Shown: positions 1 through 64,000 of the stretch, piece by piece | Layout of the letters: each line of letters begins with the position of its first letter | Numbering within the stretch: position 1 is the first letter of the stretch | NCBI RefSeq assembly: GCF_008041945.1 | Contig: NZ_VKAD01000001.1 | Coordinates: forward strand, 1,488,001-1,552,000 | Length of the DNA: 64,000 nt | Direction: 5' to 3' | Source: Reinekea thalattae | GTDB taxonomy: Bacteria; Pseudomonadota; Gammaproteobacteria; Pseudomonadales; Natronospirillaceae | The notes under the pieces: generated by a model | The model's database searches: none | The model's input: the letters and a program-made list of their open reading frames with translations, nothing else | Told to the model about the DNA's origin: nothing | Position numbers and translations under genes: made by a program

Positions 1-61
1 ATCGGCAGTTGATAATATTCAAGTCATCAAAGACTCTGACCCTTTGATTCCTGCTTTGAAG

Positions 62-1042
62 TCAGTGCCAATTACAACATTCGCCTGTCCATTCGTGCAC
101 TTCCTTCGGCCATTTATGCTTAACAGGAGTTAATAGAGCCATTTTATTGGGGTTGAATAAAAACACAAACGGCGCAGTAATGATAAAAACTAAAACTGCT
201 TTGAGATAACCAGTTTTCCGTGCTAATTCAGTGTTAAAACTCGGCCGCCTTGGCTTTTTAGTTATTTCAATATACAAGGGTTGCTCACTGTTCATGTAGC
301 GGCGCACGTATTCCCAGTAGGTGTAGAGCGGGATATGGTGATTCATATTATGAAGCATATTCAGTGCGACATGCTTTTGTCCTGTTAGGTCTTGGTTAAC
401 TGCATGCTTTGGGTTTAGCCAAAGAGTCAGCTGATAACCGTCTTGTAAACCACGATAGCCTTCATTTCTTTTAGCCACTTGAACAGATAGTTCACACTCC
501 TGCCATGGAATACGATATAAGACTTTTTTGTGCCACACGTAGACTTCTTGGTTCTTCTTATGAAAACGTACAGGAGTAGCTAAAGGACAAAGAAATGTTA
601 TCGAACTTAGACCAAAACAAAGGAAGTACATTCCATATATAATACTTTCTGGCACAACCCATGTAGTAAAAGATCGAATCACCAAGTAATCAAAAGTCCA
701 CCAGATAAAAGCAACAATTAACCCGCTATAAAAGAAAACATCTCGATTTGTAACTGAATTAACGCGCATATCCAAATAGCCATCGTGACCACCTGCGGAA
801 GAATGGTCAAACACTTCACCTAAATATTTGGCGGACAAATCACCTGGATAATCAGGATGATCAGGCTCATCTTCATAATCGAAGCGGAATTTTTTATTGC
901 CTGGATTCAAAGTCTCATGCAATAGAGAGGCCCCATTAGGGTAATAATTTAAAGCATGTTCCGTCCTCTGGAATTTCGGAGTTACACCGAAGTGCTCAGG
1001 GGCAACCCATAAATTGGAGCCAACTTTTTGGATGTTACTCAT
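62..1042 (-). CDS. membrane protein, DUF6708-like
   Basis: A 326-residue protein with two hydrophobic segments at about 102-121 and 132-153 and a third near 283-299, so it is probably an inner-membrane protein with a large soluble N-terminus. The stretch after the second helix (PVRFHKKNQEVYVW, residues 157-170) and the W/Y-rich region that follows recall DUF6708 proteins, which are often found near type VI secretion effector genes; this is from memory and unchecked. A GGAG ribosome-binding site lies 10 nt before the ATG. The gene stands alone: no other secretion gene is visible, though the window starts only 61 nt after its stop. Function unknown. Confidence 0.6.
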   Translation of the reverse strand: MSNIQKVGSNLWVAPEHFGVTPKFQRTEHALNYYPNGASLLHETLNPGNKKFRFDYEDEPDHPDYPGDLSAKYLGEVFDHSSAGGHDGYLDMRVNSVTNRDVFFYSGLIVAFIWWTFDYLVIRSFTTWVVPESIIYGMYFLCFGLSSITFLCPLATPVRFHKKNQEVYVWHKKVLYRIPWQECELSVQVAKRNEGYRGLQDGYQLTLWLNPKHAVNQDLTGQKHVALNMLHNMNHHIPLYTYWEYVRRYMNSEQPLYIEITKKPRRPSFNTELARKTGYLKAVLVFIITAPFVFLFNPNKMALLTPVKHKWPKEVHEWTGECCNWH

Positions 1043-1255
1043 AGTCTTTTTGCTCCATTATAAAGCTTTCCACTTCTGTTTTATTCTGCCACTAGCGCTG
1101 ACGATACCAATGCATAATAAATAATTACAGTCACACTCATGAACCCGGTTCGCGCATTAAAAAAAACGTTAAAGATGGCGCTATTTTAGCGCGCAAACTT
1201 GAAAGCTTTTTATCGATTCGTGACTCTCTTGATGAAGTAGATATGCGGTTATAAA

Positions 1256-1290
1256 AAACGCATCGGTATTTTATAATACGCGATGCGTTT
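1256..1290 (-). terminator. Rho-independent terminator after the lipoprotein gene
   Basis: The arms AAACGCATCG and CGATGCGTTT pair, and GTATT/AATAC extends the stem. On the minus strand the hairpin is followed by a run of six T. It lies about 40 nt after the stop of the small lipoprotein gene and ends the protease-lipoprotein unit. The rest of the gap 1043-1330 shows nothing else I can name. Confidence 0.7.
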
Positions 1291-1330
1291 AAATTTTATT
1301 TCGATTAATTTTAACTAAATCAATTAAAAA

Positions 1331-1681
1331 TCATTCTGCATTTTTAATAATAGGCTTTAGTCGATAATCCGTACGAACTTCGTTTTTAAATTGATACTCT
1401 TTATTACCGAAGTTGTATTCAAACACCAGTTCTTTTAACCGCGGATAAGCCAAACAATTATCTGGTTGATGTTTTTCTAAAAAAATAGAATCACCCTTTA
1501 CCAAAAGATTAAAATTCTGCTCACTAGTGCAGCCTTTATCACTTACAGATACAGTTAATTTATCTTCGCTGAGTATCGGATTATAAAGTACTACATCTTC
1601 ATTAGTAGCGCTGGAATTTAACGCACAGCTAGAAAGAATAATTAGCAATAATAAAAAAATAGGCTTTAACAAATAGTGCAT
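1331..1681 (-). CDS. small lipoprotein of unknown function
   Basis: The N-terminus is a lipoprotein signal: a hydrophobic stretch ending in LSSC, with lipidation predicted on that Cys. The mature part is about 100 residues with two cysteines in short motifs, DKGCTSEQNF and PDNCLAYP, that may form a disulfide. The ATG at 1681 is preferred over an upstream TTG at 1702 because AAGGA sits 8 nt before it and the signal peptide then starts at MHYLLK. The gene begins 31 nt after the stop of the rearranged serine protease and shares its terminator, so the two are probably co-transcribed. An inhibitor, chaperone or anchor role for that protease is possible but purely contextual. Confidence 0.65.
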   Translation of the reverse strand: MHYLLKPIFLLLLIILSSCALNSSATNEDVVLYNPILSEDKLTVSVSDKGCTSEQNFNLLVKGDSIFLEKHQPDNCLAYPRLKELVFEYNFGNKEYQFKNEVRTDYRLKPIIKNAE

Positions 1682-1712
1682 AATTCTATCCTTTGAAAGC
1701 AACTGGCATTAA

Positions 1713-2702
1713 TCAATCGCTCAAGCCATGACCGATGACCATGACACTAATATCCGAGCCTGGATTTTGCTCGGCATCTTCCGCTAATTCAGCAAACAAA
1801 TCCGTTGAGGGTAGTGATAAAGATTCATTCGAAGGCCAAGGCGAAGGACCTAATTGAATCAGTGCGATGTCATTTTCCAAATCATCTACATCACCACGCC
1901 AATCGTCATGAACCGTGATGTCTGAACCAGTAACCGTATGAATCTCTAAATAACTGCCGATGTATAAAACAAATCCTGTTGCATCTTCACTCTCTGAATC
2001 AGCACTCCAAGTACAATCAACCCCAAATTCATCATAAGTACATACTTCGTATGCCATTTCGTCAGAATAATTACCAACCAAAAGATAAATTTGCTCTTCA
2101 GATGAAAGATCATCAACACAATGGGCTGCGGTTAGCACCCAGCCATCGCCTAGATAAGAGCCGCCGCAAAACGGATAGTAATAACCTGTATAGTCAGGAT
2201 ACTTCGTCATTAGGGTAACAAAGTATTCATGATTATCTGTTTCGGCATCAATGCCACCAATAATGGTTGGCTGAACAATAGAGTCGGAGTGCTCCATTGA
2301 GGTTGCAGTAATATCATAGTTAGTCGTTGCTTCTATCCACCCGACAAATTCGTAGACATCTGCAAAGCCACCGTATTTGTAATAGGTATATTCGCAATTA
2401 TTAATTGTCCAACTGGTAACGCCTAAAAGAATGTTGTCGGTACCATCGTCATAAAACAATGGGCCACCGCTGTCGCCCGAGCAAACACCTACTTCAGAAT
2501 CGCCAGCACAGACCATAGAGCCAGAATCGAATGAATCACTATACACACTCTCACACTGGGTATCTGTTTGCGGGGTAATGTAGAGCTCTTGAAGAATAGC
2601 ATTCTGAGTATATTCATCGCTTCCATCCCCACCATTAGAAGAGCTAGTACAAGACACACACAAGAGGACTAATAACTGCAGACCTATTCGAAAATACACC
2701 AT
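1713..2702 (-). CDS. circularly permuted trypsin-fold (S1) serine protease, lipoprotein
   Basis: A 329-residue protein with a lipoprotein-like signal (LLCVSC, Cys18) and a Ser/Gly-rich linker. The C-terminal half of a chymotrypsin-fold protease then comes first, at residues 35-125: Cys50/Cys65, GDSGGP with Ser78, and the TSW and final-helix regions (VYEFVGWIE). A linker of about 20 residues follows. The N-terminal half comes second, at 147-329: IIGG at 147-150, CGGSYLGDGWVLTAAHC with His194, and ENDIAL with Asp278, ending at VIGHGLSD. The full triad and the canonical cysteine pairs (179/195, 50/65, 74/103) are present. The position equivalent to trypsin Asp189 is Gly72, so Arg/Lys specificity is not expected. 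The frame is continuous from ATG to TGA. Probably periplasmic or outer-membrane anchored. The order of the halves is seen directly; activity is inferred. Confidence 0.85.
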   Translation of the reverse strand: MVYFRIGLQLLVLLCVSCTSSSNGGDGSDEYTQNAILQELYITPQTDTQCESVYSDSFDSGSMVCAGDSEVGVCSGDSGGPLFYDDGTDNILLGVTSWTINNCEYTYYKYGGFADVYEFVGWIEATTNYDITATSMEHSDSIVQPTIIGGIDAETDNHEYFVTLMTKYPDYTGYYYPFCGGSYLGDGWVLTAAHCVDDLSSEEQIYLLVGNYSDEMAYEVCTYDEFGVDCTWSADSESEDATGFVLYIGSYLEIHTVTGSDITVHDDWRGDVDDLENDIALIQLGPSPWPSNESLSLPSTDLFAELAEDAEQNPGSDISVMVIGHGLSD

Positions 2703-2793
2703 CTAAATACTCTTTAATATAAAGTTTGCCTTAGCATAACCCAGGGCAAACTATTAAATTCCGACTCAATCCACAAAAACAATACTATTCAAA

Positions 2794-5700
2794 CTAGCCC
2801 AACCAAACCCGCGCATTACGGAACATACGTAACCAAGCGCCATCTTCTTGCCAGCCTTTCGGTTTGCTTGAATTAGTGACGGTACGGAACACTCGCTCTG
2901 GATGCGGCATCATGATGGTGATGCGGCCGTCGGGCGTGGTGAAACCATTCATACCCAATGGTGAACCATTTGGATTCTGCGGGTAATGCTCAGTAACTTT
3001 GCCGTAGTTATCGGTGTAACGCAGTGCCAATTGGCCGCTGTTTTCAGCCAGCTGTTGATGCGCTGAATCTTTAAATTCGGCTCGGCCTTCGCCGTGTGCA
3101 ACAGCAACCGGCATACGTGAACCAGCCATACCTGCTAACAGGATAGAAGGCGACTCGGTAATTTCTACCATGGCGGTACGGGCTTCAAACTGCTCGGAAT
3201 GGTTACGCACAAAGTGTGGCCATGCTTCGCTGCCATCAATAATAGAACGCAGATTAGAAATCATCTGGCAGCCATTACAAACACCTAACGCAAAGGTATT
3301 ACTGTCGGCAAAGAAACTTTGGAATTGATCTTTCACTGATTCATTAAACAGGATCGATTTTGCCCAGCCTTCCCCTGCGCCTAAAACGTCGCCGTAAGAG
3401 AAGCCACCGCAAGCGGCAAGGCCATTAAACTGTTGCAGCTGAGTTCGACCTGCAATGAGGTCACTCATATGAACATCTACCGCATTAAAGCCAGCACGTT
3501 CAAAAGCAGCGGCCATTTCCATCTGACCATTAACACCCTGCTCACGCAAAATTGCGATGCTTGGACGAGCCCCCTTGTTAATAAAGGGCGCAGCGATATT
3601 CTCGTTTACATCGAAGCTTAACTCGGCATGCAAGCCGGGGTCGTTGGCGTCAAGCAATCGGTCGAACTCTTGCTCTGCGCATTCGGCATTATCACGCAGC
3701 GCCTGAATGCGATAACTGGTTTCGCTCCACATACGCAAAATATCAGTGCGCGGCTTAACATAAATTTCTTCGTCATCGGCGAGCACCCGAATAAAGTCAT
3801 CATCATTTAACTGACCAATCACGGCGACACAATCTTCTAATCCAGCGGCAGAAAACTGCTGCAACACCTGTTCGGTGTCGGCTTGCGCCACTTGAATCAC
3901 GGCACCTAATTCTTCACTGAATAGTGCTGCCAGTAGGTTGTCGTCGTTTAGGCGATCGGCATTCAGGTCGATACCCGTACGTCCAGCAAAGGCCATTTCA
4001 ACAAGGGTAGTAAACAAACCGCCGTCAGAGCGGTCGTGATAAGCCAACAGTTTTTCATCAGTAAGTAAGCCCTGTATGACTGCCCAAAATGCTTTTAAGT
4101 CTTCGGCGTCGTCAACATCCGGTGCAACATCACCAACCTTGCGATACACCTGAGCCAGCGCACTACCACCGAGCCGGTTTTGGCCTCGACCTAGGTCGAT
4201 TAGAATTAAATCGCTTGCGGCTTGGGTGGTTTGCAATTGAGGCGTAACGGTTTTGCGTACATCCAACACCGGTGCGGCACCCGAAATAATTAAGCTCAAC
4301 GGCGCTGTTACAGCTTTGGTTTTACCATCTTCTTGCCAAGTGGTTTTCATCGACATCGAATCTTTACCCACTGGAATGGTTAAACCCAGTGCTGGACAAA
4401 GTTCTAAACCAACCGCTTGCACGGTATCGTAAAGTGCTTCATCTTCACCCGGGTGACCGGCTGCGGCCATCCAGTTAGCCGATAAACGTACTTTTTTAAT
4501 ATCGCCAATTTCGGTTGAGGCTAAGTTGGTCAGCGTTTCTGCAACCGCTAATCGGCCAGAGGCGGCAGGGTTAATCAGCGCCACTGGTGTGCGCTCGCCC
4601 ATCGCCATCGACTCACCCTGATAGCCTTGATAATCCGCCGTAGTGACTGCGGCATCGGCAACAGGAATTTGCCACGGGCCAACCATTTGGTCGCGCGCAA
4701 TCATGCCGGTAATTGAACGGTCACCAATGGTGATCAAAAAGCTTTTACTGGCAACGGAAGGCAAATGCATTACGCGCTCAACAGCGTCGTTAATATCAAT
4801 ACCTTTAGTACTAAAGCTGTCTAGTTGACGCTCAACACGTTCAAAAGAGCGCGACATTTTAGGCGGCTTGCCAAGTAAAATATCGAGCGGCATATCAACT
4901 GCGTTATTATCGAAATGACGATCCGACACTGTAAGGTTTGGCTCTTGTGTCGCCTTACCAATAATCGCATAAGGGCAACGTTCACGTTCACAGAAGGCTT
5001 TAAACTGAGCCAGTTTTTCATCGGTTACGGCCAGCACATAACGCTCCTGCGATTCATTACACCAAACCGCGAGCGGCGACATGCCCGGCTCATCATTTGG
5101 AATATCGCGAAGTTCAAATTGGCCGCCACGACCACCGTCGGCAACCAATTCTGGAAACGCATTCGATAAACCACCGGCACCAACATCGTGAATAAAGCTG
5201 ATCGGGTTTTCTTTACCAAGTGACCAACAACGGTCGATCACTTCTTGGCAGCGACGCTCCATTTCTGGGTTGCCGCGCTGTACCGAGGCGAAGTCTAAAT
5301 CTTCATTGCCTTCGGCGCTGTCGACCGAAGAAGCCGCGCCACCGCCCAAGCCAATTTGCATAGCAGGGCCACCCAATACAATCAGGTTGGCACCAACAGG
5401 AATTGCATCCCACGCCTTTTCGATGTGCTCTTCTTTAATGTTGCCATAACCGCCAGCAATCATAATTGGCTTGTGATAACCACGAACATCGTAGCCATCA
5501 ACACCCGGCACAGACTGTTCAAATGTACGGAAGTAACCGGTTAAATTTGGACGGCCAAATTCATTATTGAAAGCTGCGCCACCTAAAGGGCCGTCGATCA
5601 TAATATCCAACGCGCTAACAATACGCGCTGGCTTGCCATAGCAACTTTCCCACGGCTGTTCAAAACCTGGAATGCGCAAGTCCGAAACGGTAAAGCCTGT

Positions 5701-6693
5701 TAGACCAGCTTTCGGTTTACCACCAGAACCGGTTGCGCCTTCATCACGAATTTCACCACCCGAACCGGTTGCCGCACCAGCAAAAGGTGCAATCGCGGTT
5801 GGGTGATTATGGGTTTCGACTTTAAATAAAATATGAATATTTTCATTGTGATAAGCGTATTGATGATCAACACCCGGATAAAAACGCTCACCCTGATAAC
5901 CAGCAAAAACGGCGGCATTATCTTTATAAGCAGACAACACGCCTTCGCTGTTTTCGTTATAGGTATTTTTGATCATTTTAAATAACGACCAAGGCGATTG
6001 CTCACCATCGATTGTCCAGTCGGCATTAAAAATTTTGTGACGGCAATGCTCTGAGTTGGCTTGCGCAAACATCATTAACTCAACATCGGTTGGGTTACGT
6101 TTTAATTCGGTATAAGCCTTTAATAGATAATCGATTTCGTCATCAGCCAACGCCAAACCTAATTTGATATTGGCGGAACTTAACGCATCTCGACCGCCAG
6201 CTAATAGATCGACTTCGGTCAAGGCTTCGGGGTCATGTTCACCAAATAATTGCTCCGCTTGCGGCGCTTGTAAGTAAACCGATTCAGTCATACGGTCGTA
6301 CAATGCAGCACTGGCAATTTTGAGTTCAGTCTCACTCAATGCCTGTTCAGCTTGAATCCAATAACGGATGCCACGCTCAATACGACGCACAGAATCTAAT
6401 GCACTGTTATGAGCAATATCTGTCGCTTTTGTTGCCCAAGGTGAAATGGTACCAACCCGAGGTGTCACCCATAACGAGGCAGTGCTATATTCTTCGACAG
6501 CAACGCTTGGGCCATAATGCAACAATTGGCTTAACACCTGATGCTGCTTATCGGATAAGCTGTCCGTCAGGTCAACAAAGTGAACGAATTCTGCGTATAC
6601 TTGGGTGATGGATGGAACAAGCGTTTGCAGCTCTTTTGTGAGCCGTTGGCGGCGAAACTGCGATAGAGCGGGGTTACCTCGAAGCGTGAGCAT
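2794..6693 (-). CDS. purL: phosphoribosylformylglycinamidine synthase (FGAM synthase)
   Basis: The large single-chain PurL of Gammaproteobacteria, 1299 residues, the usual length. It converts FGAR, glutamine and ATP to FGAM in purine synthesis. Visible parts: an N-terminal domain starting [14 protein letters not shown]; two AIR-synthase-like halves with the glycine-rich [18 protein letters not shown] region and [11 protein letters not shown]; and a C-terminal class-I glutaminase with the nucleophile in LGVCNGCQM and the His/Glu of PHPERVFR. It is monocistronic and divergent from mltF, an arrangement also found in E. coli. A convincing promoter lies at 6740-6769. I see no clear PurR box. Confidence 0.98.
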
Positions 6694-6739
6694 CTTTAAG
6701 AACCTGTGTCGTCAAAGTTTGGGCGGAAAATCGGGCGGT

Positions 6740-6769
6740 ATAATACTGGATTTACTCAACAAATGTCAG
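6740..6769 (-). promoter_or_regulatory. sigma-70-type promoter for purL
   Basis: On the minus strand CTGACA (6764-6769) is followed after 18 nt by TATTAT (6740-6745), placing the start of transcription about 40 nt before the purL ATG. Confidence 0.5.
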
Positions 6770-6814
6770 TCGTGTTTCGGTTGATAAGCAGACAAAAAAA
6801 GCGATGTAAAAACT

Positions 6815-8251
6815 ATGAGATTTATACAACCCTATCGCAGCAATAAACTGGCGAAAATATTTTTTTCGATTATTGCCAGCATTGGTTTTGTTTTTTTGAT
6901 CGGTTACGGCTTTAAATGGCACGATCACTGGCAACAAATTGAGCGTCGCGGCGCCTTGGTGGTTGCCGTGCGAGAAAGCGAAGGAATTTATTGGCCGACT
7001 GGTCAATCTTTTACTGGACTAGAACACGACCTTTTAAACGAACTTGAACGTCACCTAGACATACCAATTCAAATTTTTGCTGTTCGCGATCTTGATGACC
7101 TTTACCGCTCATTAGAAGTCGGCGCTGTCGACATGGCTTTGCCGGGCACCAGTATTTTAAGCAGCGATTGGCCTGTGAGTATTCCATACGCCACAACAAC
7201 GGTTGGACTAGTAAGCACTGGCACCGACCTACCCGCACAGCAAGAACGTCGGCTAGGCATTTTGGACAGCATTTCACACAGCGACGTTATCCCTGAAGCA
7301 CTAAAACAAACGGCTTTTGATTCTGCCATTTACGAACACGGCCGACTCAGCGCCGAACTTTTTACGCTTTTAGAAATGGGCGATATTGAAACCGTACTGA
7401 TCGACAAACGAGACTTCACCTTACAGCAAAGCGCCTTTCCTACCTTGCAGTTTTCAAACTTAGACTTACCCGAACGTAGCCTGAACATTTACTTTTCACC
7501 CAGCGAGGACGGTACTTTAATTAACCGAGTCAACGAAGTGCTACAGCTGTTTCAACAAAGCGGCCTGATTGCGCAAATTACCGACCGCTACCTAGGCAGC
7601 GCACTCGAGTTCGATTATGTTGACAACCTGACATTCGAAAAACATATGCGCTCGCGCCTACCCAACTACACCGAGTTATTCCAAAAGTACGCCGACATAT
7701 ATCAGATGGATTGGCGTCTGCTGGCAGCCATTGCCTATCAAGAAAGTCATTGGCGTCCTAACGCTCGCTCCCCGACTGGCGTGCGCGGCATGATGATGAT
7801 CACACTCACCACCGCCGAAGAGATGGGCATTACCAATCGGCTCGATCCAGAACAAAGTGTTTTGGCAGGTGCTAAGTATTTTTCTAGCTTAAAACAGCGC
7901 GTTGTTCCTGAGATTAAAGACCCAGACCGCACCTGGTTTGCTTTGGCATCCTATAACGTAGGTGCAGGCCACTTAGAGGACGCGCGTAAAATAACCGAGC
8001 TACTTAAGGACGACCCGAATCGCTGGGTAGACGTTCGCAAGCATCTGCCCAAACTAGCGCTGAAAGATTATTACCCTTGGACCAAGTATGGTTACGCGCG
8101 CGGCGCTGAACCTGTGGTCTATGTCGCCAATATTCGTCGCTTTTACGAAAAGCTAAAAATGGAATACCCAACTTCAGAGGAGCTACTAGAACCGGATCGC
8201 CTTGATCAGCTACCAGATTCGGCCATTCCAATCTTTCCATTACTGCAATGA
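6815..8251 (+). CDS. mltF: membrane-bound lytic murein transglycosylase F
   Basis: A 478-residue peptidoglycan lytic transglycosylase. An N-terminal hydrophobic segment (about 12-32) anchors it. Residues about 45-265 form the regulatory domain resembling family 3 solute-binding proteins, and about 280-450 form the SLT domain. The catalytic Glu is in the AAIAYQESHWRPNA motif, followed by SPTGVRGMMMITLTTAEEMG and FALASYNVGAGHLEDA, the standard family 1 motifs. It sits divergently from purL as in many Gammaproteobacteria. It cleaves the MurNAc-GlcNAc bond to anhydro-muropeptides during wall turnover. Confidence 0.96.
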   Translation: MRFIQPYRSNKLAKIFFSIIASIGFVFLIGYGFKWHDHWQQIERRGALVVAVRESEGIYWPTGQSFTGLEHDLLNELERHLDIPIQIFAVRDLDDLYRSLEVGAVDMALPGTSILSSDWPVSIPYATTTVGLVSTGTDLPAQQERRLGILDSISHSDVIPEALKQTAFDSAIYEHGRLSAELFTLLEMGDIETVLIDKRDFTLQQSAFPTLQFSNLDLPERSLNIYFSPSEDGTLINRVNEVLQLFQQSGLIAQITDRYLGSALEFDYVDNLTFEKHMRSRLPNYTELFQKYADIYQMDWRLLAAIAYQESHWRPNARSPTGVRGMMMITLTTAEEMGITNRLDPEQSVLAGAKYFSSLKQRVVPEIKDPDRTWFALASYNVGAGHLEDARKITELLKDDPNRWVDVRKHLPKLALKDYYPWTKYGYARGAEPVVYVANIRRFYEKLKMEYPTSEELLEPDRLDQLPDSAIPIFPLLQ

Positions 8252-8284
8252 TTGGGGCAAAAAAACCAACGAAAGCCATTAAAA

Positions 8285-8316
8285 TTCGGCCTTGATTTTC
8301 AATCAAATGAGCCGAA
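8285..8316 (+). terminator. hairpin after mltF, possible terminator
   Basis: The arms TTCGGC and GCCGAA enclose a second stem TTGATT/AATCAA with a 3-nt loop, starting 34 nt after the mltF stop. There is no T-run, so it may act as an mRNA 3' end stabiliser rather than an intrinsic terminator. Confidence 0.4.
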
Positions 8317-8507
8317 ATAGTTGTTCCCACATTAAAGGCAATGATATATGATTCGCCGTCTTTTGATGAATGGAACACTGCCTAACATATAAAGCGAGCC
8401 GTATCAATGCTTTATTAGGTACAGGTATAAATTAACAGAAGTCGCCAACCCGCCAGCTGCTTTTATATGGCTCGGTTTGCGAAACAAGACAATACGGGAA
8501 TATCGCT

Positions 8508-8915
8508 ATGCTGACTGAAGAACAACTGTTGGCCGCACCAGAAGATGAATACATGAACGAAGCTCAGCTTGCGTTCTTTCGCCAGTTACTACTCACTCAA
8601 GCAGAAGAATTAAAAGTTTCTTTGGCCAATGCCAAAGAGCAATTAGCCAGTTTTGAAAACGAGCCAGATGAGCTTGATAAAGCCAGTGTTGAAGAAGAAC
8701 GACGCATGGCGCTGCGCTTTTTAGATCGCCAAACAAAGCTACTACCAAAAATTATGGAATCCATTAAGCGCATCGATGAAGACGATTACGGCTTTTGTGC
8801 TGTAACCGGTGAGCCGATTGGTATAAAACGACTGCTATTGCGTCCAACTGCCACCCTGTGTGCAGAAGAAAAACAACGCCAAGAGCTTAAAGAGCGCAAT
8901 TACCGCGACGCTTAA
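8508..8915 (+). CDS. DksA/TraR-family transcription factor with a reduced zinc site
   Basis: A 135-residue protein with a helical N-terminus and a coiled-coil hairpin whose tip reads DELDKAS (Asp54, Asp57). This matches the DxxDxA tip with which DksA reaches the RNA polymerase active site. The C-terminal zinc-finger region, YGFCAVTGEPIGIKRLLLRP then TLCAEEK, keeps only the first and third of the four zinc cysteines (Cys97, Cys118); the second and fourth are Thr100 and Glu121. DksA paralogues with fewer cysteines are known to work without zinc, so a zinc-independent stringent-response factor is the likely role. A strong terminator follows at 8931. Confidence 0.85.
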   Translation: MLTEEQLLAAPEDEYMNEAQLAFFRQLLLTQAEELKVSLANAKEQLASFENEPDELDKASVEEERRMALRFLDRQTKLLPKIMESIKRIDEDDYGFCAVTGEPIGIKRLLLRPTATLCAEEKQRQELKERNYRDA

Positions 8916-8930
8916 GCCCTAAAGCAATAC

Positions 8931-8958
8931 GCGGCCTGCGCTTTTTAAGCGAGGCCGC
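8931..8958 (+). terminator. terminator after the DksA-family gene
   Basis: GCGGCCT pairs with AGGCCGC, and CGCTT/AAGCG continues the stem with one bulged G. It starts 16 nt after the stop codon. The tail TTCTC is only moderately T-rich. Confidence 0.65.
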
Positions 8959-9158
8959 TTCTCACTTCCTTTCCCGCCAGCTACTTTCTTTATTATTCTG
9001 CTCTGTTGGTCTTTTTACCTCTGCCTTCGCTATTCTTTAACTGAGCTTCGCTAAACCAAGACAACGACTTTTTAATTGCCACCCTTCCGCCTTCGCTCTT
9101 TTTAAAAATGGGCCCGCTATTTGCTATTAACCCAATATCATTAACACAGAGTTTGGCC

Positions 9159-9593
9159 ATGGATATTGCAAGCAACCTCATTCAGTCGTATCAACACAAC
9201 CAGAATATTTCCGGCAACCCCGCCAGCATTGGGGCTAGCGAGGCAGCTTCACTCAACAAAACTGAAGACGAGTCGATTATTGATGATGAAGTCTCGATCA
9301 GTGATCAGCGTGATATCTACGAATGGGTGGCATCAGAACTGCCGCATTTATCCGCCGAACCGGCAACTGTCAGCCGCGCCAGTCAAATGCTGTACGAATA
9401 TCAACTGCTCGACTTTAATGACATCAACACTATGAATTCTGTTATCGCTAACACCAACGAAAGCGGCCCCATTACAGAAGCGATCAACGATGCGCTTTCA
9501 GAGTCTGGCTCCTATTCAGAGAAACAATCGCTGACTCATTTAAAGCAGGTGTTCTCGACACTCGAAGCCGCTAGAAGTGCCTACAGCGGCTAA
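9159..9593 (+). CDS. hypothetical protein
   Basis: A protein of about 144 residues, acidic and rich in Ser, Asn, Ala and Glu, with no signal peptide, membrane segment or recognisable motif. The first part (Ser/Asn-rich, about residues 10-45) looks disordered and the rest helical. I prefer the ATG at 9159 (weak AGAG upstream); an in-frame ATG at 9108 would add 17 residues but has no ribosome-binding site. It lies alone between the DksA-family gene and a TetR gene. The coherent codon pattern and length make it a likely real gene, but I do not recognise it. Confidence 0.55.
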   Translation: MDIASNLIQSYQHNQNISGNPASIGASEAASLNKTEDESIIDDEVSISDQRDIYEWVASELPHLSAEPATVSRASQMLYEYQLLDFNDINTMNSVIANTNESGPITEAINDALSESGSYSEKQSLTHLKQVFSTLEAARSAYSG

Positions 9594-9728
9594 GCCGCTC
9601 TAATATGACGGAGCTGAAAAAGGCTCCAAGCTAAAACGCTGTTACAAAAATATACGTGGGAAATTCGCGATTTTTATCATCCGGTGCTAGGTTTTAAGCA
9701 GTTCTAATTGCTAAATAAGTTGCCAATA

Positions 9729-10127
9729 ATGATAAAAAAAGAAAACATCTTAGAATCTGCCCGCACCGTTTTAACCGAACAGGGAATTAACAAACTCTCA
9801 CTCAGAAAGATTGCTGCTCAAGCAGGCTGTGCAGCGCCTTCTATTTATTACTACTTTAAAAACAAACAGGAAATTGTCGCTGGACTCTGGGAAGAGATAG
9901 CACCTTCACTTGCACTGCAAATGAAGAACTCAAGCAACATGCAACAGGCCTATAAGGATTTTTGGCTTTCGCGACCTGATGATTTCCGACTGTTTATTAC
10001 CAGCGCAGACTATTTTCCTTTTGTCGCCAAAACCGATGGCTACCAAGCGATTAAACAAACGCTGGGAAGTGAGCTACACGCTCTCAACGGCTGGCTAATG
10101 GAAGAGATCTTTACCCAATCAACCTAA
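9729..10127 (+). CDS. short TetR/AcrR-family regulator
   Basis: The N-terminus has a typical TetR DNA-binding domain: ILESARTVLTEQGINKLSLRKIAAQAGCAAPSIYYYFKNKQEIVAGLWEE, with the helix-turn-helix at about residues 22-45. The protein is about 132 residues, whereas the family usually has 180-220, so most of the ligand-binding domain is missing. The ATG at 9729 is preferred to a TTG at 9708. It overlaps the convergent dinB stop by 4 nt. No obvious target gene is adjacent. It may be a truncated copy or a minimal regulator. Confidence 0.75.
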   Translation: MIKKENILESARTVLTEQGINKLSLRKIAAQAGCAAPSIYYYFKNKQEIVAGLWEEIAPSLALQMKNSSNMQQAYKDFWLSRPDDFRLFITSADYFPFVAKTDGYQAIKQTLGSELHALNGWLMEEIFTQST

Positions 10128-11173
10128 TCATTTGGCCATAACGACAGCTGGCTAGCTGGAGTCTCGTTTGCAAACCGGACTCCTAGGCCCAGCAAGCGTA
10201 TAGACTGCTCACTCCGTGGTGCCTTGACTCGCAATAAGCGCTGAAAGTTAGCAATTGATAACGCCCAGTTGCGCTCAATGGTTTGGGTTTTAAAGTCAGC
10301 GTATCGCACCTTTAGCAGAATCGATTTTAGTGGCGGCGTGGTTTTATCGCTCAAGCGATCGCTGAGCTTACGATACAGCGCCTGCACTTCTTGTTCGCTC
10401 TGCTGTAGGGTTTCTAAATTGGTTTCATAGGTGTGCTCTACAGTCATCGACTTGGCTGCTCCTTGACGACCGACGTCACGCTCATCGATGCCACGAGCAC
10501 GCTGATAGAGCCAAACACCAGACTTACCATAAAGCTGAACTAAACGCGGTAACGACCATTTTTGTAAATCACCACAGGTTTTAATACCCATTGCTGCTAG
10601 CTTTTCAGCAAACTTTTGGCCAATGCCTGAAACTCGCTGCACCGGCAAATCCATTACGAAACCAGGCACACTACTAGGCTCAACGACGAACAAACCATTG
10701 GGCTTATTCCAGTCCGAAGCGATTTTGGCTAGATATTTATTAGGAGCAACACCGGCTGAAACACGAATGCCAAGTTGCTGATAGATTTGCTGGCGAATGT
10801 GTTCTGCCAGCAAGGTTGCGCTACCAGAAAACCAGCTTGAATCAGAAACATCGATATAGGCTTCATCCAGTGACAAAGGCTCTATTTTATCGGTGTATTG
10901 ATTAAGAATGGCGCGAATTTGCTGCGAAACCGAACGATACACCTCAAACCGCGCAGGCCGAATAATGAGTCCGGGACAACGAGCCAGCGCCATTGAGCTT
11001 GGCATCGCAGAACGCACGCCATACTGTCGAGCAATGTAATTGCAGGTCGCCAATACCGAGCGCGGCCCAGTGCCACCAACAGCCACCGGCTTGCCTCTGA
11101 GTTCAGCAAAATCTCGCTCTTCTAACGCGGCATAGTAACAATCGCAATCTATGTGGATGATTTTTCGCTGCAT
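10124..11173 (-). CDS. dinB: DNA polymerase IV (Y-family translesion polymerase)
   Basis: Starts MQRKIIHIDCDCYYAALEERD, the Y-family motif with metal-binding Asp, and carries SLDEAYIDVS, the second catalytic acidic pair. Then come GVAPNKYLAKIASDWNKPNG, the helix-hairpin-helix VSGIGQKFAEKLAAMGI and a C-terminal little-finger domain. It is 349 residues, normal for DinB. It copies past lesions with low fidelity. The ATG at 11173 is certain: a perfect LexA operator lies 8 nt upstream, inside what a longer reading frame would translate. It has no C-terminal beta-clamp motif that I can confirm beyond the end SLWPND. Confidence 0.96.
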   Translation of the reverse strand: MQRKIIHIDCDCYYAALEERDFAELRGKPVAVGGTGPRSVLATCNYIARQYGVRSAMPSSMALARCPGLIIRPARFEVYRSVSQQIRAILNQYTDKIEPLSLDEAYIDVSDSSWFSGSATLLAEHIRQQIYQQLGIRVSAGVAPNKYLAKIASDWNKPNGLFVVEPSSVPGFVMDLPVQRVSGIGQKFAEKLAAMGIKTCGDLQKWSLPRLVQLYGKSGVWLYQRARGIDERDVGRQGAAKSMTVEHTYETNLETLQQSEQEVQALYRKLSDRLSDKTTPPLKSILLKVRYADFKTQTIERNWALSIANFQRLLRVKAPRSEQSIRLLGLGVRFANETPASQLSLWPND

Positions 11174-11180
11174 AAAAAAC

Positions 11181-11196
11181 CTGTATATAAATACAG
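11181..11196 (-). promoter_or_regulatory. LexA operator (SOS box) of dinB
   Basis: CTGTATATAAATACAG matches the CTGT-N8-ACAG consensus exactly and lies directly before the dinB start. It predicts repression by LexA and induction after DNA damage. Confidence 0.9.
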
Positions 11197-11316
11197 GTTT
11201 TGATTGTAGTGCGATTCGACCTAAGATCAAGTCATCATCGTTACAAGCTTTGATCAGTGCTATGTATTTAGCTCGAATTATTGAGCTTAAAGTAAGTGAG
11301 CCTAAACAGGGCTTAC

Positions 11317-12297
11317 TTAACCAACGTGCTCGCCCTTAGCTTGCAAATCAGCATGGTAGCTTGAACGTACCATCGGGCCTGAAGCGACATTCAAAAAGCC
11401 CAATTCATAGCCATAAACTTCTAGCTCTTTAAATTCATCTGGGTGTACAAAACGCTCTACCGCCAAATGGTGTTTAGATGGCTGCAAATACTGACCGATG
11501 GTCACCATATCGACATCATGAGCCTTGAGGTCGCGCATCACTTCTTTAACCTGCTCGATTGTTTCGCCACAACCGACCATAAGGCCAGACTTGGTACGAA
11601 CTTCTGGTTTACGACGCTTAAACTCTTTTAATAGATCTAACGAATGTTGATAGTCCGCACCTGGGCGCACCTTTTTATAAAGCGCCGGCACTGTTTCAAG
11701 ATTGTGGTTAAACACATCTGGGGCATCTTCAATCATGATATCAACCGCCTTTTCTAAGCGGCCACGGAAATCCGGCACCAAGGTTTCAACAACAATACTC
11801 GGCGTTTTTGCTCGGACTTCACGCACGCAATCGGTAATGTGCTGTGCGCCACCGTCACGTAAATCATCGCGGTCAACCGAGGTAATGACGACATACTTTA
11901 ACTGCATGTCGGCAATGGCTTCGGCTAATTCTGTCGGCTCGTTTTCATCCAGCGCATTAGGTCTGCCATGGGCAACATCGCAAAATGGGCAACGGCGAGT
12001 ACAGATATCGCCCATAATCATAAAGGTGGCCGTACCGTGACTAAAGCATTCACCTAAGTTAGGGCAGCTTGCTTCTTCACAAACCGAATGCAGTTTGTGC
12101 TTACGCAGCTTATTTTTAATGCTGGCAATTTCGCTACCACCAGCAGGGATCTTAACGCGGATCCACTCTGGTTTTTTTGGCATGACTTCGGTAGGGATAA
12201 TCTTAATCGGAATGCGATCAGTTTTATCTGCGCCACGCAGCTTAACGCCACGCTCTTTTTTAACTTTGGTCGTTGTCGAGCTGCTTGCTGTTGTCAT
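11317..12297 (-). CDS. lipA: lipoyl synthase
   Basis: A radical-SAM enzyme that inserts two sulfurs into octanoyl groups on lipoyl domains. It carries both iron-sulfur signatures: [12 protein letters not shown] for the auxiliary cluster and CTRRCPFC for the SAM cluster. It also has the conserved GDICTRRC and [13 protein letters not shown] segments. The length of 326 is normal, with a basic N-terminal extension. It follows lipB directly (adjacent ends 12297/12298) in the dacA-ybeD-lipB-lipA order. Confidence 0.97.
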
Positions 12298-12933
12298 TTA
12301 TGATTCCCATAAAGGTTCTAGACCTAAAATAGTACAGAAGGCACTTACCCAGCGCTGCATTACCAGCGTCATATCAGGGTCAGCGACAAAATCACTCACC
12401 TGTGCCATTTCCAGTCCCGCATAACCACAGGGGTTAATGCGTAAAAACGGTTCTAAATCCATATTCACATTCAATGCTAAGCCGTGAAAGCTTTTGCCAT
12501 GCTTAATTCTAAGGCCGAGCGAACAAATTTTATTGCCGCTGACGTACACGCCAGGCGCATCTTTTTTCGCGCCCGATTGAATATCAAAAGACCCAAGGGT
12601 GGCAATAATACTATTTTCTAAGGCGTTGACCAATTTTCGCACATCTGAGTCGACGCGCTTCATGTCCAGCAGTACGTAGGCAATCATTTGCCCCGGACCG
12701 TGATATGTGACCTGACCACCCCGATCAACATTCACGACCGGGATATCGCCAGTATTGAGTAGATGCTCTGGCTTGCCAGATTGCCCCTGTGTAAACACAG
12801 GTTCATGTTCTAGCAGCCAGATTTCGTCGCGAGTATCGCTACTACGGTTGGCAGTAAAATCCTGCATTCGATGCCAGGTGTCTAAATAAGGCACCTGACC
12901 TAAGTATCGAATAACAACAGGCGAACTAAGCAA
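12298..12933 (-). CDS. lipB: octanoyl-ACP:protein octanoyltransferase
   Basis: A 211-residue transferase that moves octanoate from ACP to lipoyl domains, the step before LipA. The conserved parts are [16 protein letters not shown], the catalytic Lys region [24 protein letters not shown] and the catalytic Cys in [11 protein letters not shown]. The start is a TTG placed two nucleotides after the ybeD stop; it fits the family N-terminus ([15 protein letters not shown]), and no ATG is near. Translation is probably coupled to ybeD. Confidence 0.95.
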
Positions 12934-12935
12934 TA

Positions 12936-13259
12936 TTACAGAACCATTTTAACCATCGGTGAAGCTTTTAACTGGCGATCAAGAGTTGCTAAATCGGCTT
13001 CCTGCTCAATGCGCATACGCACTGTCAAACTGGTAAAGCGGCCATTTTTGCTTGGGTTTTCTCGAAAGCTGGTCTCACTAATACGCTCATCGAATTGCTG
13101 TAAAACCTCAACCACTAAAGCTCGAAATTCGATGCAGTTGTCGCCCATCACCTTGATCATATAGTCATCACACGGGAACTCGATCTTCGGTGCGTCAGGA
13201 GTTTTCTCCTGTAACTTGGATAACGGCAATTTAGACAGCGGTAACTTAGATAAATCCAT
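12936..13259 (-). CDS. ybeD: YbeD/DUF493 family protein with N-terminal repeats
   Basis: A 107-residue protein. The core from [14 protein letters not shown] to the end matches the small ACT-like YbeD (DUF493) fold: [18 protein letters not shown], and a C-terminus with hydrophobic residues. E. coli YbeD is about 87 residues; the extra length here comes from an N-terminal triple repeat [15 protein letters not shown]. It lies between dacA and lipB, its conserved position. Its exact function is not established; a role in lipoate metabolism is suggested only by context. Confidence 0.9.
13209..13253 (-). repeat. three tandem 15-nt repeats in ybeD
   Basis: Three in-frame copies on the minus strand: TTATCTAAGTTACCG, CTGTCTAAATTGCCG, TTATCCAAGTTACAG. 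They encode [15 protein letters not shown] immediately after Met-Asp. The synonymous differences show that the array is not brand new. Confidence 0.85.
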
Positions 13260-13264
13260 GGCGA

Positions 13265-14443
13265 CTACTTCGCTAATAACTGATGAAAGAACAGACGAAC
13301 CATATCCCAGAGTCGAGCAAAGAAGCTCGATTTCTCAACCGCTTGCAATGCGATCACATCGTGACGAGACACCTCTTCACCATCGAGAGTCAGCACCATT
13401 TCACCGAGTTTATCACCTACGGCAACTGGCGCTTTAATAACAGAGTCGATGTTCAATCGAGTCGATAAGCCTTCTTCACCACCCCGTACAATGGTCATCT
13501 TCACGTCTTCGTCCAAACCGAGCGATAGCTGCTTATCTTTACCACCCCAAATACGCGCATTATAAAGTTCATCGCCCTGATTATGGACATTCACGGTTCT
13601 AAAGAAGCGGAAGCCATAAGTCAGTAGTTTCTGGGTTTCTGAGGCTCGGGCTTCATCTGATCTTGTGCCCATAACAACGCTGATTAAACGCATGTCATCC
13701 TTTAAAGCCGATGCCACCAAACAATAACCAGCGGCGTCCGTGTGGCCTGTTTTTAAACCATCGACATAAGGGTTAGTGCCAAGCAGTCGGTTGCGGTTAG
13801 CTTGGGCGGCAACGGGACCATACTGAAAGCTACGCTCAGCATAAATTGGGTAGAATTCTGGGTTTTCATAGATAATCGCACGCGCTAACAAGGATAAGTC
13901 GTAAGCGGTGGAATAATGCTCTTTTCCAGCTTTTGGCGGTAAACCGTGCGAGTTAGCAAACAGAGTGTTGCTCATATTCAGTTTTTCGGCGTATTTATTC
14001 ATCATCTGAACAAATAGCTCTTCTGTGCCACCAATATGCTCCGCCATAGCAACGGAAGCATCGTTACCAGAGGTGATGATGATGCCTCGCAGTAAGTCTT
14101 CAATGCTGACCAACTTACCTTCTTGAATAAACATTCGTGAGCCGACCATACGCCAAGCTTTTTCACTAACCAACGTTTCATCGGATAACTCAAGACGACC
14201 TTCAATGATTTCTCGCTCAGCAACATAGCTGGTCATCAGTTTAGTCAAGCTTGCTGGCGGTATGCGTTCGTGCTCATTGTGTGCAACCAAAACCTGGCCG
14301 GTTTCGGCGTCCATCAGTAAATAGGCTGTCGCGGCAAGTTGTGGTGCGGCGGGGATAATAGGCTGTGCAGATACCAATGTGGTAATAGACAAAAAAGAAA
14401 CAAAGCCTAGCTGTTTAACATACTTAATGAGGTTCACGGTCAA
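13265..14443 (-). CDS. dacA: D-alanyl-D-alanine carboxypeptidase (PBP5/6 type)
   Basis: A 392-residue low-molecular-weight penicillin-binding protein that trims the terminal D-Ala from peptidoglycan stems. It has a signal peptide ending around SAQP, the catalytic S65-L-T-K68 motif, S125-G-N127 and K231-T-G233. A C-terminal beta domain is followed by the amphipathic helix FFARLWDMVRLFFHQLLAK that tethers it to the inner membrane. It lies 5 nt upstream of ybeD, the classic arrangement. Confidence 0.97.
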   Translation of the reverse strand: MTVNLIKYVKQLGFVSFLSITTLVSAQPIIPAAPQLAATAYLLMDAETGQVLVAHNEHERIPPASLTKLMTSYVAEREIIEGRLELSDETLVSEKAWRMVGSRMFIQEGKLVSIEDLLRGIIITSGNDASVAMAEHIGGTEELFVQMMNKYAEKLNMSNTLFANSHGLPPKAGKEHYSTAYDLSLLARAIIYENPEFYPIYAERSFQYGPVAAQANRNRLLGTNPYVDGLKTGHTDAAGYCLVASALKDDMRLISVVMGTRSDEARASETQKLLTYGFRFFRTVNVHNQGDELYNARIWGGKDKQLSLGLDEDVKMTIVRGGEEGLSTRLNIDSVIKAPVAVGDKLGEMVLTLDGEEVSRHDVIALQAVEKSSFFARLWDMVRLFFHQLLAK

Positions 14444-14644
14444 TCCTAGTTAATGTCGATCAATAGAAAAGGGTGCTTAAAATACAACTATCAAATTAAG
14501 GCACAGAAAAATAATTATTATAACAGGCTGCGCGCTAACTAGCAGGTCTAGCAGCGTTAACCTCTTCACAGCCAATACGAGCAGTCGTTGTATAGCGAAA
14601 AAATTAACGCACTAAGAACAATTAATCGCAGCCAATTTAAAAGC

Positions 14645-15451
14645 CTAATTGTCCGCCACGATTAAAGGCTTACCAATTGCGTCACTCGATAATTCTGTCT
14701 GCAACTGCACTGCTCGGTCGTAGGTAACAGGGCCAATCCTAACGCGATAGAAGGTATCTTGGTATATTTCCACCGGATCTTTTACTTGATCTGACAATTG
14801 GCGTTGTAACGACTGAGCTGAATTCTGTTGGCTAAAAGCACCGACCTGCACGAAATAAGAAGCGGTGTCTAATTCGTTATCTGGTAAGGCTTCGACGCGC
14901 ACACGAGCGGTTCCTTTATCATGAAAACCAAGCTTCACTGCAGCGGCGTAGGATAAATCAATAATGCGACCAGAATGAAATGGACCTCGATCATTAACGC
15001 GCACGTAGATCGATTGGTTATTGTCTAAGTTAGTGACTCGAACCCAAGTTGGTAATGGCAACGACTTATGAGCCGCGCTTACTTGGTACATATCGAACAC
15101 TTCACCGTTGGAGGTAGTATGACCATGAAATTTCTCGCCATACCAAGAGGCAAAACCCTCTTCGCGGTAACCTTTAGCGCTTGGCATAATATGATAGGTT
15201 TTACCCAGCACTCGGTAAGGGCTTTTATTACCGCCTCGCGATAAAGGCTCTTTACGGGGTTGTGGCACTTCGATTTGATCGGCAGATAGCACACGCGTCG
15301 GCGCTCTATCTTGCGCAATGCTGTACCGGCTAGACTGAGCATCGCCGCTCATCTGATCACCGGCTACAAATTTGCTAGAACAGGCAGGTAAGTAAATAAT
15401 CACCAAGGCAGCCAAAAACGTCGTTTTGTATTTATATAGCAGTGTCAACAT
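14645..15451 (-). CDS. rlpA: RlpA septal-ring lipoprotein, lytic transglycosylase
   Basis: A 268-residue lipoprotein: signal with lipobox LPAC, then the double-psi beta-barrel RlpA domain (GFASWYGEKFHGHTTSNGE, VRVNDRGPFHSGRIIDLSYAAA, with the catalytic-type Glu, His and Asp). A C-terminal SPOR domain (YFVQVGAFSQQNSAQ...YRVRIGPV) binds denuded septal glycan. It sits between mltB and dacA as in E. coli and Pseudomonas. The 200-nt gap to dacA shows no terminator I would trust. Confidence 0.95.
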   Translation of the reverse strand: MLTLLYKYKTTFLAALVIIYLPACSSKFVAGDQMSGDAQSSRYSIAQDRAPTRVLSADQIEVPQPRKEPLSRGGNKSPYRVLGKTYHIMPSAKGYREEGFASWYGEKFHGHTTSNGEVFDMYQVSAAHKSLPLPTWVRVTNLDNNQSIYVRVNDRGPFHSGRIIDLSYAAAVKLGFHDKGTARVRVEALPDNELDTASYFVQVGAFSQQNSAQSLQRQLSDQVKDPVEIYQDTFYRVRIGPVTYDRAVQLQTELSSDAIGKPLIVADN

Positions 15452-15463
15452 TGCCTCGACCCT

Positions 15464-16423
15464 CTATGGCTCCACTAACGCTTCTGCTAAATGAAATACC
15501 GCCATCGAATATGGGATCGACCGGTTGTATCGAGAAATGGCCCAGAAGTTTTTATAGCCTAGCCAGTATTCTTTGCCGTCTTCGCCATCTAAACGTATTG
15601 GAAACACTAATGATGACGGATCTTGCAGTAGCTCAGGCTGCCAACCTAGCGCTTGAACCGAGGCCAGTGTTCGGTCTCGATCAAAAGAATTCATCTTCAC
15701 CTTTTCGAAATCGCCACTTAGCTCGACATTAGAAACAATGTACTCACCAGGTCGCCAGCCGTTTTTACGCAAATAATTGGCTACCGAGCCTATTGCGTCA
15801 TAAGGGTCATCCCAAATATTAATGTCACCGTCTTCATCGTGATCGACTGCATAGGCTTGATAGCTGGTCGGCATAAATTGCGGATAACCGGTGGCGCCAG
15901 CGTACGAGCCTTTCATGGCACGCGGATCCATTCCCTGCTCAACTGAGTTGACAATAAAACGCTTCCATTCACGCTGAAAATAATTAGAGCGACGACTTTC
16001 AATAACCGCCAGCGAGCCTAAGGAGTCAAAAGTATTGTGACGACCCTTAGAGGCACCATAACGGCTTTCGATACCAATAATCGCCGTAATGATTTCTGCC
16101 GGCACACCATATTTATCTTCTGCTTTTTTTAGCAACACCGCATTGTGCTCTAAAAAACGCCGACCATTACGTACCGTCTCAGTCGAGACAAACATAGGTC
16201 GGTATTGTGCATAGGTTCTGGTTTTTTCTGCCGGAGCACTGAGCTTTTGCGCATTAGATTCCTGCACCGTACCTGCCGCCATCCAAGACTCGGCGAGTGC
16301 TCGGTCGATCTGATGTTCATCGACTAATTCGTCGACGACCTTTTGTGCCCGCTCATAAGCTAAAAAATTTTCTGCCAGCGCTGAGTTAAGCGTTAGAGAA
16401 GCCAAAATACAAAACAACCGCAT
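15464..16423 (-). CDS. mltB: lytic murein transglycosylase B
   Basis: A 319-residue family 3 lytic transglycosylase. Catalytic Glu lies in AIIGIESRYGASKGRHNTFDSL; other family signatures are GSYAGATGYPQFMPTSYQAYAVD and DPYDAIGSVANYLRKNGW. The N-terminal hydrophobic stretch (MRLFCILASLTLNSALA) looks like an ordinary signal peptide, because I see no clean lipobox Cys after it; the protein may thus be periplasmic and soluble rather than anchored. It is 12 nt upstream of rlpA in the same unit. Confidence 0.94.
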   Translation of the reverse strand: MRLFCILASLTLNSALAENFLAYERAQKVVDELVDEHQIDRALAESWMAAGTVQESNAQKLSAPAEKTRTYAQYRPMFVSTETVRNGRRFLEHNAVLLKKAEDKYGVPAEIITAIIGIESRYGASKGRHNTFDSLGSLAVIESRRSNYFQREWKRFIVNSVEQGMDPRAMKGSYAGATGYPQFMPTSYQAYAVDHDEDGDINIWDDPYDAIGSVANYLRKNGWRPGEYIVSNVELSGDFEKVKMNSFDRDRTLASVQALGWQPELLQDPSSLVFPIRLDGEDGKEYWLGYKNFWAISRYNRSIPYSMAVFHLAEALVEP

Positions 16424-16472
16424 ACCAATACCTATTTAAAAACAACACACCAACAAACAAAACCTGTTTTAA

Positions 16473-17603
16473 CTAGGTCCGTTTATGGGTACTAATTGAC
16501 ATGAGAATCCCAAAACTGCCTAACAGCGACACAATCGAAGTTCCCCCATAACTCACCAGAGGCAAGGGTACGCCAACCACCGGCAATAACCCACTGACCA
16601 TGCCGATATTTACAAAAACGTAAATAAAAAAGGTCAGTGTTAAAGCGCCCGCCAAAAGGCGACAAAAACTATCACGAGCGTTAATAGCAATGTAACTACC
16701 GCGCCAAATAATTAAAAAATAGCAGACTAACAGTGCGACAACGCCAATTAAGCCAAGTTCCTCACTTAAGACAGCAATAATAAAATCGGTATGGCTTTCT
16801 GGTAAAAAGTCGAGCTGTGATTGAGTACCGTGCAGATAACCTTTTCCATAGAGACCACCAGAACCAATAGCGGTTTTCGACTGGATAATATTCCAGCCTG
16901 CGCCCAGCGGATCGGACTCAGGGTTTAAAAAAGTCAGTACGCGCTGCTTTTGGTAATCATGCAAAACAAACAACCACATTGCAGGCAGCGAACCTAATGC
17001 CAACACCACCGCACTGGCAATCAGTTTCCACGATAAGCCCGCTAAAAAAATAACAAACACGCCCGATGCCGCAATAAGCACAGAGGTGCCAAGATCTGGC
17101 TGCATAACAATTAAAACGGTCGGCACAAACAGAATAATTAAAGCCAATAGGATATGGCGAAACTTGGGTGGCATGCCTCGGCGAGCTAAATACCAAGCCA
17201 GCATAATGGGGACAGTTACCTTCACCAACTCTGACGGCTGAAAGCGGAACAGACCAAAAATATCCAACCAACGCTGAGCGCCTTTAGCGTGCGCTCCGGC
17301 ATAAAGCACCGCCAACAACAACAGCAAACCTACGCCATAAAGCACGCCACTCCACTGTTGAAAGAATCGAGGATCAAATTGCGCAACAATAAACATGGCT
17401 AAAAAGCCAACACCAAAGCGCACCATCTGGCGTGATACGGCACCCAGATCACCGCCGGTAGCGCTATACAAAATGATCAGACCGGCCATAGCCACCAGCA
17501 GTAGCGCCATGAATAGATAGATGTCGATATGCAAACGTTGCAACAACGTTCGCCCTTGTGAAAAAGCACCTGACTGGTCGTAGCGAACGAAATCATTGAG
17601 CAT
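16473..17603 (-). CDS. rodA: RodA, SEDS peptidoglycan glycosyltransferase
   Basis: A 376-residue protein with about ten membrane helices that polymerises lipid II in the elongasome with PBP2. SEDS hallmarks are visible: GAQRWLDIFGLFRFQPSELVK, the loop WNIIQSKTAIGSGGLYGKGYLHGTQSQLDFLPESHTDFI and GMVSGLLPVVGVPLPLVSYGGTSIV. Its start overlaps the mrdA 3' end by 11 nt, so translation is probably coupled. Confidence 0.97.
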   Translation of the reverse strand: MLNDFVRYDQSGAFSQGRTLLQRLHIDIYLFMALLLVAMAGLIILYSATGGDLGAVSRQMVRFGVGFLAMFIVAQFDPRFFQQWSGVLYGVGLLLLLAVLYAGAHAKGAQRWLDIFGLFRFQPSELVKVTVPIMLAWYLARRGMPPKFRHILLALIILFVPTVLIVMQPDLGTSVLIAASGVFVIFLAGLSWKLIASAVVLALGSLPAMWLFVLHDYQKQRVLTFLNPESDPLGAGWNIIQSKTAIGSGGLYGKGYLHGTQSQLDFLPESHTDFIIAVLSEELGLIGVVALLVCYFLIIWRGSYIAINARDSFCRLLAGALTLTFFIYVFVNIGMVSGLLPVVGVPLPLVSYGGTSIVSLLGSFGILMSISTHKRT

Positions 17604-19464
17604 TTATGGTTTCTTCTCTTAGTATGTATTCATCCAACAACTGCCGCACGATAGGCCCTGCGACTGCTCCACCACTGCCACCGTGATCTACCACAGCAAC
17701 GACCGCTATTTTAGGATCGTCCGTCGGCGCATATCCTATAAAGAGTGCATGATCTTTAAGGTGGTCCGGCACATCACCCAATGCATTACCAAATTCATCA
17801 CGCTTAATTTCAGCCACCTGCGCTGTACCAGACTTACCGGCAATGGTATACGCAGAAAGATAACCGACACTTTTCGCGGTTCCTTTCTTCCCATAGAGCA
17901 CTTCTGTCATCGCGTGCTCCATTTTTTGCCAGTTGCTTTCATCCTGTAATTCGATGTCCGCTTGCGCCTTTTCAGGAAAATCTAAAAGTGTCTCGTCTGT
18001 ACTGTAAAGCAATAGCCGAGGCATAAACCAATCACCATGATTAGCAAAGACGCCTGTGGCTATCGCCAACTGTAACGGCGTCGTTAACATATAGCCCTGA
18101 CCAATACCTAAGTTCACCGTATCACCAGCAAACCATGCAAAACCATGACGATCTTTTTTCCAGTCACGGGTTGGGTTATTGCCGCGCGCGGCGTTATAAA
18201 CATCTAATGTCGTAATCTTGCCAAAACCAAACTTGTCGAGCATGTCGTGAATAGGCTCTAAGGTCATTTTATAAGCCAAGTCATAAAAGTAGGTATCGAC
18301 TGATTCTTCAATGGCATCGGTTAGGTTAACAATGCCGTGGCCACCACGCTTCCAGTCTCGATATATTCGCGCATCATTGGGTAACTTAAACCAACCCTTA
18401 GCTTCCATGGTTTCATCCCACGTAGTGAAACCACCGTCGACACCGGCCAAACCAATAAAGGGTTTAATGGTCGAGGCTGCTGGATATTGACCACCCACTG
18501 CTCGGTTCAAAAACGGCTTGTCTGGTGAATCTCGAAGTTCGTTATAGAGCGCAGTTGGGAAGCCGCTAACAAATAGGTTGGGGTCGTAACTCGGTCGGCT
18601 GACCATTGCTAAAATACCACCCGTTTTAGGGTCTATAGCAACAACAGAACCTCGCTTGCCTTCTAACAGGTCGTACGCCTTCTGCTGCAGCACACTATCC
18701 AATTGCAGGTGAATATTGGCACCCGGTGTTGGCGAGTGTCGCTCAAGTACTTCTAATACTCGGCCACGAGCGTTGGTTTCCACACGCTGATAACCCGGCG
18801 CACCCAGCAATTGCTGCTCGTATTGCTTTTCTATGCCTTGCTTACCGATAAAGCGAATACCTGCGTAAGCACTTTTATCGAGTGTTTCTAAATCCTGTTC
18901 ATTAATACGGCCAACGTAACCCAGCACATGAGCAAACGCCTCACCTTTGGGATACTGGCGAATCAGTTCGGCTTCAACTTGAGCGCCATCTAAGAAGATG
19001 CGATGCGCAGCCAGTGCGGCAATTTCTTCATCGCTCAATTTAATCTTTAACGGTACAGGTGCGAACGGGCGTCGGTACTGCCCCAAACGAGTGTAGAAAC
19101 GATCAATCTGATCATCACTGAGTTCAACGATATCTGCCAAACGCTCGATCAACGCATCAACGTCATCGGTACGTTCCGCGACAATGCTTAAAGTATGACT
19201 GGGGAGATTATCGGCCAGTAATTCACCATGGCGATCATAGATAAGGCCTCGTGTCGGCGGGATTGGCGCGACTTCAAGACGGTTTTTATCAGACAAAGAC
19301 TGATGCTTTTCAAATTCAACAATCTGTAAAAAGAAAAACCGCGATACCAAGACAAGCAGCAGTAAGATAACGCCGCCAGCAGCAACACTCATTCGCCTTT
19401 TAAATAACCGCTGTTCTAGTTCTTTATTGTCAAAGGACTTATTTTCAAACGAACTACTTGCCAT
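17593..19464 (-). CDS. mrdA: penicillin-binding protein 2 (elongation transpeptidase)
   Basis: A 623-residue class B PBP: a single membrane anchor at about 28-48, a pedestal domain (NRLEVAPIPPTRGLIYDR), then the transpeptidase with S331-T-I-K334, an SxD-type motif around residue 390 and KSGTAQVAE. It cross-links lateral wall peptidoglycan and partners RodA, encoded just downstream. The gene lies 14 nt after rlmH in the conserved rsfS-rlmH-mrdA-rodA order. Confidence 0.97.
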   Translation of the reverse strand: MASSSFENKSFDNKELEQRLFKRRMSVAAGGVILLLLVLVSRFFFLQIVEFEKHQSLSDKNRLEVAPIPPTRGLIYDRHGELLADNLPSHTLSIVAERTDDVDALIERLADIVELSDDQIDRFYTRLGQYRRPFAPVPLKIKLSDEEIAALAAHRIFLDGAQVEAELIRQYPKGEAFAHVLGYVGRINEQDLETLDKSAYAGIRFIGKQGIEKQYEQQLLGAPGYQRVETNARGRVLEVLERHSPTPGANIHLQLDSVLQQKAYDLLEGKRGSVVAIDPKTGGILAMVSRPSYDPNLFVSGFPTALYNELRDSPDKPFLNRAVGGQYPAASTIKPFIGLAGVDGGFTTWDETMEAKGWFKLPNDARIYRDWKRGGHGIVNLTDAIEESVDTYFYDLAYKMTLEPIHDMLDKFGFGKITTLDVYNAARGNNPTRDWKKDRHGFAWFAGDTVNLGIGQGYMLTTPLQLAIATGVFANHGDWFMPRLLLYSTDETLLDFPEKAQADIELQDESNWQKMEHAMTEVLYGKKGTAKSVGYLSAYTIAGKSGTAQVAEIKRDEFGNALGDVPDHLKDHALFIGYAPTDDPKIAVVAVVDHGGSGGAVAGPIVRQLLDEYILREETINAQ

Positions 19465-19478
19465 AACTGCTCATAATC

Positions 19479-19946
19479 TCATTTATGATAGGGGTGGTTC
19501 TGCGTTACGCTCCAAGCACGGTAAAGCTGCTCAGCCAATAGTACTCTGACTAATGGATGCGGTAACGTTAAATTAGACAGACACCAACGCTGTTGAGCTT
19601 TGGCTAAACAGCGTGCATCGAGTCCATCTGGACCACCAATCAATAAGGCTACATTTTTACCGCCCATTCGCCAACCCTGTAATTGCTCAGCCAGCTGTTC
19701 AGTCGACCAAGCTTTACCGGAAAGGTCGAGCGCGACGACGTGCTCATTTTCCTTGATCGCAGCCAACATGCTGTCACCTTCTTGCTGGATGGCCTTTTCC
19801 TTTGGCGTGTTTTTTTGGCGCTTACCCAAAGGCAACGGAACAAATTCAATCGCGGTATCTCGCGGCATTCGCTTCAGATAGTCTTCGGTACCGAGCTGAA
19901 CCCAGTCAGGCATTTTCGGCCCAATAGCGATGATGCGAATCTTCAT
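19479..19946 (-). CDS. rlmH: 23S rRNA pseudouridine-1915 N3-methyltransferase
   Basis: A 155-residue SPOUT-fold methyltransferase of the RlmH family: [16 protein letters not shown] at the start, [15 protein letters not shown], the SAM-binding knot [10 protein letters not shown] and the C-terminal [33 protein letters not shown]. It modifies helix 69 on assembled 70S ribosomes. It lies between rsfS and mrdA. Confidence 0.97.
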
Positions 19947-19965
19947 AAGCTACTAATCTAATAGG

Positions 19966-20352
19966 TTACTGATCTGATGCGCCACTGTCGGAATCTGTCG
20001 GCTTCATTGACCACAGGCTTGGTAAGTCATACATCGCTCGAGCATCCGGCAGCATCACGTGCAAAACGAGATCGGTAAAGTCGAGTAATACCCAATCCGA
20101 ACCGGTTTCACCCTCTTGGTGGGATGAAGCAAAGCCCTTTTCTTTGAGGTCTTCTGCCACACTTCGGACAACCGCCGAAATATGTCGACTGGAAGTACCA
20201 GAAGCCACAATCATGGTATCCATTAGTGTGGTTTTATCGCGCACATCGATCACTTCGATATCGGTCGCTTTAATATCTTCTAATGCAGTGATCACAGCAT
20301 CGGTTAATTCGGCACCGTGAGCGTTTTTTGGTTGACTGGCTTGATCGGTCAT
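19966..20352 (-). CDS. rsfS: ribosomal silencing factor RsfS
   Basis: A 128-residue Iojap-family protein. Core: IEVIDVRDKTTLMDTMIVASGTSSRHISAVVRSVAEDLKEKG, then GSDWVLLDFTDLVLHVMLPDARAMYDLPSLW. It binds uL14 on the 50S subunit and blocks subunit joining in starvation. A longer acidic tail (DSDSGASDQ) follows the domain. It sits 18 nt after nadD. Confidence 0.96.
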   Translation of the reverse strand: MTDQASQPKNAHGAELTDAVITALEDIKATDIEVIDVRDKTTLMDTMIVASGTSSRHISAVVRSVAEDLKEKGFASSHQEGETGSDWVLLDFTDLVLHVMLPDARAMYDLPSLWSMKPTDSDSGASDQ

Positions 20353-20370
20353 AAAGTGGTTTCGTTTTCC

Positions 20371-21021
20371 TTACTGGACCTTTCGGTACAGTTGATTTTT
20401 AGTAATGTAATCCGCTACTTCGTGCGGCAGTTTGTCTGTTTCATCTAACGACTCTCGGTAATCGGTCGAAGACAGTGGTAAATCTATCGAGTCATCACAG
20501 CAAAAATGACCAACCTGTTGAGTGAATAGCTGCTCCACGCTCAAGCAGTGATTGGTCGACTGATGAGCCACCGGCGCAGCTTCACCTGCTCGATTAAACA
20601 CCCAGAAGGAGACCTTTTGCATTAACTCTGCAGCTCGATGCCAACGAGGCAAACTATGCCAAGCGTCGGCACCTAAGACAAAGATAAGCTTAGCGTCTGG
20701 TTGCTGACGAGCAATATTCTCAACAGTGTCAATGGTATAGCTAGCGCCTTGGCGCTGAGTTTCCTGTTGATCTATCTGTATGCGAGCCGCTTCACTTTGA
20801 GCTATTCGCCACTGCTCAAGCATTGCAACGCGATGCTCAGCCGAGGCGGTAGCACCTTGCTTTAACGCTGGGATAAAACAGGGCACCACTCGTAATTGCG
20901 ACACCTGAGAAAAACTCAAAACCCGATGGCACACCGCTGCGTGCGCCTGATGGAAAGGGTCAAAGGTGCCGCCATAAATGGCAATAATTGGAGACTTAAG
21001 GCTCACGGATTTGACCATCAC
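20371..21021 (-). CDS. nadD: nicotinate-nucleotide adenylyltransferase
   Basis: A 216-residue nucleotidyltransferase making deamido-NAD from NaMN and ATP. The Rossmann signature is [13 protein letters not shown]; the conserved [14 protein letters not shown] and the C-terminal SSTDYRESL region are also present. The start overlaps the end of proA by 26 nt; several in-frame starts (tandem ATG, then GTG) exist within that overlap, so the exact first codon is uncertain. nadC, another NAD gene, is elsewhere in the window at 30010. Confidence 0.95.
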
Positions 21022-22261
21022 CCAGTACGATATATTTTTGCGATGTCAGGCCAACCAAACCAACCGGACCTCTGACATGAATTTTATCTGTTGAGATACC
21101 AATTTCAGCACCCAGACCATATTCAAAGCCATCGGCAAAAGAAGTCGATGCATTAATCATCACCGAAGCCGAATCGACCTCGCGTAAAAAGCGACGTCCC
21201 TTGGTGTAATTTTCGGTAACAATGCTGTCGGTATGATGACTGCCATATTGGTTAATGTGGGCAATGGCTTGATCTAAATCTGCCACAACCTTCACAGCCA
21301 AAATTGGCGCAATGTATTCGGTCGACCAATCTTCATCAGTCGCAGGGGTGCAATCAATAATGGCTTGAGTTTGCTCACAACCACGCAACTCGACACCTTT
21401 TTCCTGATACCGCTGCGCTAACTCTGGCAATAGAGCTTGAGCGCAAGCCTGATCAACCAGCAGCGTTTCCATGGCGTTACACACACCATAGCGGCGAGTT
21501 TTAGCGTTAAAGGCAATGTTCAGCGCTTTATTGGTATCCGCTTCAGAATCGATATAGACATGGCAGTTGCCATCAAGATGCTTAATCACCGGTACTTTAG
21601 CGCTATTACTAATGCGCTCAATTAAGCCTTTACCGCCGCGAGGCACAATGACATCAACATACTGAGGCATGGTAATAAGGTGATGCACCGCTTCTCGGTC
21701 TTTGGTTTCAACTACCTGCACGGCATCTTCAGGTAAACCGCTGGCTTTTAGCCCGGCCTGAATACAGGCGGCAAGCGCTTGGTTTGAATGCAATGCTTCA
21801 CTACCACCACGTAAAATCACCGCGTTGCCAGACTTTAAGCACAGGCTTGCAGCCTCGATTGTAACGTTGGGACGAGACTCATAAATAATTCCGATAACAC
21901 CCAATGGCACGCGCATCTTGCCGACCTGAATGCCGCTCGGTCGATAATCCAAATCGGTTATATTGCCGACCGGATCAGCCAATGCCGCAACCTGCGATAA
22001 ACTCTCAATCATGGTATCCAAACGGGCTGGCGTAAGCTCAAGGCGATCCAACATGGCATCGCTTAACCCCTTTTCTTTACCGTTGAGCAAGTCTTTTTGG
22101 TTGGCCGCCATCAACGTGCTTTTGGCGGCGATAATGGCATCGGCGGTCGCCAACAATGCTTGATTTTTTTTAGCTGTTTCACTGGCGGCCATTAGGCTCG
22201 AAGCCTTGCGCGCACGCTGGCCAACTTGGGCCATATAGTCGGCTATATTGTTAGTCGTCAT
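20996..22261 (-). CDS. proA: gamma-glutamyl phosphate reductase
   Basis: A 421-residue aldehyde-dehydrogenase-fold enzyme, the second step of proline synthesis, NADPH dependent. Signatures: [46 protein letters not shown], the catalytic-Cys region [15 protein letters not shown] and [31 protein letters not shown]. It is the first gene of the long minus-strand block that continues into nadD, rsfS and the cell-wall genes. Confidence 0.97.
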
Positions 22262-22422
22262 ATCTTCATTACTGTGGTTAGGTACTATTTGTTTTCGGCT
22301 GTGTTACCGAAATGCAATGATTCGGCAGTATACCTTGCTTAACGCACGAGCTCTACGCTGTTTGCTATGGCTCGACAATGTTTGCGCATAAATTGGAAAT
22401 CTAATATGAGCACCCGCACACC

Positions 22423-23700
22423 ATGCTAGAGTCACCGCTATTTATTTTATTGATCATTGCGGGCGTCTGCTTCTTTGAATGTTTAGCCTTATTCGGCTTG
22501 CTGATCCCTGGCGTGGTCGTGCTATTTTCGCTAGCCGCATTGGCAAATCTTTATGGTTTACACCCATTGCCGATGCTTGCAGTGGCGGTTATTTTTGGCT
22601 TTTTAGGCGATCTAGTGAGCTTTTATCTGGGTCAGCGTTATCTAAGCTCGGCATTTAACAGCCGCCGCTTAGCACGCTATAAACAATGGACCGAGCACGG
22701 CCACTGGTTTATCGAACGATGGGGTTGGATCAGCATTCCTGCAGGGCGTTTTTTAGGCCCTTTACGACCTATCGTGCCCTTTTTAGCTGGCGGCTTAAAA
22801 ATGCAAAGCCGAGCCTTTGTCATACTAAGTTTTTTTTCTTGTCTTATTTGGGCGCCCGCCTATTTGCTGCCGGGTTACTTCACTGGTGAATTATCCAGCG
22901 TCTGGACTGTACAGCCGCTCAGCATTCGTTCATTAATTAGTTATGTGCTTTCGGCGCTCGCCATCTGCGCATTCAGCCTCACTATTTACCACCATATGCA
23001 CCCAGAAAAAATGCATCTTCGCGGCTGGATTAGCCAGCATCAGGCCGAACGTTGGCCAATCACATCTTTCGTGGTTTTACTTATCGCGGTGGCAATACTA
23101 ATTACTGTTCGCCAATGCTATCCGCTTAACGTCGACCAGTTATTTATTATCTGGCGGCAAGACTGGCAGTCCTTTACCACGCTCAGCCATCTGCTCTCTG
23201 CGCTAAACCTGTTATCTAACCACCTGCTGGTGAGCGTCGAATTCGCCATGCTTATTCTCTGGCTGTGTATGATTGGCCGTTACAGCATTGCTTCCATTGC
23301 TAGTATCGGTTTTGTTCTGCTTTATGTTTGTATCAGCCAAATCAGCCACTGGGTCGAGCACACCCAACCTGTGCAGCTCTGGAACATGGCATCGTTTATT
23401 TTTACTTATGGACTGCTAGCGAACATTACCAACACAACCATGCCGGCAATAAAAAGATGGCAAGTCTATCTGTTTATTTTTATTTTAAGCCTTGCCATAA
23501 CAATGAGTCATCTCTGGCTAGGGCACCTATCGCCTTCTGCCAGTCTAATTGCGATAGCCCTAACCGCCGCAATCATTGCCTGCGCCAGAGGTATCTGGAA
23601 ACTGTTTAACCGACAGCCAAAAGCCGCCATCAGTCGTGCGTTTTTACTCTGGCTCGCATTGCTAAACACACTTCTGTTCACTGTCGCGTTAAGTCGCTAA
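22423..23700 (+). CDS. DedA-family protein fused to a degenerate PAP2-like membrane domain
   Basis: A 425-residue polytopic membrane protein. Residues 1 to about 190 form a DedA (VTT) domain: the FECLALFGLLIPGVVVLF start, GFLGDLVSFYLGQRY, and the conserved GRFLGPLRPIVPFLAG motif. From about 205 the helix pattern resembles a PAP2 phosphatase such as those fused to DedA in other Gammaproteobacteria. However, the expected PSGH and SR-x5-H-x3-D residues are gone; the last motif survives only as MSHLWLGHLSPSASL. DedA proteins act in undecaprenyl-phosphate or phospholipid translocation; here the phosphatase half is probably inactive. Start codon ATG with a poor ribosome-binding site. Confidence 0.8.
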   Translation: MLESPLFILLIIAGVCFFECLALFGLLIPGVVVLFSLAALANLYGLHPLPMLAVAVIFGFLGDLVSFYLGQRYLSSAFNSRRLARYKQWTEHGHWFIERWGWISIPAGRFLGPLRPIVPFLAGGLKMQSRAFVILSFFSCLIWAPAYLLPGYFTGELSSVWTVQPLSIRSLISYVLSALAICAFSLTIYHHMHPEKMHLRGWISQHQAERWPITSFVVLLIAVAILITVRQCYPLNVDQLFIIWRQDWQSFTTLSHLLSALNLLSNHLLVSVEFAMLILWLCMIGRYSIASIASIGFVLLYVCISQISHWVEHTQPVQLWNMASFIFTYGLLANITNTTMPAIKRWQVYLFIFILSLAITMSHLWLGHLSPSASLIAIALTAAIIACARGIWKLFNRQPKAAISRAFLLWLALLNTLLFTVALSR

Positions 23701-23728
23701 CACGTGACAACCCAACAGCCGTCAAAGA

Positions 23729-24112
23729 CTACCAGTGCGCAACCTTGACTTTGTTTCGGCTCGGGATGCCATCAATCAACGACAGTCGATAGATTTCAGC
23801 CACCGATTCGCGAATCCAGTTGATAACCTGCGGGTCATTTAGCGAGTAATCCTGTGGCAGCAAATACCATTGATCATAAATGCGGCCATGGGCCACCCAA
23901 TGCGTATCCGCACACAGCTGTTTCAGTTCATCAGCCAAATTCGATTGCAGCGCTCGGATGCCAACCTGCCCTGAAGCATTGACAACCAAGCTTAGCTGGC
24001 CGTTAATTCGAACCACGTGCTCACCAAAATAGATGCCAAGCTTTGGCTCAAACTCTTTCGGGATATATCCCATTAAAAATTGAATACGTCGAGAACGGTC
24101 TATCTTTTCCAT
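23729..24112 (-). CDS. hypothetical protein, possibly TfoX-N-like
   Basis: A 127-residue soluble protein. The pattern of a strand-rich N-terminal half (LGIYFGEHVVRINGQLSLVVNASGQVGIRAL), then THWVAHGRIYDQWYLLPQDYSLNDPQVINWIRESVAEI, has the layout of TfoX N-terminal domains (a strand pair, a Tyr-rich turn, a final helix starting with a Trp). This is a weak visual resemblance and not an assignment. It stands alone, convergent with the DedA-fusion gene and divergent from the ScfR-type regulator. Confidence 0.6.
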   Translation of the reverse strand: MEKIDRSRRIQFLMGYIPKEFEPKLGIYFGEHVVRINGQLSLVVNASGQVGIRALQSNLADELKQLCADTHWVAHGRIYDQWYLLPQDYSLNDPQVINWIRESVAEIYRLSLIDGIPSRNKVKVAHW

Positions 24113-24356
24113 TACATCAGCCCTAAGTATGCTTAGTCATAACACAAACCCGCGATCAGCTGGTCATAATGACTAATACTAGACGGTAATATTCAAAATG
24201 ACAGGATGGATATAAAAATCTTGCTCTCGACCTTCGCATGCCTTGGACTTAGGCCCTAACAGCGTAAATTCGCGCTAAATCATTTTTCAATCACCAGCTC
24301 TGGCTATTCATTACGTTTAGACCATTGAGTTCCAGCAAAACTGGCTTTACTATTTG

Positions 24357-24373
24357 TTTCGCTAGTTGCGAAA
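24357..24373 (+). promoter_or_regulatory. putative operator of the ScfR-type regulator gene
   Basis: TTTCGC-N5-GCGAAA, a perfect 6-bp inverted repeat 12 nt before the ATG. Its TTTGC/GCAAA-like half-sites resemble those described for RamB/ScfR regulators, so autoregulation is plausible. Confidence 0.4.
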
Positions 24374-24385
24374 TTTGAGACCCCA

Positions 24386-25873
24386 ATGGAAATAAACAGT
24401 GAAAGTCTAAGATTTGTTTTAGGCCTTAAAATCAAGCAGTTCAGGCAGAGTGAAAACCTTTCTTTAAAACAACTCTCTCAACTCACCAGTCTTTCAATTT
24501 CATACCTGAGTGAAATCGAAAAGGGCAAGAAGTACCCAAAACCAGAAAAAATCGCCACACTGGCGCATGCGTTAAATCGCAGTTTCGATGATCTGGTGTC
24601 CTTAAAACTCGACGATGAACTCAACCCGCTAACCGCGCTGTTAGAGTCACCAGTATTGAAAGAATTTCCGTTGCAGCAGTTTGGAATTGGCTTACCCGAC
24701 ATTTTCGAACTGGTGAACGACTCACCCAGCAAGGCCGGTGCTTTTATTAGAACGTTGCTAGAAATTAGCCGCGGCTACGATATGAACGTTGAGCATTTTT
24801 TACTCGCTTCGCTGCGTTCTTATCAAAAAATGCACCTGAATTATTTTGCCGATTTAGAAGAGGCCGCCAGCTCATTCCGCGCAGCCAATGCTATTGAAGA
24901 GACAACGGTCATTTCTCAAGAGTGGCTAGAAAATATATTGCGTAATGAATTCGGCTGCGACATTCAGTATGGCGACTTCAACGAACACCCTGATTTACAG
25001 CCATTGCGCTCTATCAGCCCGACCCCGAAAAAGATTTGGATTAACAGCCGACTTTACCCTCAACAGCAAAAATTTGTTTTGGCTCGAGAAATTGGCTATC
25101 GATTTTTAAAACTAAAAGAGCGTGCGACAACCTCTTCTTGGATCAAGGTTGAAACCTTTGATCAAGTATTTAACCACTTCAAGGTTTCCTACTTTGCTGG
25201 CGCGCTATTGATTCCTGAACAGAACATCATCGCTGATTTAGAAATATGGCTACAAAATTCTGAGTTCGATGGCGCTGCGTTAACGACGTTAATGCAAAAA
25301 TATGACTCCACACCAGAAATGTTTTTGTACCGGATGTCACAAGTCATGCCGACCCATTTCGGCCTGCATAAAATGCATTACATGCGCCTGAACCATAAGC
25401 TGAATAGCAACTCATTTCATATCACTAAAGAACTGAATCTGACCAATGTTTTTATTCCGCGAAGCATTGGTCCAGGCGAACACCAATGCCGGCGTTGGGC
25501 TGCAACCTCTGGGCTAAAACAGTTAGCTGAACACCCAGACCCAATGAACGAAGTTCAGGTATCAGCCCAGCTCAGTACCTTTGTTAGTCAAGGGCAAACC
25601 TTTTTCAATATCGCTATCGTGCGCGCCAAATCCTTAGATGACCGTACCAATACAGGCATGACTTTAGGGTTTATCATTGATGATAACTTCAAACAAAAGG
25701 CTGCCTTCTGGAACGATAAGCAAGTGCCTAACTCAGAAGTGAACGAAACCTGTGAGCGCTGCCCAGTAAACGATTGTGAAAGCCGTGTTGCACCGCCATC
25801 GATCTATAACGCCCAGAAAAAACAACGCTCACGCGAACGATCTCTGGCAGCCTTTATCGAGCGGAACCAATAG
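24386..25873 (+). CDS. XRE/ScfR-type transcriptional regulator (RamB-like)
   Basis: A 495-residue regulator. Residues 12-68 form an XRE helix-turn-helix (LSLKQLSQLTSLSISYLSEIEKGKKYP). The middle resembles the IrrE/ImmA metalloprotease domain, but the HExxH motif is replaced by REIGY (234-238), so it should not be a protease. The C-terminus has the short-chain-fatty-acyl-regulator domain with clustered cysteines Cys456, Cys459 and Cys464 (CERCPVNDC) before the conserved APP. RamB and relatives control glyoxylate or methylcitrate genes. Here the gene ends 2 nt before minC, which is unusual and suggests co-expression with division-site selection. Confidence 0.85.
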   Translation: MEINSESLRFVLGLKIKQFRQSENLSLKQLSQLTSLSISYLSEIEKGKKYPKPEKIATLAHALNRSFDDLVSLKLDDELNPLTALLESPVLKEFPLQQFGIGLPDIFELVNDSPSKAGAFIRTLLEISRGYDMNVEHFLLASLRSYQKMHLNYFADLEEAASSFRAANAIEETTVISQEWLENILRNEFGCDIQYGDFNEHPDLQPLRSISPTPKKIWINSRLYPQQQKFVLAREIGYRFLKLKERATTSSWIKVETFDQVFNHFKVSYFAGALLIPEQNIIADLEIWLQNSEFDGAALTTLMQKYDSTPEMFLYRMSQVMPTHFGLHKMHYMRLNHKLNSNSFHITKELNLTNVFIPRSIGPGEHQCRRWAATSGLKQLAEHPDPMNEVQVSAQLSTFVSQGQTFFNIAIVRAKSLDDRTNTGMTLGFIIDDNFKQKAAFWNDKQVPNSEVNETCERCPVNDCESRVAPPSIYNAQKKQRSRERSLAAFIERNQ

Positions 25874-25875
25874 CA

Positions 25876-26550
25876 ATGACGCAAGCTCCATTAAAAATCC
25901 GCAGCCGATTAACGGCAAGTCACCAAATAGCACTGACTACGATCGAACTCGACCCGTTTGAAGCGCTGATAAAAAACACCATAGAAAAAGCGCCAAGCCT
26001 ATTTCACTATGCGCCGACGGTATTGGACAGCAGCGCCTTAGAAGAACTGCCTGATAGCGATAGATTACAGGCATTAATCGGCATTTGCCGTCAATACAGA
26101 CTTGTGCCGTTTGCGCTCACCAGTAATAACAGTGCGCATCAGGATTATGCCTATCAACATCAATTGGCCTGGATTGAGCCGCGTGCACGCAGTGCGGCTA
26201 AAGACGAACCCAAGCCAGCTCTGGCAATGACCAAAACAGAGGTGATCAATACACCTGTCCGCTCAGGGCAACAGGTCTACGCTAAAGACGCCAACCTGCT
26301 GATTACACGGCAAGTCAGTGCTGGAGCAGAAGTCATTGCAGATGGCAACATCCAAATACTCGGAGCCTTAAGAGGCAAGGCCATTGCTGGTGCTCAGGGT
26401 GCAGAACATTGTGAAATTATCTGCAACCAAATGGACGCAGAATTATTATCGATTGCCGGAACCTATCTCGTGCAAGAAGACATCGGTACCGCAAACGGCC
26501 CTGCCCGTTGCTGGTTAAATGGCGACCAAATTCAGGTTGATTATTTTTAA
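25876..26550 (+). CDS. minC: septum site-determining protein MinC
   Basis: A 224-residue inhibitor of FtsZ assembly. It has an N-terminal FtsZ-binding domain (residues about 5-105), a short linker and the C-terminal beta-helix MinD-binding domain: GQQVYAKDANLLITRQVSAGAEVIADGNIQILGALRGKAIAGAQG...CNQMDAELLSIAGTYLVQEDI. It follows the ScfR-type regulator by 2 nt. The gap to minD is about 208 nt, longer than usual for a min operon. Confidence 0.96.
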   Translation: MTQAPLKIRSRLTASHQIALTTIELDPFEALIKNTIEKAPSLFHYAPTVLDSSALEELPDSDRLQALIGICRQYRLVPFALTSNNSAHQDYAYQHQLAWIEPRARSAAKDEPKPALAMTKTEVINTPVRSGQQVYAKDANLLITRQVSAGAEVIADGNIQILGALRGKAIAGAQGAEHCEIICNQMDAELLSIAGTYLVQEDIGTANGPARCWLNGDQIQVDYF

Positions 26551-26758
26551 TTCAAGCCGCTATCACGACGAGAAAAAACTGGAAAGCATTAGCATTGCAG
26601 TAACCAACAGCCGCAGCATAAAAGAGTGGTACGAATCACACTTCTTGCTTGCGGCGCGCTGGCCACTAAGATCGATTGAAAAGCAAATTGAATGCAACAC
26701 TGGCTTGTTTTAGGCTAGTAGCTAGATTCATCGTTAACTGAATAATAAGGAAATACAC

Positions 26759-27568
26759 TTGGCAACAATTATTGTGGTGACCTCAGGAAAAGGCGGCGTT
26801 GGCAAAACAACCACCAGCGCGGCAATCAGCATGGGGCTAGCAAAAGCAGGCCATAAAACCGTCGTCATCGACTTCGACATTGGCCTACGCAATCTAGATA
26901 TTATTATGAATTGTGAACGTCGAGTGGTGTATGACTTTGTCAACGTCATCCAAGGCGATGCCTCGCTTAATCAGGCGTTAATTAAAGACAAGCGTTGCGA
27001 TGACCTCTTTATTTTACCGGCGTCTCAAACACGCGACAAAGAAGCGCTGACAAAAGACGGTGTTCAAGCGGTACTCGAACAACTCAAGCAAGATTTTGAA
27101 TACATTATTTGCGACTCGCCCGCAGGTATCGAGCACGGCGCTCAAATGGCATTGTATTTTGCGGACATGGCGATTGTTGTAACCAACCCAGAAGTATCTT
27201 CGGTTCGCGACAGCGACCGCATTCTAGGCATCCTACAAAGCAAGAGCTACCGAGCAGAGCAGAACTTAGAGCCGGTTAAAGAACAGCTGTTGATCGCCCG
27301 CTTTAACCCTGAGCGTGTCGAAAAAGGCGAAATGCTCAGCATCGATGATATTGAAGACATTCTTGCCATTCCGCTATTAGGCATTATTCCGGAAAGCCAA
27401 TCTGTGCTGAACGCCTCCAATAATGGTATTCCTGTGATCTTGGATGAAAAAAGCGATGCAGGCCAAGCCTATCAAGATACCGTAGCTCGTTTGTTAGGCG
27501 AAGAGCGACCGCATCGGTTTATCGAAGCCAACAAGAAAGGCATTCTCAAACGCGTATTTGGAGGTTAA
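26759..27568 (+). CDS. minD: septum site-determining ATPase MinD
   Basis: A 269-residue deviant Walker A ATPase (SGKGGVGKTT) with DFDIGLRNLDIIM, SPAGIEHGAQMAL and the C-terminal membrane-targeting helix GILKRVFGG. It recruits MinC to the membrane and oscillates with MinE. The start codon is TTG at 26759, well placed behind AAGGAA; no ATG is suitable. Confidence 0.98.
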   Translation: MATIIVVTSGKGGVGKTTTSAAISMGLAKAGHKTVVIDFDIGLRNLDIIMNCERRVVYDFVNVIQGDASLNQALIKDKRCDDLFILPASQTRDKEALTKDGVQAVLEQLKQDFEYIICDSPAGIEHGAQMALYFADMAIVVTNPEVSSVRDSDRILGILQSKSYRAEQNLEPVKEQLLIARFNPERVEKGEMLSIDDIEDILAIPLLGIIPESQSVLNASNNGIPVILDEKSDAGQAYQDTVARLLGEERPHRFIEANKKGILKRVFGG

Positions 27569-27571
27569 GGC

Positions 27572-27823
27572 ATGGCCATCGGTGATCTATTTAACCGCGG
27601 CAAAGAAGAAAACTCTGCACGCGTAGCCAAAGAGCGGCTTAAAGTGATTGTTGCTCACGAGCGTCGGGTTAGGAATGCACCATCCTATTTACCGGCTCTG
27701 CAAAACGACATCTTAAGTGTCATCCGTAAGTACGTTGAAATCGATCACGACCAGTTACAGGTTGAGCTCAACGACGATGGCAACTATTCCGTGCTTGAGG
27801 TCAATGTAAATCTGCCAAAATAA
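27572..27823 (+). CDS. minE: cell division topological specificity factor MinE
   Basis: An 83-residue protein with the N-terminal amphipathic and MinD-contact helix (SARVAKERLKVIVAHERR) and a C-terminal dimerisation domain (DILSVIRKYVEIDHDQLQVEL). It stimulates MinD ATPase, producing pole-to-pole oscillation. It starts 3 nt after the minD stop. Confidence 0.97.
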   Translation: MAIGDLFNRGKEENSARVAKERLKVIVAHERRVRNAPSYLPALQNDILSVIRKYVEIDHDQLQVELNDDGNYSVLEVNVNLPK

Positions 27824-27946
27824 CCGGCCGGCTTGCCATGCATCGAGACGATACGCTACTTACAACAATCGAGACGAGAACTTAAAAAATAGCGCTCGCC
27901 CAAAAACGCTCACTAAAACAGTTCTAGCTAAAAGTACGAACCACAA

Positions 27947-27973
27947 AAAAGGCCGCAATATTTGCGGCCTTTT
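27947..27973. terminator. bidirectional terminator between minE and trxB
   Basis: A perfect 12-bp stem (AAAAGGCCGCAA and TTGCGGCCTTTT) with a 3-nt loop, A-rich on one side and T-rich on the other. It serves the convergent minE and trxB genes. Confidence 0.85.
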
Positions 27974-28012
27974 GCATTTACTAACACACGAGTATAACGA
28001 ACGAGCTGTGCT

Positions 28013-28987
<975 letters not shown>

Positions 28988-29062
28988 TCAAACCAACGAT
29001 GGCGGCAAAACTGAGTTATTCAAGTCGCCAAAACGCTAAATATCGACGTAATGCTAAGATCG

Positions 29063-29866
29063 CTAAATGCTAAACAATAGCCAGAAGCCTAACATCACCA
29101 ACCAGGCAAATTGCGTGCGTTTGAGCAGCTTCAGTGTTTCGCTGAGCATATCACATTCATCCGCTTGGCAGATTGCAGACTGCATGCAGCGAACCAACAG
29201 GACGCGGTCATCGCTGTCGAAATCTTTGCTTTGCTGAGTCCAAACTGGGAAACAGTGTGAAAAGCTACCCACTAGCGCCGTGGTAATCGCCATGGCTCGT
29301 ACAGGTATCCAATAGAGCGCATGTTTCACCTTATGGCAAAAGGCATCAACTTGCTCATCGCGCATCAAGGCCGATGTTAACCAAACCAGTAATACGCCTG
29401 GCGCACCAAAGGCAATAAACCAAAACACAGGGACAAAGAAACGCTCTAAGAATAGATAACCCAAACCTGCCTGAACACCTTCGTCGATGCCGTCATCTCC
29501 AGGCTGATACATTTGCGACTCTAAGCCTAAGCTGTCGACTGCAATCTGCCACGCGGCCTGCTCATCACCCTGATCAACCTTCGCTTGATACTCGGCCAAT
29601 TTTTCTGGCTGATCACCAGAACGAAACACCAACAGCAACAAAGCCAATGAACAGACAAAACTCACTAGACTATTAGAGAAAAACCATAGAACTGCAGCCA
29701 ATAAAACCACTGGCGCCAATAGATAGACGGCCAACGCCAGCGCTCGGTTCAATTTAATGCGCGCAGTTAGCCGCCGCCAACCGAGCGTCCATTCGGTAAA
29801 GGGTTCGTCATAACTCGATAAACTGATCGAAACCAAATAGGCAATAAGAACCACTAGAAAATCCAC
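29063..29866 (-). CDS. ampE: AmpE-like inner-membrane protein
   Basis: About 267 residues with several membrane helices (near 40-82, 143-166 and the C-terminus), matching AmpE by FFVPVFWFIAFGAPGVLLVWLTS, the YWIPVRAMAITTALVGSF segment and the YDEPF N-terminal region. AmpE is described as a sensory or regulatory membrane protein of the ampDE locus; AmpD is not in this window. The start is GTG at 29866, because AGGAGG at 29872-29877 would overlap an alternative GTG at 29872. It is divergent from nadC, a neighbour of ampDE in many Gammaproteobacteria. Confidence 0.85.
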   Translation of the reverse strand: MDFLVVLIAYLVSISLSSYDEPFTEWTLGWRRLTARIKLNRALALAVYLLAPVVLLAAVLWFFSNSLVSFVCSLALLLLVFRSGDQPEKLAEYQAKVDQGDEQAAWQIAVDSLGLESQMYQPGDDGIDEGVQAGLGYLFLERFFVPVFWFIAFGAPGVLLVWLTSALMRDEQVDAFCHKVKHALYWIPVRAMAITTALVGSFSHCFPVWTQQSKDFDSDDRVLLVRCMQSAICQADECDMLSETLKLLKRTQFAWLVMLGFWLLFSI

Positions 29867-30009
29867 AAACACCTCCTAATTAGGGCTGTTTTGACTAAGA
29901 CAGGATAAAATATGTCAGGTTAACTATAAATCGCAGCGACAACAAATGACAGTAAACGCCCTAGCACGATAAAATAGCCCGCAAATCACTTAAGAGCGAC
30001 TCACTATTT

Positions 30010-30867
30010 ATGTTCATTGCCGATACGCCTTACGCTAAAACATTGCGCGACCATCTTGTACGTTCCGTCCGATTCGCTATCGAAGAAGACCTTGGCAGCG
30101 GTGACATTACTGCGCAATTGATAGCCGAACAGGCCACTTGCCGCGCTACCGTTATATCACGTGAGCCTGGCGTTTTGTGTGGCCGAGAATGGTTTGAAGA
30201 AGTATTTCGCCAAATCAATCCGAGCGTCGAATTGCACTGGGCAAAACAAGACGGCGATGAAATTTGCGCCAATGACGAATTAGTCAGCATTCAAGGTAAT
30301 ACGCGCTCTATTCTAACCGCCGAGCGTATTGCATTGAACTTTTTACAAACGCTCAGCGGCACCGCATCGTTGGCCGCTCAATACGCTATAGCGCTGGCCG
30401 ATAAAGACGTTGTCATTCTCGACACCCGAAAAACAATTCCTGGGCTGCGCTTGGCGCAAAAATACGCCGCCCGAGTTGGTGGCTGTCAGAATCACCGCCT
30501 CGGCTTATACGATATGTTCTTGATTAAAGAAAACCACATCGCAGGTTGCGGCAGCATTGCAAACGCAGTCACTAAAGCCAAAGAAATTGCACCGGATAAA
30601 AAAATTGAAGTCGAAGTTGAAAGCATCGAGCAACTAAAAGAAGCTCTAGCCTTACCCATAGATGTCATCATGCTAGACAACTTCAGCGCACAACAAACCG
30701 CCGAAGCAATTGCACTGAATCATACCGAGATCAAATTAGAAGCCTCTGGCAATATGGATTTAGCAAAAATCCAAACGCTCATCGAAAACCAACCCGACTA
30801 CATTTCGGTCGGCAATCTAACCAAGCATGTAACGGCCTTAGACTTAAGCTTACGACTGCAAGACTAA
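30010..30867 (+). CDS. nadC: nicotinate-nucleotide pyrophosphorylase (carboxylating)
   Basis: A 285-residue quinolinate phosphoribosyltransferase forming NaMN in NAD synthesis. Signatures: EEDLGSGDITAQLI, ERIALNFLQTLSGTASLAAQY, DTRKTIPGLRLAQKYAARVGGCQNHRLGLYDMFLIKENHI and the C-terminal EASGNMDLAKIQ...DYISVGNLTKHV. NadD, the next enzyme, is encoded at 20371-21021. Confidence 0.97.
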   Translation: MFIADTPYAKTLRDHLVRSVRFAIEEDLGSGDITAQLIAEQATCRATVISREPGVLCGREWFEEVFRQINPSVELHWAKQDGDEICANDELVSIQGNTRSILTAERIALNFLQTLSGTASLAAQYAIALADKDVVILDTRKTIPGLRLAQKYAARVGGCQNHRLGLYDMFLIKENHIAGCGSIANAVTKAKEIAPDKKIEVEVESIEQLKEALALPIDVIMLDNFSAQQTAEAIALNHTEIKLEASGNMDLAKIQTLIENQPDYISVGNLTKHVTALDLSLRLQD

Positions 30868-30945
30868 CCTCAACTGCTGTTTGCTCGTTCGCGACAGTCT
30901 TGCGAGCGACATACCGCTGTAGCCTGCTCTGCAACCAGCAACTGG

Positions 30946-31419
30946 CTACAGCAATAACGACTGATCAATAGCGATAAACTCACTGGCGGAATCAACTAGC
31001 GCCTTTGCAGTCAGCGCTGGCACACCATAGACAACAAACTCTTTACCGTAGGCGGTTCTCACCTTATCAGCGAGTACGGCAAAATCACCATCGCCAGAAA
31101 CCAAAACCACCACGTCAGCCTGTTGTGCAGCATCTAACGCGTCTATCGTAATGCCAACATCCCAATCGCCTTTCGCGCTGCCATCGGCTCGCTGAATGTA
31201 AGGTTTCAATTTTACTTCAAAGCCAATCGCCCTGAGTATATTTTGGAACTGGCGTTGCTTTTCATCGCCTCGATCAACAGCGTAGGCATAAGCAGAAACG
31301 AGCTCACCGCCTGCAGTAACTTGCGCCCAGAACCTGTTGTAATCGAAATTTTTTTGGTAAGCGCTGCGCGTGGTGTAATAAACATTTTGCACATCCACTA
31401 AAATAGAAATCTTTTTCAT
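30946..31419 (-). CDS. NYN-domain protein (LabA/DUF88 family)
   Basis: A 157-residue protein of the PIN-like NYN fold. The acidic residues expected for a metal-dependent nuclease are in ILVDVQNVYY (Asp9), GDWDVGITIDALD and VVLVSGDGDFAVLADKVR. Family members are thought to be RNases, though few are characterised. It is monocistronic and convergent with nadC. No partner is evident. Confidence 0.85.
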   Translation of the reverse strand: MKKISILVDVQNVYYTTRSAYQKNFDYNRFWAQVTAGGELVSAYAYAVDRGDEKQRQFQNILRAIGFEVKLKPYIQRADGSAKGDWDVGITIDALDAAQQADVVVLVSGDGDFAVLADKVRTAYGKEFVVYGVPALTAKALVDSASEFIAIDQSLLL

Positions 31420-31516
31420 CTATAACCTCAGCACTAGAGCGCTCTTAGCATTACTCAATATGAACCCAGCTATGCTTTCAGTAGCATCAACAACAGATGC
31501 ATCAGCAACAACAAAA

Positions 31517-31536
31517 AAAGGGGCTGATGCCCCTTT
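31517..31536 (-). terminator. terminator after the dienelactone hydrolase gene
   Basis: AAAGGGGC/GCCCCTTT stem with a 4-nt loop, followed on the minus strand by a T-run of seven. It starts 26 nt after the gene stop. Confidence 0.8.
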
Positions 31537-31561
31537 AATAATACCTGCTTATTCTATCGGG

Positions 31562-32497
31562 TTATGACAAGTAAAGCTCAAAGAACGCTAAGGTACGAGA
31601 CCAAGCTAATTCTGCTTGTGCTTCATCGTAGCGACCGGTTGAGTCATTGTGGAAACCATGATTAGCGCCCGGATAAATGTGCGAGGTATAGTCTACGTCA
31701 TTCGCGCTAAGTGATTTTTCATAATCTTCTTTACTGGCATTAACTCGAGCATCAAGCTCAGCATATTGCAGCAATAGCGGCGCGGTAATGTTTTTCTGCA
31801 ATTCTGCCGCGGCAGGTGTACCGTAAAATGGTACGCCAGCATCCAAATCATCGCCCAAGGTTGCAGCTAACATATTGACCACATAGCCACCAAAACAAAA
31901 ACCAACGGCACCTAATTTGCCAGTACTCAATTCATGGCCTTTCAAGAATTTGGCTGCTGCTACGAAATCTTCTTCGATTTTAGCGCGATCCAACGAACTC
32001 TGCATCGAACGACCTTCGTCATCATTACCTGGGTAGCCACCGAGCGGGTGTAACGCATCTGGGGCAAACGCAATATAACCGGCTTTGGCTAAACGACGAG
32101 CAACATCTTTAACATAAGGGTTAAGGCCGCGGTTTTCATGAATCACTAAAACAACAGGCGCTTTGCCCTTTAACTCAGCAGGCACTACGAAATAGCCTTT
32201 ACCTTCACCGTGACCTTTTGGCGATGGGAAGGTCTCGTAGGTCGCTTTAATTGAAGCATCATTAAAGGAGACTTGCTCAGCTTCTGCATAGTTCGGCATT
32301 AATGCAGAGGTTAATGTTCCCATGGTTAGGCCAACAGCCGTTAACGTCGAAAGACGCGCCAAGAACGTTCTGCGGTCAATCAAGCCATGCGCATACTCGT
32401 CATACCAATCAAATGCTTCCTGCGGAATAGGACGGGCTGCATCCACTGCTTCGAGGGGTTGATTTGCTAGGGGTTGGTTCGTTTCTTGATGTTGCAT
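31562..32497 (-). CDS. dienelactone hydrolase family protein, Tat-type signal
   Basis: A 311-residue alpha/beta hydrolase resembling E. coli YghX. The N-terminal part carries a twin-arginine-like motif and hydrophobic stretch (DRRTFLARLSTLTAVGLTMG), suggesting export. The catalytic set is visible: the nucleophile Cys in GFCFGGYVV (GxCxGG), Asp in AELDARVN and His in GANHGFHND. Dienelactone hydrolases open lactone rings in aromatic degradation, but this branch has no proven substrate. Monocistronic, with its own terminator. Confidence 0.88.
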   Translation of the reverse strand: MQHQETNQPLANQPLEAVDAARPIPQEAFDWYDEYAHGLIDRRTFLARLSTLTAVGLTMGTLTSALMPNYAEAEQVSFNDASIKATYETFPSPKGHGEGKGYFVVPAELKGKAPVVLVIHENRGLNPYVKDVARRLAKAGYIAFAPDALHPLGGYPGNDDEGRSMQSSLDRAKIEEDFVAAAKFLKGHELSTGKLGAVGFCFGGYVVNMLAATLGDDLDAGVPFYGTPAAAELQKNITAPLLLQYAELDARVNASKEDYEKSLSANDVDYTSHIYPGANHGFHNDSTGRYDEAQAELAWSRTLAFFELYLS

Positions 32498-32749
32498 CAG
32501 TGAATCCTCAGTGTTGTTTATTCATTCGTTTTAGAAGCCGATATGGAATGACTCTCAACATTCGTTACTCGGCTAAACTTCATGGTTTGTTATTTCACTT
32601 AGCGCTACAGGCCATTTTCAATGACCATCATTTCATCAGTAAGTTCTGCAATTTTATTCATCAATAAAATGATAAATAAAAGAATAACTCACCCTACTGA
32701 TTGGGTGTAAAACAAATTACTATACGCAGCTATTTTATGCGAGATCATC

Positions 32750-33253
32750 ATGAGCACAGAAATCACCTATATTGGCCTTATGAACCCAAAGAGCGCCTCC
32801 AACGTCGGCGCTATTATGCGAGCCTCTGGCTGCTTCAAGGTCGATAAAGTTTGTTATCAGGGCAGTCGATTTGACCATGCAAGAAAATTTGCCACCGACA
32901 CTCAGCTGGCAAGCAAACACATTGCTCTGGTAAAGGTCGATGCAATCGTCGAGCACAAGCCCAAGGATGCAAAACTCATCTGTGTCGAATTAACCGTTGG
33001 TGCGACGCCTTTACCAGAATTTGAACATCCAGATCAGGCTTTTTATGTATTTGGCCCTGAGGATGGCTCGATCAGTCAGCAGGTTATCGATCAGGCTGAC
33101 GAGGTAATTTATATACCGAGCCTAAATTGCTTAAATTTAGCCGCCACCGTCAACATAGTGCTTTATGACCGAGCCAGTAAAAAACAGCTGATTAACCGCA
33201 GTGATGAACAGATCATTCGCAGTCGAGATCGCAACAATGCAACAAAAATTTAA
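32750..33253 (+). CDS. SpoU/TrmH-family RNA 2'-O-methyltransferase
   Basis: A 167-residue SPOUT methyltransferase without an N-terminal substrate-binding extension. The three motifs are seen: NPKSASNVGAIMRASGCF, FYVFGPEDGSI and IPSLNCLNLAATVNIVLYD. The substrate (tRNA or rRNA site) cannot be told from the sequence. ATG start after TCATC; no strong ribosome-binding site. The following 463 nt hold no gene. Confidence 0.88.
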   Translation: MSTEITYIGLMNPKSASNVGAIMRASGCFKVDKVCYQGSRFDHARKFATDTQLASKHIALVKVDAIVEHKPKDAKLICVELTVGATPLPEFEHPDQAFYVFGPEDGSISQQVIDQADEVIYIPSLNCLNLAATVNIVLYDRASKKQLINRSDEQIIRSRDRNNATKI

Positions 33254-33468
33254 TATTTTTTTATGAAAACTTGCATGCATTGAACTAAATTCAAGATGAG
33301 AGCCTTATTTGGCTTCATATTCTGCAACAATCAAATCCCTACCAACAAAGAATCAAAATGATAGCCTTTGAAGAGAATTAGTGAGAAGAAGACTATCAGA
33401 TAGATACCATGATGCTTGTGACGGATACTTGTAAAAATTAAAAGTTGACTAATTTTTTGAATTTTGCC

Positions 33469-33482
33469 TGACCGTTCAGTCA
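33469..33482. promoter_or_regulatory. TetR-type operator-like palindrome
   Basis: TGACCGTTCAGTCA is an interrupted palindrome (TGAC-x-G-xx-C-x-GTCA) of the kind often bound by TetR-family repressors. It lies in the 463-nt gap 33254-33716, about 235 nt before the cold-shock gene. Confidence 0.35.
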
Positions 33483-33541
33483 AATACATCTTTTGGTTCT
33501 TTACTGCAGTCTTTTAAGTCGTTTTTTGCATAACCCACCAG

Positions 33542-33571
33542 TTGACGGCCAAATAACAAAAAACCTATAGT
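33542..33571 (+). promoter_or_regulatory. promoter of the cold-shock gene with a long leader
   Basis: TTGACG, an 18-nt spacer and TATAGT. Transcription would begin near 33578 and leave a 5' leader of about 140 nt, in the range of cspA-type thermosensing leaders. Apart from this and the palindrome at 33469 I see nothing in the 33254-33716 gap. Confidence 0.55.
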
Positions 33572-33716
33572 CCTTTACCAGCTAGAGGGTTAGCCTTATT
33601 AACCTCATTTCGAAGCCAGTTTTGAGCTCCGACCTGTTGTTTATAAGTAGCTTTACGTTTGGCTACAACCATGCTCTAAGAGCTCGTACTTAATATTAGA
33701 AAGATAGGAAAAAACT

Positions 33717-33926
33717 ATGTCGGATTCAGTCACTGGAACAGTTAAATGGTTCAACGAAACTAAAGGCTTTGGTTTCATTGAGCAAGAAAACGGTCCAGAT
33801 GTATTCGCTCACTTCAGTGCTATTGCGGGTTCTGGCTTCAAAACCCTTGCAGAAGGCCAGAAAGTTCGCTTTACAATCACTGCAGGCCAAAAAGGCCCTC
33901 AAGCGGAAAACATCGAGAAAGTCTAA
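33717..33926 (+). CDS. cold-shock domain protein (CspA family)
   Basis: A 69-residue single-domain nucleic-acid chaperone. RNP1 (KGFGFIEQ) and RNP2 (DVFAHFSAI) are present; the N-terminus [16 protein letters not shown] is typical, and the end is [10 protein letters not shown]. It melts RNA secondary structure. The long leader suggests regulation like cspA. AGGA ribosome-binding site before the ATG. Confidence 0.96.
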
Positions 33927-33973
33927 TCCGGCCTTGGCCATTTAGATTAGCTTGTTGATACACCCAAATTCCT

Positions 33974-34024
33974 AGCCCGAGCAGACTGATGAGATTTATC
34001 TTGGCAGTTTGCTTGGGCTTTTAA
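33974..34024 (+). terminator. terminator after the cold-shock gene
   Basis: A 15-nt arm starting AGCCCGAGCAGACTG (33974-33988) pairs with CAGTTTGCTTGGGCT (34005-34019) using two G-U pairs, followed by TTTTAATTT. Confidence 0.75.
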
Positions 34025-34130
34025 TTTGTATAACGCAAAACCCACCTGAACAATCAGCCCTTCTTTTTACTGCAACAATCAATGCCTACGCATAGAATAG
34101 GCGGCCTCAGCTTCTTAACAACGACACACT

Positions 34131-35357
34131 ATGCATCTATTGCTCATCGCCAAAAACTGGCCAGAACCTAATTCCACCGCAGCAGGTAGAAGAACACTCA
34201 GCCTACTCGACCTTTTAGCGCAAGCTGGCTATCAAATACACATTGCCAGCGCCGCAGAACCAACACCCTTTCAAGCGCCATTGGAAACGCTTGGCTATAG
34301 CAGTCATCGTATCGCGATCAACAGCTCTAGCTTTGATGACTGGTTAGTCACGCTAAAGCCTGACTTGGTAATCTTTGATCGATTCGTCACCGAAGAGCAG
34401 TTTGGCTGGCGCATTAATAAGCTCCTGCCTCACGCCACGACCATTCTAGACACTAGCGATTTACACTGCCTACGTTTGGCTAGAGAGAAAGCCTTTAAAC
34501 AAAATTCGGCGATCGATCTTAATAACGAAACAGCAGTTCGAGAGGTCAGCTCTATTTTACGCTGCGACCTAACATTGATGATTTCGAAAGTAGAAATTGA
34601 GCTCTTAATCAACCATTTTAGCGTGCCGCCCCAACAGCTTTATTACTTACCTTTTTTGATCACTGAATCAGACACTATTCAATCAAAGCCATACCAACAA
34701 CGAGAACATCTGGTCGTCTTTGGTGGCTTTAAACACAGCCCAAATAAAGATGCCGTGCATTGGCTTAAGCAAAGCCTTTGGCCTGAGCTAAAAAAACATC
34801 TACCCAAACAGGTTGAGCTACATATCTATGGTGCCTACGCTGACCACGCAATTAATCAGCTACACAACCCGAGTGAACGATTCTTTATTAAGGGTCGGGC
34901 CAAAAACGCCTTAGACAGCATGAATAATTATCGCGTTAATTTGGCACCCTTGCGTTTCGGTGCTGGGCAAAAAGGTAAGATTCTCGATGGCTGGCTTAGC
35001 GGCACACCGACCATTACAACGCCGATTGGCGCAGAAGCAATGGCCGAGGCTGACGAGCTGGGTTATTGGCCATCAAATGAGCCGGTAGAGTTTTCAAAGC
35101 AGGTTAGCCAGGCTTATCTCGACATCGAGCATTGGCAAGACTTACAACAGCGCGGTCAGAAAATTCTCGACAACCAATTCCATTTAAATCTGCACGCCAA
35201 TGCATTTAAACAGTGCCTTGCAACAATAACAGCGGATACAAATAACCATCGACAACCTCTCTTTTTGAGGCAATTAATTTGGCAAAACCAACTAAGAGCG
35301 AGTGAATACATGAGCCGCTGGATTGAACTGAAGAACCGTATTTCGAACGAACAATAG
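34131..35357 (+). CDS. glycosyltransferase, GT4-like
   Basis: A 408-residue GT-B fold protein. The N-terminal half begins MHLLLIAKNWPEPNSTAAGRRTLSLLDLL. The C-terminal half has the donor-site pattern GGFKHSPNKDAVHWLKQSLWPEL, ELHIYGAY, FFIKGRAKNALDSM and LAPLRFGAGQKGKILDGWLSGTPTITTPIGAEAM, with the EX7E-like region degenerate. Probably transfers a sugar to a surface polysaccharide or lipid. No polysaccharide cluster surrounds it, so the acceptor is unknown. Confidence 0.8.
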   Translation: MHLLLIAKNWPEPNSTAAGRRTLSLLDLLAQAGYQIHIASAAEPTPFQAPLETLGYSSHRIAINSSSFDDWLVTLKPDLVIFDRFVTEEQFGWRINKLLPHATTILDTSDLHCLRLAREKAFKQNSAIDLNNETAVREVSSILRCDLTLMISKVEIELLINHFSVPPQQLYYLPFLITESDTIQSKPYQQREHLVVFGGFKHSPNKDAVHWLKQSLWPELKKHLPKQVELHIYGAYADHAINQLHNPSERFFIKGRAKNALDSMNNYRVNLAPLRFGAGQKGKILDGWLSGTPTITTPIGAEAMAEADELGYWPSNEPVEFSKQVSQAYLDIEHWQDLQQRGQKILDNQFHLNLHANAFKQCLATITADTNNHRQPLFLRQLIWQNQLRASEYMSRWIELKNRISNEQ

Positions 35358-35491
35358 CGTCATAATGACAAGCTCCAAACCAGTCGACATTTGCACAAAA
35401 ACAATACAATTGGTCGCTCGCATTTTACACCACTTGCGTCTATCCTAATTTGAACAAATATTCATTACTTAGGTTTTAAAGCGGTTTACTT

Positions 35492-35761
35492 ATGTTTATA
35501 GAAGGACTTTCAGATACGGAAAAACGTCAACTTGCAGTGACATTGCGCGAGCGCGGCCACATTGCATTTATGGCGATCAAACATGCGGTTGCGGCCATGC
35601 TGAGCCAAAAGCGCGGCGGCCCAATTAACGAGGTCGATCAAGCTTATTTACGTTTAGTGGATAACACCATTGAAGAGCTTTTTGGCTACCAACGACAAAC
35701 TGGTGAACTCTATTACATGGCGCCAGAACAAACCGCTGCAACAGGCACCGGCTTTAAGTAA
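35492..35761 (+). CDS. hypothetical small protein
   Basis: An 89-residue mainly helical protein: FIEGLSDTEKRQLAVTLRERGHIAFMAIKHAVAAMLSQ...DQAYLRLVDNTIEELFGYQRQTGELYYMAPEQ. No signal or membrane segment, no motif I know. It lies 134 nt after the glycosyltransferase and 54 nt before rlmA. Confidence 0.55.
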   Translation: MFIEGLSDTEKRQLAVTLRERGHIAFMAIKHAVAAMLSQKRGGPINEVDQAYLRLVDNTIEELFGYQRQTGELYYMAPEQTAATGTGFK

Positions 35762-35814
35762 TCGCTAAAAAATTATGACATAATAAAAGCTTCCTACTGT
35801 CTGCAGGAAGCTTC

Positions 35815-36642
35815 ATGCACCCTTCACTCTACTCATGCCCGGTCTGCTCAGACCCTCTTAACCTTAAAGATAATTCATGGCACTGCGATAACGGCCACCA
35901 GTTCGACGTGCACAAAAAAGGCTACGTCAACCTACTATTAAGTAATCATAAGCGCAGTAAAAATCCCGGTGACGATGCATTAATGATTGAAAGCCGTCGA
36001 CGTTTTTTACACGCCGGTCATTACCAGCCGTTGGCAGAACAAATATCAACTAAAGTAGCTGAATTTCTCAGTCCAGAGTCTTGCGTATTAGATGCAGGCT
36101 GCGGCGAAGGCTATTACACCGACTACTTAGCCGCGAATCAGCCTAAGAGTTATTTTTATGGTTTAGATATCTCCAAGCCTGCCATCAATGCAGCGGCTAG
36201 GAATAAAGCGATTCAATGGTGCGTTGCCTCAAGCACTCGAGCGCCATACCTTGAGCAACAGTTTGATGCCATCATTAGCGTCTTTTCTCGAATCGATGCA
36301 GACAGCTTTCATCGCATTATGAAGCCAGAGGGAGTGGTTGCTATTGCCGCACCAGATCACGACCACCTGACGGAACTGCGTCGGCAACTCTATGCTCAAG
36401 TTAGCGCGTATGACACCAGCAAACACCTTAGCTATTTGGATGATCGTTTTACATTAGTCGATGAAACACGCGTTGAAGCACCTTTATCGTTAGAAACCAA
36501 TCAGGCAATAACAGACCTAGTGAGAATGACACCCCACCAGCATAAAATCAGCTCTGATGCGAAAAGCCGGATCGAAAGCCTTGATCAGCTAAACGATACA
36601 GCTTGCTTCAAGCTTTATTTATTTAAGAAAGGAAGTGAATAG
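35815..36642 (+). CDS. rlmA: 23S rRNA guanine-745 N1-methyltransferase
   Basis: A 275-residue RlmA. The N-terminal zinc site uses Cys8, Cys11, Cys24 and His28 (CPVCSDPL, WHCDNGHQFD), followed by the family sequence GYVNLLLSNHKRSKNPGDDALMIESRRRFLHAGHY. The SAM-binding motif is VLDAGCGEGYYTDYLA. It methylates G745 in 23S rRNA. It is convergent with the DeoR gene, ending 18 nt from its stop. Confidence 0.94.
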   Translation: MHPSLYSCPVCSDPLNLKDNSWHCDNGHQFDVHKKGYVNLLLSNHKRSKNPGDDALMIESRRRFLHAGHYQPLAEQISTKVAEFLSPESCVLDAGCGEGYYTDYLAANQPKSYFYGLDISKPAINAAARNKAIQWCVASSTRAPYLEQQFDAIISVFSRIDADSFHRIMKPEGVVAIAAPDHDHLTELRRQLYAQVSAYDTSKHLSYLDDRFTLVDETRVEAPLSLETNQAITDLVRMTPHQHKISSDAKSRIESLDQLNDTACFKLYLFKKGSE

Positions 36643-36660
36643 GTGCTGCCTAGCCTGCAC

Positions 36661-37428
36661 CTAAACCAAATGCACGGCGACGTTTTTCTCTCGCAGTAAC
36701 TGAAGCATCTGGGCATCTGCGCCTTGGCCTGTCACTACAACATCGATTTCATCTAAACCAAACATCGATATGCCGCCGAAAACACCAACCTTGTCAGAGT
36801 CGACCAGCGCGATCACTTTATCTGCGTAATCGAGCATCTTTTTCTCTTGCATAAAGGACAGCAAGGCAGACTTGGTTAGGCCAGCTTCGGTCAAGCCATC
36901 ACCTGTCACAAACAGATAACGCCCTTGATAATTCATCTGTTTTTCAGGAGTCATTAATAGATTTTGATTTTTAATATACTGACCACCCAAAACCACCAAA
37001 TGCGGAAAGTCTTCAGAGATTAAATAAGTAATCAACGGTAGATAATTGGAATACACATGAATATTGGTGTTAACCAAATACTTACCCATCAAGAATGCGG
37101 TCGGCCCTTCACCAATAAAAATACTGTCTTTCCCCTGACATAATCCAACGGCACACTGAGCAATTCGCTCGCTTTCATCGTAATGACTAAAGTCAGAAAT
37201 ATTGGGATAGAAGTGTTTAAAGCCTGGCGCTTTCGATGTACTAGGCGATAGAATTTTTTCCGCACCGTTGCGAATTTTTTTCAACTTACCTTGCTGATCT
37301 AATTCAACGATGTCACGCCTTACCGTCGCAGGTGAACACGCTAAATGCTCAACTATTTGCTGCACTGTGACAATCGAATGCTCTTCTAAAAAACTCAACA
37401 GGCTTTGCTGCCTAGACCGGGGATTCAA
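36661..37428 (-). CDS. DeoR-family transcriptional regulator of the PTS cassette
   Basis: A 255-residue regulator with an N-terminal DeoR winged helix (SLLSFLEEHSIVTVQQIVEHLACSPATVRRDIVELDQQGKL) and a C-terminal sugar-phosphate-sensing domain (GEGPTAFLMGKYL, VVLGGQY, VALVDSDKVGVFGGISMF). It is divergent from the PTS genes and probably controls them with a phosphorylated sugar or polyol as the signal. The start is TTG with an excellent AGGAGG 7 nt upstream. Confidence 0.9.
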   Translation of the reverse strand: MNPRSRQQSLLSFLEEHSIVTVQQIVEHLACSPATVRRDIVELDQQGKLKKIRNGAEKILSPSTSKAPGFKHFYPNISDFSHYDESERIAQCAVGLCQGKDSIFIGEGPTAFLMGKYLVNTNIHVYSNYLPLITYLISEDFPHLVVLGGQYIKNQNLLMTPEKQMNYQGRYLFVTGDGLTEAGLTKSALLSFMQEKKMLDYADKVIALVDSDKVGVFGGISMFGLDEIDVVVTGQGADAQMLQLLREKNVAVHLV

Positions 37429-37461
37429 CGCTCAACCTCCTAAAAACCCTACCATTAGCAT

Positions 37462-37490
37462 GATTACTTTTGATTAGATTCAGATTAGAT
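37462..37490. promoter_or_regulatory. phased GATTA repeats, putative DeoR-type operator
   Basis: GATTAC at 37462 and GATTAGAT at 37472 and 37483, spaced 10 and 11 nt so that they face one side of the helix. They lie 34 nt before the DeoR start, where autoregulation would occur. Confidence 0.45.
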
Positions 37491-37604
37491 CTATAATCAA
37501 CCGCAAATTCTGATCTATTTTGACATACTATGAGTAACAAGTGGTAGAAAATCGCGTAAGTGACCGAGTCTTCACTCTGATGATTCTAAACCTATTGATC
37601 AGTT

Positions 37605-37632
37605 TTGAAGTCTTTCAACGATATCTTATACT
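37605..37632 (+). promoter_or_regulatory. promoter of the PTS genes
   Basis: TTGAAG, a 16-nt spacer and TATACT, placing transcription about 20 nt before the EIIA start codon. Confidence 0.5.
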
Positions 37633-37659
37633 GTTAAATAGGTTGTACGAGGTACCAAG

Positions 37660-38154
37660 ATGCACAACACTCTAATAACAAAAGAAACAATCTTGCTCAA
37701 TCTTGACGCCAAATCCAAAGCCGATGCTCTTCACAAAATGTGTGGTCATCTGTTTCTCGTTAAGAAAACGCAAAACCCTTCTTCGTTATTTGCTGACATT
37801 ACTGCTAGAGAGTCAGTGGTCAGTACGTTCGCAGGCACAAAAACGGCAATTCCCCATGCAATTAGCGCGCATGTTGATGAACCTGTACTATGCTTTGCTC
37901 GTGTACAGAGTGATGAATTCACTTGGGATGGAAATGATGAGGACGTTCGATTCATTTTCTTACTATCGGCTCCTGCGAAGGATGATCTTAGCGAACTAAG
38001 ACAGAGTCAATCATATGTATTTTCGTCTGTCGCCGAACTGATTAGCCGCCCTGAAACGCTCGAACTTTGGGAACACGCGGACAATGAGTCGGTCATATTA
38101 GAAAGCTTAAATCATGAATTCAAAGCCAAACTAAATAATAGAATAACAAACTAA
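37660..38154 (+). CDS. PTS EIIA component, fructose/mannitol type
   Basis: A 164-residue EIIA of the PTS_EIIA_2 family. The phosphorylated His is His66 in the KTAIPHAI motif. It receives phosphate from HPr and passes it to an EIIB. It lies 14 nt before the EIICB gene. A second EIIA domain occurs in the fusion at 39665, so the cassette has two. Start ATG, GAGG upstream. Confidence 0.92.
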   Translation: MHNTLITKETILLNLDAKSKADALHKMCGHLFLVKKTQNPSSLFADITARESVVSTFAGTKTAIPHAISAHVDEPVLCFARVQSDEFTWDGNDEDVRFIFLLSAPAKDDLSELRQSQSYVFSSVAELISRPETLELWEHADNESVILESLNHEFKAKLNNRITN

Positions 38155-38168
38155 CTAGGAGAACTCCT

Positions 38169-39554
38169 ATGTCTGGCAATAACTTAAAAGTCGGCGTTCA
38201 ATCCGTTGGACGTTTCTTAAGCGGCATGGTGATGCCGAATATCGGTGCGTTTATCGCATGGGGTCTTATCACTGCATTATTCATCCCAACGGGCTGGGTA
38301 CCAAACGAGAAGCTTGCTGTACTCGTTGGCCCGATGATTCTAAACCTACTGCCACTACTGATTGGTTATACCGGTGGTAAAATGGTTGGTGGTGAGCGTG
38401 GCGCTGTTGCTGGTGCTGTAACCACAATGGGGGTCATTCTAGCTGCGGACATTCCAATGTTCCTTGGGGCAATGATCGCAGGTCCATTTGGCGGTTACTG
38501 CATCAAAAAATTTGATGAAGCTGTCCACGGTAAAATCAAGCCAGGTTTTGAAATGTTGGTTAACAACTTTTCTCTTGGTATTGTTGCTGCCATCACATCA
38601 GTTCTAGCACTGGTTGCTATCGGCCCGGTCGTTTCTATATTGACGACGGCACTCGGCAAAGGTGTTGGTGTTATCGTTGATGCACACCTATTACCGTTAG
38701 TCTCAATTCTGGTTGAGCCAGCAAAAATCCTATTCCTGAATAACGCAATTAACCACGGTGTCTTCACGCCATTGGGTGCGGAGCAATCTGCAGCACTAGG
38801 CGGCTCGATCTTCTATCTTATCGAGACAAACCCAGGCCCTGGTCTAGGCGTACTATTGGCTTACATGTTTGTTGGTAAAGGCGCTGCGTCTAAATCAGCA
38901 TCAGCAGCTTCTATTATTCATTTCTTTGGCGGTATTCATGAGATTTACTTCCCTTATGTACTCATGAAACCAGTATTAATCCTCGCGGTCATCGCTGGCG
39001 GCATCACCGGTGTCACCGTTAACATGGTGACAGGCAATATGCTGGTTGCTCCACCGTCACCAGGTTCTGTGTTCGCGTTAGCGATCATGTCAACTAAAGG
39101 TATGGGTCTAGTACTTACATTGCTTTCAATAGCTGCTGCGACTGCTGTTTCCTTCCTTGTTGCGGCCCTATTTATTCGTGGCGGAAGTGAAGACGAGCAA
39201 GACTTAGTTGCTGCTCAAGCTGCCGTTGCTGCAAACAAAGCTGAGTCTAAAGGGCAAGCAACAGAATCCCTAATGACCGGTGGCAGCATCAAGAAAATCG
39301 TTGTCGCTTGTGATGCAGGTATGGGCTCTTCAGCGATGGGTGCAACGGTACTGCGTAATAAAGTCGATGACGCAGGATTAGACATCGAAGTCACTAACCA
39401 AGCGATTAATGACCTATCCGATGCAGACATTGTTATCACTCAAGCAGAGTTGTCAGACCGAGCAAAAGCGAAATTACCAAGTGCACAGCATTACAGCATT
39501 GGCAACTTCATGGACGCCGGCTTCTATGATGAACTAATCGCAAAACTTAAATAA
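38169..39554 (+). CDS. mtlA: PTS mannitol-type EIICB permease
   Basis: A 461-residue EIIC-EIIB. The membrane part (1 to about 345) has the MtlA signatures MVMPNIGAFIAWGLITA, NNAINHGVFTPLG and FFGGIHEIYFPYVLMKP. The cytosolic EIIB begins at about 374, with phosphorylated Cys381 in VACDAGMGSSAMGA. Unlike E. coli MtlA it has no C-terminal EIIA, which is supplied by separate proteins. No mannitol-1-phosphate dehydrogenase gene is in the window, so a related polyol is also possible as substrate. Confidence 0.94.
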   Translation: MSGNNLKVGVQSVGRFLSGMVMPNIGAFIAWGLITALFIPTGWVPNEKLAVLVGPMILNLLPLLIGYTGGKMVGGERGAVAGAVTTMGVILAADIPMFLGAMIAGPFGGYCIKKFDEAVHGKIKPGFEMLVNNFSLGIVAAITSVLALVAIGPVVSILTTALGKGVGVIVDAHLLPLVSILVEPAKILFLNNAINHGVFTPLGAEQSAALGGSIFYLIETNPGPGLGVLLAYMFVGKGAASKSASAASIIHFFGGIHEIYFPYVLMKPVLILAVIAGGITGVTVNMVTGNMLVAPPSPGSVFALAIMSTKGMGLVLTLLSIAAATAVSFLVAALFIRGGSEDEQDLVAAQAAVAANKAESKGQATESLMTGGSIKKIVVACDAGMGSSAMGATVLRNKVDDAGLDIEVTNQAINDLSDADIVITQAELSDRAKAKLPSAQHYSIGNFMDAGFYDELIAKLK

Positions 39555-39575
39555 TCTTTCTCAGATTATGATTAA

Positions 39576-39606
39576 AACCTGAGCTTATTCGAGCTAAGCT
39601 CAGGTT
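39576..39606 (+). terminator. terminator or attenuator between EIICB and the EI fusion
   Basis: A perfect 12-bp stem (AACCTGAGCTTA and TAAGCTCAGGTT) with a 7-nt loop, 22 nt after the mtlA stop, followed by CTTTC. The weak T-tract suggests partial read-through into the next gene or mRNA stabilisation. Confidence 0.6.
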
Positions 39607-39664
39607 CTTTCAAAACAACGTCTCTCTAACCAAACACACAAACAACATCAGTAAGGCGTTCGCC

Positions 39665-42289
39665 ATGTCTTTTTTTAAAAAATTATTAGCCGGCAATAAA
39701 AGCTCGGCGCAAAATGACGAGAAACCAGCAGCGAGCAAAAGCTCAACTGCCGACAACACTCCGTCACCGATAAACCTATCCGCCAGCAACGTTCTGGTAA
39801 AGCAACAGTGTGCCGACAAATCTACGGTACTTGAGTTGGTTGCAAAAAAAATGCTCGAGCTAGGCTATGTTAGCGACGATTACCTACAGGCTATTATCGA
39901 TCGAGAACAGAAAGTCAGCACCTATTTAATAAACGGTGTCGCCATTCCACACGGTACCGTCGAAGCAAAACACCTTGTACAGAAAACAGGGCTGGTGATT
40001 ATTCAATTACCACAAGGCGTTACTTGGAGCGACAAAGGCGAGACCGTTAAGTTTGTCGTTGGCATTGCTGCCGCAGGCCAAGACCACCTTTCTATTTTAC
40101 AAAAACTAACCACCGTTGTGATGGATGAACCACTGGCGAAAAAGCTAGGCGAATCCGCATCGGTTGATGACATTATCGCAGCGCTAGGCGCAGAAAAAAG
40201 CAGCGCCGAACAATCCATACCTGCATCTGATTTATCTATCACTAGCAGTGCAACTATTGTCGACGCGTCAGGCATGCATGCTCGACCTGCCAGCCTCATT
40301 TCAGAAACGGCGGCAAGTTACAAGAACACCGACATTCGCTTACGTAATAATGATCGTATGGCCAATGCTAAGTCGATGGCCGACCTTCTGACCATGGGCG
40401 CTATTATGGGCGACGAGATTACCGTCTCGGCCGAAGGCGATGAAGCTGGCGAAGCCGTTAACAAACTGGTTGAGATGATCAACGCAGGTTTGGATAACGA
40501 TGCTGACGGCGGCAACGACAATGCTAACTACAACCCATTAGAGTCACTTGCTGCCATTGAATCTGCCAATGGTCGCATTGTAAAAACAGGTTCTGCAGCT
40601 TCGCCAGGCATCGCAATGGCGGCGGCATATATTTTAAAAGCTGACTCGACACCAGAAAATAGCCAGCCATCAGACCTTGCCGCTGAAGTTGAAAAATTCA
40701 GTGCAGCAATCACGACCGGCGAACAGCAACTCTCTGAGCTGCAAGAGTCGATGCAAGCTTCTGCTCCCAACGAAGCGGCGATCTTTAAAGCACAAAAGCA
40801 ATTACTGGCCGACGAATCGATCATTCAGGCCATCGAAGAGACCATTAAAAAAGGCAACAATGCCGCCTGGTCGAGTCACAGTGTGTTAGCTGAAAAAGCC
40901 TCTCAATTGCTGGCAGTAGAAGATGAACGCATTAAAGCTCGAGCTGCCGACATGCAAGACGTTGCCGCTCGGCTGGTTAAAATACTGCTAGGGCAATCCG
41001 ACAATCCTGGCTTCCCGACCGATCACGACTTTATCCTGATTGCACGTGAACTAACGCCATCACAAACCGCACACCTGAGCGAGTTACCGGTGAAGGCAAT
41101 TTGTACCGAACTCGGCGGGCCTAACAGCCATATGGCTATTTTGGCACGAGCGCTGGGCATCCCTGCAATCGTGGGTGTGGGTGAAGGCTTAACGCAGGAC
41201 GTTAACGAAGGCGAACTCACCTTGGTAGATCCTCAAGGACCTTGCTTTGTCGCCGGTCCAGACGAGGCAACTCAAGCTAAGGCAACCAAAGCCATTGAAG
41301 ATTGGCGTCAAATTCAAGACATCGAAAACGCAGCCAAACATGAAGCGGCTATCACCTTAGATGGTCACGAAATGGATGTTGTCTGCAACATTGCAACGCC
41401 TTCGGACGCACCTGCGGTATTAGAAAACGGCGGCGCCGGTGTTGGTTTATTACGTACCGAATTTTTATTCGAAGCCTCAAAAACCGAACCTACGGTTGAA
41501 GAGCAAACTGATGCATTGAAAGAGATCGTCAAGGTATTAGGTTCACGCCAACTGGTGGTTCGCACCGCTGATATTGGCGGCGACAAGCCAGTTTCTTGGC
41601 TTTCTATGCCAGAAGAAGATAACCCCTTCTTAGGCATTCGTGGCATTCGTTTGTCGTTTAAAAATCCACAGATGTTTCGCAATCAGTTAGAAGCGATTTA
41701 TCGAACCGCGATGTGGCAACAAGAACAGGGCGTTGAATCGGGTATTCACATCATGTTCCCGATGATCGCTAAAGTCAGCGAATGGCGTCGTGCTCGCGAC
41801 ATCGCCGAAGAAGTTCGTAGCGCCCTTAATGCGCCAAAACTGAAACTCGGCATTATGATTGAAGTACCAGCGGCGGCAATCCAAGCTGACCACTTTGCTA
41901 CCGAAGTAGACTTCTTCTCTGTCGGCTCGAACGACATGACGCAATACGTACTGGCTATGGATCGTTTACATCCAGAACTTGCTAAAGAGGCAGACAGCTA
42001 CAGCCCTGCGTTACTACGTTTGATCTCAATGACCGTCGAAGCAGCAGAAAAACACGGTAAGTGGGTAGGTGTTTGCGGCAACATGGCAGCAGACCCAGAC
42101 CTTGCCAGCGTTCTTATTGGATTAGGCGTCAAAGAACTTTCAGTTTCAGCGGCGAATGTCCCGGCACTTAAACTACTGATCCGTTCTGTGTCTTATGAAA
42201 AATTAAAAGAGAAAGCGAAAAAAGCGTTACAACAAGAGACAGGCTCAGACGTGCGAGCGCTTTATAAAGATCGCTCAGATCTTGTCTAA
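39665..42289 (+). CDS. PTS EIIA-HPr-enzyme I fusion (multiphosphoryl transfer protein)
   Basis: An 874-residue fusion. EIIA_2 lies at about 38-178 with His96 in GVAIPHGTVE. HPr lies at about 193-280 with His205 in GMHARPAS. Enzyme I runs from about 305 to the end, with the phosphohistidine in GGPNSHMAILARALGIPAIVG (His489) and the PEP-site segments LRTEFLFE, TADIGGDKPVSW, FPMIAKVSEW and SVGSNDMTQYVLAMDR. It takes phosphate from PEP to the EIIB of the adjacent permease, so the cassette does not need general PTS proteins. Domain order is like other EIIA-HPr-EI proteins, not FruB-type with an FPr insert. Confidence 0.95.
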   Translation: MSFFKKLLAGNKSSAQNDEKPAASKSSTADNTPSPINLSASNVLVKQQCADKSTVLELVAKKMLELGYVSDDYLQAIIDREQKVSTYLINGVAIPHGTVEAKHLVQKTGLVIIQLPQGVTWSDKGETVKFVVGIAAAGQDHLSILQKLTTVVMDEPLAKKLGESASVDDIIAALGAEKSSAEQSIPASDLSITSSATIVDASGMHARPASLISETAASYKNTDIRLRNNDRMANAKSMADLLTMGAIMGDEITVSAEGDEAGEAVNKLVEMINAGLDNDADGGNDNANYNPLESLAAIESANGRIVKTGSAASPGIAMAAAYILKADSTPENSQPSDLAAEVEKFSAAITTGEQQLSELQESMQASAPNEAAIFKAQKQLLADESIIQAIEETIKKGNNAAWSSHSVLAEKASQLLAVEDERIKARAADMQDVAARLVKILLGQSDNPGFPTDHDFILIARELTPSQTAHLSELPVKAICTELGGPNSHMAILARALGIPAIVGVGEGLTQDVNEGELTLVDPQGPCFVAGPDEATQAKATKAIEDWRQIQDIENAAKHEAAITLDGHEMDVVCNIATPSDAPAVLENGGAGVGLLRTEFLFEASKTEPTVEEQTDALKEIVKVLGSRQLVVRTADIGGDKPVSWLSMPEEDNPFLGIRGIRLSFKNPQMFRNQLEAIYRTAMWQQEQGVESGIHIMFPMIAKVSEWRRARDIAEEVRSALNAPKLKLGIMIEVPAAAIQADHFATEVDFFSVGSNDMTQYVLAMDRLHPELAKEADSYSPALLRLISMTVEAAEKHGKWVGVCGNMAADPDLASVLIGLGVKELSVSAANVPALKLLIRSVSYEKLKEKAKKALQQETGSDVRALYKDRSDLV

Positions 42290-42311
42290 AAAATCTTATA
42301 ACACGTAAAGC

Positions 42312-42350
42312 AAAAAGGCCTAACAGCAATTCACTGTTAGGCCTTTTTTT
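42312..42350. terminator. terminator at the end of the PTS unit
   Basis: A 15-bp perfect stem (AAAAAGGCCTAACAG and its complement at 42334-42348) with a 7-nt loop and a T-run. It can also serve the convergent guaD gene. Confidence 0.9.
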
Positions 42351-42426
42351 ATAATTTAACGATAAGCCAATACTGTAACTTTGCGGACAATCTGAATTCG
42401 TCCTATTTAACTATTTAGCTATCCAG

Positions 42427-43737
42427 TTATTTAACGTCCCGCTGATAAACCACCTTACCCAGTGAATACGTCTGCTCAATACAACGATCATCACCGAGCA
42501 TCATTAGGGCAAATAATTTTTCGTGTAACTCGCTAACTTCTTGCAAACGGAAATCTAACAAGGGCGTCGCTTTTGGGTCGAGCACGACACAGTCAGCCTC
42601 ACAACCTATTTCCAATTGACCAATAACACCTTCTAAGTCTAGCGCTCTAGCGCCACCTAAAGTCGTCAAGTAAAGCCCTTCAAAAGCGGTTAATTTTTTA
42701 CCCTGTAGCTGCTGAACCTTATAAGCCTCGTTAAAGGTTTGCAGTAATGAAAAACTGCTGCCACCACCAACATCGGTTCCCATGGCAACTTCAATATGAT
42801 TTTCTTGCATGCGTTTTAAATCGAACAACCCGGAACCAATAAATAAATTCGAGGTTGGACAATGCGCAATCGCAGTGTCATGTTCTTTGCAGCAATCGAT
42901 CTCACGCTGGCTCATATGAATGCCGTGAGCGAGTACCGATTTTTTTCTTAACAATCCTGCGTTTTCATAAACGGCCAAATAATCTTCGGCGTCCGGAAAC
43001 AACGACTTAACCCATTCGCATTCATCGAGATTCTCTGATGTATGGGTTTGCATATAAACCGATGGATTCTCTTCTAACAGTTGCTTACAGGCCTGCAGCT
43101 GTTCAGGCGAAGAGGTTGGCGCGAAACGTGGCGTAACCGCGTAAGCTAAACGATCAACACCGTGCCATTTTTCGATTAACTGTTTAGATTCTAGATAACC
43201 CTGCTCCGGCGTGTCCTGTAGCTCTTCAGGGCAATTACGGTCCATCATTACCTTGCCCGCAATCATGCGCAGGCCTTTCGCTTGGGCGACTTGAAAAAAA
43301 GCATCGACCGATTGCGGATGAACGGTACCAAACACTAATGCTGTGGTCGTACCGTTTTTTAACAGCTCATTAAGAAAGAATTCGGATACCTTCACGGCAT
43401 GGTCGCGATCGGCAAATTTCATTTCTTCAGGAAAAGCATACTCGGTCAGCCAAGTGAGCAGTTGCTCGCCATAAGAAGCAATCATCTGGGTTTGTGGCAA
43501 ATGAATATGAGTGTCGATAAAACCAGGCACAATAAGTTTATCGGTGAACTCTGTCACCTCGGCTTGGGCGCCATAATTAGCCAAAATTTCTGCTTTTGGG
43601 CCACGAGCGATTATTTTACCTTGCTCAATAACCAAGGCACCTTCAGGCTGAAAGCGTACCGCCTCCTCGCCTTGATGAAACGGATTGCCCGTAAAATCCA
43701 AAAGATCGCCGCAAAGTATTGAGGTTTTCGACTGCAT
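42427..43737 (-). CDS. guaD: guanine deaminase
   Basis: A 436-residue amidohydrolase converting guanine to xanthine. The zinc motif PGFIDTHIHLPQTQMIASYG, HTSENLDECEWV, the HGIHMSQREIDCC and HCPTSNLFIGSG segments and GTDVGGGSSFSLLQT are diagnostic. Cytosolic purine salvage. It stands alone next to a LysR gene, separated by about 113 nt; whether that regulator controls it is not shown. Confidence 0.95.
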   Translation of the reverse strand: MQSKTSILCGDLLDFTGNPFHQGEEAVRFQPEGALVIEQGKIIARGPKAEILANYGAQAEVTEFTDKLIVPGFIDTHIHLPQTQMIASYGEQLLTWLTEYAFPEEMKFADRDHAVKVSEFFLNELLKNGTTTALVFGTVHPQSVDAFFQVAQAKGLRMIAGKVMMDRNCPEELQDTPEQGYLESKQLIEKWHGVDRLAYAVTPRFAPTSSPEQLQACKQLLEENPSVYMQTHTSENLDECEWVKSLFPDAEDYLAVYENAGLLRKKSVLAHGIHMSQREIDCCKEHDTAIAHCPTSNLFIGSGLFDLKRMQENHIEVAMGTDVGGGSSFSLLQTFNEAYKVQQLQGKKLTAFEGLYLTTLGGARALDLEGVIGQLEIGCEADCVVLDPKATPLLDFRLQEVSELHEKLFALMMLGDDRCIEQTYSLGKVVYQRDVK

Positions 43738-43850
43738 AACTATTACCTAGTATTAGAAAGATATATTTCGGCTTGGCATTTTCCAAACCAACCGGTCAAG
43801 ATTAACCAAGATAAGGTTGCGCAACAAGCCAAAATTCGCGCAATAGGCAT

Positions 43851-44792
43851 TCAATCGGCGCTCAACCTAATTCGATGCCGCGGCATTAGCTGCTGACTTT
43901 GGCTGTAAAACTGCGTAGCGGCCTCACTAATCCAGCGTTCAAAAAGCTGCACCTTCTGCCGCTTAAAATACGACTCCGGCGCAACCAAATAATAACGGTA
44001 ATTCGATTGCACCTCATAATCACCAATGCTTGAGATTAACCCTTGGCTCAGGGCTTTATAGGCCAAGCTATGACGAACTAATGCAACGCCCTGACCTGAA
44101 AGCGCACCTTCCAGCACGACCTGTGCACCAGCGTAACGTATTGCCGGTGCGGGCAGCTTAGCTGTAATGCCAACATTCGCCAGCCAGCGTTTCCAGTTCA
44201 TATCTGGGCGCTGATCTTCGATCAGCGTCGCCTTATGTAAATCCTCTAAGCCACGAATACCGTGAGACTTTAAGTAATCAGGATGCGCCACTGGATACAG
44301 GTGATCCGGCATAAGCAGCTTCGACTCCAGACCATCATACTGACCTAATCCAAAACGAATACAAAGATCGAGCCTTTCTTGGTTAAAGTCGGCTAGATTA
44401 TCACTGGCCATAAGATACACCGACAAATCTCGGTGTTGCTGATTAAAGAGGCCTAATCGAGAAACCAGCCAGGTTTGCCCAAACGACGGCAGTACAGAAA
44501 TCGCCAAGCTATTGGGCTCAGGGTCTGCTCCAACCTGATCGATGGCTCGGTTCAATAGCTCAAAAGCTTGCTGAGCAGCCGGTTGCAACAACCTTCCCTC
44601 ATGCGTCAACTCGATACTGCGATGTAAACGATGAAACAAACTTACCGCCAAACGATCTTCCAGCTGGCGAATCTGCTGACTCATTGCAGCCGCAGTAATA
44701 TTCATCTGTTCAGCCGCCTCTTTAAAGCTGCCTAAGCGAGCTACCCAATAAAAACAATAGAGCCCAACCAGATGATGAGACCTCAAATTCAC
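43851..44792 (-). CDS. LysR-family regulator, GcvA-like
   Basis: A 313-residue LysR regulator. N-terminal winged helix: YCFYWVARLGSFKEAAEQMNITAAAMSQQIRQLEDRLAVSLFHRLHRSIELTHEG. The effector domain follows (ISVLPSFGQTWLVSRLG, LCIRFGLGQYDGLES, GQGVALVRHSL), typical of the GcvA subgroup. The start is GTG with AAGGAG upstream. It is divergent from a DUF1127 gene, a common pairing for GcvA-like regulators, and shares that promoter region. Confidence 0.9.
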   Translation of the reverse strand: MNLRSHHLVGLYCFYWVARLGSFKEAAEQMNITAAAMSQQIRQLEDRLAVSLFHRLHRSIELTHEGRLLQPAAQQAFELLNRAIDQVGADPEPNSLAISVLPSFGQTWLVSRLGLFNQQHRDLSVYLMASDNLADFNQERLDLCIRFGLGQYDGLESKLLMPDHLYPVAHPDYLKSHGIRGLEDLHKATLIEDQRPDMNWKRWLANVGITAKLPAPAIRYAGAQVVLEGALSGQGVALVRHSLAYKALSQGLISSIGDYEVQSNYRYYLVAPESYFKRQKVQLFERWISEAATQFYSQSQQLMPRHRIRLSAD

Positions 44793-44887
44793 TTAAGCAC
44801 TCCTTAATCGACGTTAAGAATTGATCGTTTGTCGACCCGTCATGACGATCCTATAGTAATCGCAACAAGCAAGCAAAGGAGAGAGCC

Positions 44888-45097
44888 ATGACCCAATACC
44901 ACTTAAGTTCGATAGCTAATACAAACAACACTAAGCAAGCTTTAGTTAATGCTATCTTAACTAAATTGAAAACTTACCGGCATAGACATTCAACTAGGAA
45001 AACTCTTAAGGAGCTACCAGACTATCTACTCGACGACATGGGCATTAGTCGCCATGAAGCCATTAAAGAAAGCCAAAAACCCTTCTGGATAAAATAG
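44888..45097 (+). CDS. DUF1127 protein
   Basis: A 69-residue basic protein; the C-terminal half (STRKTLKELPDYLLDDMGISRHEAIKESQKPFW) is the DUF1127 motif (YjiS-like), in which Leu-Asp-D-x-G and Arg/Glu positions are conserved. Such proteins have been linked to RNA turnover and phosphate or carbon metabolism in some bacteria. GGAGAG ribosome-binding site. Divergent from the LysR gene. A stable hairpin follows. Confidence 0.85.
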   Translation: MTQYHLSSIANTNNTKQALVNAILTKLKTYRHRHSTRKTLKELPDYLLDDMGISRHEAIKESQKPFWIK

Positions 45098-45106
45098 TAT
45101 TTTGAC

Positions 45107-45147
45107 TTATTGGCCGCGCCTTTCATCTATCTACCTGCGGCCAATAA
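45107..45147. terminator. hairpin after the DUF1127 gene
   Basis: Perfect 11-bp arms TTATTGGCCGC and GCGGCCAATAA with a 19-nt loop, 9 nt after the stop. There is no T-run. Confidence 0.55.
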
Positions 45148-45256
45148 CTGCCCACACAACTCTTTAAACACTCTCTAAGCACTCCAAATACTCTAAAAAC
45201 AGACTCAGGCAACAAACGAACATATAAAACACCTTAATAATCTAGGTCAGCAACCG

Positions 45257-45286
45257 TTTACATTCGTGAAATTATAGTGATAATCA
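45257..45286 (+). promoter_or_regulatory. promoter of the TonB receptor gene
   Basis: TTTACA, an 18-nt spacer and TAATCA, overlapping the Fur boxes. The spacer is ordinary and the -10 is weak. Confidence 0.4.
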
Positions 45287-45309
45287 TTCGCAATCAATTC
45301 TCATTATCA
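45278..45309 (+). promoter_or_regulatory. overlapping Fur boxes
   Basis: TGATAATCATTCGCA fits the 7-1-7 Fur consensus TGATAAT-N-ATTATCA with two mismatches. A second inverted copy, CTCATTATCA (45300-45309), faces it. The pair predicts iron-dependent repression of the receptor downstream. Confidence 0.75.
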
Positions 45310-45335
45310 CTGAACTCTCTGAGGAGTCCATCCGG

Positions 45336-47294
45336 ATGTACAACAGCAAGCCCCTAAAACTCTCGGCGTTGACCGCTGCCATTACACTCACCACTCAAGG
45401 CTATGTACTTGCAAACGAAGAGGTTGATCACGAACAAAACACCATCATCGTAGTCGGAGAAGCGACCGCAGGGCTAGATAACATAATTACTCAAGAAGAA
45501 CTCAACAAAGCTCAAGCGACTAATCTAAGTGATATTTTTCGCAGCAACCCTACCGTTAATGCATCTGACGGCATCGCTTTGGCACAAAAACTTTATGTCC
45601 GAGATATCGGAGAGGCAATGCTTAACATCACTGTCGACGGGGCCGAACAAGCTGCCAGCCCTTTCCATCACACAGGACGTCTAAACATTGAACCTGAACT
45701 ACTTAAACAAGTAGAGGTTGAAGCCGGAGCAGGTAGCGCAACTGTTGGACCAGGCGCTTTGGGCGGCTCAGTAAAATTCACAACTAAAGATGCAGCAGAT
45801 TTGCTAAAAGCTGATCAGAATACTGGAGCAATCGTCAAAACAACCTACTCAAGTAATGGTGAGCTATTCAAAAATAGCGCCACGGTATATGGTCAGGCAC
45901 TAAATGAAAAAATCAGCGGTATTGCTAGTATTGTTAGCAGCAGTAATGACCTATTCGTTGATGGTAATGGTGATAATATATACGGCTCTGAAAATGAAGA
46001 GTTATTTGGCTACGGTAAAATCACATTTCAGCCTAGCATCGAGCACAAATTATCTTTTAGCTATGAGAACTTAAATGGCGACAGCAGCGTACTTAAAAGA
46101 CCAGAGTGGGCTTATGACGAAACAGTCAACCCCTCAAACCAATACGAAATAGAGCGCGAAACAGCTACTCTTAACTACAACTATACCAGTATAAATAATG
46201 AATTAATTGATACTTACATCAACATCTATCAAACAGAAAACCAACTAGAAAGATTAGACGGCGATGCATTTGTAGGTTCTGTAGAGTCGAATGGAGTGAC
46301 CCTTCAAAATACTAGTTTAGCATCAATTAATGAGTTTATTTATGGCATTAACTTACGTGCCGACACTAGCAAAACATCTGATAACAACGAAGAAAACGGA
46401 TTCGTATGGGGCTTATACATTCAAGATATCATTGATGTTTCAGAGAGCCTGACTGTAACAACAGGCTTGCGTTATGATACCTATAGCCTTGAGGATTGGA
46501 ATGATCAGCAGTTTGATGATGCTGGCTTTTCTCCTAATCTTAGCGCTAATTATTCATTCACTGACAACTTCAGCTTAAGCGCAGGCTATGCGCAAGCTCT
46601 GCGCGGCGTTGAAATCGCTGATTCTTTTGTCGTTGGACTCAACACCAATGCTGCCAATTTAAAAGCCGAAACATCTCACAACACCGAACTTGGTGCGAAC
46701 TTTTCAACAACCAACCTAAATATTGAAGCAGGGGTCTACTACGCCGTAATCGAAGACGTGATAACTTTTTATCGCGATTCAGGTGTTAGCTATTACGGGA
46801 ATTTGGATGAAAACTTCACAAACAAAGGCTTATATATAAGCTCAGCATATAATTTTGGAAAGCTAAGTTTAGGCGCTGACTTAAAAATATCAGAGACTAA
46901 AGTAGGCGATGAATATGTCTCAAGATATGTTCACGGCTCTAATGCAGTATCAACTGGTAACACTCTATACTTGAATGCCGATTACGAGTTCACTAAAGAT
47001 TTATCTGTAGGTTGGCAGTCTACTATTGTACAAGGCATAGATGAGTTTATAACCACCAGCGCATACGGTGAGATAACCACAGAAAAGCCTGGATACTCTA
47101 CGCATGATATATACGCCTACTGGAAGCCCCTTGATCGCCACGACCTTACTTTTGACCTGCGGGTAAATAATTTATTCAATGAACAGTACTTATCACACTC
47201 TAGTGTAGAAGATTATACTGATACCTATTATTACCTAAGAGGCAACTACGAACCGGGCCGTGACATCCGCATTACTGCCGCTTACAAATATTAA
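45336..47294 (+). CDS. TonB-dependent outer-membrane receptor (iron-regulated)
   Basis: A 652-residue receptor. Signal peptide ending about residue 26 (LANEE), a TonB-box-like TIIVVGEA segment, a plug domain (about 50-165, with GAGSATVGPGALGGSVKFTTKDA, typical of heme and siderophore receptors) and a beta-barrel ending in a terminal aromatic (KY). The ligand is unclear: heme-type histidines (FRAP/NPNL) are not obvious. The Fur boxes upstream support an iron-scavenging role. The barrel is rich in Asn, Ser and Asp. Confidence 0.9.
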   Translation: MYNSKPLKLSALTAAITLTTQGYVLANEEVDHEQNTIIVVGEATAGLDNIITQEELNKAQATNLSDIFRSNPTVNASDGIALAQKLYVRDIGEAMLNITVDGAEQAASPFHHTGRLNIEPELLKQVEVEAGAGSATVGPGALGGSVKFTTKDAADLLKADQNTGAIVKTTYSSNGELFKNSATVYGQALNEKISGIASIVSSSNDLFVDGNGDNIYGSENEELFGYGKITFQPSIEHKLSFSYENLNGDSSVLKRPEWAYDETVNPSNQYEIERETATLNYNYTSINNELIDTYINIYQTENQLERLDGDAFVGSVESNGVTLQNTSLASINEFIYGINLRADTSKTSDNNEENGFVWGLYIQDIIDVSESLTVTTGLRYDTYSLEDWNDQQFDDAGFSPNLSANYSFTDNFSLSAGYAQALRGVEIADSFVVGLNTNAANLKAETSHNTELGANFSTTNLNIEAGVYYAVIEDVITFYRDSGVSYYGNLDENFTNKGLYISSAYNFGKLSLGADLKISETKVGDEYVSRYVHGSNAVSTGNTLYLNADYEFTKDLSVGWQSTIVQGIDEFITTSAYGEITTEKPGYSTHDIYAYWKPLDRHDLTFDLRVNNLFNEQYLSHSSVEDYTDTYYYLRGNYEPGRDIRITAAYKY

Positions 47295-47324
47295 TCGCCC
47301 ATCGATTAATTTAACTTAAGCAAC

Positions 47325-47378
47325 AAAAAAGCCGCAATCGTCATTCACTTTAAAGTGAATGACGATTGCGGCTTTTTT
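47325..47378. terminator. 54-nt perfect palindromic terminator
   Basis: From A6 at 47325 through the 42-nt core 47331-47372 to T6 at 47378 the sequence is its own reverse complement, and T continues for three more bases. It lies between the convergent TonB receptor and yjdM genes and works in both directions. Confidence 0.9.
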
Positions 47379-47417
47379 TTTGATAACTATTTTAAAGCGA
47401 ATCAACGCTAAAACGCG

Positions 47418-47759
47418 TTAAGCTTTTTTAACCACTTTTGATTTCAACATCATGTCACCTGCGCCATCCACTTTGCAGTCGATGTCGTGATCGCCTTCGA
47501 CAATGCGTTTAATGGTGGCTTTGGTGCCGACTTTAATCACCTGCGATGAACCCTTAACTTTTAAGTCTTTCACCACGGTGACCTTATCGCCTTCGGCTAA
47601 TAAGTTACCGACCGCGTCTTTTAAAATAATGGCATCTTCATCCACTTCAGGTTCGCTCGGGTTCCACTCATAGGCGCACTCAGGGCAAATAAATAGGCTT
47701 TGATCTTGATAGACATATTCAGACTGGCACTTTGGGCACGGCGGCATTTGTTCACTCAT
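47418..47759 (-). CDS. yjdM: zinc-ribbon protein YjdM (PhnA-like)
   Basis: A 113-residue protein with an N-terminal zinc ribbon ([25 protein letters not shown]) and a C-terminal beta domain ([53 protein letters not shown]). The start at 47759 has GAGG upstream and gives the normal family length; the open frame extends 45 nt further without support. YjdM was once named PhnA, but no phosphonate genes are near. Confidence 0.93.
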
Positions 47760-47844
47760 AACAACCTCACAACTTAGCTTAACTTCATATTTGGCGCGCA
47801 TCATAACAAGCGACGCCGATAAAAAGGAGACTCAACGCAACAAA

Positions 47845-48732
47845 CTAGCCTTTTCTTACTTTACCAGGCGAGACCTTAAAAAAGGCTTTGAAGGCTTTGC
47901 TAAAGGAGGCTTCTGAGCCATAACCGGTCGCTTCGGCAATTGATATCATCGATGCCGAAGACTGCTCTAACTGCCGTTTGGCTCGCTGCATTCGCGTGTC
48001 GGTCAAGTAAGCTTTTGGGTTTACACCAACCATTTTAGTGAATTTTTCGCTAAAGGCGGTACGCGATAGCGCGGCTTTTTCTGCCAAGAGTTCTACCGTC
48101 CAGTAAGCTTCTTTTTCAGAATGAATTCGATTCAAACTCACGCCAATCTTTTCATCTGCCAGAGCGGCTAAGTAAGTGCTGTCTTGGCTATGCTCTGCTA
48201 TGTGTAAACGCATCAACTGAATAAAAAGTGCTTCCGTAAGTTTATCGATCATCGCGACGCTGCCTTGAGAAGGCTGCTGTGATTCATTAGCAATAACAGA
48301 CACCAAGGTTCGTAGCCAATCAAGCTGCGGTGTCTCTACCGCTTTTGCGTGAATAAAACAGGGTAAATCTTTAACAAACGGATGCGATAAGGAGCTATCG
48401 TAATGGAACGAACCACATAGCAGTGTTAGGTTGCTTGGTTCGGTATTCGGCTCAGGCTCTAGGTTAGCATCTGAGCTTTCTGGCATTGCCGCTAATTGAT
48501 GTGCTCCACCGGTTGGGAAAGCAATAATGTCACCGGTCTTTAATTCAACCCAATCTGCATCATCCGCCTGCTGCTTTAGCCAACAACTTCCCTTTACCAC
48601 TACGTGAAACTGGCCTTTAGGCTGGCTGGTTAAAACCAAGCTTTCTGACTCATCAAAGCCACCACAATAATAGGTGCTACCCGATAAGCGAATGGTTTTA
48701 AGAACATCGCTCAATGCATCAACCTTATCCAC
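47845..48732 (-). CDS. AraC-family regulator with cupin-6 sensor
   Basis: About 295 residues: an AraC-binding-like cupin (LSDVLKTIRLSGSTYYCGGF...FHVVVKGSCWL...DIIAFPTGGAHQLA) and two C-terminal helix-turn-helix units (VELLAEKAALSRTAFSEKFTKMVGVNPKAYLTDTRMQRAKRQL, then ISIAEATGYGSEASFSKAFKAFFKVSPGKVR). The GTG at 48732 is preferred because GGAG precedes it by 8 nt and it starts at the family N-terminus. It is divergent from the glutaredoxin/reductase pair and probably regulates it. Confidence 0.88.
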   Translation of the reverse strand: MDKVDALSDVLKTIRLSGSTYYCGGFDESESLVLTSQPKGQFHVVVKGSCWLKQQADDADWVELKTGDIIAFPTGGAHQLAAMPESSDANLEPEPNTEPSNLTLLCGSFHYDSSLSHPFVKDLPCFIHAKAVETPQLDWLRTLVSVIANESQQPSQGSVAMIDKLTEALFIQLMRLHIAEHSQDSTYLAALADEKIGVSLNRIHSEKEAYWTVELLAEKAALSRTAFSEKFTKMVGVNPKAYLTDTRMQRAKRQLEQSSASMISIAEATGYGSEASFSKAFKAFFKVSPGKVRKG

Positions 48733-48847
48733 CTTACACGCTCCGACAAAATGACAAAAAACAACGCTATTATGACATGGTTTCATACCGCACTCGGCTC
48801 AATAATAGATTTAACCCTGTTACTCACCTTTTTGGAGTTTACAAACT

Positions 48848-49123
48848 ATGAGCCAAGCAACAACGATAAAACACCTATCCTTATATCACTATGATAGTTG
48901 CCCATTCTGTTTGATGACTAAAGCCGCGATAAAGAAAACCAAGGTAAACATTGAGCAACGCAACATCCAAAAAAACCGCGCCTTCGAAAAGCAACTCGTA
49001 CAGCAAGGCGGTAAACGACAAGTGCCTTGCCTTCGTATAGAAGAGTCTAATGGTGAGGTTCGCTGGTTGTATGAGTCTCGCGACATCATTGCTTGGGTAC
49101 AAGAATACGCACGATCTAACTGA
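48848..49123 (+). CDS. glutaredoxin
   Basis: A 91-residue glutaredoxin with the dithiol site CPFC (Cys18, Cys21). Other features are the cis-Pro region [10 protein letters not shown] and the GSH-binding [16 protein letters not shown] end. Reduces disulfides or mixed disulfides with glutathione. It reads into the disulfide oxidoreductase gene with an 11-nt gap. Confidence 0.9.
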
Positions 49124-49134
49124 GGGAGTACACA

Positions 49135-50613
49135 ATGAACCAATCAGATTTCAACGCTGCTACGAAAAATCTAGATGAGCGCTCTGTCGATGTCGCCATT
49201 ATCGGCACCGGAACAGCAGGCATGGGCGCCTATCGAGCTGCATTAAAGCACACTGATAGCATCGCTGTTATTGAAGCGGGCGAATACGGTACAACCTGTG
49301 CCCGCGTCGGCTGCATGCCTAGCAAACTATTAATTGCCGCTGCAGAGGCCGCTCATCAGGCCAATAACACCGAGCTATTTGGTATCCATGTAAATCAGGT
49401 TGAAATCGATGGCAAAGCGGTAATGCAGCGAATTCGATCAGAGCGCGACCGCTTTGTTGGTTTTGTTTTAGAAACCGTGGATGAGTTTAACCCTGAGCAC
49501 AAAGTAAAGGGCTTTGCACATTTTATCGACAACAACACCCTACAGGTTGATGATCACACACGTATTCACGCCAAACGTATTGTCATCGCCACAGGTTCGC
49601 GTCCGTCTTACCCTAATTTTTTAGCGCAAGCAGAAGATCGCTTACTGATAAACGATGACGTGTTTGAACTCGAAGATTTGCCAAAGTCTGTTGTCATATT
49701 TGGCCCCGGCGTCATCGGCCTAGAGATTGGTCAGGCTTTAAGTCGACTTGGTGTTGAAATTAAAATGTTTGGCGTACGCGGTTCACTCGCAACGCTCTCC
49801 GACCCTCTGGTAAAGGATTACGCCAAAAAAAGTTTCAGTGAAGAATTTCATCTAGACACCAATGCAGAGGTAAAACAGGTTACACGTACCGACAGTGGTG
49901 TTGAAATTACCTATTTAACAAAAGATGGCAAAGAAACAAAGCAAACCTTCGACTACCTATTAGCCGCAACGGGCCGAATACCAAACGTAGATAAGTTAGC
50001 GTTAGACAATACCGAATTGCACTTGGATGAGCGAGGCGTTCCTGAATTCGATCGATTTACTCTACAAACCAATTTAAGCCATATCTTTATTGCTGGTGAT
50101 GCCAACAACGATATTCCATTGCTGCACGAAGCGGCAGATGAGGGCCGAATTGCAGGCGGTAACGCTGGCAGCTTTCCTGAAATTCGTGCTGGTCACCGCA
50201 CGGTACCAATGGGCATTGTCTTTACCGACCCGCAAATCATGACGGTCGGCGAAAGCCTTACTGATATAGAAGCAAGGCTACCCGATTGCTACGCTGCAGG
50301 GTCGATCGACTTTCTTGCTCAAGGCCGAAGCCGTGTCATGGGTAAAAATAACGGCCTATTACGAGTATACGCTCAGCATGGAACCGGATTATTTTTAGGC
50401 GCAGAAATGTTTGGCCCAGCAGCCGAGCACGTTGGTCATCTATTAGCGTGGGCATTACAGCAGGGGTTAACGGTAAATGAAATTTTAGAAATGCCGTTTT
50501 ATCATCCGGTCATTGAAGAAGGCGTGCGCACCGCATTTCGTGATGCACGCGCAAAACTGCAGTTAGGGCCAGCCATGATAAATCGCTGCATCGACTGCGG
50601 CCCCGGCGCGTAA
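49135..50613 (+). CDS. FAD pyridine-nucleotide disulfide oxidoreductase with C-terminal CxxC
   Basis: A 492-residue class-I reductase of the Lpd/MerA/Gor type. FAD motif [13 protein letters not shown], redox disulfide Cys55/Cys60 in [19 protein letters not shown] motif [25 protein letters not shown] site [24 protein letters not shown] and the dimer-interface HPVIEEG. Annotated family members are often called dihydrolipoyl dehydrogenase. Unusual here is the extra C-terminal CIDC (Cys485, Cys488) just before the end, which could relay electrons to the glutaredoxin encoded upstream. The specific substrate is unknown. Confidence 0.85.
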
Positions 50614-50630
50614 TTTTATACAGGCTAAAG

Positions 50631-50673
50631 CTCGGCAAGGTTGACTATGCAGTAGAACCAAGCCGAGTTTTTT
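50631..50673 (+). terminator. terminator overlapping the convergent permease gene
   Basis: CTCGGC pairs with GCCGAG across a bulged stem (GGTT/AACC) and is followed by TTTTTT. It lies 18 nt after the oxidoreductase stop and extends 29 nt into the 3' end of the opposing permease gene. Confidence 0.7.
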
Positions 50674-51499
50674 CTGATCGTGCTCGTAAATATTCAATGG
50701 TTAACAATAACAAGACTGACACCACAACTAACAACGTAGCAACAGCTAAAATTGTCGGGTTAATCTCTTCACGTAAACCCGAGAACATTTGCCGTGGAAT
50801 GGTTCGCTGTTCCGGCCCAGCTAAAAACAACACCACCACCACTTCATCAAACGAAGTCACAAACGCAAACAACGCACCAGAAATTACACCCGGGCGAATC
50901 AACGGCATAATGACTTTAAAGAATGTATAAACCGGCTTTGCGCCCATGCCTAAAGAAGCATTCACTAACGAATAATCGAACCCAGCTAAGGCCGCATTAA
51001 CGGTAATAATCACAAAGGGTGTACCCAAAGCCGCATGGGCGATAATCACACCTAAGTAATTACCCACCAGATTAAACTGGGTATAAAAAAAGAACATCCC
51101 AGCCGCGGTGATAATCAATGGAACGATCATCGGTGAAAGCAGCATCGCCATAATTAATCGCTGGAAAGGCATGTCAGAATTGCTCATACCAATGGCTGCC
51201 AAAGTGCCTAGCGTTGTCGCTATCAACGTTGCAAAAATACCAATAATAAAACTGTTTTTAATTGCGAGCAGCCATTTATCATCGGTTAAAATTTGTTGAT
51301 ACCACTTTAACGAATAGGCTTCTGGGTCCAGCGCCAGCATGCCATCGGTAAAAGTAAAAAATGGCTCAGCATTAAACGATAGCGGCACAATCACTAAAAT
51401 CGGCAACATTAAAAATGCCAAAACTAAATAGGCACTGCCTGTTAGACTCAATGCGCCTAATTTTTGTAATGGTGTGTAGTAACTCGGAAAGCGAGGCAT
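50645..51499 (-). CDS. ABC permease, polyamine-type (PotC-like)
   Basis: A 284-residue inner-membrane permease with six helices and the EAA-type loop (NASLGMGAKPVYTFFKVIMPLIRPGVISGALFAFVTSFDEVVV). It pairs with the upstream permease (51620) to form the channel of the polyamine-family importer. Last gene of the unit. A 120-nt gap separates it from the other permease. Confidence 0.9.
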   Translation of the reverse strand: MPRFPSYYTPLQKLGALSLTGSAYLVLAFLMLPILVIVPLSFNAEPFFTFTDGMLALDPEAYSLKWYQQILTDDKWLLAIKNSFIIGIFATLIATTLGTLAAIGMSNSDMPFQRLIMAMLLSPMIVPLIITAAGMFFFYTQFNLVGNYLGVIIAHAALGTPFVIITVNAALAGFDYSLVNASLGMGAKPVYTFFKVIMPLIRPGVISGALFAFVTSFDEVVVVLFLAGPEQRTIPRQMFSGLREEINPTILAVATLLVVVSVLLLLTIEYLRARSEKTRLGSTA

Positions 51500-51619
51500 A
51501 TATTTTATCTCGTCTAATTTAACTGTCGTGGTTCTTTAATGCTCTTTAAGCCTAACTGTAAAATCCATTACTGAATTTTCTGGCTCTTATTATGTGCGAC
51601 TATTTTTACAACTTGTTGA

Positions 51620-52858
51620 TCAGCCCAACTTCAAATTGCTGACACCAACAAAGCGATCGTACAACCAATAAAGCGCAATAATTAAAATAAGTAGCAAGCT
51701 GCCCAATGCTGCAGCCAACTCCCAATTGTTAGAAGACTGCATATGGAAGGCAATGATATTACTGATCATCTGGCCGTCCGTTCCACCGACCAAAGCAGGT
51801 GTAATGTAGTAACCAATTGAAATAATAAACACCAACAGTGCTCCGGCACTTAAACCGGGCAAGGTCATCGGGAAATACACTTTCGCGAAGGCTGGCATCG
51901 GTCTGGCGCCTAAAGATAACGCCGCTCTAAAATAACTGGGGTCAATGTTTTTCATGACGCTGTAAAGTGGCAGCACCATAAAGGGCAGTAAAATATGCGT
52001 CATAGCTAACACCGTCGCAAACTCGGTATAGAGCAACTCTAACGGCTCATTAATTAAGCCAATCGCCTGCAAGGTACTGTTAACGACACCATTGGTTTGC
52101 AGTAGCGCAATCCACGAAGTTGTTCGTACTAATAGCGAAGTCCAAAAGGGTAACAGTACAAACACCATTAGCAGGTTCGCTTTTTTAGAACTGCAATGCG
52201 CTAAGTAATACGACAGCGGGAACGCAAGCAGCGCTGTCAGCAAGGTAATGGTCAAGGCGATTCGCAAACTGCGCCAATAAAGCTTTAAATAAATTTGAGT
52301 GTCACGCGCGGCGATTTTACCGTCGACGCTTTTTTCTAAATCGAGTGCGGTTAAATAGTAACGTTCAGTCCAGACGCCACCGAGCGATTTCATCGCTACC
52401 CACAACTCAGGGTTATGCCATTTTTTATGGCTATCTAAGAGCGGGTCGCCTTGTCCGGCTTCTAACTCTTCTATACTTAATCGACCTAGCTTTCGTGCCG
52501 TCGATTTAATTAAACTGGAGGAACCCGGCACAGCACGGTTTAACTCTTCCGCTAACTTGCCCGAGTTTCGTGATTCGGCTAATTCTTTTAATTCAACACT
52601 AAAAACCGTTAGCACGTCTTTAGGTGGCAACTGTTCAGTTGTCGCCTGCCAAGATTGCATTTGCGCTAAGGTATTGGGAATTAATTGCGCCACCGTTGGG
52701 TGATAAACACTGCGATACAGCATGGTTCCAATCGGGGCAACAAATGCCAGCAAGATAAAAATTAATAGTGGCAAGGTAAAGGCCAGTAACTTAATTTTTT
52801 TAAGCCTTAATTGACGTTGGCTCTGCTTTATCTCATCAATACTGAGATAGGCTGACAT
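51620..52858 (-). CDS. ABC permease, polyamine-type (PotB-like), with a periplasmic insert
   Basis: A 412-residue permease. Between helix 1 (about 27-46) and helix 2 (about 195-215) there is a predicted insert of about 145 residues containing charged helices, typical of the longer PotB forms. The EAA loop is YFRAALSLGARPMPAFAKVYFPMTLPGLSAGALLVF. It forms the importer with the other proteins of this cluster. Confidence 0.9.
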   Translation of the reverse strand: MSAYLSIDEIKQSQRQLRLKKIKLLAFTLPLLIFILLAFVAPIGTMLYRSVYHPTVAQLIPNTLAQMQSWQATTEQLPPKDVLTVFSVELKELAESRNSGKLAEELNRAVPGSSSLIKSTARKLGRLSIEELEAGQGDPLLDSHKKWHNPELWVAMKSLGGVWTERYYLTALDLEKSVDGKIAARDTQIYLKLYWRSLRIALTITLLTALLAFPLSYYLAHCSSKKANLLMVFVLLPFWTSLLVRTTSWIALLQTNGVVNSTLQAIGLINEPLELLYTEFATVLAMTHILLPFMVLPLYSVMKNIDPSYFRAALSLGARPMPAFAKVYFPMTLPGLSAGALLVFIISIGYYITPALVGGTDGQMISNIIAFHMQSSNNWELAAALGSLLLILIIALYWLYDRFVGVSNLKLG

Positions 52859-52952
52859 AGTAATCTCCTAACAAAAAATATTGGCTTTTCTCTCGATGTT
52901 AACCAAGAGAAAAGCCAAGCATTACGATCTTATCAACGAGTTCAACTGTTGA

Positions 52953-54017
52953 TTATTTTAACAACCATTCGTTGAATTTCTCGCCTAAAGACTCACCATA
53001 GTCAGCCCAAAAGATGCTTGACGCCTTGATACCTTCATCAAGGTGAGCCGATGGCAACATTGGGATCACGTCTTTATCAACATACGCATAAGATGATTGA
53101 CGAGTTGGACCATAAGCAATGTCAGGCATACCTGCTAATGGCTTAGAGCTGGTAGCAAAACGAATGAACTCTTCTGCGACTTCTTTATGTTTAGTACCTT
53201 TAACGACAGCCCAAACGTCTAAGTCATATAGGTGTCCGTCCCAAACCATTTCAAACGGCTTACCTTCAGATTGAATAGCATCAAAAATACGACCATTCGC
53301 TGCCTGAACCATAACCGCACCACCATCGTTTAGCAGTTGTGGCGCTTGCGACCAAGAGTCGAACCAGATGATGTCATCTTTCATTGAATCTAGTTTTGCA
53401 AAGGCGCGCTGTTGGCCTTCTTCTGTTTCTAGCACGTCGTAAACATCTTCTTTAGCAACGCCATCAGCGAGTAGTGCCCACTCCATATTCACTTGTGGAC
53501 GCTTACGCAAGGCACGCTTGCCTGGGAAGGTTTCGGTATCAAAAAGGTCCATCACCGTCATCGGCTTACCGCCTTCGATGGTGTCGTTGTTGTATGCAAA
53601 CAAAACGGTCCAAACAATGGTGCCAACACCACATTCGTTGGCTAACGCTTCACCTGCAAAATCTTCAGACGCTGGTGTGCCGTCATCACCGGCTGGTAGC
53701 GTGTCCATTGGGAAGGTTTCTAACAAGCCTTCAGAACAGGCGCGTTCTAAATCAATTACTTCAACATCGATCACATCCCAAAGCACATTACCGCTTTCGA
53801 CTTGAGCTTTTAATTCTGCAATACCACCTGAGTAGTTTTCGAAAAGAATTTTATGGCCAGTCTCTTCCATAAAAGGGTCAAGCATATATTTTTGCTGAGT
53901 TTCACCGTAAGAACCGCCAAAAGAAACGGCTGTGAACTGTTCTGCATGTGTGAAAGAACTCATGCCGGAAATAAGAGTACCTGCGAGTAGCAAGGCTGAT
54001 GTCTGTTTACTTATCAT
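52953..54017 (-). CDS. periplasmic substrate-binding protein, polyamine type (PotD-like)
   Basis: About 354 residues with a signal peptide ending around SSFTHA|EQ. The PotD family pattern is present: FGGSYGETQQKYMLDPFMEETGHKILFENYSGG, LWDVIDVE, TIVWTVLFAYNND and WDGHLYDLDVWAVV. Substrates in this family are spermidine, putrescine or related amines. The ATG at 54017 is chosen because GGAA is 5 nt upstream and the signal peptide then begins MISKQT; the frame is open 78 nt further. It follows the ATPase gene by 55 nt. Confidence 0.92.
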   Translation of the reverse strand: MISKQTSALLLAGTLISGMSSFTHAEQFTAVSFGGSYGETQQKYMLDPFMEETGHKILFENYSGGIAELKAQVESGNVLWDVIDVEVIDLERACSEGLLETFPMDTLPAGDDGTPASEDFAGEALANECGVGTIVWTVLFAYNNDTIEGGKPMTVMDLFDTETFPGKRALRKRPQVNMEWALLADGVAKEDVYDVLETEEGQQRAFAKLDSMKDDIIWFDSWSQAPQLLNDGGAVMVQAANGRIFDAIQSEGKPFEMVWDGHLYDLDVWAVVKGTKHKEVAEEFIRFATSSKPLAGMPDIAYGPTRQSSYAYVDKDVIPMLPSAHLDEGIKASSIFWADYGESLGEKFNEWLLK

Positions 54018-54072
54018 ACTGGTTCCTTTCTGGTCATTGATGTTAATTGTTACGGGTAAATTATTTTTCGGT

Positions 54073-55164
54073 CTAAACGTTATTTTCAAGCGCAAGGCCT
54101 GCGGTAGCAGCCCAAGTTAAATTAATTTTTTCACCGGCTTTAAAGCTAGGTGCCTGATGATCATTAAGGATTTTCACCATGACTTCGGTGTCATCACTTA
54201 ACTTAAAGAAGTAACGAATAAAGTCGCCAACATAAAGCCGAGTAATGAAAAACGCCTTTAAGCTGTTTTCGGTTTCTTCGCCCGGTTCTGCAATAAATAG
54301 GTTTTCTGGACGCACTGTCAGTATGCAAGACTGGCCGGTTTTCAATTCATCTGACGAAATTGCTCGCACACGAGTATCGTCACTTAAAACTAAATCAAAG
54401 TAATCGCCATTCGGCTCTTTGACCTTGGCTGGAATATGATTATTTTCGCCAATAAAGTCAGCCACAAAAACGTTGCTCGGCGATTCGTAAAGCGTATCTG
54501 GACTGGCACACTGCTGAACCACGCCGTTATTAAATACCGCAATCCGATCTGACATAGTCAGTGCTTCGGTTTGGTCATGAGTAACATAAATAGCCGTAAA
54601 ACCAATTTTTTCATGCAATCGTTTAATTTCAAATTGCATCTGTTCGCGCAAGTTTTTATCCAATGCGCCAAGTGGCTCATCCATCAATACAATCGACGGT
54701 TCAAAAATTAACGATCGAGCCAAGGCAACTCGCTGACGCTGACCACCAGATAACTGTGCTGGGTAACGGTTACCAAAATCGCCAAGCTCTACCAATTCGA
54801 GCGAGTCGGCAACGCGACGTTCTACTTCAGCAGCAGGCAGCTTACGAACTTTTAGCGGGTAGGCTAGGTTTTCTGCCACCGTCATGTGAGGGAATAAAGC
54901 ATAATGCTGAAACACCATACCGATGTTTCTATCATAGGGTGCGACATTAGTAATGGGCTTGCCATCCACTAAAATTTCACCTCTGGTGACATCTTCGAAA
55001 CCTGCCAGCATCATTAAGCAGGTTGTCTTGCCCGACCCTGAAGGGCCAAGTAACGTCACAAATTCACCTTTGCGAATATCGAGATTAAATTCCTGTACAA
55101 CGAGATTGCGTTGATCGTAGCTCTTTTTTACTTTGATAAACTGAACGTATTTTTCATCACTCAT
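54073..55164 (-). CDS. ABC ATPase, polyamine-type (PotA-like)
   Basis: A 363-residue ATPase: Walker A GPSGSGKTT, Q-loop GMVFQHYALFPH, signature LSGGQRQRVALARSL, Walker B VLMDEPLGALD and the switch His in VTHDQTEALTMSDRI, then a TOBE domain. Energises the permeases encoded downstream. First gene of the transporter; the preceding 395-nt gap holds the sites at 55216 and 55296 and a terminator. Confidence 0.94.
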   Translation of the reverse strand: MSDEKYVQFIKVKKSYDQRNLVVQEFNLDIRKGEFVTLLGPSGSGKTTCLMMLAGFEDVTRGEILVDGKPITNVAPYDRNIGMVFQHYALFPHMTVAENLAYPLKVRKLPAAEVERRVADSLELVELGDFGNRYPAQLSGGQRQRVALARSLIFEPSIVLMDEPLGALDKNLREQMQFEIKRLHEKIGFTAIYVTHDQTEALTMSDRIAVFNNGVVQQCASPDTLYESPSNVFVADFIGENNHIPAKVKEPNGDYFDLVLSDDTRVRAISSDELKTGQSCILTVRPENLFIAEPGEETENSLKAFFITRLYVGDFIRYFFKLSDDTEVMVKILNDHQAPSFKAGEKINLTWAATAGLALENNV

Positions 55165-55215
55165 TGTATTATTCGTCGACTCTCTGAATTGGTGATTAAA
55201 CAGTAAACAGGATAT

Positions 55216-55242
55216 GTGCTTTACGTTTTGACGTTAAAGCAC
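55216..55242. promoter_or_regulatory. inverted repeat before the ABC ATPase gene
   Basis: GTGCTTTA and TAAAGCAC form 8-bp arms with an inner CGT/ACG pairing, about 50 nt before the ATPase start. It may be an operator or a leader hairpin. No T-run follows. Confidence 0.4.
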
Positions 55243-55295
55243 GTTCTTGATCGCCCGCACCGTCATGACTCATGCATTTAATTGATGCATTCTAA

Positions 55296-55312
55296 TGCAC
55301 CATTTTGGAACG
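55296..55312. promoter_or_regulatory. NtrC-like enhancer site
   Basis: TGCACCATTTTGGAACG resembles the NtrC consensus (TGCACC-N5-GGTGCA) closely in the left half and partly in the right. It is about 130 nt before the transporter's first gene. No sigma-54 promoter was found, so a nitrogen role is speculative. Confidence 0.3.
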
Positions 55313-55480
55313 GCCAAGCCTTTTACAGTTCAGGCTGATCCGCTATTACTGCGTTGAACAGGCAGCGCGCCGATCTCGCTGATTTAAATTTGCAATTAGC
55401 GAGCCACAGTTTTTTTAAAGCAGTTATTTGAACAACTTCTATTCAAGGCTGAGCAATAACCAACCGACCAGATGAGCAAA

Positions 55481-55507
55481 AAAAAGCGCCAAGGTTTGGC
55501 GCTTTTT
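55481..55507. terminator. terminator after the cellulase gene
   Basis: The 12-bp stem AAAAAGCGCCAA and TTGGCGCTTTTT encloses a 3-nt loop. On the minus strand a T-run follows. It ends the cellulase gene 53 nt after the stop and insulates the transporter promoter. The rest of the gap 55165-55559 has only the sites listed at 55216 and 55296. Confidence 0.8.
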
Positions 55508-55559
55508 TAAACGGCTAAAGTAATTTTTTGAACGGGCCGATCCGCTCAATATTTACTGA

Positions 55560-57854
55560 CTAATCTAACTGGCCTTCATCCAAAGCAGAGGCCAGCCATA
55601 CCAATGGTGCATTCCAGTTAATGGTTATTTCATTCATCGTCCAGGCATGCATGTTATCGACATAGCAGGTTTGACCAACACAGTTTCCTTTCATGGCACC
55701 GGCAACTGGGTCGCTAAAGCTAATGGAGTTAGGGCCGCCAATTAATGCTCCGGGGGCTGGCTTTGGATAATTTTCATCAACGCTGTTTGCCCAAAAGCGG
55801 TGGTGTGGTTGCTCTGCTGCGTGAGCACCGTAACCGGTGATGTATGAAATATTCATCGGGTTCGCGCCCAGCAAATAATCCATGCTGTTAGCTGCTGCCT
55901 TAATAAACTCTAACCGTTTGGTGAAATCGTGCGCGTACACCAAAAATAACGCTCGGTTAGCGATGCTAGAATTAGAACCCCAAGGGTACTGCTCGACGGT
56001 AAAGGGAATGTCGTAGCCCTCTTGTTGACTTTGAGTTAAATAGGCTTCGGCAGTTTTTAATAGGTTTTTTCGTGCCTGATTGATCTCTGATTGCGGCAGT
56101 GCGTTCTCTACCACAGCCAAACTCAATGTTGCCATTGGTGCGGTAAACTGCCAGAACATATCGGAATCTGCATCGTCCTTGCCAGACGGCGTCATTAAGA
56201 AGTAACGCGAAGCGCGCATCGCTTTTAGATAGGCGGAGTCGGCAGTAGTAATAAACAGCTCGGTTGCTGCCCAATAAAATTCATCGTCCAGCTGAACATC
56301 ATCGTAAGGGCCTGAGCCGGTAAAATTATCGTACGCGAACACATCCGGATGGCGATTCGCCGCTTGCCACGCGCGCTCTGCAGCAGACAAACAACGCGCA
56401 GAAAACTCAGCGTCGATGTCCTTCCATATACGCGCGCACTGAGCCGAAATAGCCGCTAAGTTTAACGTTGCTGCTGTACTTGGTTGGCCAACATATCGCG
56501 ATTGAGTATCTTCATGAGGTGCCAGCGGAGCGCCAGTCCATTCACCGTCGGCAACCTTATGGAAGACCATGTCTGATGCGTCAATTTCACTTAAGCGTAA
56601 AGTTTTATCAGCCGACTGATCGCCTTTAGGCACAAACAATTTTTGCCCACTGGGTATTTGCATGGCAAGCATAAATTCGACATTCCAACGCACTTCTGAC
56701 AATAACGGGTTAACGCCATTGCCCGCCTCTGGAATCTTAACGCCGCCTTCGGCAAAGGGGATTTTTGCGTTTTCTAACCACTGGCCTCGCTCATAAAGAT
56801 TCAATAGCGTCCAAACTGTGATACCACTGTTAACAACATACTTGCCGTGATCGCCAGCATCATACCAACCGCCGGTCACATCCATTGTTAAATCACAACC
56901 CGGCCACGAATTCCCCCAAGCATCTTTCTGATCAAAACAACGTGCGATGTCTGGTAAGTGTCCTGCTGGTCGAGCGAGATCCGGACGCTGAACAAAATCA
57001 GCTTTAATGTCGATACCGCTGCGATTCTGATAAAAATAACTTAGCGCATCGTACTTTAATGAATGATAAATCGAGTCACGAATATCAAACGCAAAACTTT
57101 CATGCTCGCCTACTTTCAAAACCAGCTGCGTTAGCGGCACGCTATAGTGCGACAAATCAACCCGATGCAGCTGCTCAGCGGATGCTTTATTTACACCTAA
57201 ATATTGGGTTTTGCCGGCATCGATATTGACGCCATTTTGATCAACCAAGGTCCAATCAAGTGGCTGCGTTTGCTCCGACTGAACATAGATGTATTTATTT
57301 GCTTGCGGCAAAAAGCCCAATTGGTTGGCCCGAATGGGGGAGATAGTGACGCTTTCCATGTAGGGATTTCCTATTAACGAAACATTACTAACGCAAATAC
57401 GGCCAGTATTTTGCGCACCCAGTTGAAATTGAAATTCTGCCCGAGCATCGCTGTCATTTGTCTGAGTAAAATCATATTGGTAGTGTTTTTTACTCGGACC
57501 GACCTCAGTATCGACAATAAAGTGATGGGTATAGGGCGGGCCTTCGTGCTGTATCAGTGTTTTAAATTGGGTTTCGCTCTCGGCATAAGCATCGAAGCTG
57601 AGTTGATAGCTTTCTGACTGCGCCAAACCAACGCCGCCATGGCCTAAGATAACACTCCAAGGGTCTGTACCCGGGTTTTGAATATCAATACAGGCTTGGT
57701 TATCTTGGGCGACAACCTCGGCACCGCTGTACCACCAGCCGTCGGTATGGCCATTAAACTGACCGTTACGAATCATCTCTTGAGCTTGCACGCCATTAAT
57801 GACAACCAGCATTGCAAAGGCTGAGTTTCGCCAAGTTGTTGTTATTGTTTTCAT
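55560..57854 (-). CDS. GH9 endoglucanase with a CBM4/9-like domain
   Basis: A 764-residue secreted enzyme. Signal peptide to about residue 24 (VQAQ). Residues 25-162 form a CBM4/9-like beta sandwich (MIRNGQFNGHTDGW, FQFQLGAQNTGRICVSNVSL). About 170-258 is an Ig-like CelD-N domain (IRANQLGFLPQANKYIYV). From about 262 the GH9 catalytic (alpha/alpha)6 barrel carries the base pair Asp332/Asp335 in GGWYDAGDHGKY and the acid Glu742 in NEITINW. It cleaves beta-1,4-glucan by inversion. Monocistronic, with tandem 18-nt repeats upstream. No other cellulase, cellobiose uptake or sugar-kinase gene is adjacent. Confidence 0.94.
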   Translation of the reverse strand: MKTITTTWRNSAFAMLVVINGVQAQEMIRNGQFNGHTDGWWYSGAEVVAQDNQACIDIQNPGTDPWSVILGHGGVGLAQSESYQLSFDAYAESETQFKTLIQHEGPPYTHHFIVDTEVGPSKKHYQYDFTQTNDSDARAEFQFQLGAQNTGRICVSNVSLIGNPYMESVTISPIRANQLGFLPQANKYIYVQSEQTQPLDWTLVDQNGVNIDAGKTQYLGVNKASAEQLHRVDLSHYSVPLTQLVLKVGEHESFAFDIRDSIYHSLKYDALSYFYQNRSGIDIKADFVQRPDLARPAGHLPDIARCFDQKDAWGNSWPGCDLTMDVTGGWYDAGDHGKYVVNSGITVWTLLNLYERGQWLENAKIPFAEGGVKIPEAGNGVNPLLSEVRWNVEFMLAMQIPSGQKLFVPKGDQSADKTLRLSEIDASDMVFHKVADGEWTGAPLAPHEDTQSRYVGQPSTAATLNLAAISAQCARIWKDIDAEFSARCLSAAERAWQAANRHPDVFAYDNFTGSGPYDDVQLDDEFYWAATELFITTADSAYLKAMRASRYFLMTPSGKDDADSDMFWQFTAPMATLSLAVVENALPQSEINQARKNLLKTAEAYLTQSQQEGYDIPFTVEQYPWGSNSSIANRALFLVYAHDFTKRLEFIKAAANSMDYLLGANPMNISYITGYGAHAAEQPHHRFWANSVDENYPKPAPGALIGGPNSISFSDPVAGAMKGNCVGQTCYVDNMHAWTMNEITINWNAPLVWLASALDEGQLD

Positions 57855-57932
57855 CTTGGTCTCTTATTTTTTTAGTTATTATTGAGTGTCTGAGTTTCTA
57901 CATATCTTCTAGAGTTCTCCGAACCTACTATG

Positions 57933-57968
57933 AAATTTTTTACATCAGGTAAATTTTTGACATCAGGT
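57933..57968. repeat. two tandem 18-nt repeats in the cellulase promoter region
   Basis: Two adjacent 18-nt copies, 57933-57950 (AAATTTTTTACATCAGGT) and 57951-57968 (AAATTTTTGACATCAGGT), differing by one base. They lie 79-114 nt upstream of the GH9 start codon. A direct-repeat operator or activator site is possible. Confidence 0.8.
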
Positions 57969-57991
57969 TGGCTTTTTATAAAAGCCAACCT
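57965..57991. terminator. hairpin after pomB
   Basis: Perfect 12-bp arms AGGTTGGCTTTT and AAAAGCCAACCT with a 3-nt loop, 46 nt past the pomB stop. It overlaps the end of the second 18-nt repeat by 4 nt. The weak T-tract leaves terminator strength uncertain. Confidence 0.55.
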
Positions 57992-58036
57992 AGTTAAGAT
58001 GAAAATCCGGTCCGCTTCAAGCAGCGGCGCAGGAAA

Positions 58037-58999
58037 TTAAAAAATTTCTTCCGGATCTAATTCAAATAACGATGTATCACCCGGATCAACCAATTCTTCT
58101 GGCTCAGGCTCTACCTCATAACTTGGGAAGTTAGGGTTTGGCTTTTTAATCACAATTTCAACGCGTCGATTCTCTAACCGGCCAGCCGCAGTAGTATTAT
58201 CTGCCATCGGTTGACTGGAACCGTGACCGACAACGGTAAAGCGATTCTCATCCATTTCTGGAGCGATAAACAGGTACTCGGCAACAGCCAAAGCACGAGC
58301 AGAACTGAGCATCCAGTTATTGCGGAATCGCGCTGTCGATATTGGCAAGCTATCGGTGTGACCTTCGACATAAATATCACCCGGCGTTGTCACTAATAGG
58401 TCGCGAATAATATCCAGAATCGGCAAAAACTCATCAGCAACATAATCACTTCCGGCACCAAAACTCTGCTCTTTGATACGAATAATAATGGTGTCGTCGA
58501 GCGTTTCGACCTGCAACAGACCATCGGCAATCGGTTCAGACAAGGCCTCACCAATACGTTGCGCCTGCTCATCGAGCTGCTCTTGCTGAGTTTCATCCGG
58601 CACAATAATCTGCCGAGTCAATTGCCCAGTATCACCCTGCTGAGTTTCTTGCATGGTAAAGGTGTCTTGGCACATCACTTCGAGCGTGTCTTTCACCTGA
58701 GGCATTGTGTCTTGGCGAATCACATTCAGCGGTGTCGGCTCTGGTTTGGCTGGGCTAAATTCTTTAGCGATGATACTGGTGCCTTTTGGCACCTGCTGCA
58801 GTTCTAATTCTGCCTGCACACCAAAGGCTTGGCGCAATGAACCTGCCAAACGCTTAAACTTTAGTGCGTCCATTTCGGAGAAAGACAGCAGCAAGATAAA
58901 AAAGCACATCAACAGTGCCATCAAATCTGAAAAGGTGCCCATCCATGCCGGTAATCCGGGAACACATTCGGGGCAGTTGTCGTCTTCTTCTTCGTCCAT
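58037..58999 (-). CDS. pomB: flagellar stator protein PomB (sodium type)
   Basis: A 320-residue MotB/PomB. One membrane helix follows an acidic start (MDEEEDDNCPECVPG); the ion-binding Asp is Asp25 in FSDLMALLMCFFILLLSFSEMDALKFK, matching PomB. The C-terminal OmpA-like domain (IYVEGHTDSLPISTARFRNNWMLSSARALAVAEYL, FTVVGHGSSQPMADN) binds peptidoglycan. With PomA it converts sodium flow into torque. 123 nt after pomA. Confidence 0.94.
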   Translation of the reverse strand: MDEEEDDNCPECVPGLPAWMGTFSDLMALLMCFFILLLSFSEMDALKFKRLAGSLRQAFGVQAELELQQVPKGTSIIAKEFSPAKPEPTPLNVIRQDTMPQVKDTLEVMCQDTFTMQETQQGDTGQLTRQIIVPDETQQEQLDEQAQRIGEALSEPIADGLLQVETLDDTIIIRIKEQSFGAGSDYVADEFLPILDIIRDLLVTTPGDIYVEGHTDSLPISTARFRNNWMLSSARALAVAEYLFIAPEMDENRFTVVGHGSSQPMADNTTAAGRLENRRVEIVIKKPNPNFPSYEVEPEPEELVDPGDTSLFELDPEEIF

Positions 59000-59122
59000 A
59001 CTCTGCTCTTAATACTGATCACACATGGTACTGATATGCCGATTGCCGCCCGTATCATTCACAGGCAAGACCGGCTTATCGGTAGCGGCCTCGGTTAAAC
59101 GAGCTTATAAGTGCAAACTGAC

Positions 59123-59875
59123 TTATACGCTCTCTCGCATCGTTGCAGGCAAGTAGCTGCGCAGTAGAGATTCGATTACACGAGGGTTTTGACCTGCTTG
59201 AATGGCCAACAAGCCATCGATACACATCTTCTGAATAATTTCTTCTTCTTTGGTACGAACAGACAATTTATCTGCAATTGGGAACGCCACTACGTTCGCC
59301 AAAAAAGATCCGTAAAGTGTCGTTAATAGTGCCACAGCCATCGCTGGACCAATGGTTTTTGGATCATCCATATTTGCCAACATACCTACCAGACCAATCA
59401 GCGTACCGATCATGCCCATCGCCGGGCCTACATCCGCTAGTGCACCAAAGAACTTTGTACACTCATTGTGTCGGTCAGAAGTCATGCGCATATCTTTATT
59501 CAACAGCAGCTTTACTACTTCTGGGTCATGGCCATCCACCAACAGTTGGATGCCTCGAGATAAGAAATCAGCGCTGGTTTCTTTACCTTCTAATGAAAGT
59601 AAACCACCTTTACGAGCAGAATCTGCTAGCTCAACAATTTCACCGATTAGATCTTCTGGCTTGACTAAAGAGAAAGAAAAGGCCTTACCAACTACTTTAC
59701 CGACGTTTAAAAACTGCTCTAAGGTAAATTTCGATAAAGCCACAAAGGCGCTGCCACCAAACACAATGAGTACTGATGGGATGTTGATATAAATGGTAAT
59801 ACTACCACCCAGTATCATGGCTATGATAACCATAGCCGTCGCGCCGATAATCCCGACGATCATTGCTAAATCCAC
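59123..59875 (-). CDS. pomA: flagellar stator protein PomA (sodium type)
   Basis: A 250-residue four-helix MotA/PomA with the cytoplasmic loop (KGGLLSLEGK) and the two C-terminal helices containing GPAMGMIGTLIGLVGMLANMDDPKTIGPAMAVALLTTLYGSFLANVVAFPIADKL. The start is GTG with AGGAGG 6 nt before it. It partners PomB. In Vibrio the same pair sits next to xseB-ispA-dxs, the neighbours seen here. Confidence 0.95.
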   Translation of the reverse strand: MDLAMIVGIIGATAMVIIAMILGGSITIYINIPSVLIVFGGSAFVALSKFTLEQFLNVGKVVGKAFSFSLVKPEDLIGEIVELADSARKGGLLSLEGKETSADFLSRGIQLLVDGHDPEVVKLLLNKDMRMTSDRHNECTKFFGALADVGPAMGMIGTLIGLVGMLANMDDPKTIGPAMAVALLTTLYGSFLANVVAFPIADKLSVRTKEEEIIQKMCIDGLLAIQAGQNPRVIESLLRSYLPATMRESV

Positions 59876-59970
59876 GAATACCTCCTCTGATTATTCAATA
59901 CTCGCAACCTAATTAACGTAAAGCCTAGCAACAAAAGCCTAAACTTTTCCGTGAACTGGCTTTTCATGGA

Positions 59971-59999
59971 TGAAATTTACTGGCACAAGCCTCTATAAT
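59971..59999 (+). promoter_or_regulatory. promoter before xseB
   Basis: A perfect TATAAT at 59994-59999 with a weak -35 (TGAAAT, 59971-59976). The leader to xseB would be close to 200 nt. The 328-nt gap 59876-60203 otherwise shows only an imperfect hairpin (CTTAGGCAT near 60040 with ATGCTAAG near 60065). Confidence 0.45.
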
Positions 60000-60203
60000 G
60001 ACTGCCTTTATTGGCCGTGGTTCCCTAGCTTGCCGCTTTGCTTAGGCATTAAAAGTAATAGATGCTAAGAGAAAAGACCAACGATTAACTGCCTATCTAG
60101 ATGAGCTATCGGCCTAACAGATAATTTATTAACCGTTATTTACATACAAAACAGTCATAATAAACCACTGTTTTACAGCCTTACAGATCAAATAGGAACC
60201 CTT

Positions 60204-60443
60204 ATGGCGAGCCAAAAAACTGCTCCATTTGAAGAAAACCTTGCTTCACTAGAGGCCATCGTCAACCAACTCGAATCAGGTGAACTCTCATTAGATGAAT
60301 CTCTGAAGCAGTTCGAACAGGGCATCGCCCTGACTCGATCATGCCAAGAATCCTTAGCTAAGGCCGAACAAAAAGTTCAAATCCTAATGTCTAAAGATAA
60401 CCAAGAGTCATTACAAGACTTTGAAGACCTGGCCGACGAATGA
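60204..60443 (+). CDS. xseB: exodeoxyribonuclease VII small subunit
   Basis: A 79-residue coiled-coil subunit: FEENLASLEAIVNQLESGELSLDESLKQFEQGIALTRSCQESLAKAEQKVQILM is the family core. Regulates the XseA catalytic subunit, not encoded here. Its stop overlaps the ispA start by 4 nt (ATGA). Confidence 0.96.
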   Translation: MASQKTAPFEENLASLEAIVNQLESGELSLDESLKQFEQGIALTRSCQESLAKAEQKVQILMSKDNQESLQDFEDLADE

Positions 60444-61321
60444 CACTCGATACCTTTTTAACCGGCACTCGCAGCCAACTCGAAACGGCCCTAGCAAATA
60501 GCTTTACTGACTCGGGTAATCGCCAACTAACCGAAGCCATTCATTATTCGTTACTCGATGGCGGTAAACGTTTGCGACCGGCGTTGGTGCGTGCCGCCGG
60601 TGAAATCGCCGGTGCTGACGTCAATCAATGGCTAACCCCGGCGTGCGCGCTGGAAATGATCCACGTTTATAGCCTTATTCACGATGATTTACCGGCCATG
60701 GATAACGATGACCTGCGTCGAGGCAAGCCAACCAGCCACAAAAAATTTAACGAAGCGACCGCCATTTTAGCCGGCGATGCCTTACAGGCCGAAGCCTTTG
60801 CTCTATTGGCTAACAGCCAAGATCTAAACGACGCCCAAGCGCGTAAAATGATACAAACCCTAGCTTCTGCTTGCGGTGCAAGTGGCATGGTTGCAGGCCA
60901 GATGATCGACTTACAATCTGAAGATAAAACCCTCGATCTAACACAGCTGGCTAATTTACATTCGCTGAAAACAGGCGCGTTGATTCAAGCAGCGCTTAAG
61001 CTGGGCGCTTATGGTCAAGCAAACGCAGATGCAGCTCTTATTGAAGCTCTGGATCTATACGGCCAAGCGATCGGTCTGGCGTTTCAAATTACTGACGACA
61101 TTCTCGATGTCACCGGCTCGACCGATGTGCTCGGCAAGCCTAAAGGCAGCGATCAGGCGGCAGAAAAATCGACCTACGTCAGTTTGTTAGGCTTGCCAGA
61201 GGCGCAGCTAAAAGCCAAACAACAGCATCAATTGGCGATCAAAGCGCTGCAAGCAATCGATCTAGACGAGAGCAGCATTCTTTGGCAACTGGCCGATTAC
61301 GTGATCGAACGAGATCACTAA
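60440..61321 (+). CDS. ispA: farnesyl diphosphate synthase
   Basis: A 293-residue polyprenyl synthase. First aspartate-rich motif DDLPAMDNDD with RRGKPTSHKKF; second DDILDVTG near the C-terminus. Condenses IPP with DMAPP and GPP to farnesyl diphosphate. Standard xseB-ispA-dxs order. Confidence 0.96.
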   Translation: MTLDTFLTGTRSQLETALANSFTDSGNRQLTEAIHYSLLDGGKRLRPALVRAAGEIAGADVNQWLTPACALEMIHVYSLIHDDLPAMDNDDLRRGKPTSHKKFNEATAILAGDALQAEAFALLANSQDLNDAQARKMIQTLASACGASGMVAGQMIDLQSEDKTLDLTQLANLHSLKTGALIQAALKLGAYGQANADAALIEALDLYGQAIGLAFQITDDILDVTGSTDVLGKPKGSDQAAEKSTYVSLLGLPEAQLKAKQQHQLAIKALQAIDLDESSILWQLADYVIERDH

Positions 61322-61416
61322 CAAATTTACTCATTTGGCCGGCAAATTCGTTACACTAGCGGCCCGCTCTGATTGGTGCGCCCAGCAGAGGCTATTTTTT
61401 GGTATCAGGTATTTAC

Positions 61417-63303
61417 ATGAAGGTTTTTGACCACATTCCCGCCACTCGGCCCAACACCCCGCTGCTCGATCAGGTAAATAGCCCTGCACAGCTCAAGCAA
61501 CTCAGTCTGCAGCAGCTGCCACAACTGGCCAATGAATTACGAGAATACCTACTGTATAGCGTTGGCCAATCAGGTGGTCACTTCGGTGCTGGCTTAGGTG
61601 TGGTCGAACTCACCATCGCTTTGCATTATGTTTATGACACGCCCGAGCAATCGCTCATTTGGGATGTTGGCCATCAGGCTTACCCGCACAAAATTCTCAC
61701 TGGCCGCCGCGAACAGCTGCCAACCATTCGTCAAGAAGGTGGCTTGCACGCCTTTCCGCATCGCGATGAAAGCCCTTACGACAGCTTTGGCGTTGGTCAC
61801 TCCAGCACTTCGATTTCAGCAGCATTAGGCATGGCTATTGCCAAGCGCCAAGATGGCGACAACAGCCAAAGCATCGCTGTCATTGGCGACGGCGCCATTA
61901 CCGCAGGCATGGCATTTGAAGCGCTCAACCATACTGGCCACGATGGTGCCAATCTATTGGTAGTATTAAACGATAACGACATGTCGATATCAGAAAACGT
62001 CGGTGCGTTAAATCGCGCATTCTCACGCGTCTTTGCCTCTAAAACCTATTCTCATCTGCGCGAAAACAGCAAAAAAGTCCTTAAGCGCGTACCGCCGGTT
62101 TTAGAATTTGCTCGCAAAGCCGAAGAGCACATGAAGGGGATGGTGGCTCCGGGAACACTATTTGAAGAGCTTGGCTTTAACTATGTAGGCCCTGTTGATG
62201 GTCACGAAGTTATCGATTTAGCCTTAACCTTTAAAAACTTAAAAACCTTTAAAGGCCCTCAACTTTTGCACGTGGCAACGCAAAAAGGCAAAGGCTTTTT
62301 ACCCGCCGAACAAGCGCCGACCAAATACCACGCCATTACTAAAATTGAGCCGCAAAAAAATCTCGATAAGAGCGTTAAAAAACCAGCCACCTACTCAAAC
62401 GTTTTTGGTCAATGGCTGTGCGACATGGCACAAGCCGACGAGCGACTGCACGGCATTACGCCAGCCATGCGCGAAGGCTCGGACATGGTCGAATTTTCTA
62501 AACGCTTTAATTCGCGTTACCACGATGTCGCCATTGCCGAACAACATGCCGTCACCGTTGCTGCTGGTATGGCCTGCTGTGGTAAAAAACCGGTTGTCGC
62601 TATCTATTCGACCTTTTTGCAACGCGCCTACGACCAATTAATACACGACGTTGCTCTGCAAAATTTAGATGTACTGTTTGCCATCGACCGAGCTGGTTTA
62701 GTGGGTGAAGACGGCCCAACACACGCCGGAAGTTTTGACCTCACCTTTTTACGCTGCATTCCAAACCTAGTATTAATGGCCCCGAAAGATGAAGCCGAAT
62801 GTCGGCAAATGCTTTCTACCGGTTACCAATATGCAGGCCCAGCCGCGGTACGCTACCCACGCGGCAGCGGCACAGGTGTTGCTGTAGAGCCTAACTTAGA
62901 CACGCTCACTATCGGCCAAGCCGAAGTTTGCCAGCAGGGTAACGACGTCGCCATTTTAGCCTTTGGCAGCATGGTCGAAGCCAGCCGATTAGCCGCAACA
63001 ACGCTCAACGCAACGCTGGTTAACATGCGCTTTATTAAACCGATTGATGAGCAGGCCATTTTAACGGCAGCGAAAAATCATCAGCTGATCGTCACAGTGG
63101 AAGAAAACAGCATCATGGGCGGCGCAGGCAGCGCAGTCAGTGAAGTTTTAAACAAGCACGATATTAGCTGTCGCCTACTGCAACTTGGCCTGCCAGATGA
63201 ATACATCAACCAAGCCAAACCAGAACGAATGAAAGCAGAAATAGGGCTGAGCCCAGAAGGTATTTTATCTGCCATTCGTCAGCGACTGGCGAAAAATAGT
63301 TAA
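61417..63303 (+). CDS. dxs: 1-deoxy-D-xylulose-5-phosphate synthase
   Basis: A 628-residue TPP enzyme and entry point of the MEP isoprenoid pathway. Visible: the [25 protein letters not shown] start, TPP motif [37 protein letters not shown], the transketolase-type [17 protein letters not shown] and the [17 protein letters not shown] segment. The ATG at 61417 (AGGT upstream) is preferred to a TTG 18 nt earlier. Confidence 0.97.
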
Positions 63304-63333
63304 CCGTTACCGATCAAACTTGGAGGGCAATCG

Positions 63334-64000
63334 ATGATTATTATTTTAATCGTAATTTTTTTAATTGCCCTGCTTGGCCCAAGCCTTTGGGTAAAGCACG
63401 TACTCGCTAAACACAGCAATGAACGCGACGATTTAGACGGCACCGGTGGCGAGTTGGCCGAACATCTCATTAAACGCTTCCAGCTGGATGATGTAAAATT
63501 AGAACTCACCAAAGCTGGCGATCATTACGACCCAAGCACCAAAACCATTCGTTTAAGCGAAGCGGTGATGAATAAAAAAAGCATTACCGCCGTCGCCACT
63601 GCAACGCACGAATTTGGTCACGCACTGCAACACGCCAGACAATACGGCTCGTTATTACTGCGTTATCAGCTAGCTATTTTTGCTGACGTTGCTCAGCGTT
63701 TTGCTAACATCGCAGTTATCGCATTACCCATAGTCATCGCCATTCCTGGCCTAGGCATCCTAGCGCGCTTATTAATTTTGCTATTAGTCGGTACCATGCT
63801 GCTAAGTACCATTATTCATTTGGTGACACTGCCAGTTGAATTCGATGCCTCGTTTGGCCGCGCCTTACCGATTTTAAAAGACGGCAACTATGTTTCTGAA
63901 CAAGACTTATCAACCGTCAATCGTGTATTGCTCGCCTGCGCACTGACTTATGTTGCGCAAGCCATGTTCGGGCTGCTAAATTTTTCACGTTGGTTCCGCT
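63334..64000 (+). CDS. zinc metallopeptidase, YugP-like (partial)
   Basis: Starts MIIILIVIFLIALLGPSLWVKHVLAKH with GGAGGG upstream and runs off the window end after 222 codons. It is a membrane metallopeptidase of the neutral zinc peptidase (YugP) family: catalytic HEFGH in ATHEFGHALQHARQYGSLLLRYQ and the third ligand region TLPVEFDASFGRAL. Two helices lie at about 120-165. Normal family length is around 230, so only a few residues are missing. Confidence 0.9.
   Translation, partial: MIIILIVIFLIALLGPSLWVKHVLAKHSNERDDLDGTGGELAEHLIKRFQLDDVKLELTKAGDHYDPSTKTIRLSEAVMNKKSITAVATATHEFGHALQHARQYGSLLLRYQLAIFADVAQRFANIAVIALPIVIAIPGLGILARLLILLLVGTMLLSTIIHLVTLPVEFDASFGRALPILKDGNYVSEQDLSTVNRVLLACALTYVAQAMFGLLNFSRWFR

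Follow-up and report, generated by a model that had tools for sequence, protein, structure and literature searches.

A circularly permuted trypsin-fold (S1) protease gene in Reinekea thalattae and its permuted orthologue in Reinekea marinisedimentorum

The window, a stretch of 64,000 nucleotides of the R. thalattae genome, carries on its minus strand a gene at 2794..6693, which we take to be purL, followed by an S1 protease gene and by the gene of a small probable lipoprotein. The protease gene starts with ATG and consists of one uninterrupted frame. An earlier note on this DNA had given its coordinates and its 329 codons correctly and had omitted the strand, which is minus. The features of the locus are as follows:

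1331..1702, minus strand: small Cys-containing probable lipoprotein, downstream of the S1 gene (frame and tblastn relatives)
1713..2702, minus strand: circularly permuted S1 (trypsin-fold) protease gene, 329 aa (open frame, PF00089 and rotated profile match)
1716..2264, minus strand: His/Asp half, aa 147-329 (chymotrypsin 16-145), starting with IIGG and ending with VIGHGLSD (profiles and model 148-329)
1869..1871, minus strand: Asp278, taken as catalytic Asp102, by motif position (NDIAL, motif start aa 277)
2121..2123, minus strand: His194, taken as catalytic His57, by motif position (TAAHC, motif start aa 191)
2265..2330, minus strand: new linker, aa 125-146, from the old C-terminus to the old N-terminus, ending with QPT, a putative activation site (pLDDT below 50 at aa 133-148)
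2331..2615, minus strand: Ser half, aa 30-124 (chymotrypsin about 150-245), in front (PF00089 134-220 and model alignment)
2469..2471, minus strand: Ser78, taken as catalytic Ser195, by motif position (GDSGGP, motif start aa 76)
2649..2651, minus strand: Cys18, putative lipidated residue (Ser17-Cys18 conserved in the permuted orthologue)
2652..2702, minus strand: N-terminal hydrophobic signal, aa 1-17, probable lipoprotein signal with CVSC (aa 1-22 hydrophobic)
2794..6693, minus strand: presumed purL, upstream neighbour, marking the ancestral S1 locus

The window protein matched PF00089 over the cut-off, as expected for homology to S1 proteases of clan PA over the whole trypsin domain. The match fell into two stretches of swapped order, so the claim that the Ser half precedes the His/Asp half holds: aa 30-123 correspond to profile positions 134-220, and positions 1-55 are matched by a later stretch starting at IIGG. 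As separate whole-genome matches the two stretches reached E values of 8.7e-14 and 2.2e-8, which, being independent, exclude chance. A reference profile of 291 positions was derived from the S1 domains of six Reinekea proteases with normal order. The window protein covered positions 197-290 and then 1-188 of this profile with no overlap, and after its rearrangement to normal order by script it covered 1-193 and then 197-290. The permuted protein of R. marinisedimentorum, rearranged in the same way, gave one unbroken match (1-290). Such a rotated, near-complete and overlap-free coverage indicates that the trypsin domain is complete and unduplicated, merely rotated. Both segments are homologous to the normal-order protein and the old termini are joined, as is characteristic of a circular permutant. 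The standard linear order of catalytic residues in S1 proteases of clan PA is His, Asp, Ser. Because the order in the window protein is Ser78, His194, Asp278, it is filed as an S1-derived circular permutant and not as a standard S1 protease. The new termini lie between GHG (presumably equivalent to GWG at chymotrypsin positions 140-142) and, around residue 155, the LQE strand, that is, in the autolysis-loop region.

All three catalytic residues of the window protein were found within their motifs (TAAHC, NDIAL and GDSGGP), and we take Ser78, His194 and Asp278 to be Ser195, His57 and Asp102 in chymotrypsin numbering. The IIGG motif stands mid-chain, at aa 147. Despite an overall identity of 50%, the catalytic Ser, His and Asp as well as GDSGGP, TAAHC and IIGG are identical between the permuted proteins of R. 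thalattae and R. marinisedimentorum, and Asp194 is also intact in both. Cysteines occupy positions 15, 18, 50, 65, 74, 103, 179, 195, 221 and 230 of the window protein. Eight of these belong to the mature protein (50, 65, 74, 103, 179, 195, 221 and 230), four per half, and all eight have counterparts in both the permuted and the normal-order protein of R. marinisedimentorum. Where the earlier note counted three disulphide pairs, each inside one half, four are possible, with 221/230 as the extra one. Whichever pairs these residues may form, none need cross the halves. Since its disulphides are not obliged to do so, the family appears to have been ready for permutation. Concerning the lipoprotein signal proposed for the N-terminus, a hydrophobic signal and a conserved Ser-Cys pair are present, but a canonical lipobox is not: the motif reads CVSC in the window protein and MYSC in the permuted protein of R. 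marinisedimentorum. As this lipobox is not a textbook one, the window protein is no more than probably a lipoprotein.

Seven Reinekea genomes were searched, and the permuted orthologue, 50% identical, was found in R. marinisedimentorum DSM 15388, which contradicts the idea, named in the earlier note as a possible refutation, that there are no permuted relatives. The R. marinisedimentorum locus (L042) comprises, on one strand, purL, a normal-order S1 gene (371 aa), 83 nt, the permuted S1 gene (312 aa) and the small lipoprotein gene, and the window locus comprises purL, the permuted S1 gene and the small lipoprotein gene. The five other Reinekea genomes have a single normal-order S1 gene adjoining the same small lipoprotein gene. 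A purL homologue is located upstream of S1 in R. marinisedimentorum and at three of these five loci (L007, L008 and L009), where a further small gene stands between the two; at L010 and L011, genes other than purL lie upstream of S1 within the stretch examined. No second S1 of this kind was found in the R. thalattae genome (2.94 Mb, 98.5% complete). Two further PF00089 matches in this genome (profile 27-215 and 25-216, in frames of 468 and 369 aa) presumably represent DegP/DegS-like proteins.

Trees of 15 rows were calculated for the His half, the Ser half and both halves joined. The permuted pair formed a clade with the His half (100/99) and with the joined halves (97/94), and the normal copy of R. 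marinisedimentorum was the next sister (99/98 and 100/99, respectively). In the Ser-half tree the permuted pair was not united; here, the window protein grouped with the normal copy of R. marinisedimentorum (82/43), and its branch length was 3.79 versus 0.82 for its relative. The Ser half of the window protein may thus be under weaker constraint. Between the window gene and its permuted orthologue, 38, 31 and 64% of the first, second and third codon positions differ over 308 codons (41, 37 and 64% in the Ser half; 31, 24 and 64% in the His half). This pattern looks like that of genes under purifying selection, although silent sites are near saturation, and the Ser half appears less constrained. 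A stretch of 80 nt, 81% identical, is common to the permuted and normal copies of R. marinisedimentorum and hints at a later exchange between the two.

The permuted genes of both species probably have a single origin. The simplest history would be a tandem duplication in the common ancestor with the permutation arising at the junction between the copies: an in-frame fusion would have linked the Ser half of one copy with the propeptide and His/Asp half of its neighbour, both outer halves would have disappeared, and a new signal with Cys would have been added in front. R. marinisedimentorum would have kept both kinds of gene and R. thalattae the permuted one only. Inspection of the short intergenic stretches beside the gene revealed no remnants of the lost halves.

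The search for further permuted S1 proteases yielded 179 frame rows, including 18 single-half rows and 116 distinct frames with both halves; up to 30 loci per search were examined, with the order of the halves read by script for these loci and by eye from the match rows. Swapped order was found in two of the 116 frames, those of R. thalattae and R. marinisedimentorum. No further permuted S1 was revealed by a protein search across the order (390 genomes, 63 with a match) or by profile searches across the family (22 genomes, 20 with a match), the class (369 genomes, 37 with a match) and the phylum (349 genomes, 25 with a match at E of 1e-5 or below); these genome sets overlap and all belong to one phylum, and many of the matches cover one half, from which the order is not readable. 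A first scan of genome contigs gave no match. A second one with two Ser-half patterns gave 29 loci, 21 of them with both halves in one frame and one swapped (L042). Among plasmids, 23 records matched, none covering 80% of the query. One of the plasmid matches, a single piece (39-169) in Rhizobium, appeared promising, and the two of the 23 records that were then examined both had normal order. Among the 60 listed of 497 and of 531 matches to solved structures, none had one stretch across both halves, and the order was normal in all three chains in which it was followed residue by residue. Among the open-access papers listed (in one search, 30 of 262), none was found to describe an S1 protease that is naturally permuted. 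S1 proteases are known, as is circular permutation after duplication; their combination seems to be new.

Structure models of both permuted proteins were generated with AlphaFold (pTM 0.78 for the window protein and 0.77 for that of R. marinisedimentorum), and of the five models in each run only two had a pLDDT above 70. The linker, some 20 residues long, is disordered in both proteins; in the window model, pLDDT is below 50 at aa 133-148. Residues 33-128 of the window model superimpose on chymotrypsin C chain 151-243 with an rmsd of 1.6 over 91 residues, and residues 148-329 align to chymotrypsin residues 17-145. Both halves of this model match their counterparts in the chymotrypsin family, including chains of autolysed enzymes (2jet_C, 8gch_G and 1aks_A); for the permuted protein of R. 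marinisedimentorum the His half matches, among the best 50 matches listed. The best in-order Foldseek matches covering one half had an rmsd of about 3 Å, and those over 130-230 columns of about 5-13 Å, with TM values of at most 0.30 by query length and no alignment spanning both halves together. Such low in-order scores are what a rotated order would give; they do not by themselves prove the joint placement of the halves. S1 proteases of clan PA have a double beta-barrel fold with the triad between the barrels; the structural comparison with chymotrypsin that had been proposed placed each half of the window protein on its counterpart, through single-half alignments and none that joins the halves. 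The claim of the earlier note that the S1 fold is here naturally permuted, with its new ends in the autolysis-loop region, is supported by the sequence, the permuted orthologue, the tandem normal-order paralogue and the trees, and the two models agree with it.

S1 zymogens are activated by a cut before residue 16, which frees Ile16 to pair with Asp194. For a comparison of the residue preceding this site with residue 189, 55 of the 179 frame rows with a match to a half were dropped since one half, the motif or the beginning of the His half was missing from them; after merging of duplicates, 78 frames were left. Arg or Lys precedes IxxG in 54 of 65 frames with Asp189 versus two of 13 without it (p 5e-6), and in 27 of 31 versus two of six after greedy clustering at 40% identity (n = 37, p 0.013), with the pattern having been spotted before testing and the window protein being among the tested rows. 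The residue before IIGG and residue 189 are Thr and Gly in the window protein, and Arg and Asp in the permuted protein of R. marinisedimentorum. Residue 216 of the window protein is Thr in place of Gly (189 and 216 are what we take to be the chymotrypsin numbers). Compared with the Arg/Asp189 of its relatives, the activation site (Thr-Ile) and the pocket (Gly189 and Thr216) of the window protein appear to have undergone a joint change. This would fit self-activation at the internal site with a new specificity. The principle of self-activation in a relative is illustrated by VesB, whose S221A variant seems to keep its propeptide (PMC6219818). In a group of other S1 frames (L143, L145, L147, L156, L158 and L168), IVNG or IING is preceded by Tyr, Phe or Met and residue 189 is Gly, Ser or Ala, which suggests self-activation with chymotrypsin-like specificity there.

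A C-terminal hydrophobic stretch with a basic end was detected by threshold in five of the six normal-order Reinekea copies and by eye in the sixth (L009), and is absent from both permuted proteins. It resembles GlyGly-CTERM, which is made up of a C-terminal Gly/Ser motif, a hydrophobic stretch and a basic end; however, none of the five Reinekea S1 sequences compared with the GlyGly-CTERM NCBIfam model (L011 was left out) reaches it, and the permuted proteins have no match to it. In VesB, GlyGly-CTERM serves surface attachment (PMC6219818), and R. blandensis has one listed GlyGly-CTERM protein (PMC3237569). The permutation would have shifted the membrane signal to the opposite end of the chain, still beside the Ser half. 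With its anchor carried by the Ser half, the enzyme would stay membrane-bound when activated; a normal-order S1 zymogen anchored at its N-terminus would shed the anchor together with the propeptide. In the relatives with normal order, the C-terminal hydrophobic sorting tail, which is also next to the Ser half, appears to be the answer to this difficulty.

The sorting pathway was considered in all seven Reinekea genomes, of which all seven contain the T2SS protein GspD over the cut-off. Rhombosortase is over the cut-off in five of them. In the window genome (G000:C1:848067-848525, 80.8 bits) and in that of R. marinisedimentorum (G005:C6:190990-191445, 80.9 bits), the only genomes with a permuted S1, the best match falls slightly short of the 84-bit cut-off, and the model also gives sub-cut-off matches in 14 of 14 control genomes. 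This coincidence may be meaningless, because the two genomes with permuted genes are also nearest kin by this protein. With GspD in seven of seven genomes and ambiguous rhombosortase scores, a loss or weakening of the sorting pathway is at most a possible cause of the permutation.

The small lipoprotein gene is located downstream of S1 in all seven Reinekea genomes, with relatives of the window copy detected by tblastn at the other six loci (at 5970-6311 in L042) and a conserved core VSV...GCT ... PD.C. No Pfam match was obtained for the window, L042, L007 and L010 copies, and no NCBIfam match for the window copy. Its role might be that of a partner, an inhibitor or a chaperone of the protease. 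A related genus has this small domain fused in frame behind S1 (L019 1444-3150, L020 1408-3111, L021 430-2223, L022 33-1307 and 1459-3135). These frames consist of S1, an Ig-like region (below the cut-off), a GlyGly-CTERM-like tail (at the cut-off in L020 only) and the small domain, with a lipobox-like motif (e.g., LSGC or LTAC) between the tail and the small domain. They are possibly polyproteins giving a protease and a lipoprotein.

Taken together, we consider it moderately probable that the window protein is an S1 permutant which arose via tandem duplication and is made as an N-lipid-anchored zymogen, cut before IIGG to become a two-chain enzyme. The protein would be exported and lipidated at Cys18, and both halves would fold together within one chain across the linker of about 20 residues. 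The cut before the internal IIGG would free Ile147, which would pair with Asp77 (Asp194) and switch the enzyme on. The product would be two chains held without a disulphide bond, with the anchor on the Ser half. The disordered linker would equally permit a fold as a single chain, and it is conceivable, though unlikely, that the permutant is active uncut, the cleavage being itself a conjecture, and that the internal IIGG is a leftover. Against this stand the integrity of IIGG and Asp194 in both permuted proteins at only 50% identity and the covariation of the residue before IIGG with residue 189. An assembly or binning error, for which one could cite that the window genome consists of five contigs of one strain, has next to no probability, as a separate, publicly available assembly, that of R. 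marinisedimentorum DSM 15388, has a permuted gene at the same locus.

Other readings concern the function of the permuted protein. The fold could have been kept and the protease function lost, at least in the window species, leaving a pseudo-enzyme with a binding or regulatory role. The fast Ser half of the window protein (branch 3.79; codon positions 41, 37 and 64% versus 31, 24 and 64%), the unusual pocket with Gly at 189 and Thr at 216, and the adjoining small lipoprotein without an assigned role would fit such a loss. Nevertheless, both species retain GDSGGP, TAAHC and the whole catalytic triad, and third codon positions differ most over the whole gene (64% versus 38% and 31%), and we regard this loss as improbable. 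Unequal exchange yields junction genes of this kind and only two species were found to have one, so the gene might be a functionless, decaying by-product of tandem duplication. This is highly improbable: frame and motifs are undamaged in both species at an identity of 50%, the gene has its own start and signal, and it has been retained as the sole S1 of its kind found in the 2.94-Mb window genome. Returning to the anchored two-chain enzyme, we tentatively suggest, with more doubt than confidence, that the permutation was selected since it allows an N-terminal lipid anchor on a zymogen-activated S1 protease. The resulting disulphide-free, two-chain "split trypsin" would be tethered by its Ser half, replacing the C-terminal sorting tail, and the activation site and pocket of the window protein would then have changed together.

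The trypsin fold, whose two barrels are thought to derive from an internal duplication, is among the most studied of enzymes, and a rotated version with an unrotated paralogue alongside offers a direct test of how a permutant originates and survives. It also tests whether the halves fold and activate in either order and how zymogen activation limits the position of a protease anchor.

In its homologous halves, triad, GDSGGP and IIGG the window protein is like the S1 proteases of the VesB type; VesB was at the top of the solved-structure profile search, and its structure 4lk4 was among the best matches for both models. It differs from VesB in having the Ser half before the His half and an N-terminal signal with Cys, whereas VesB has an Ig-like domain and a C-terminal sorting tail (PMC6219818), and the window protein has neither. 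Autolysed chymotrypsin and porcine trypsin (2cha, 8gch and 1aks) are broken in the same loop and their chains correspond to the halves of the window protein; there, the break results from proteolysis of a normal-order chain, whereas in the window the gene order itself is rotated. Concanavalin A is a known natural circular permutant. Another is swaposin (PMC3320104), and the origin of natural circular permutants has been ascribed to duplication, after which the units lose parts at their N- and C-termini (PMC1574323). None of the permutants of the swaposin or concanavalin A type that we found is an S1 protease. In contrast to these known permutants, the permuted S1 gene is still adjoined by its normal-order paralogue in R. 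marinisedimentorum.
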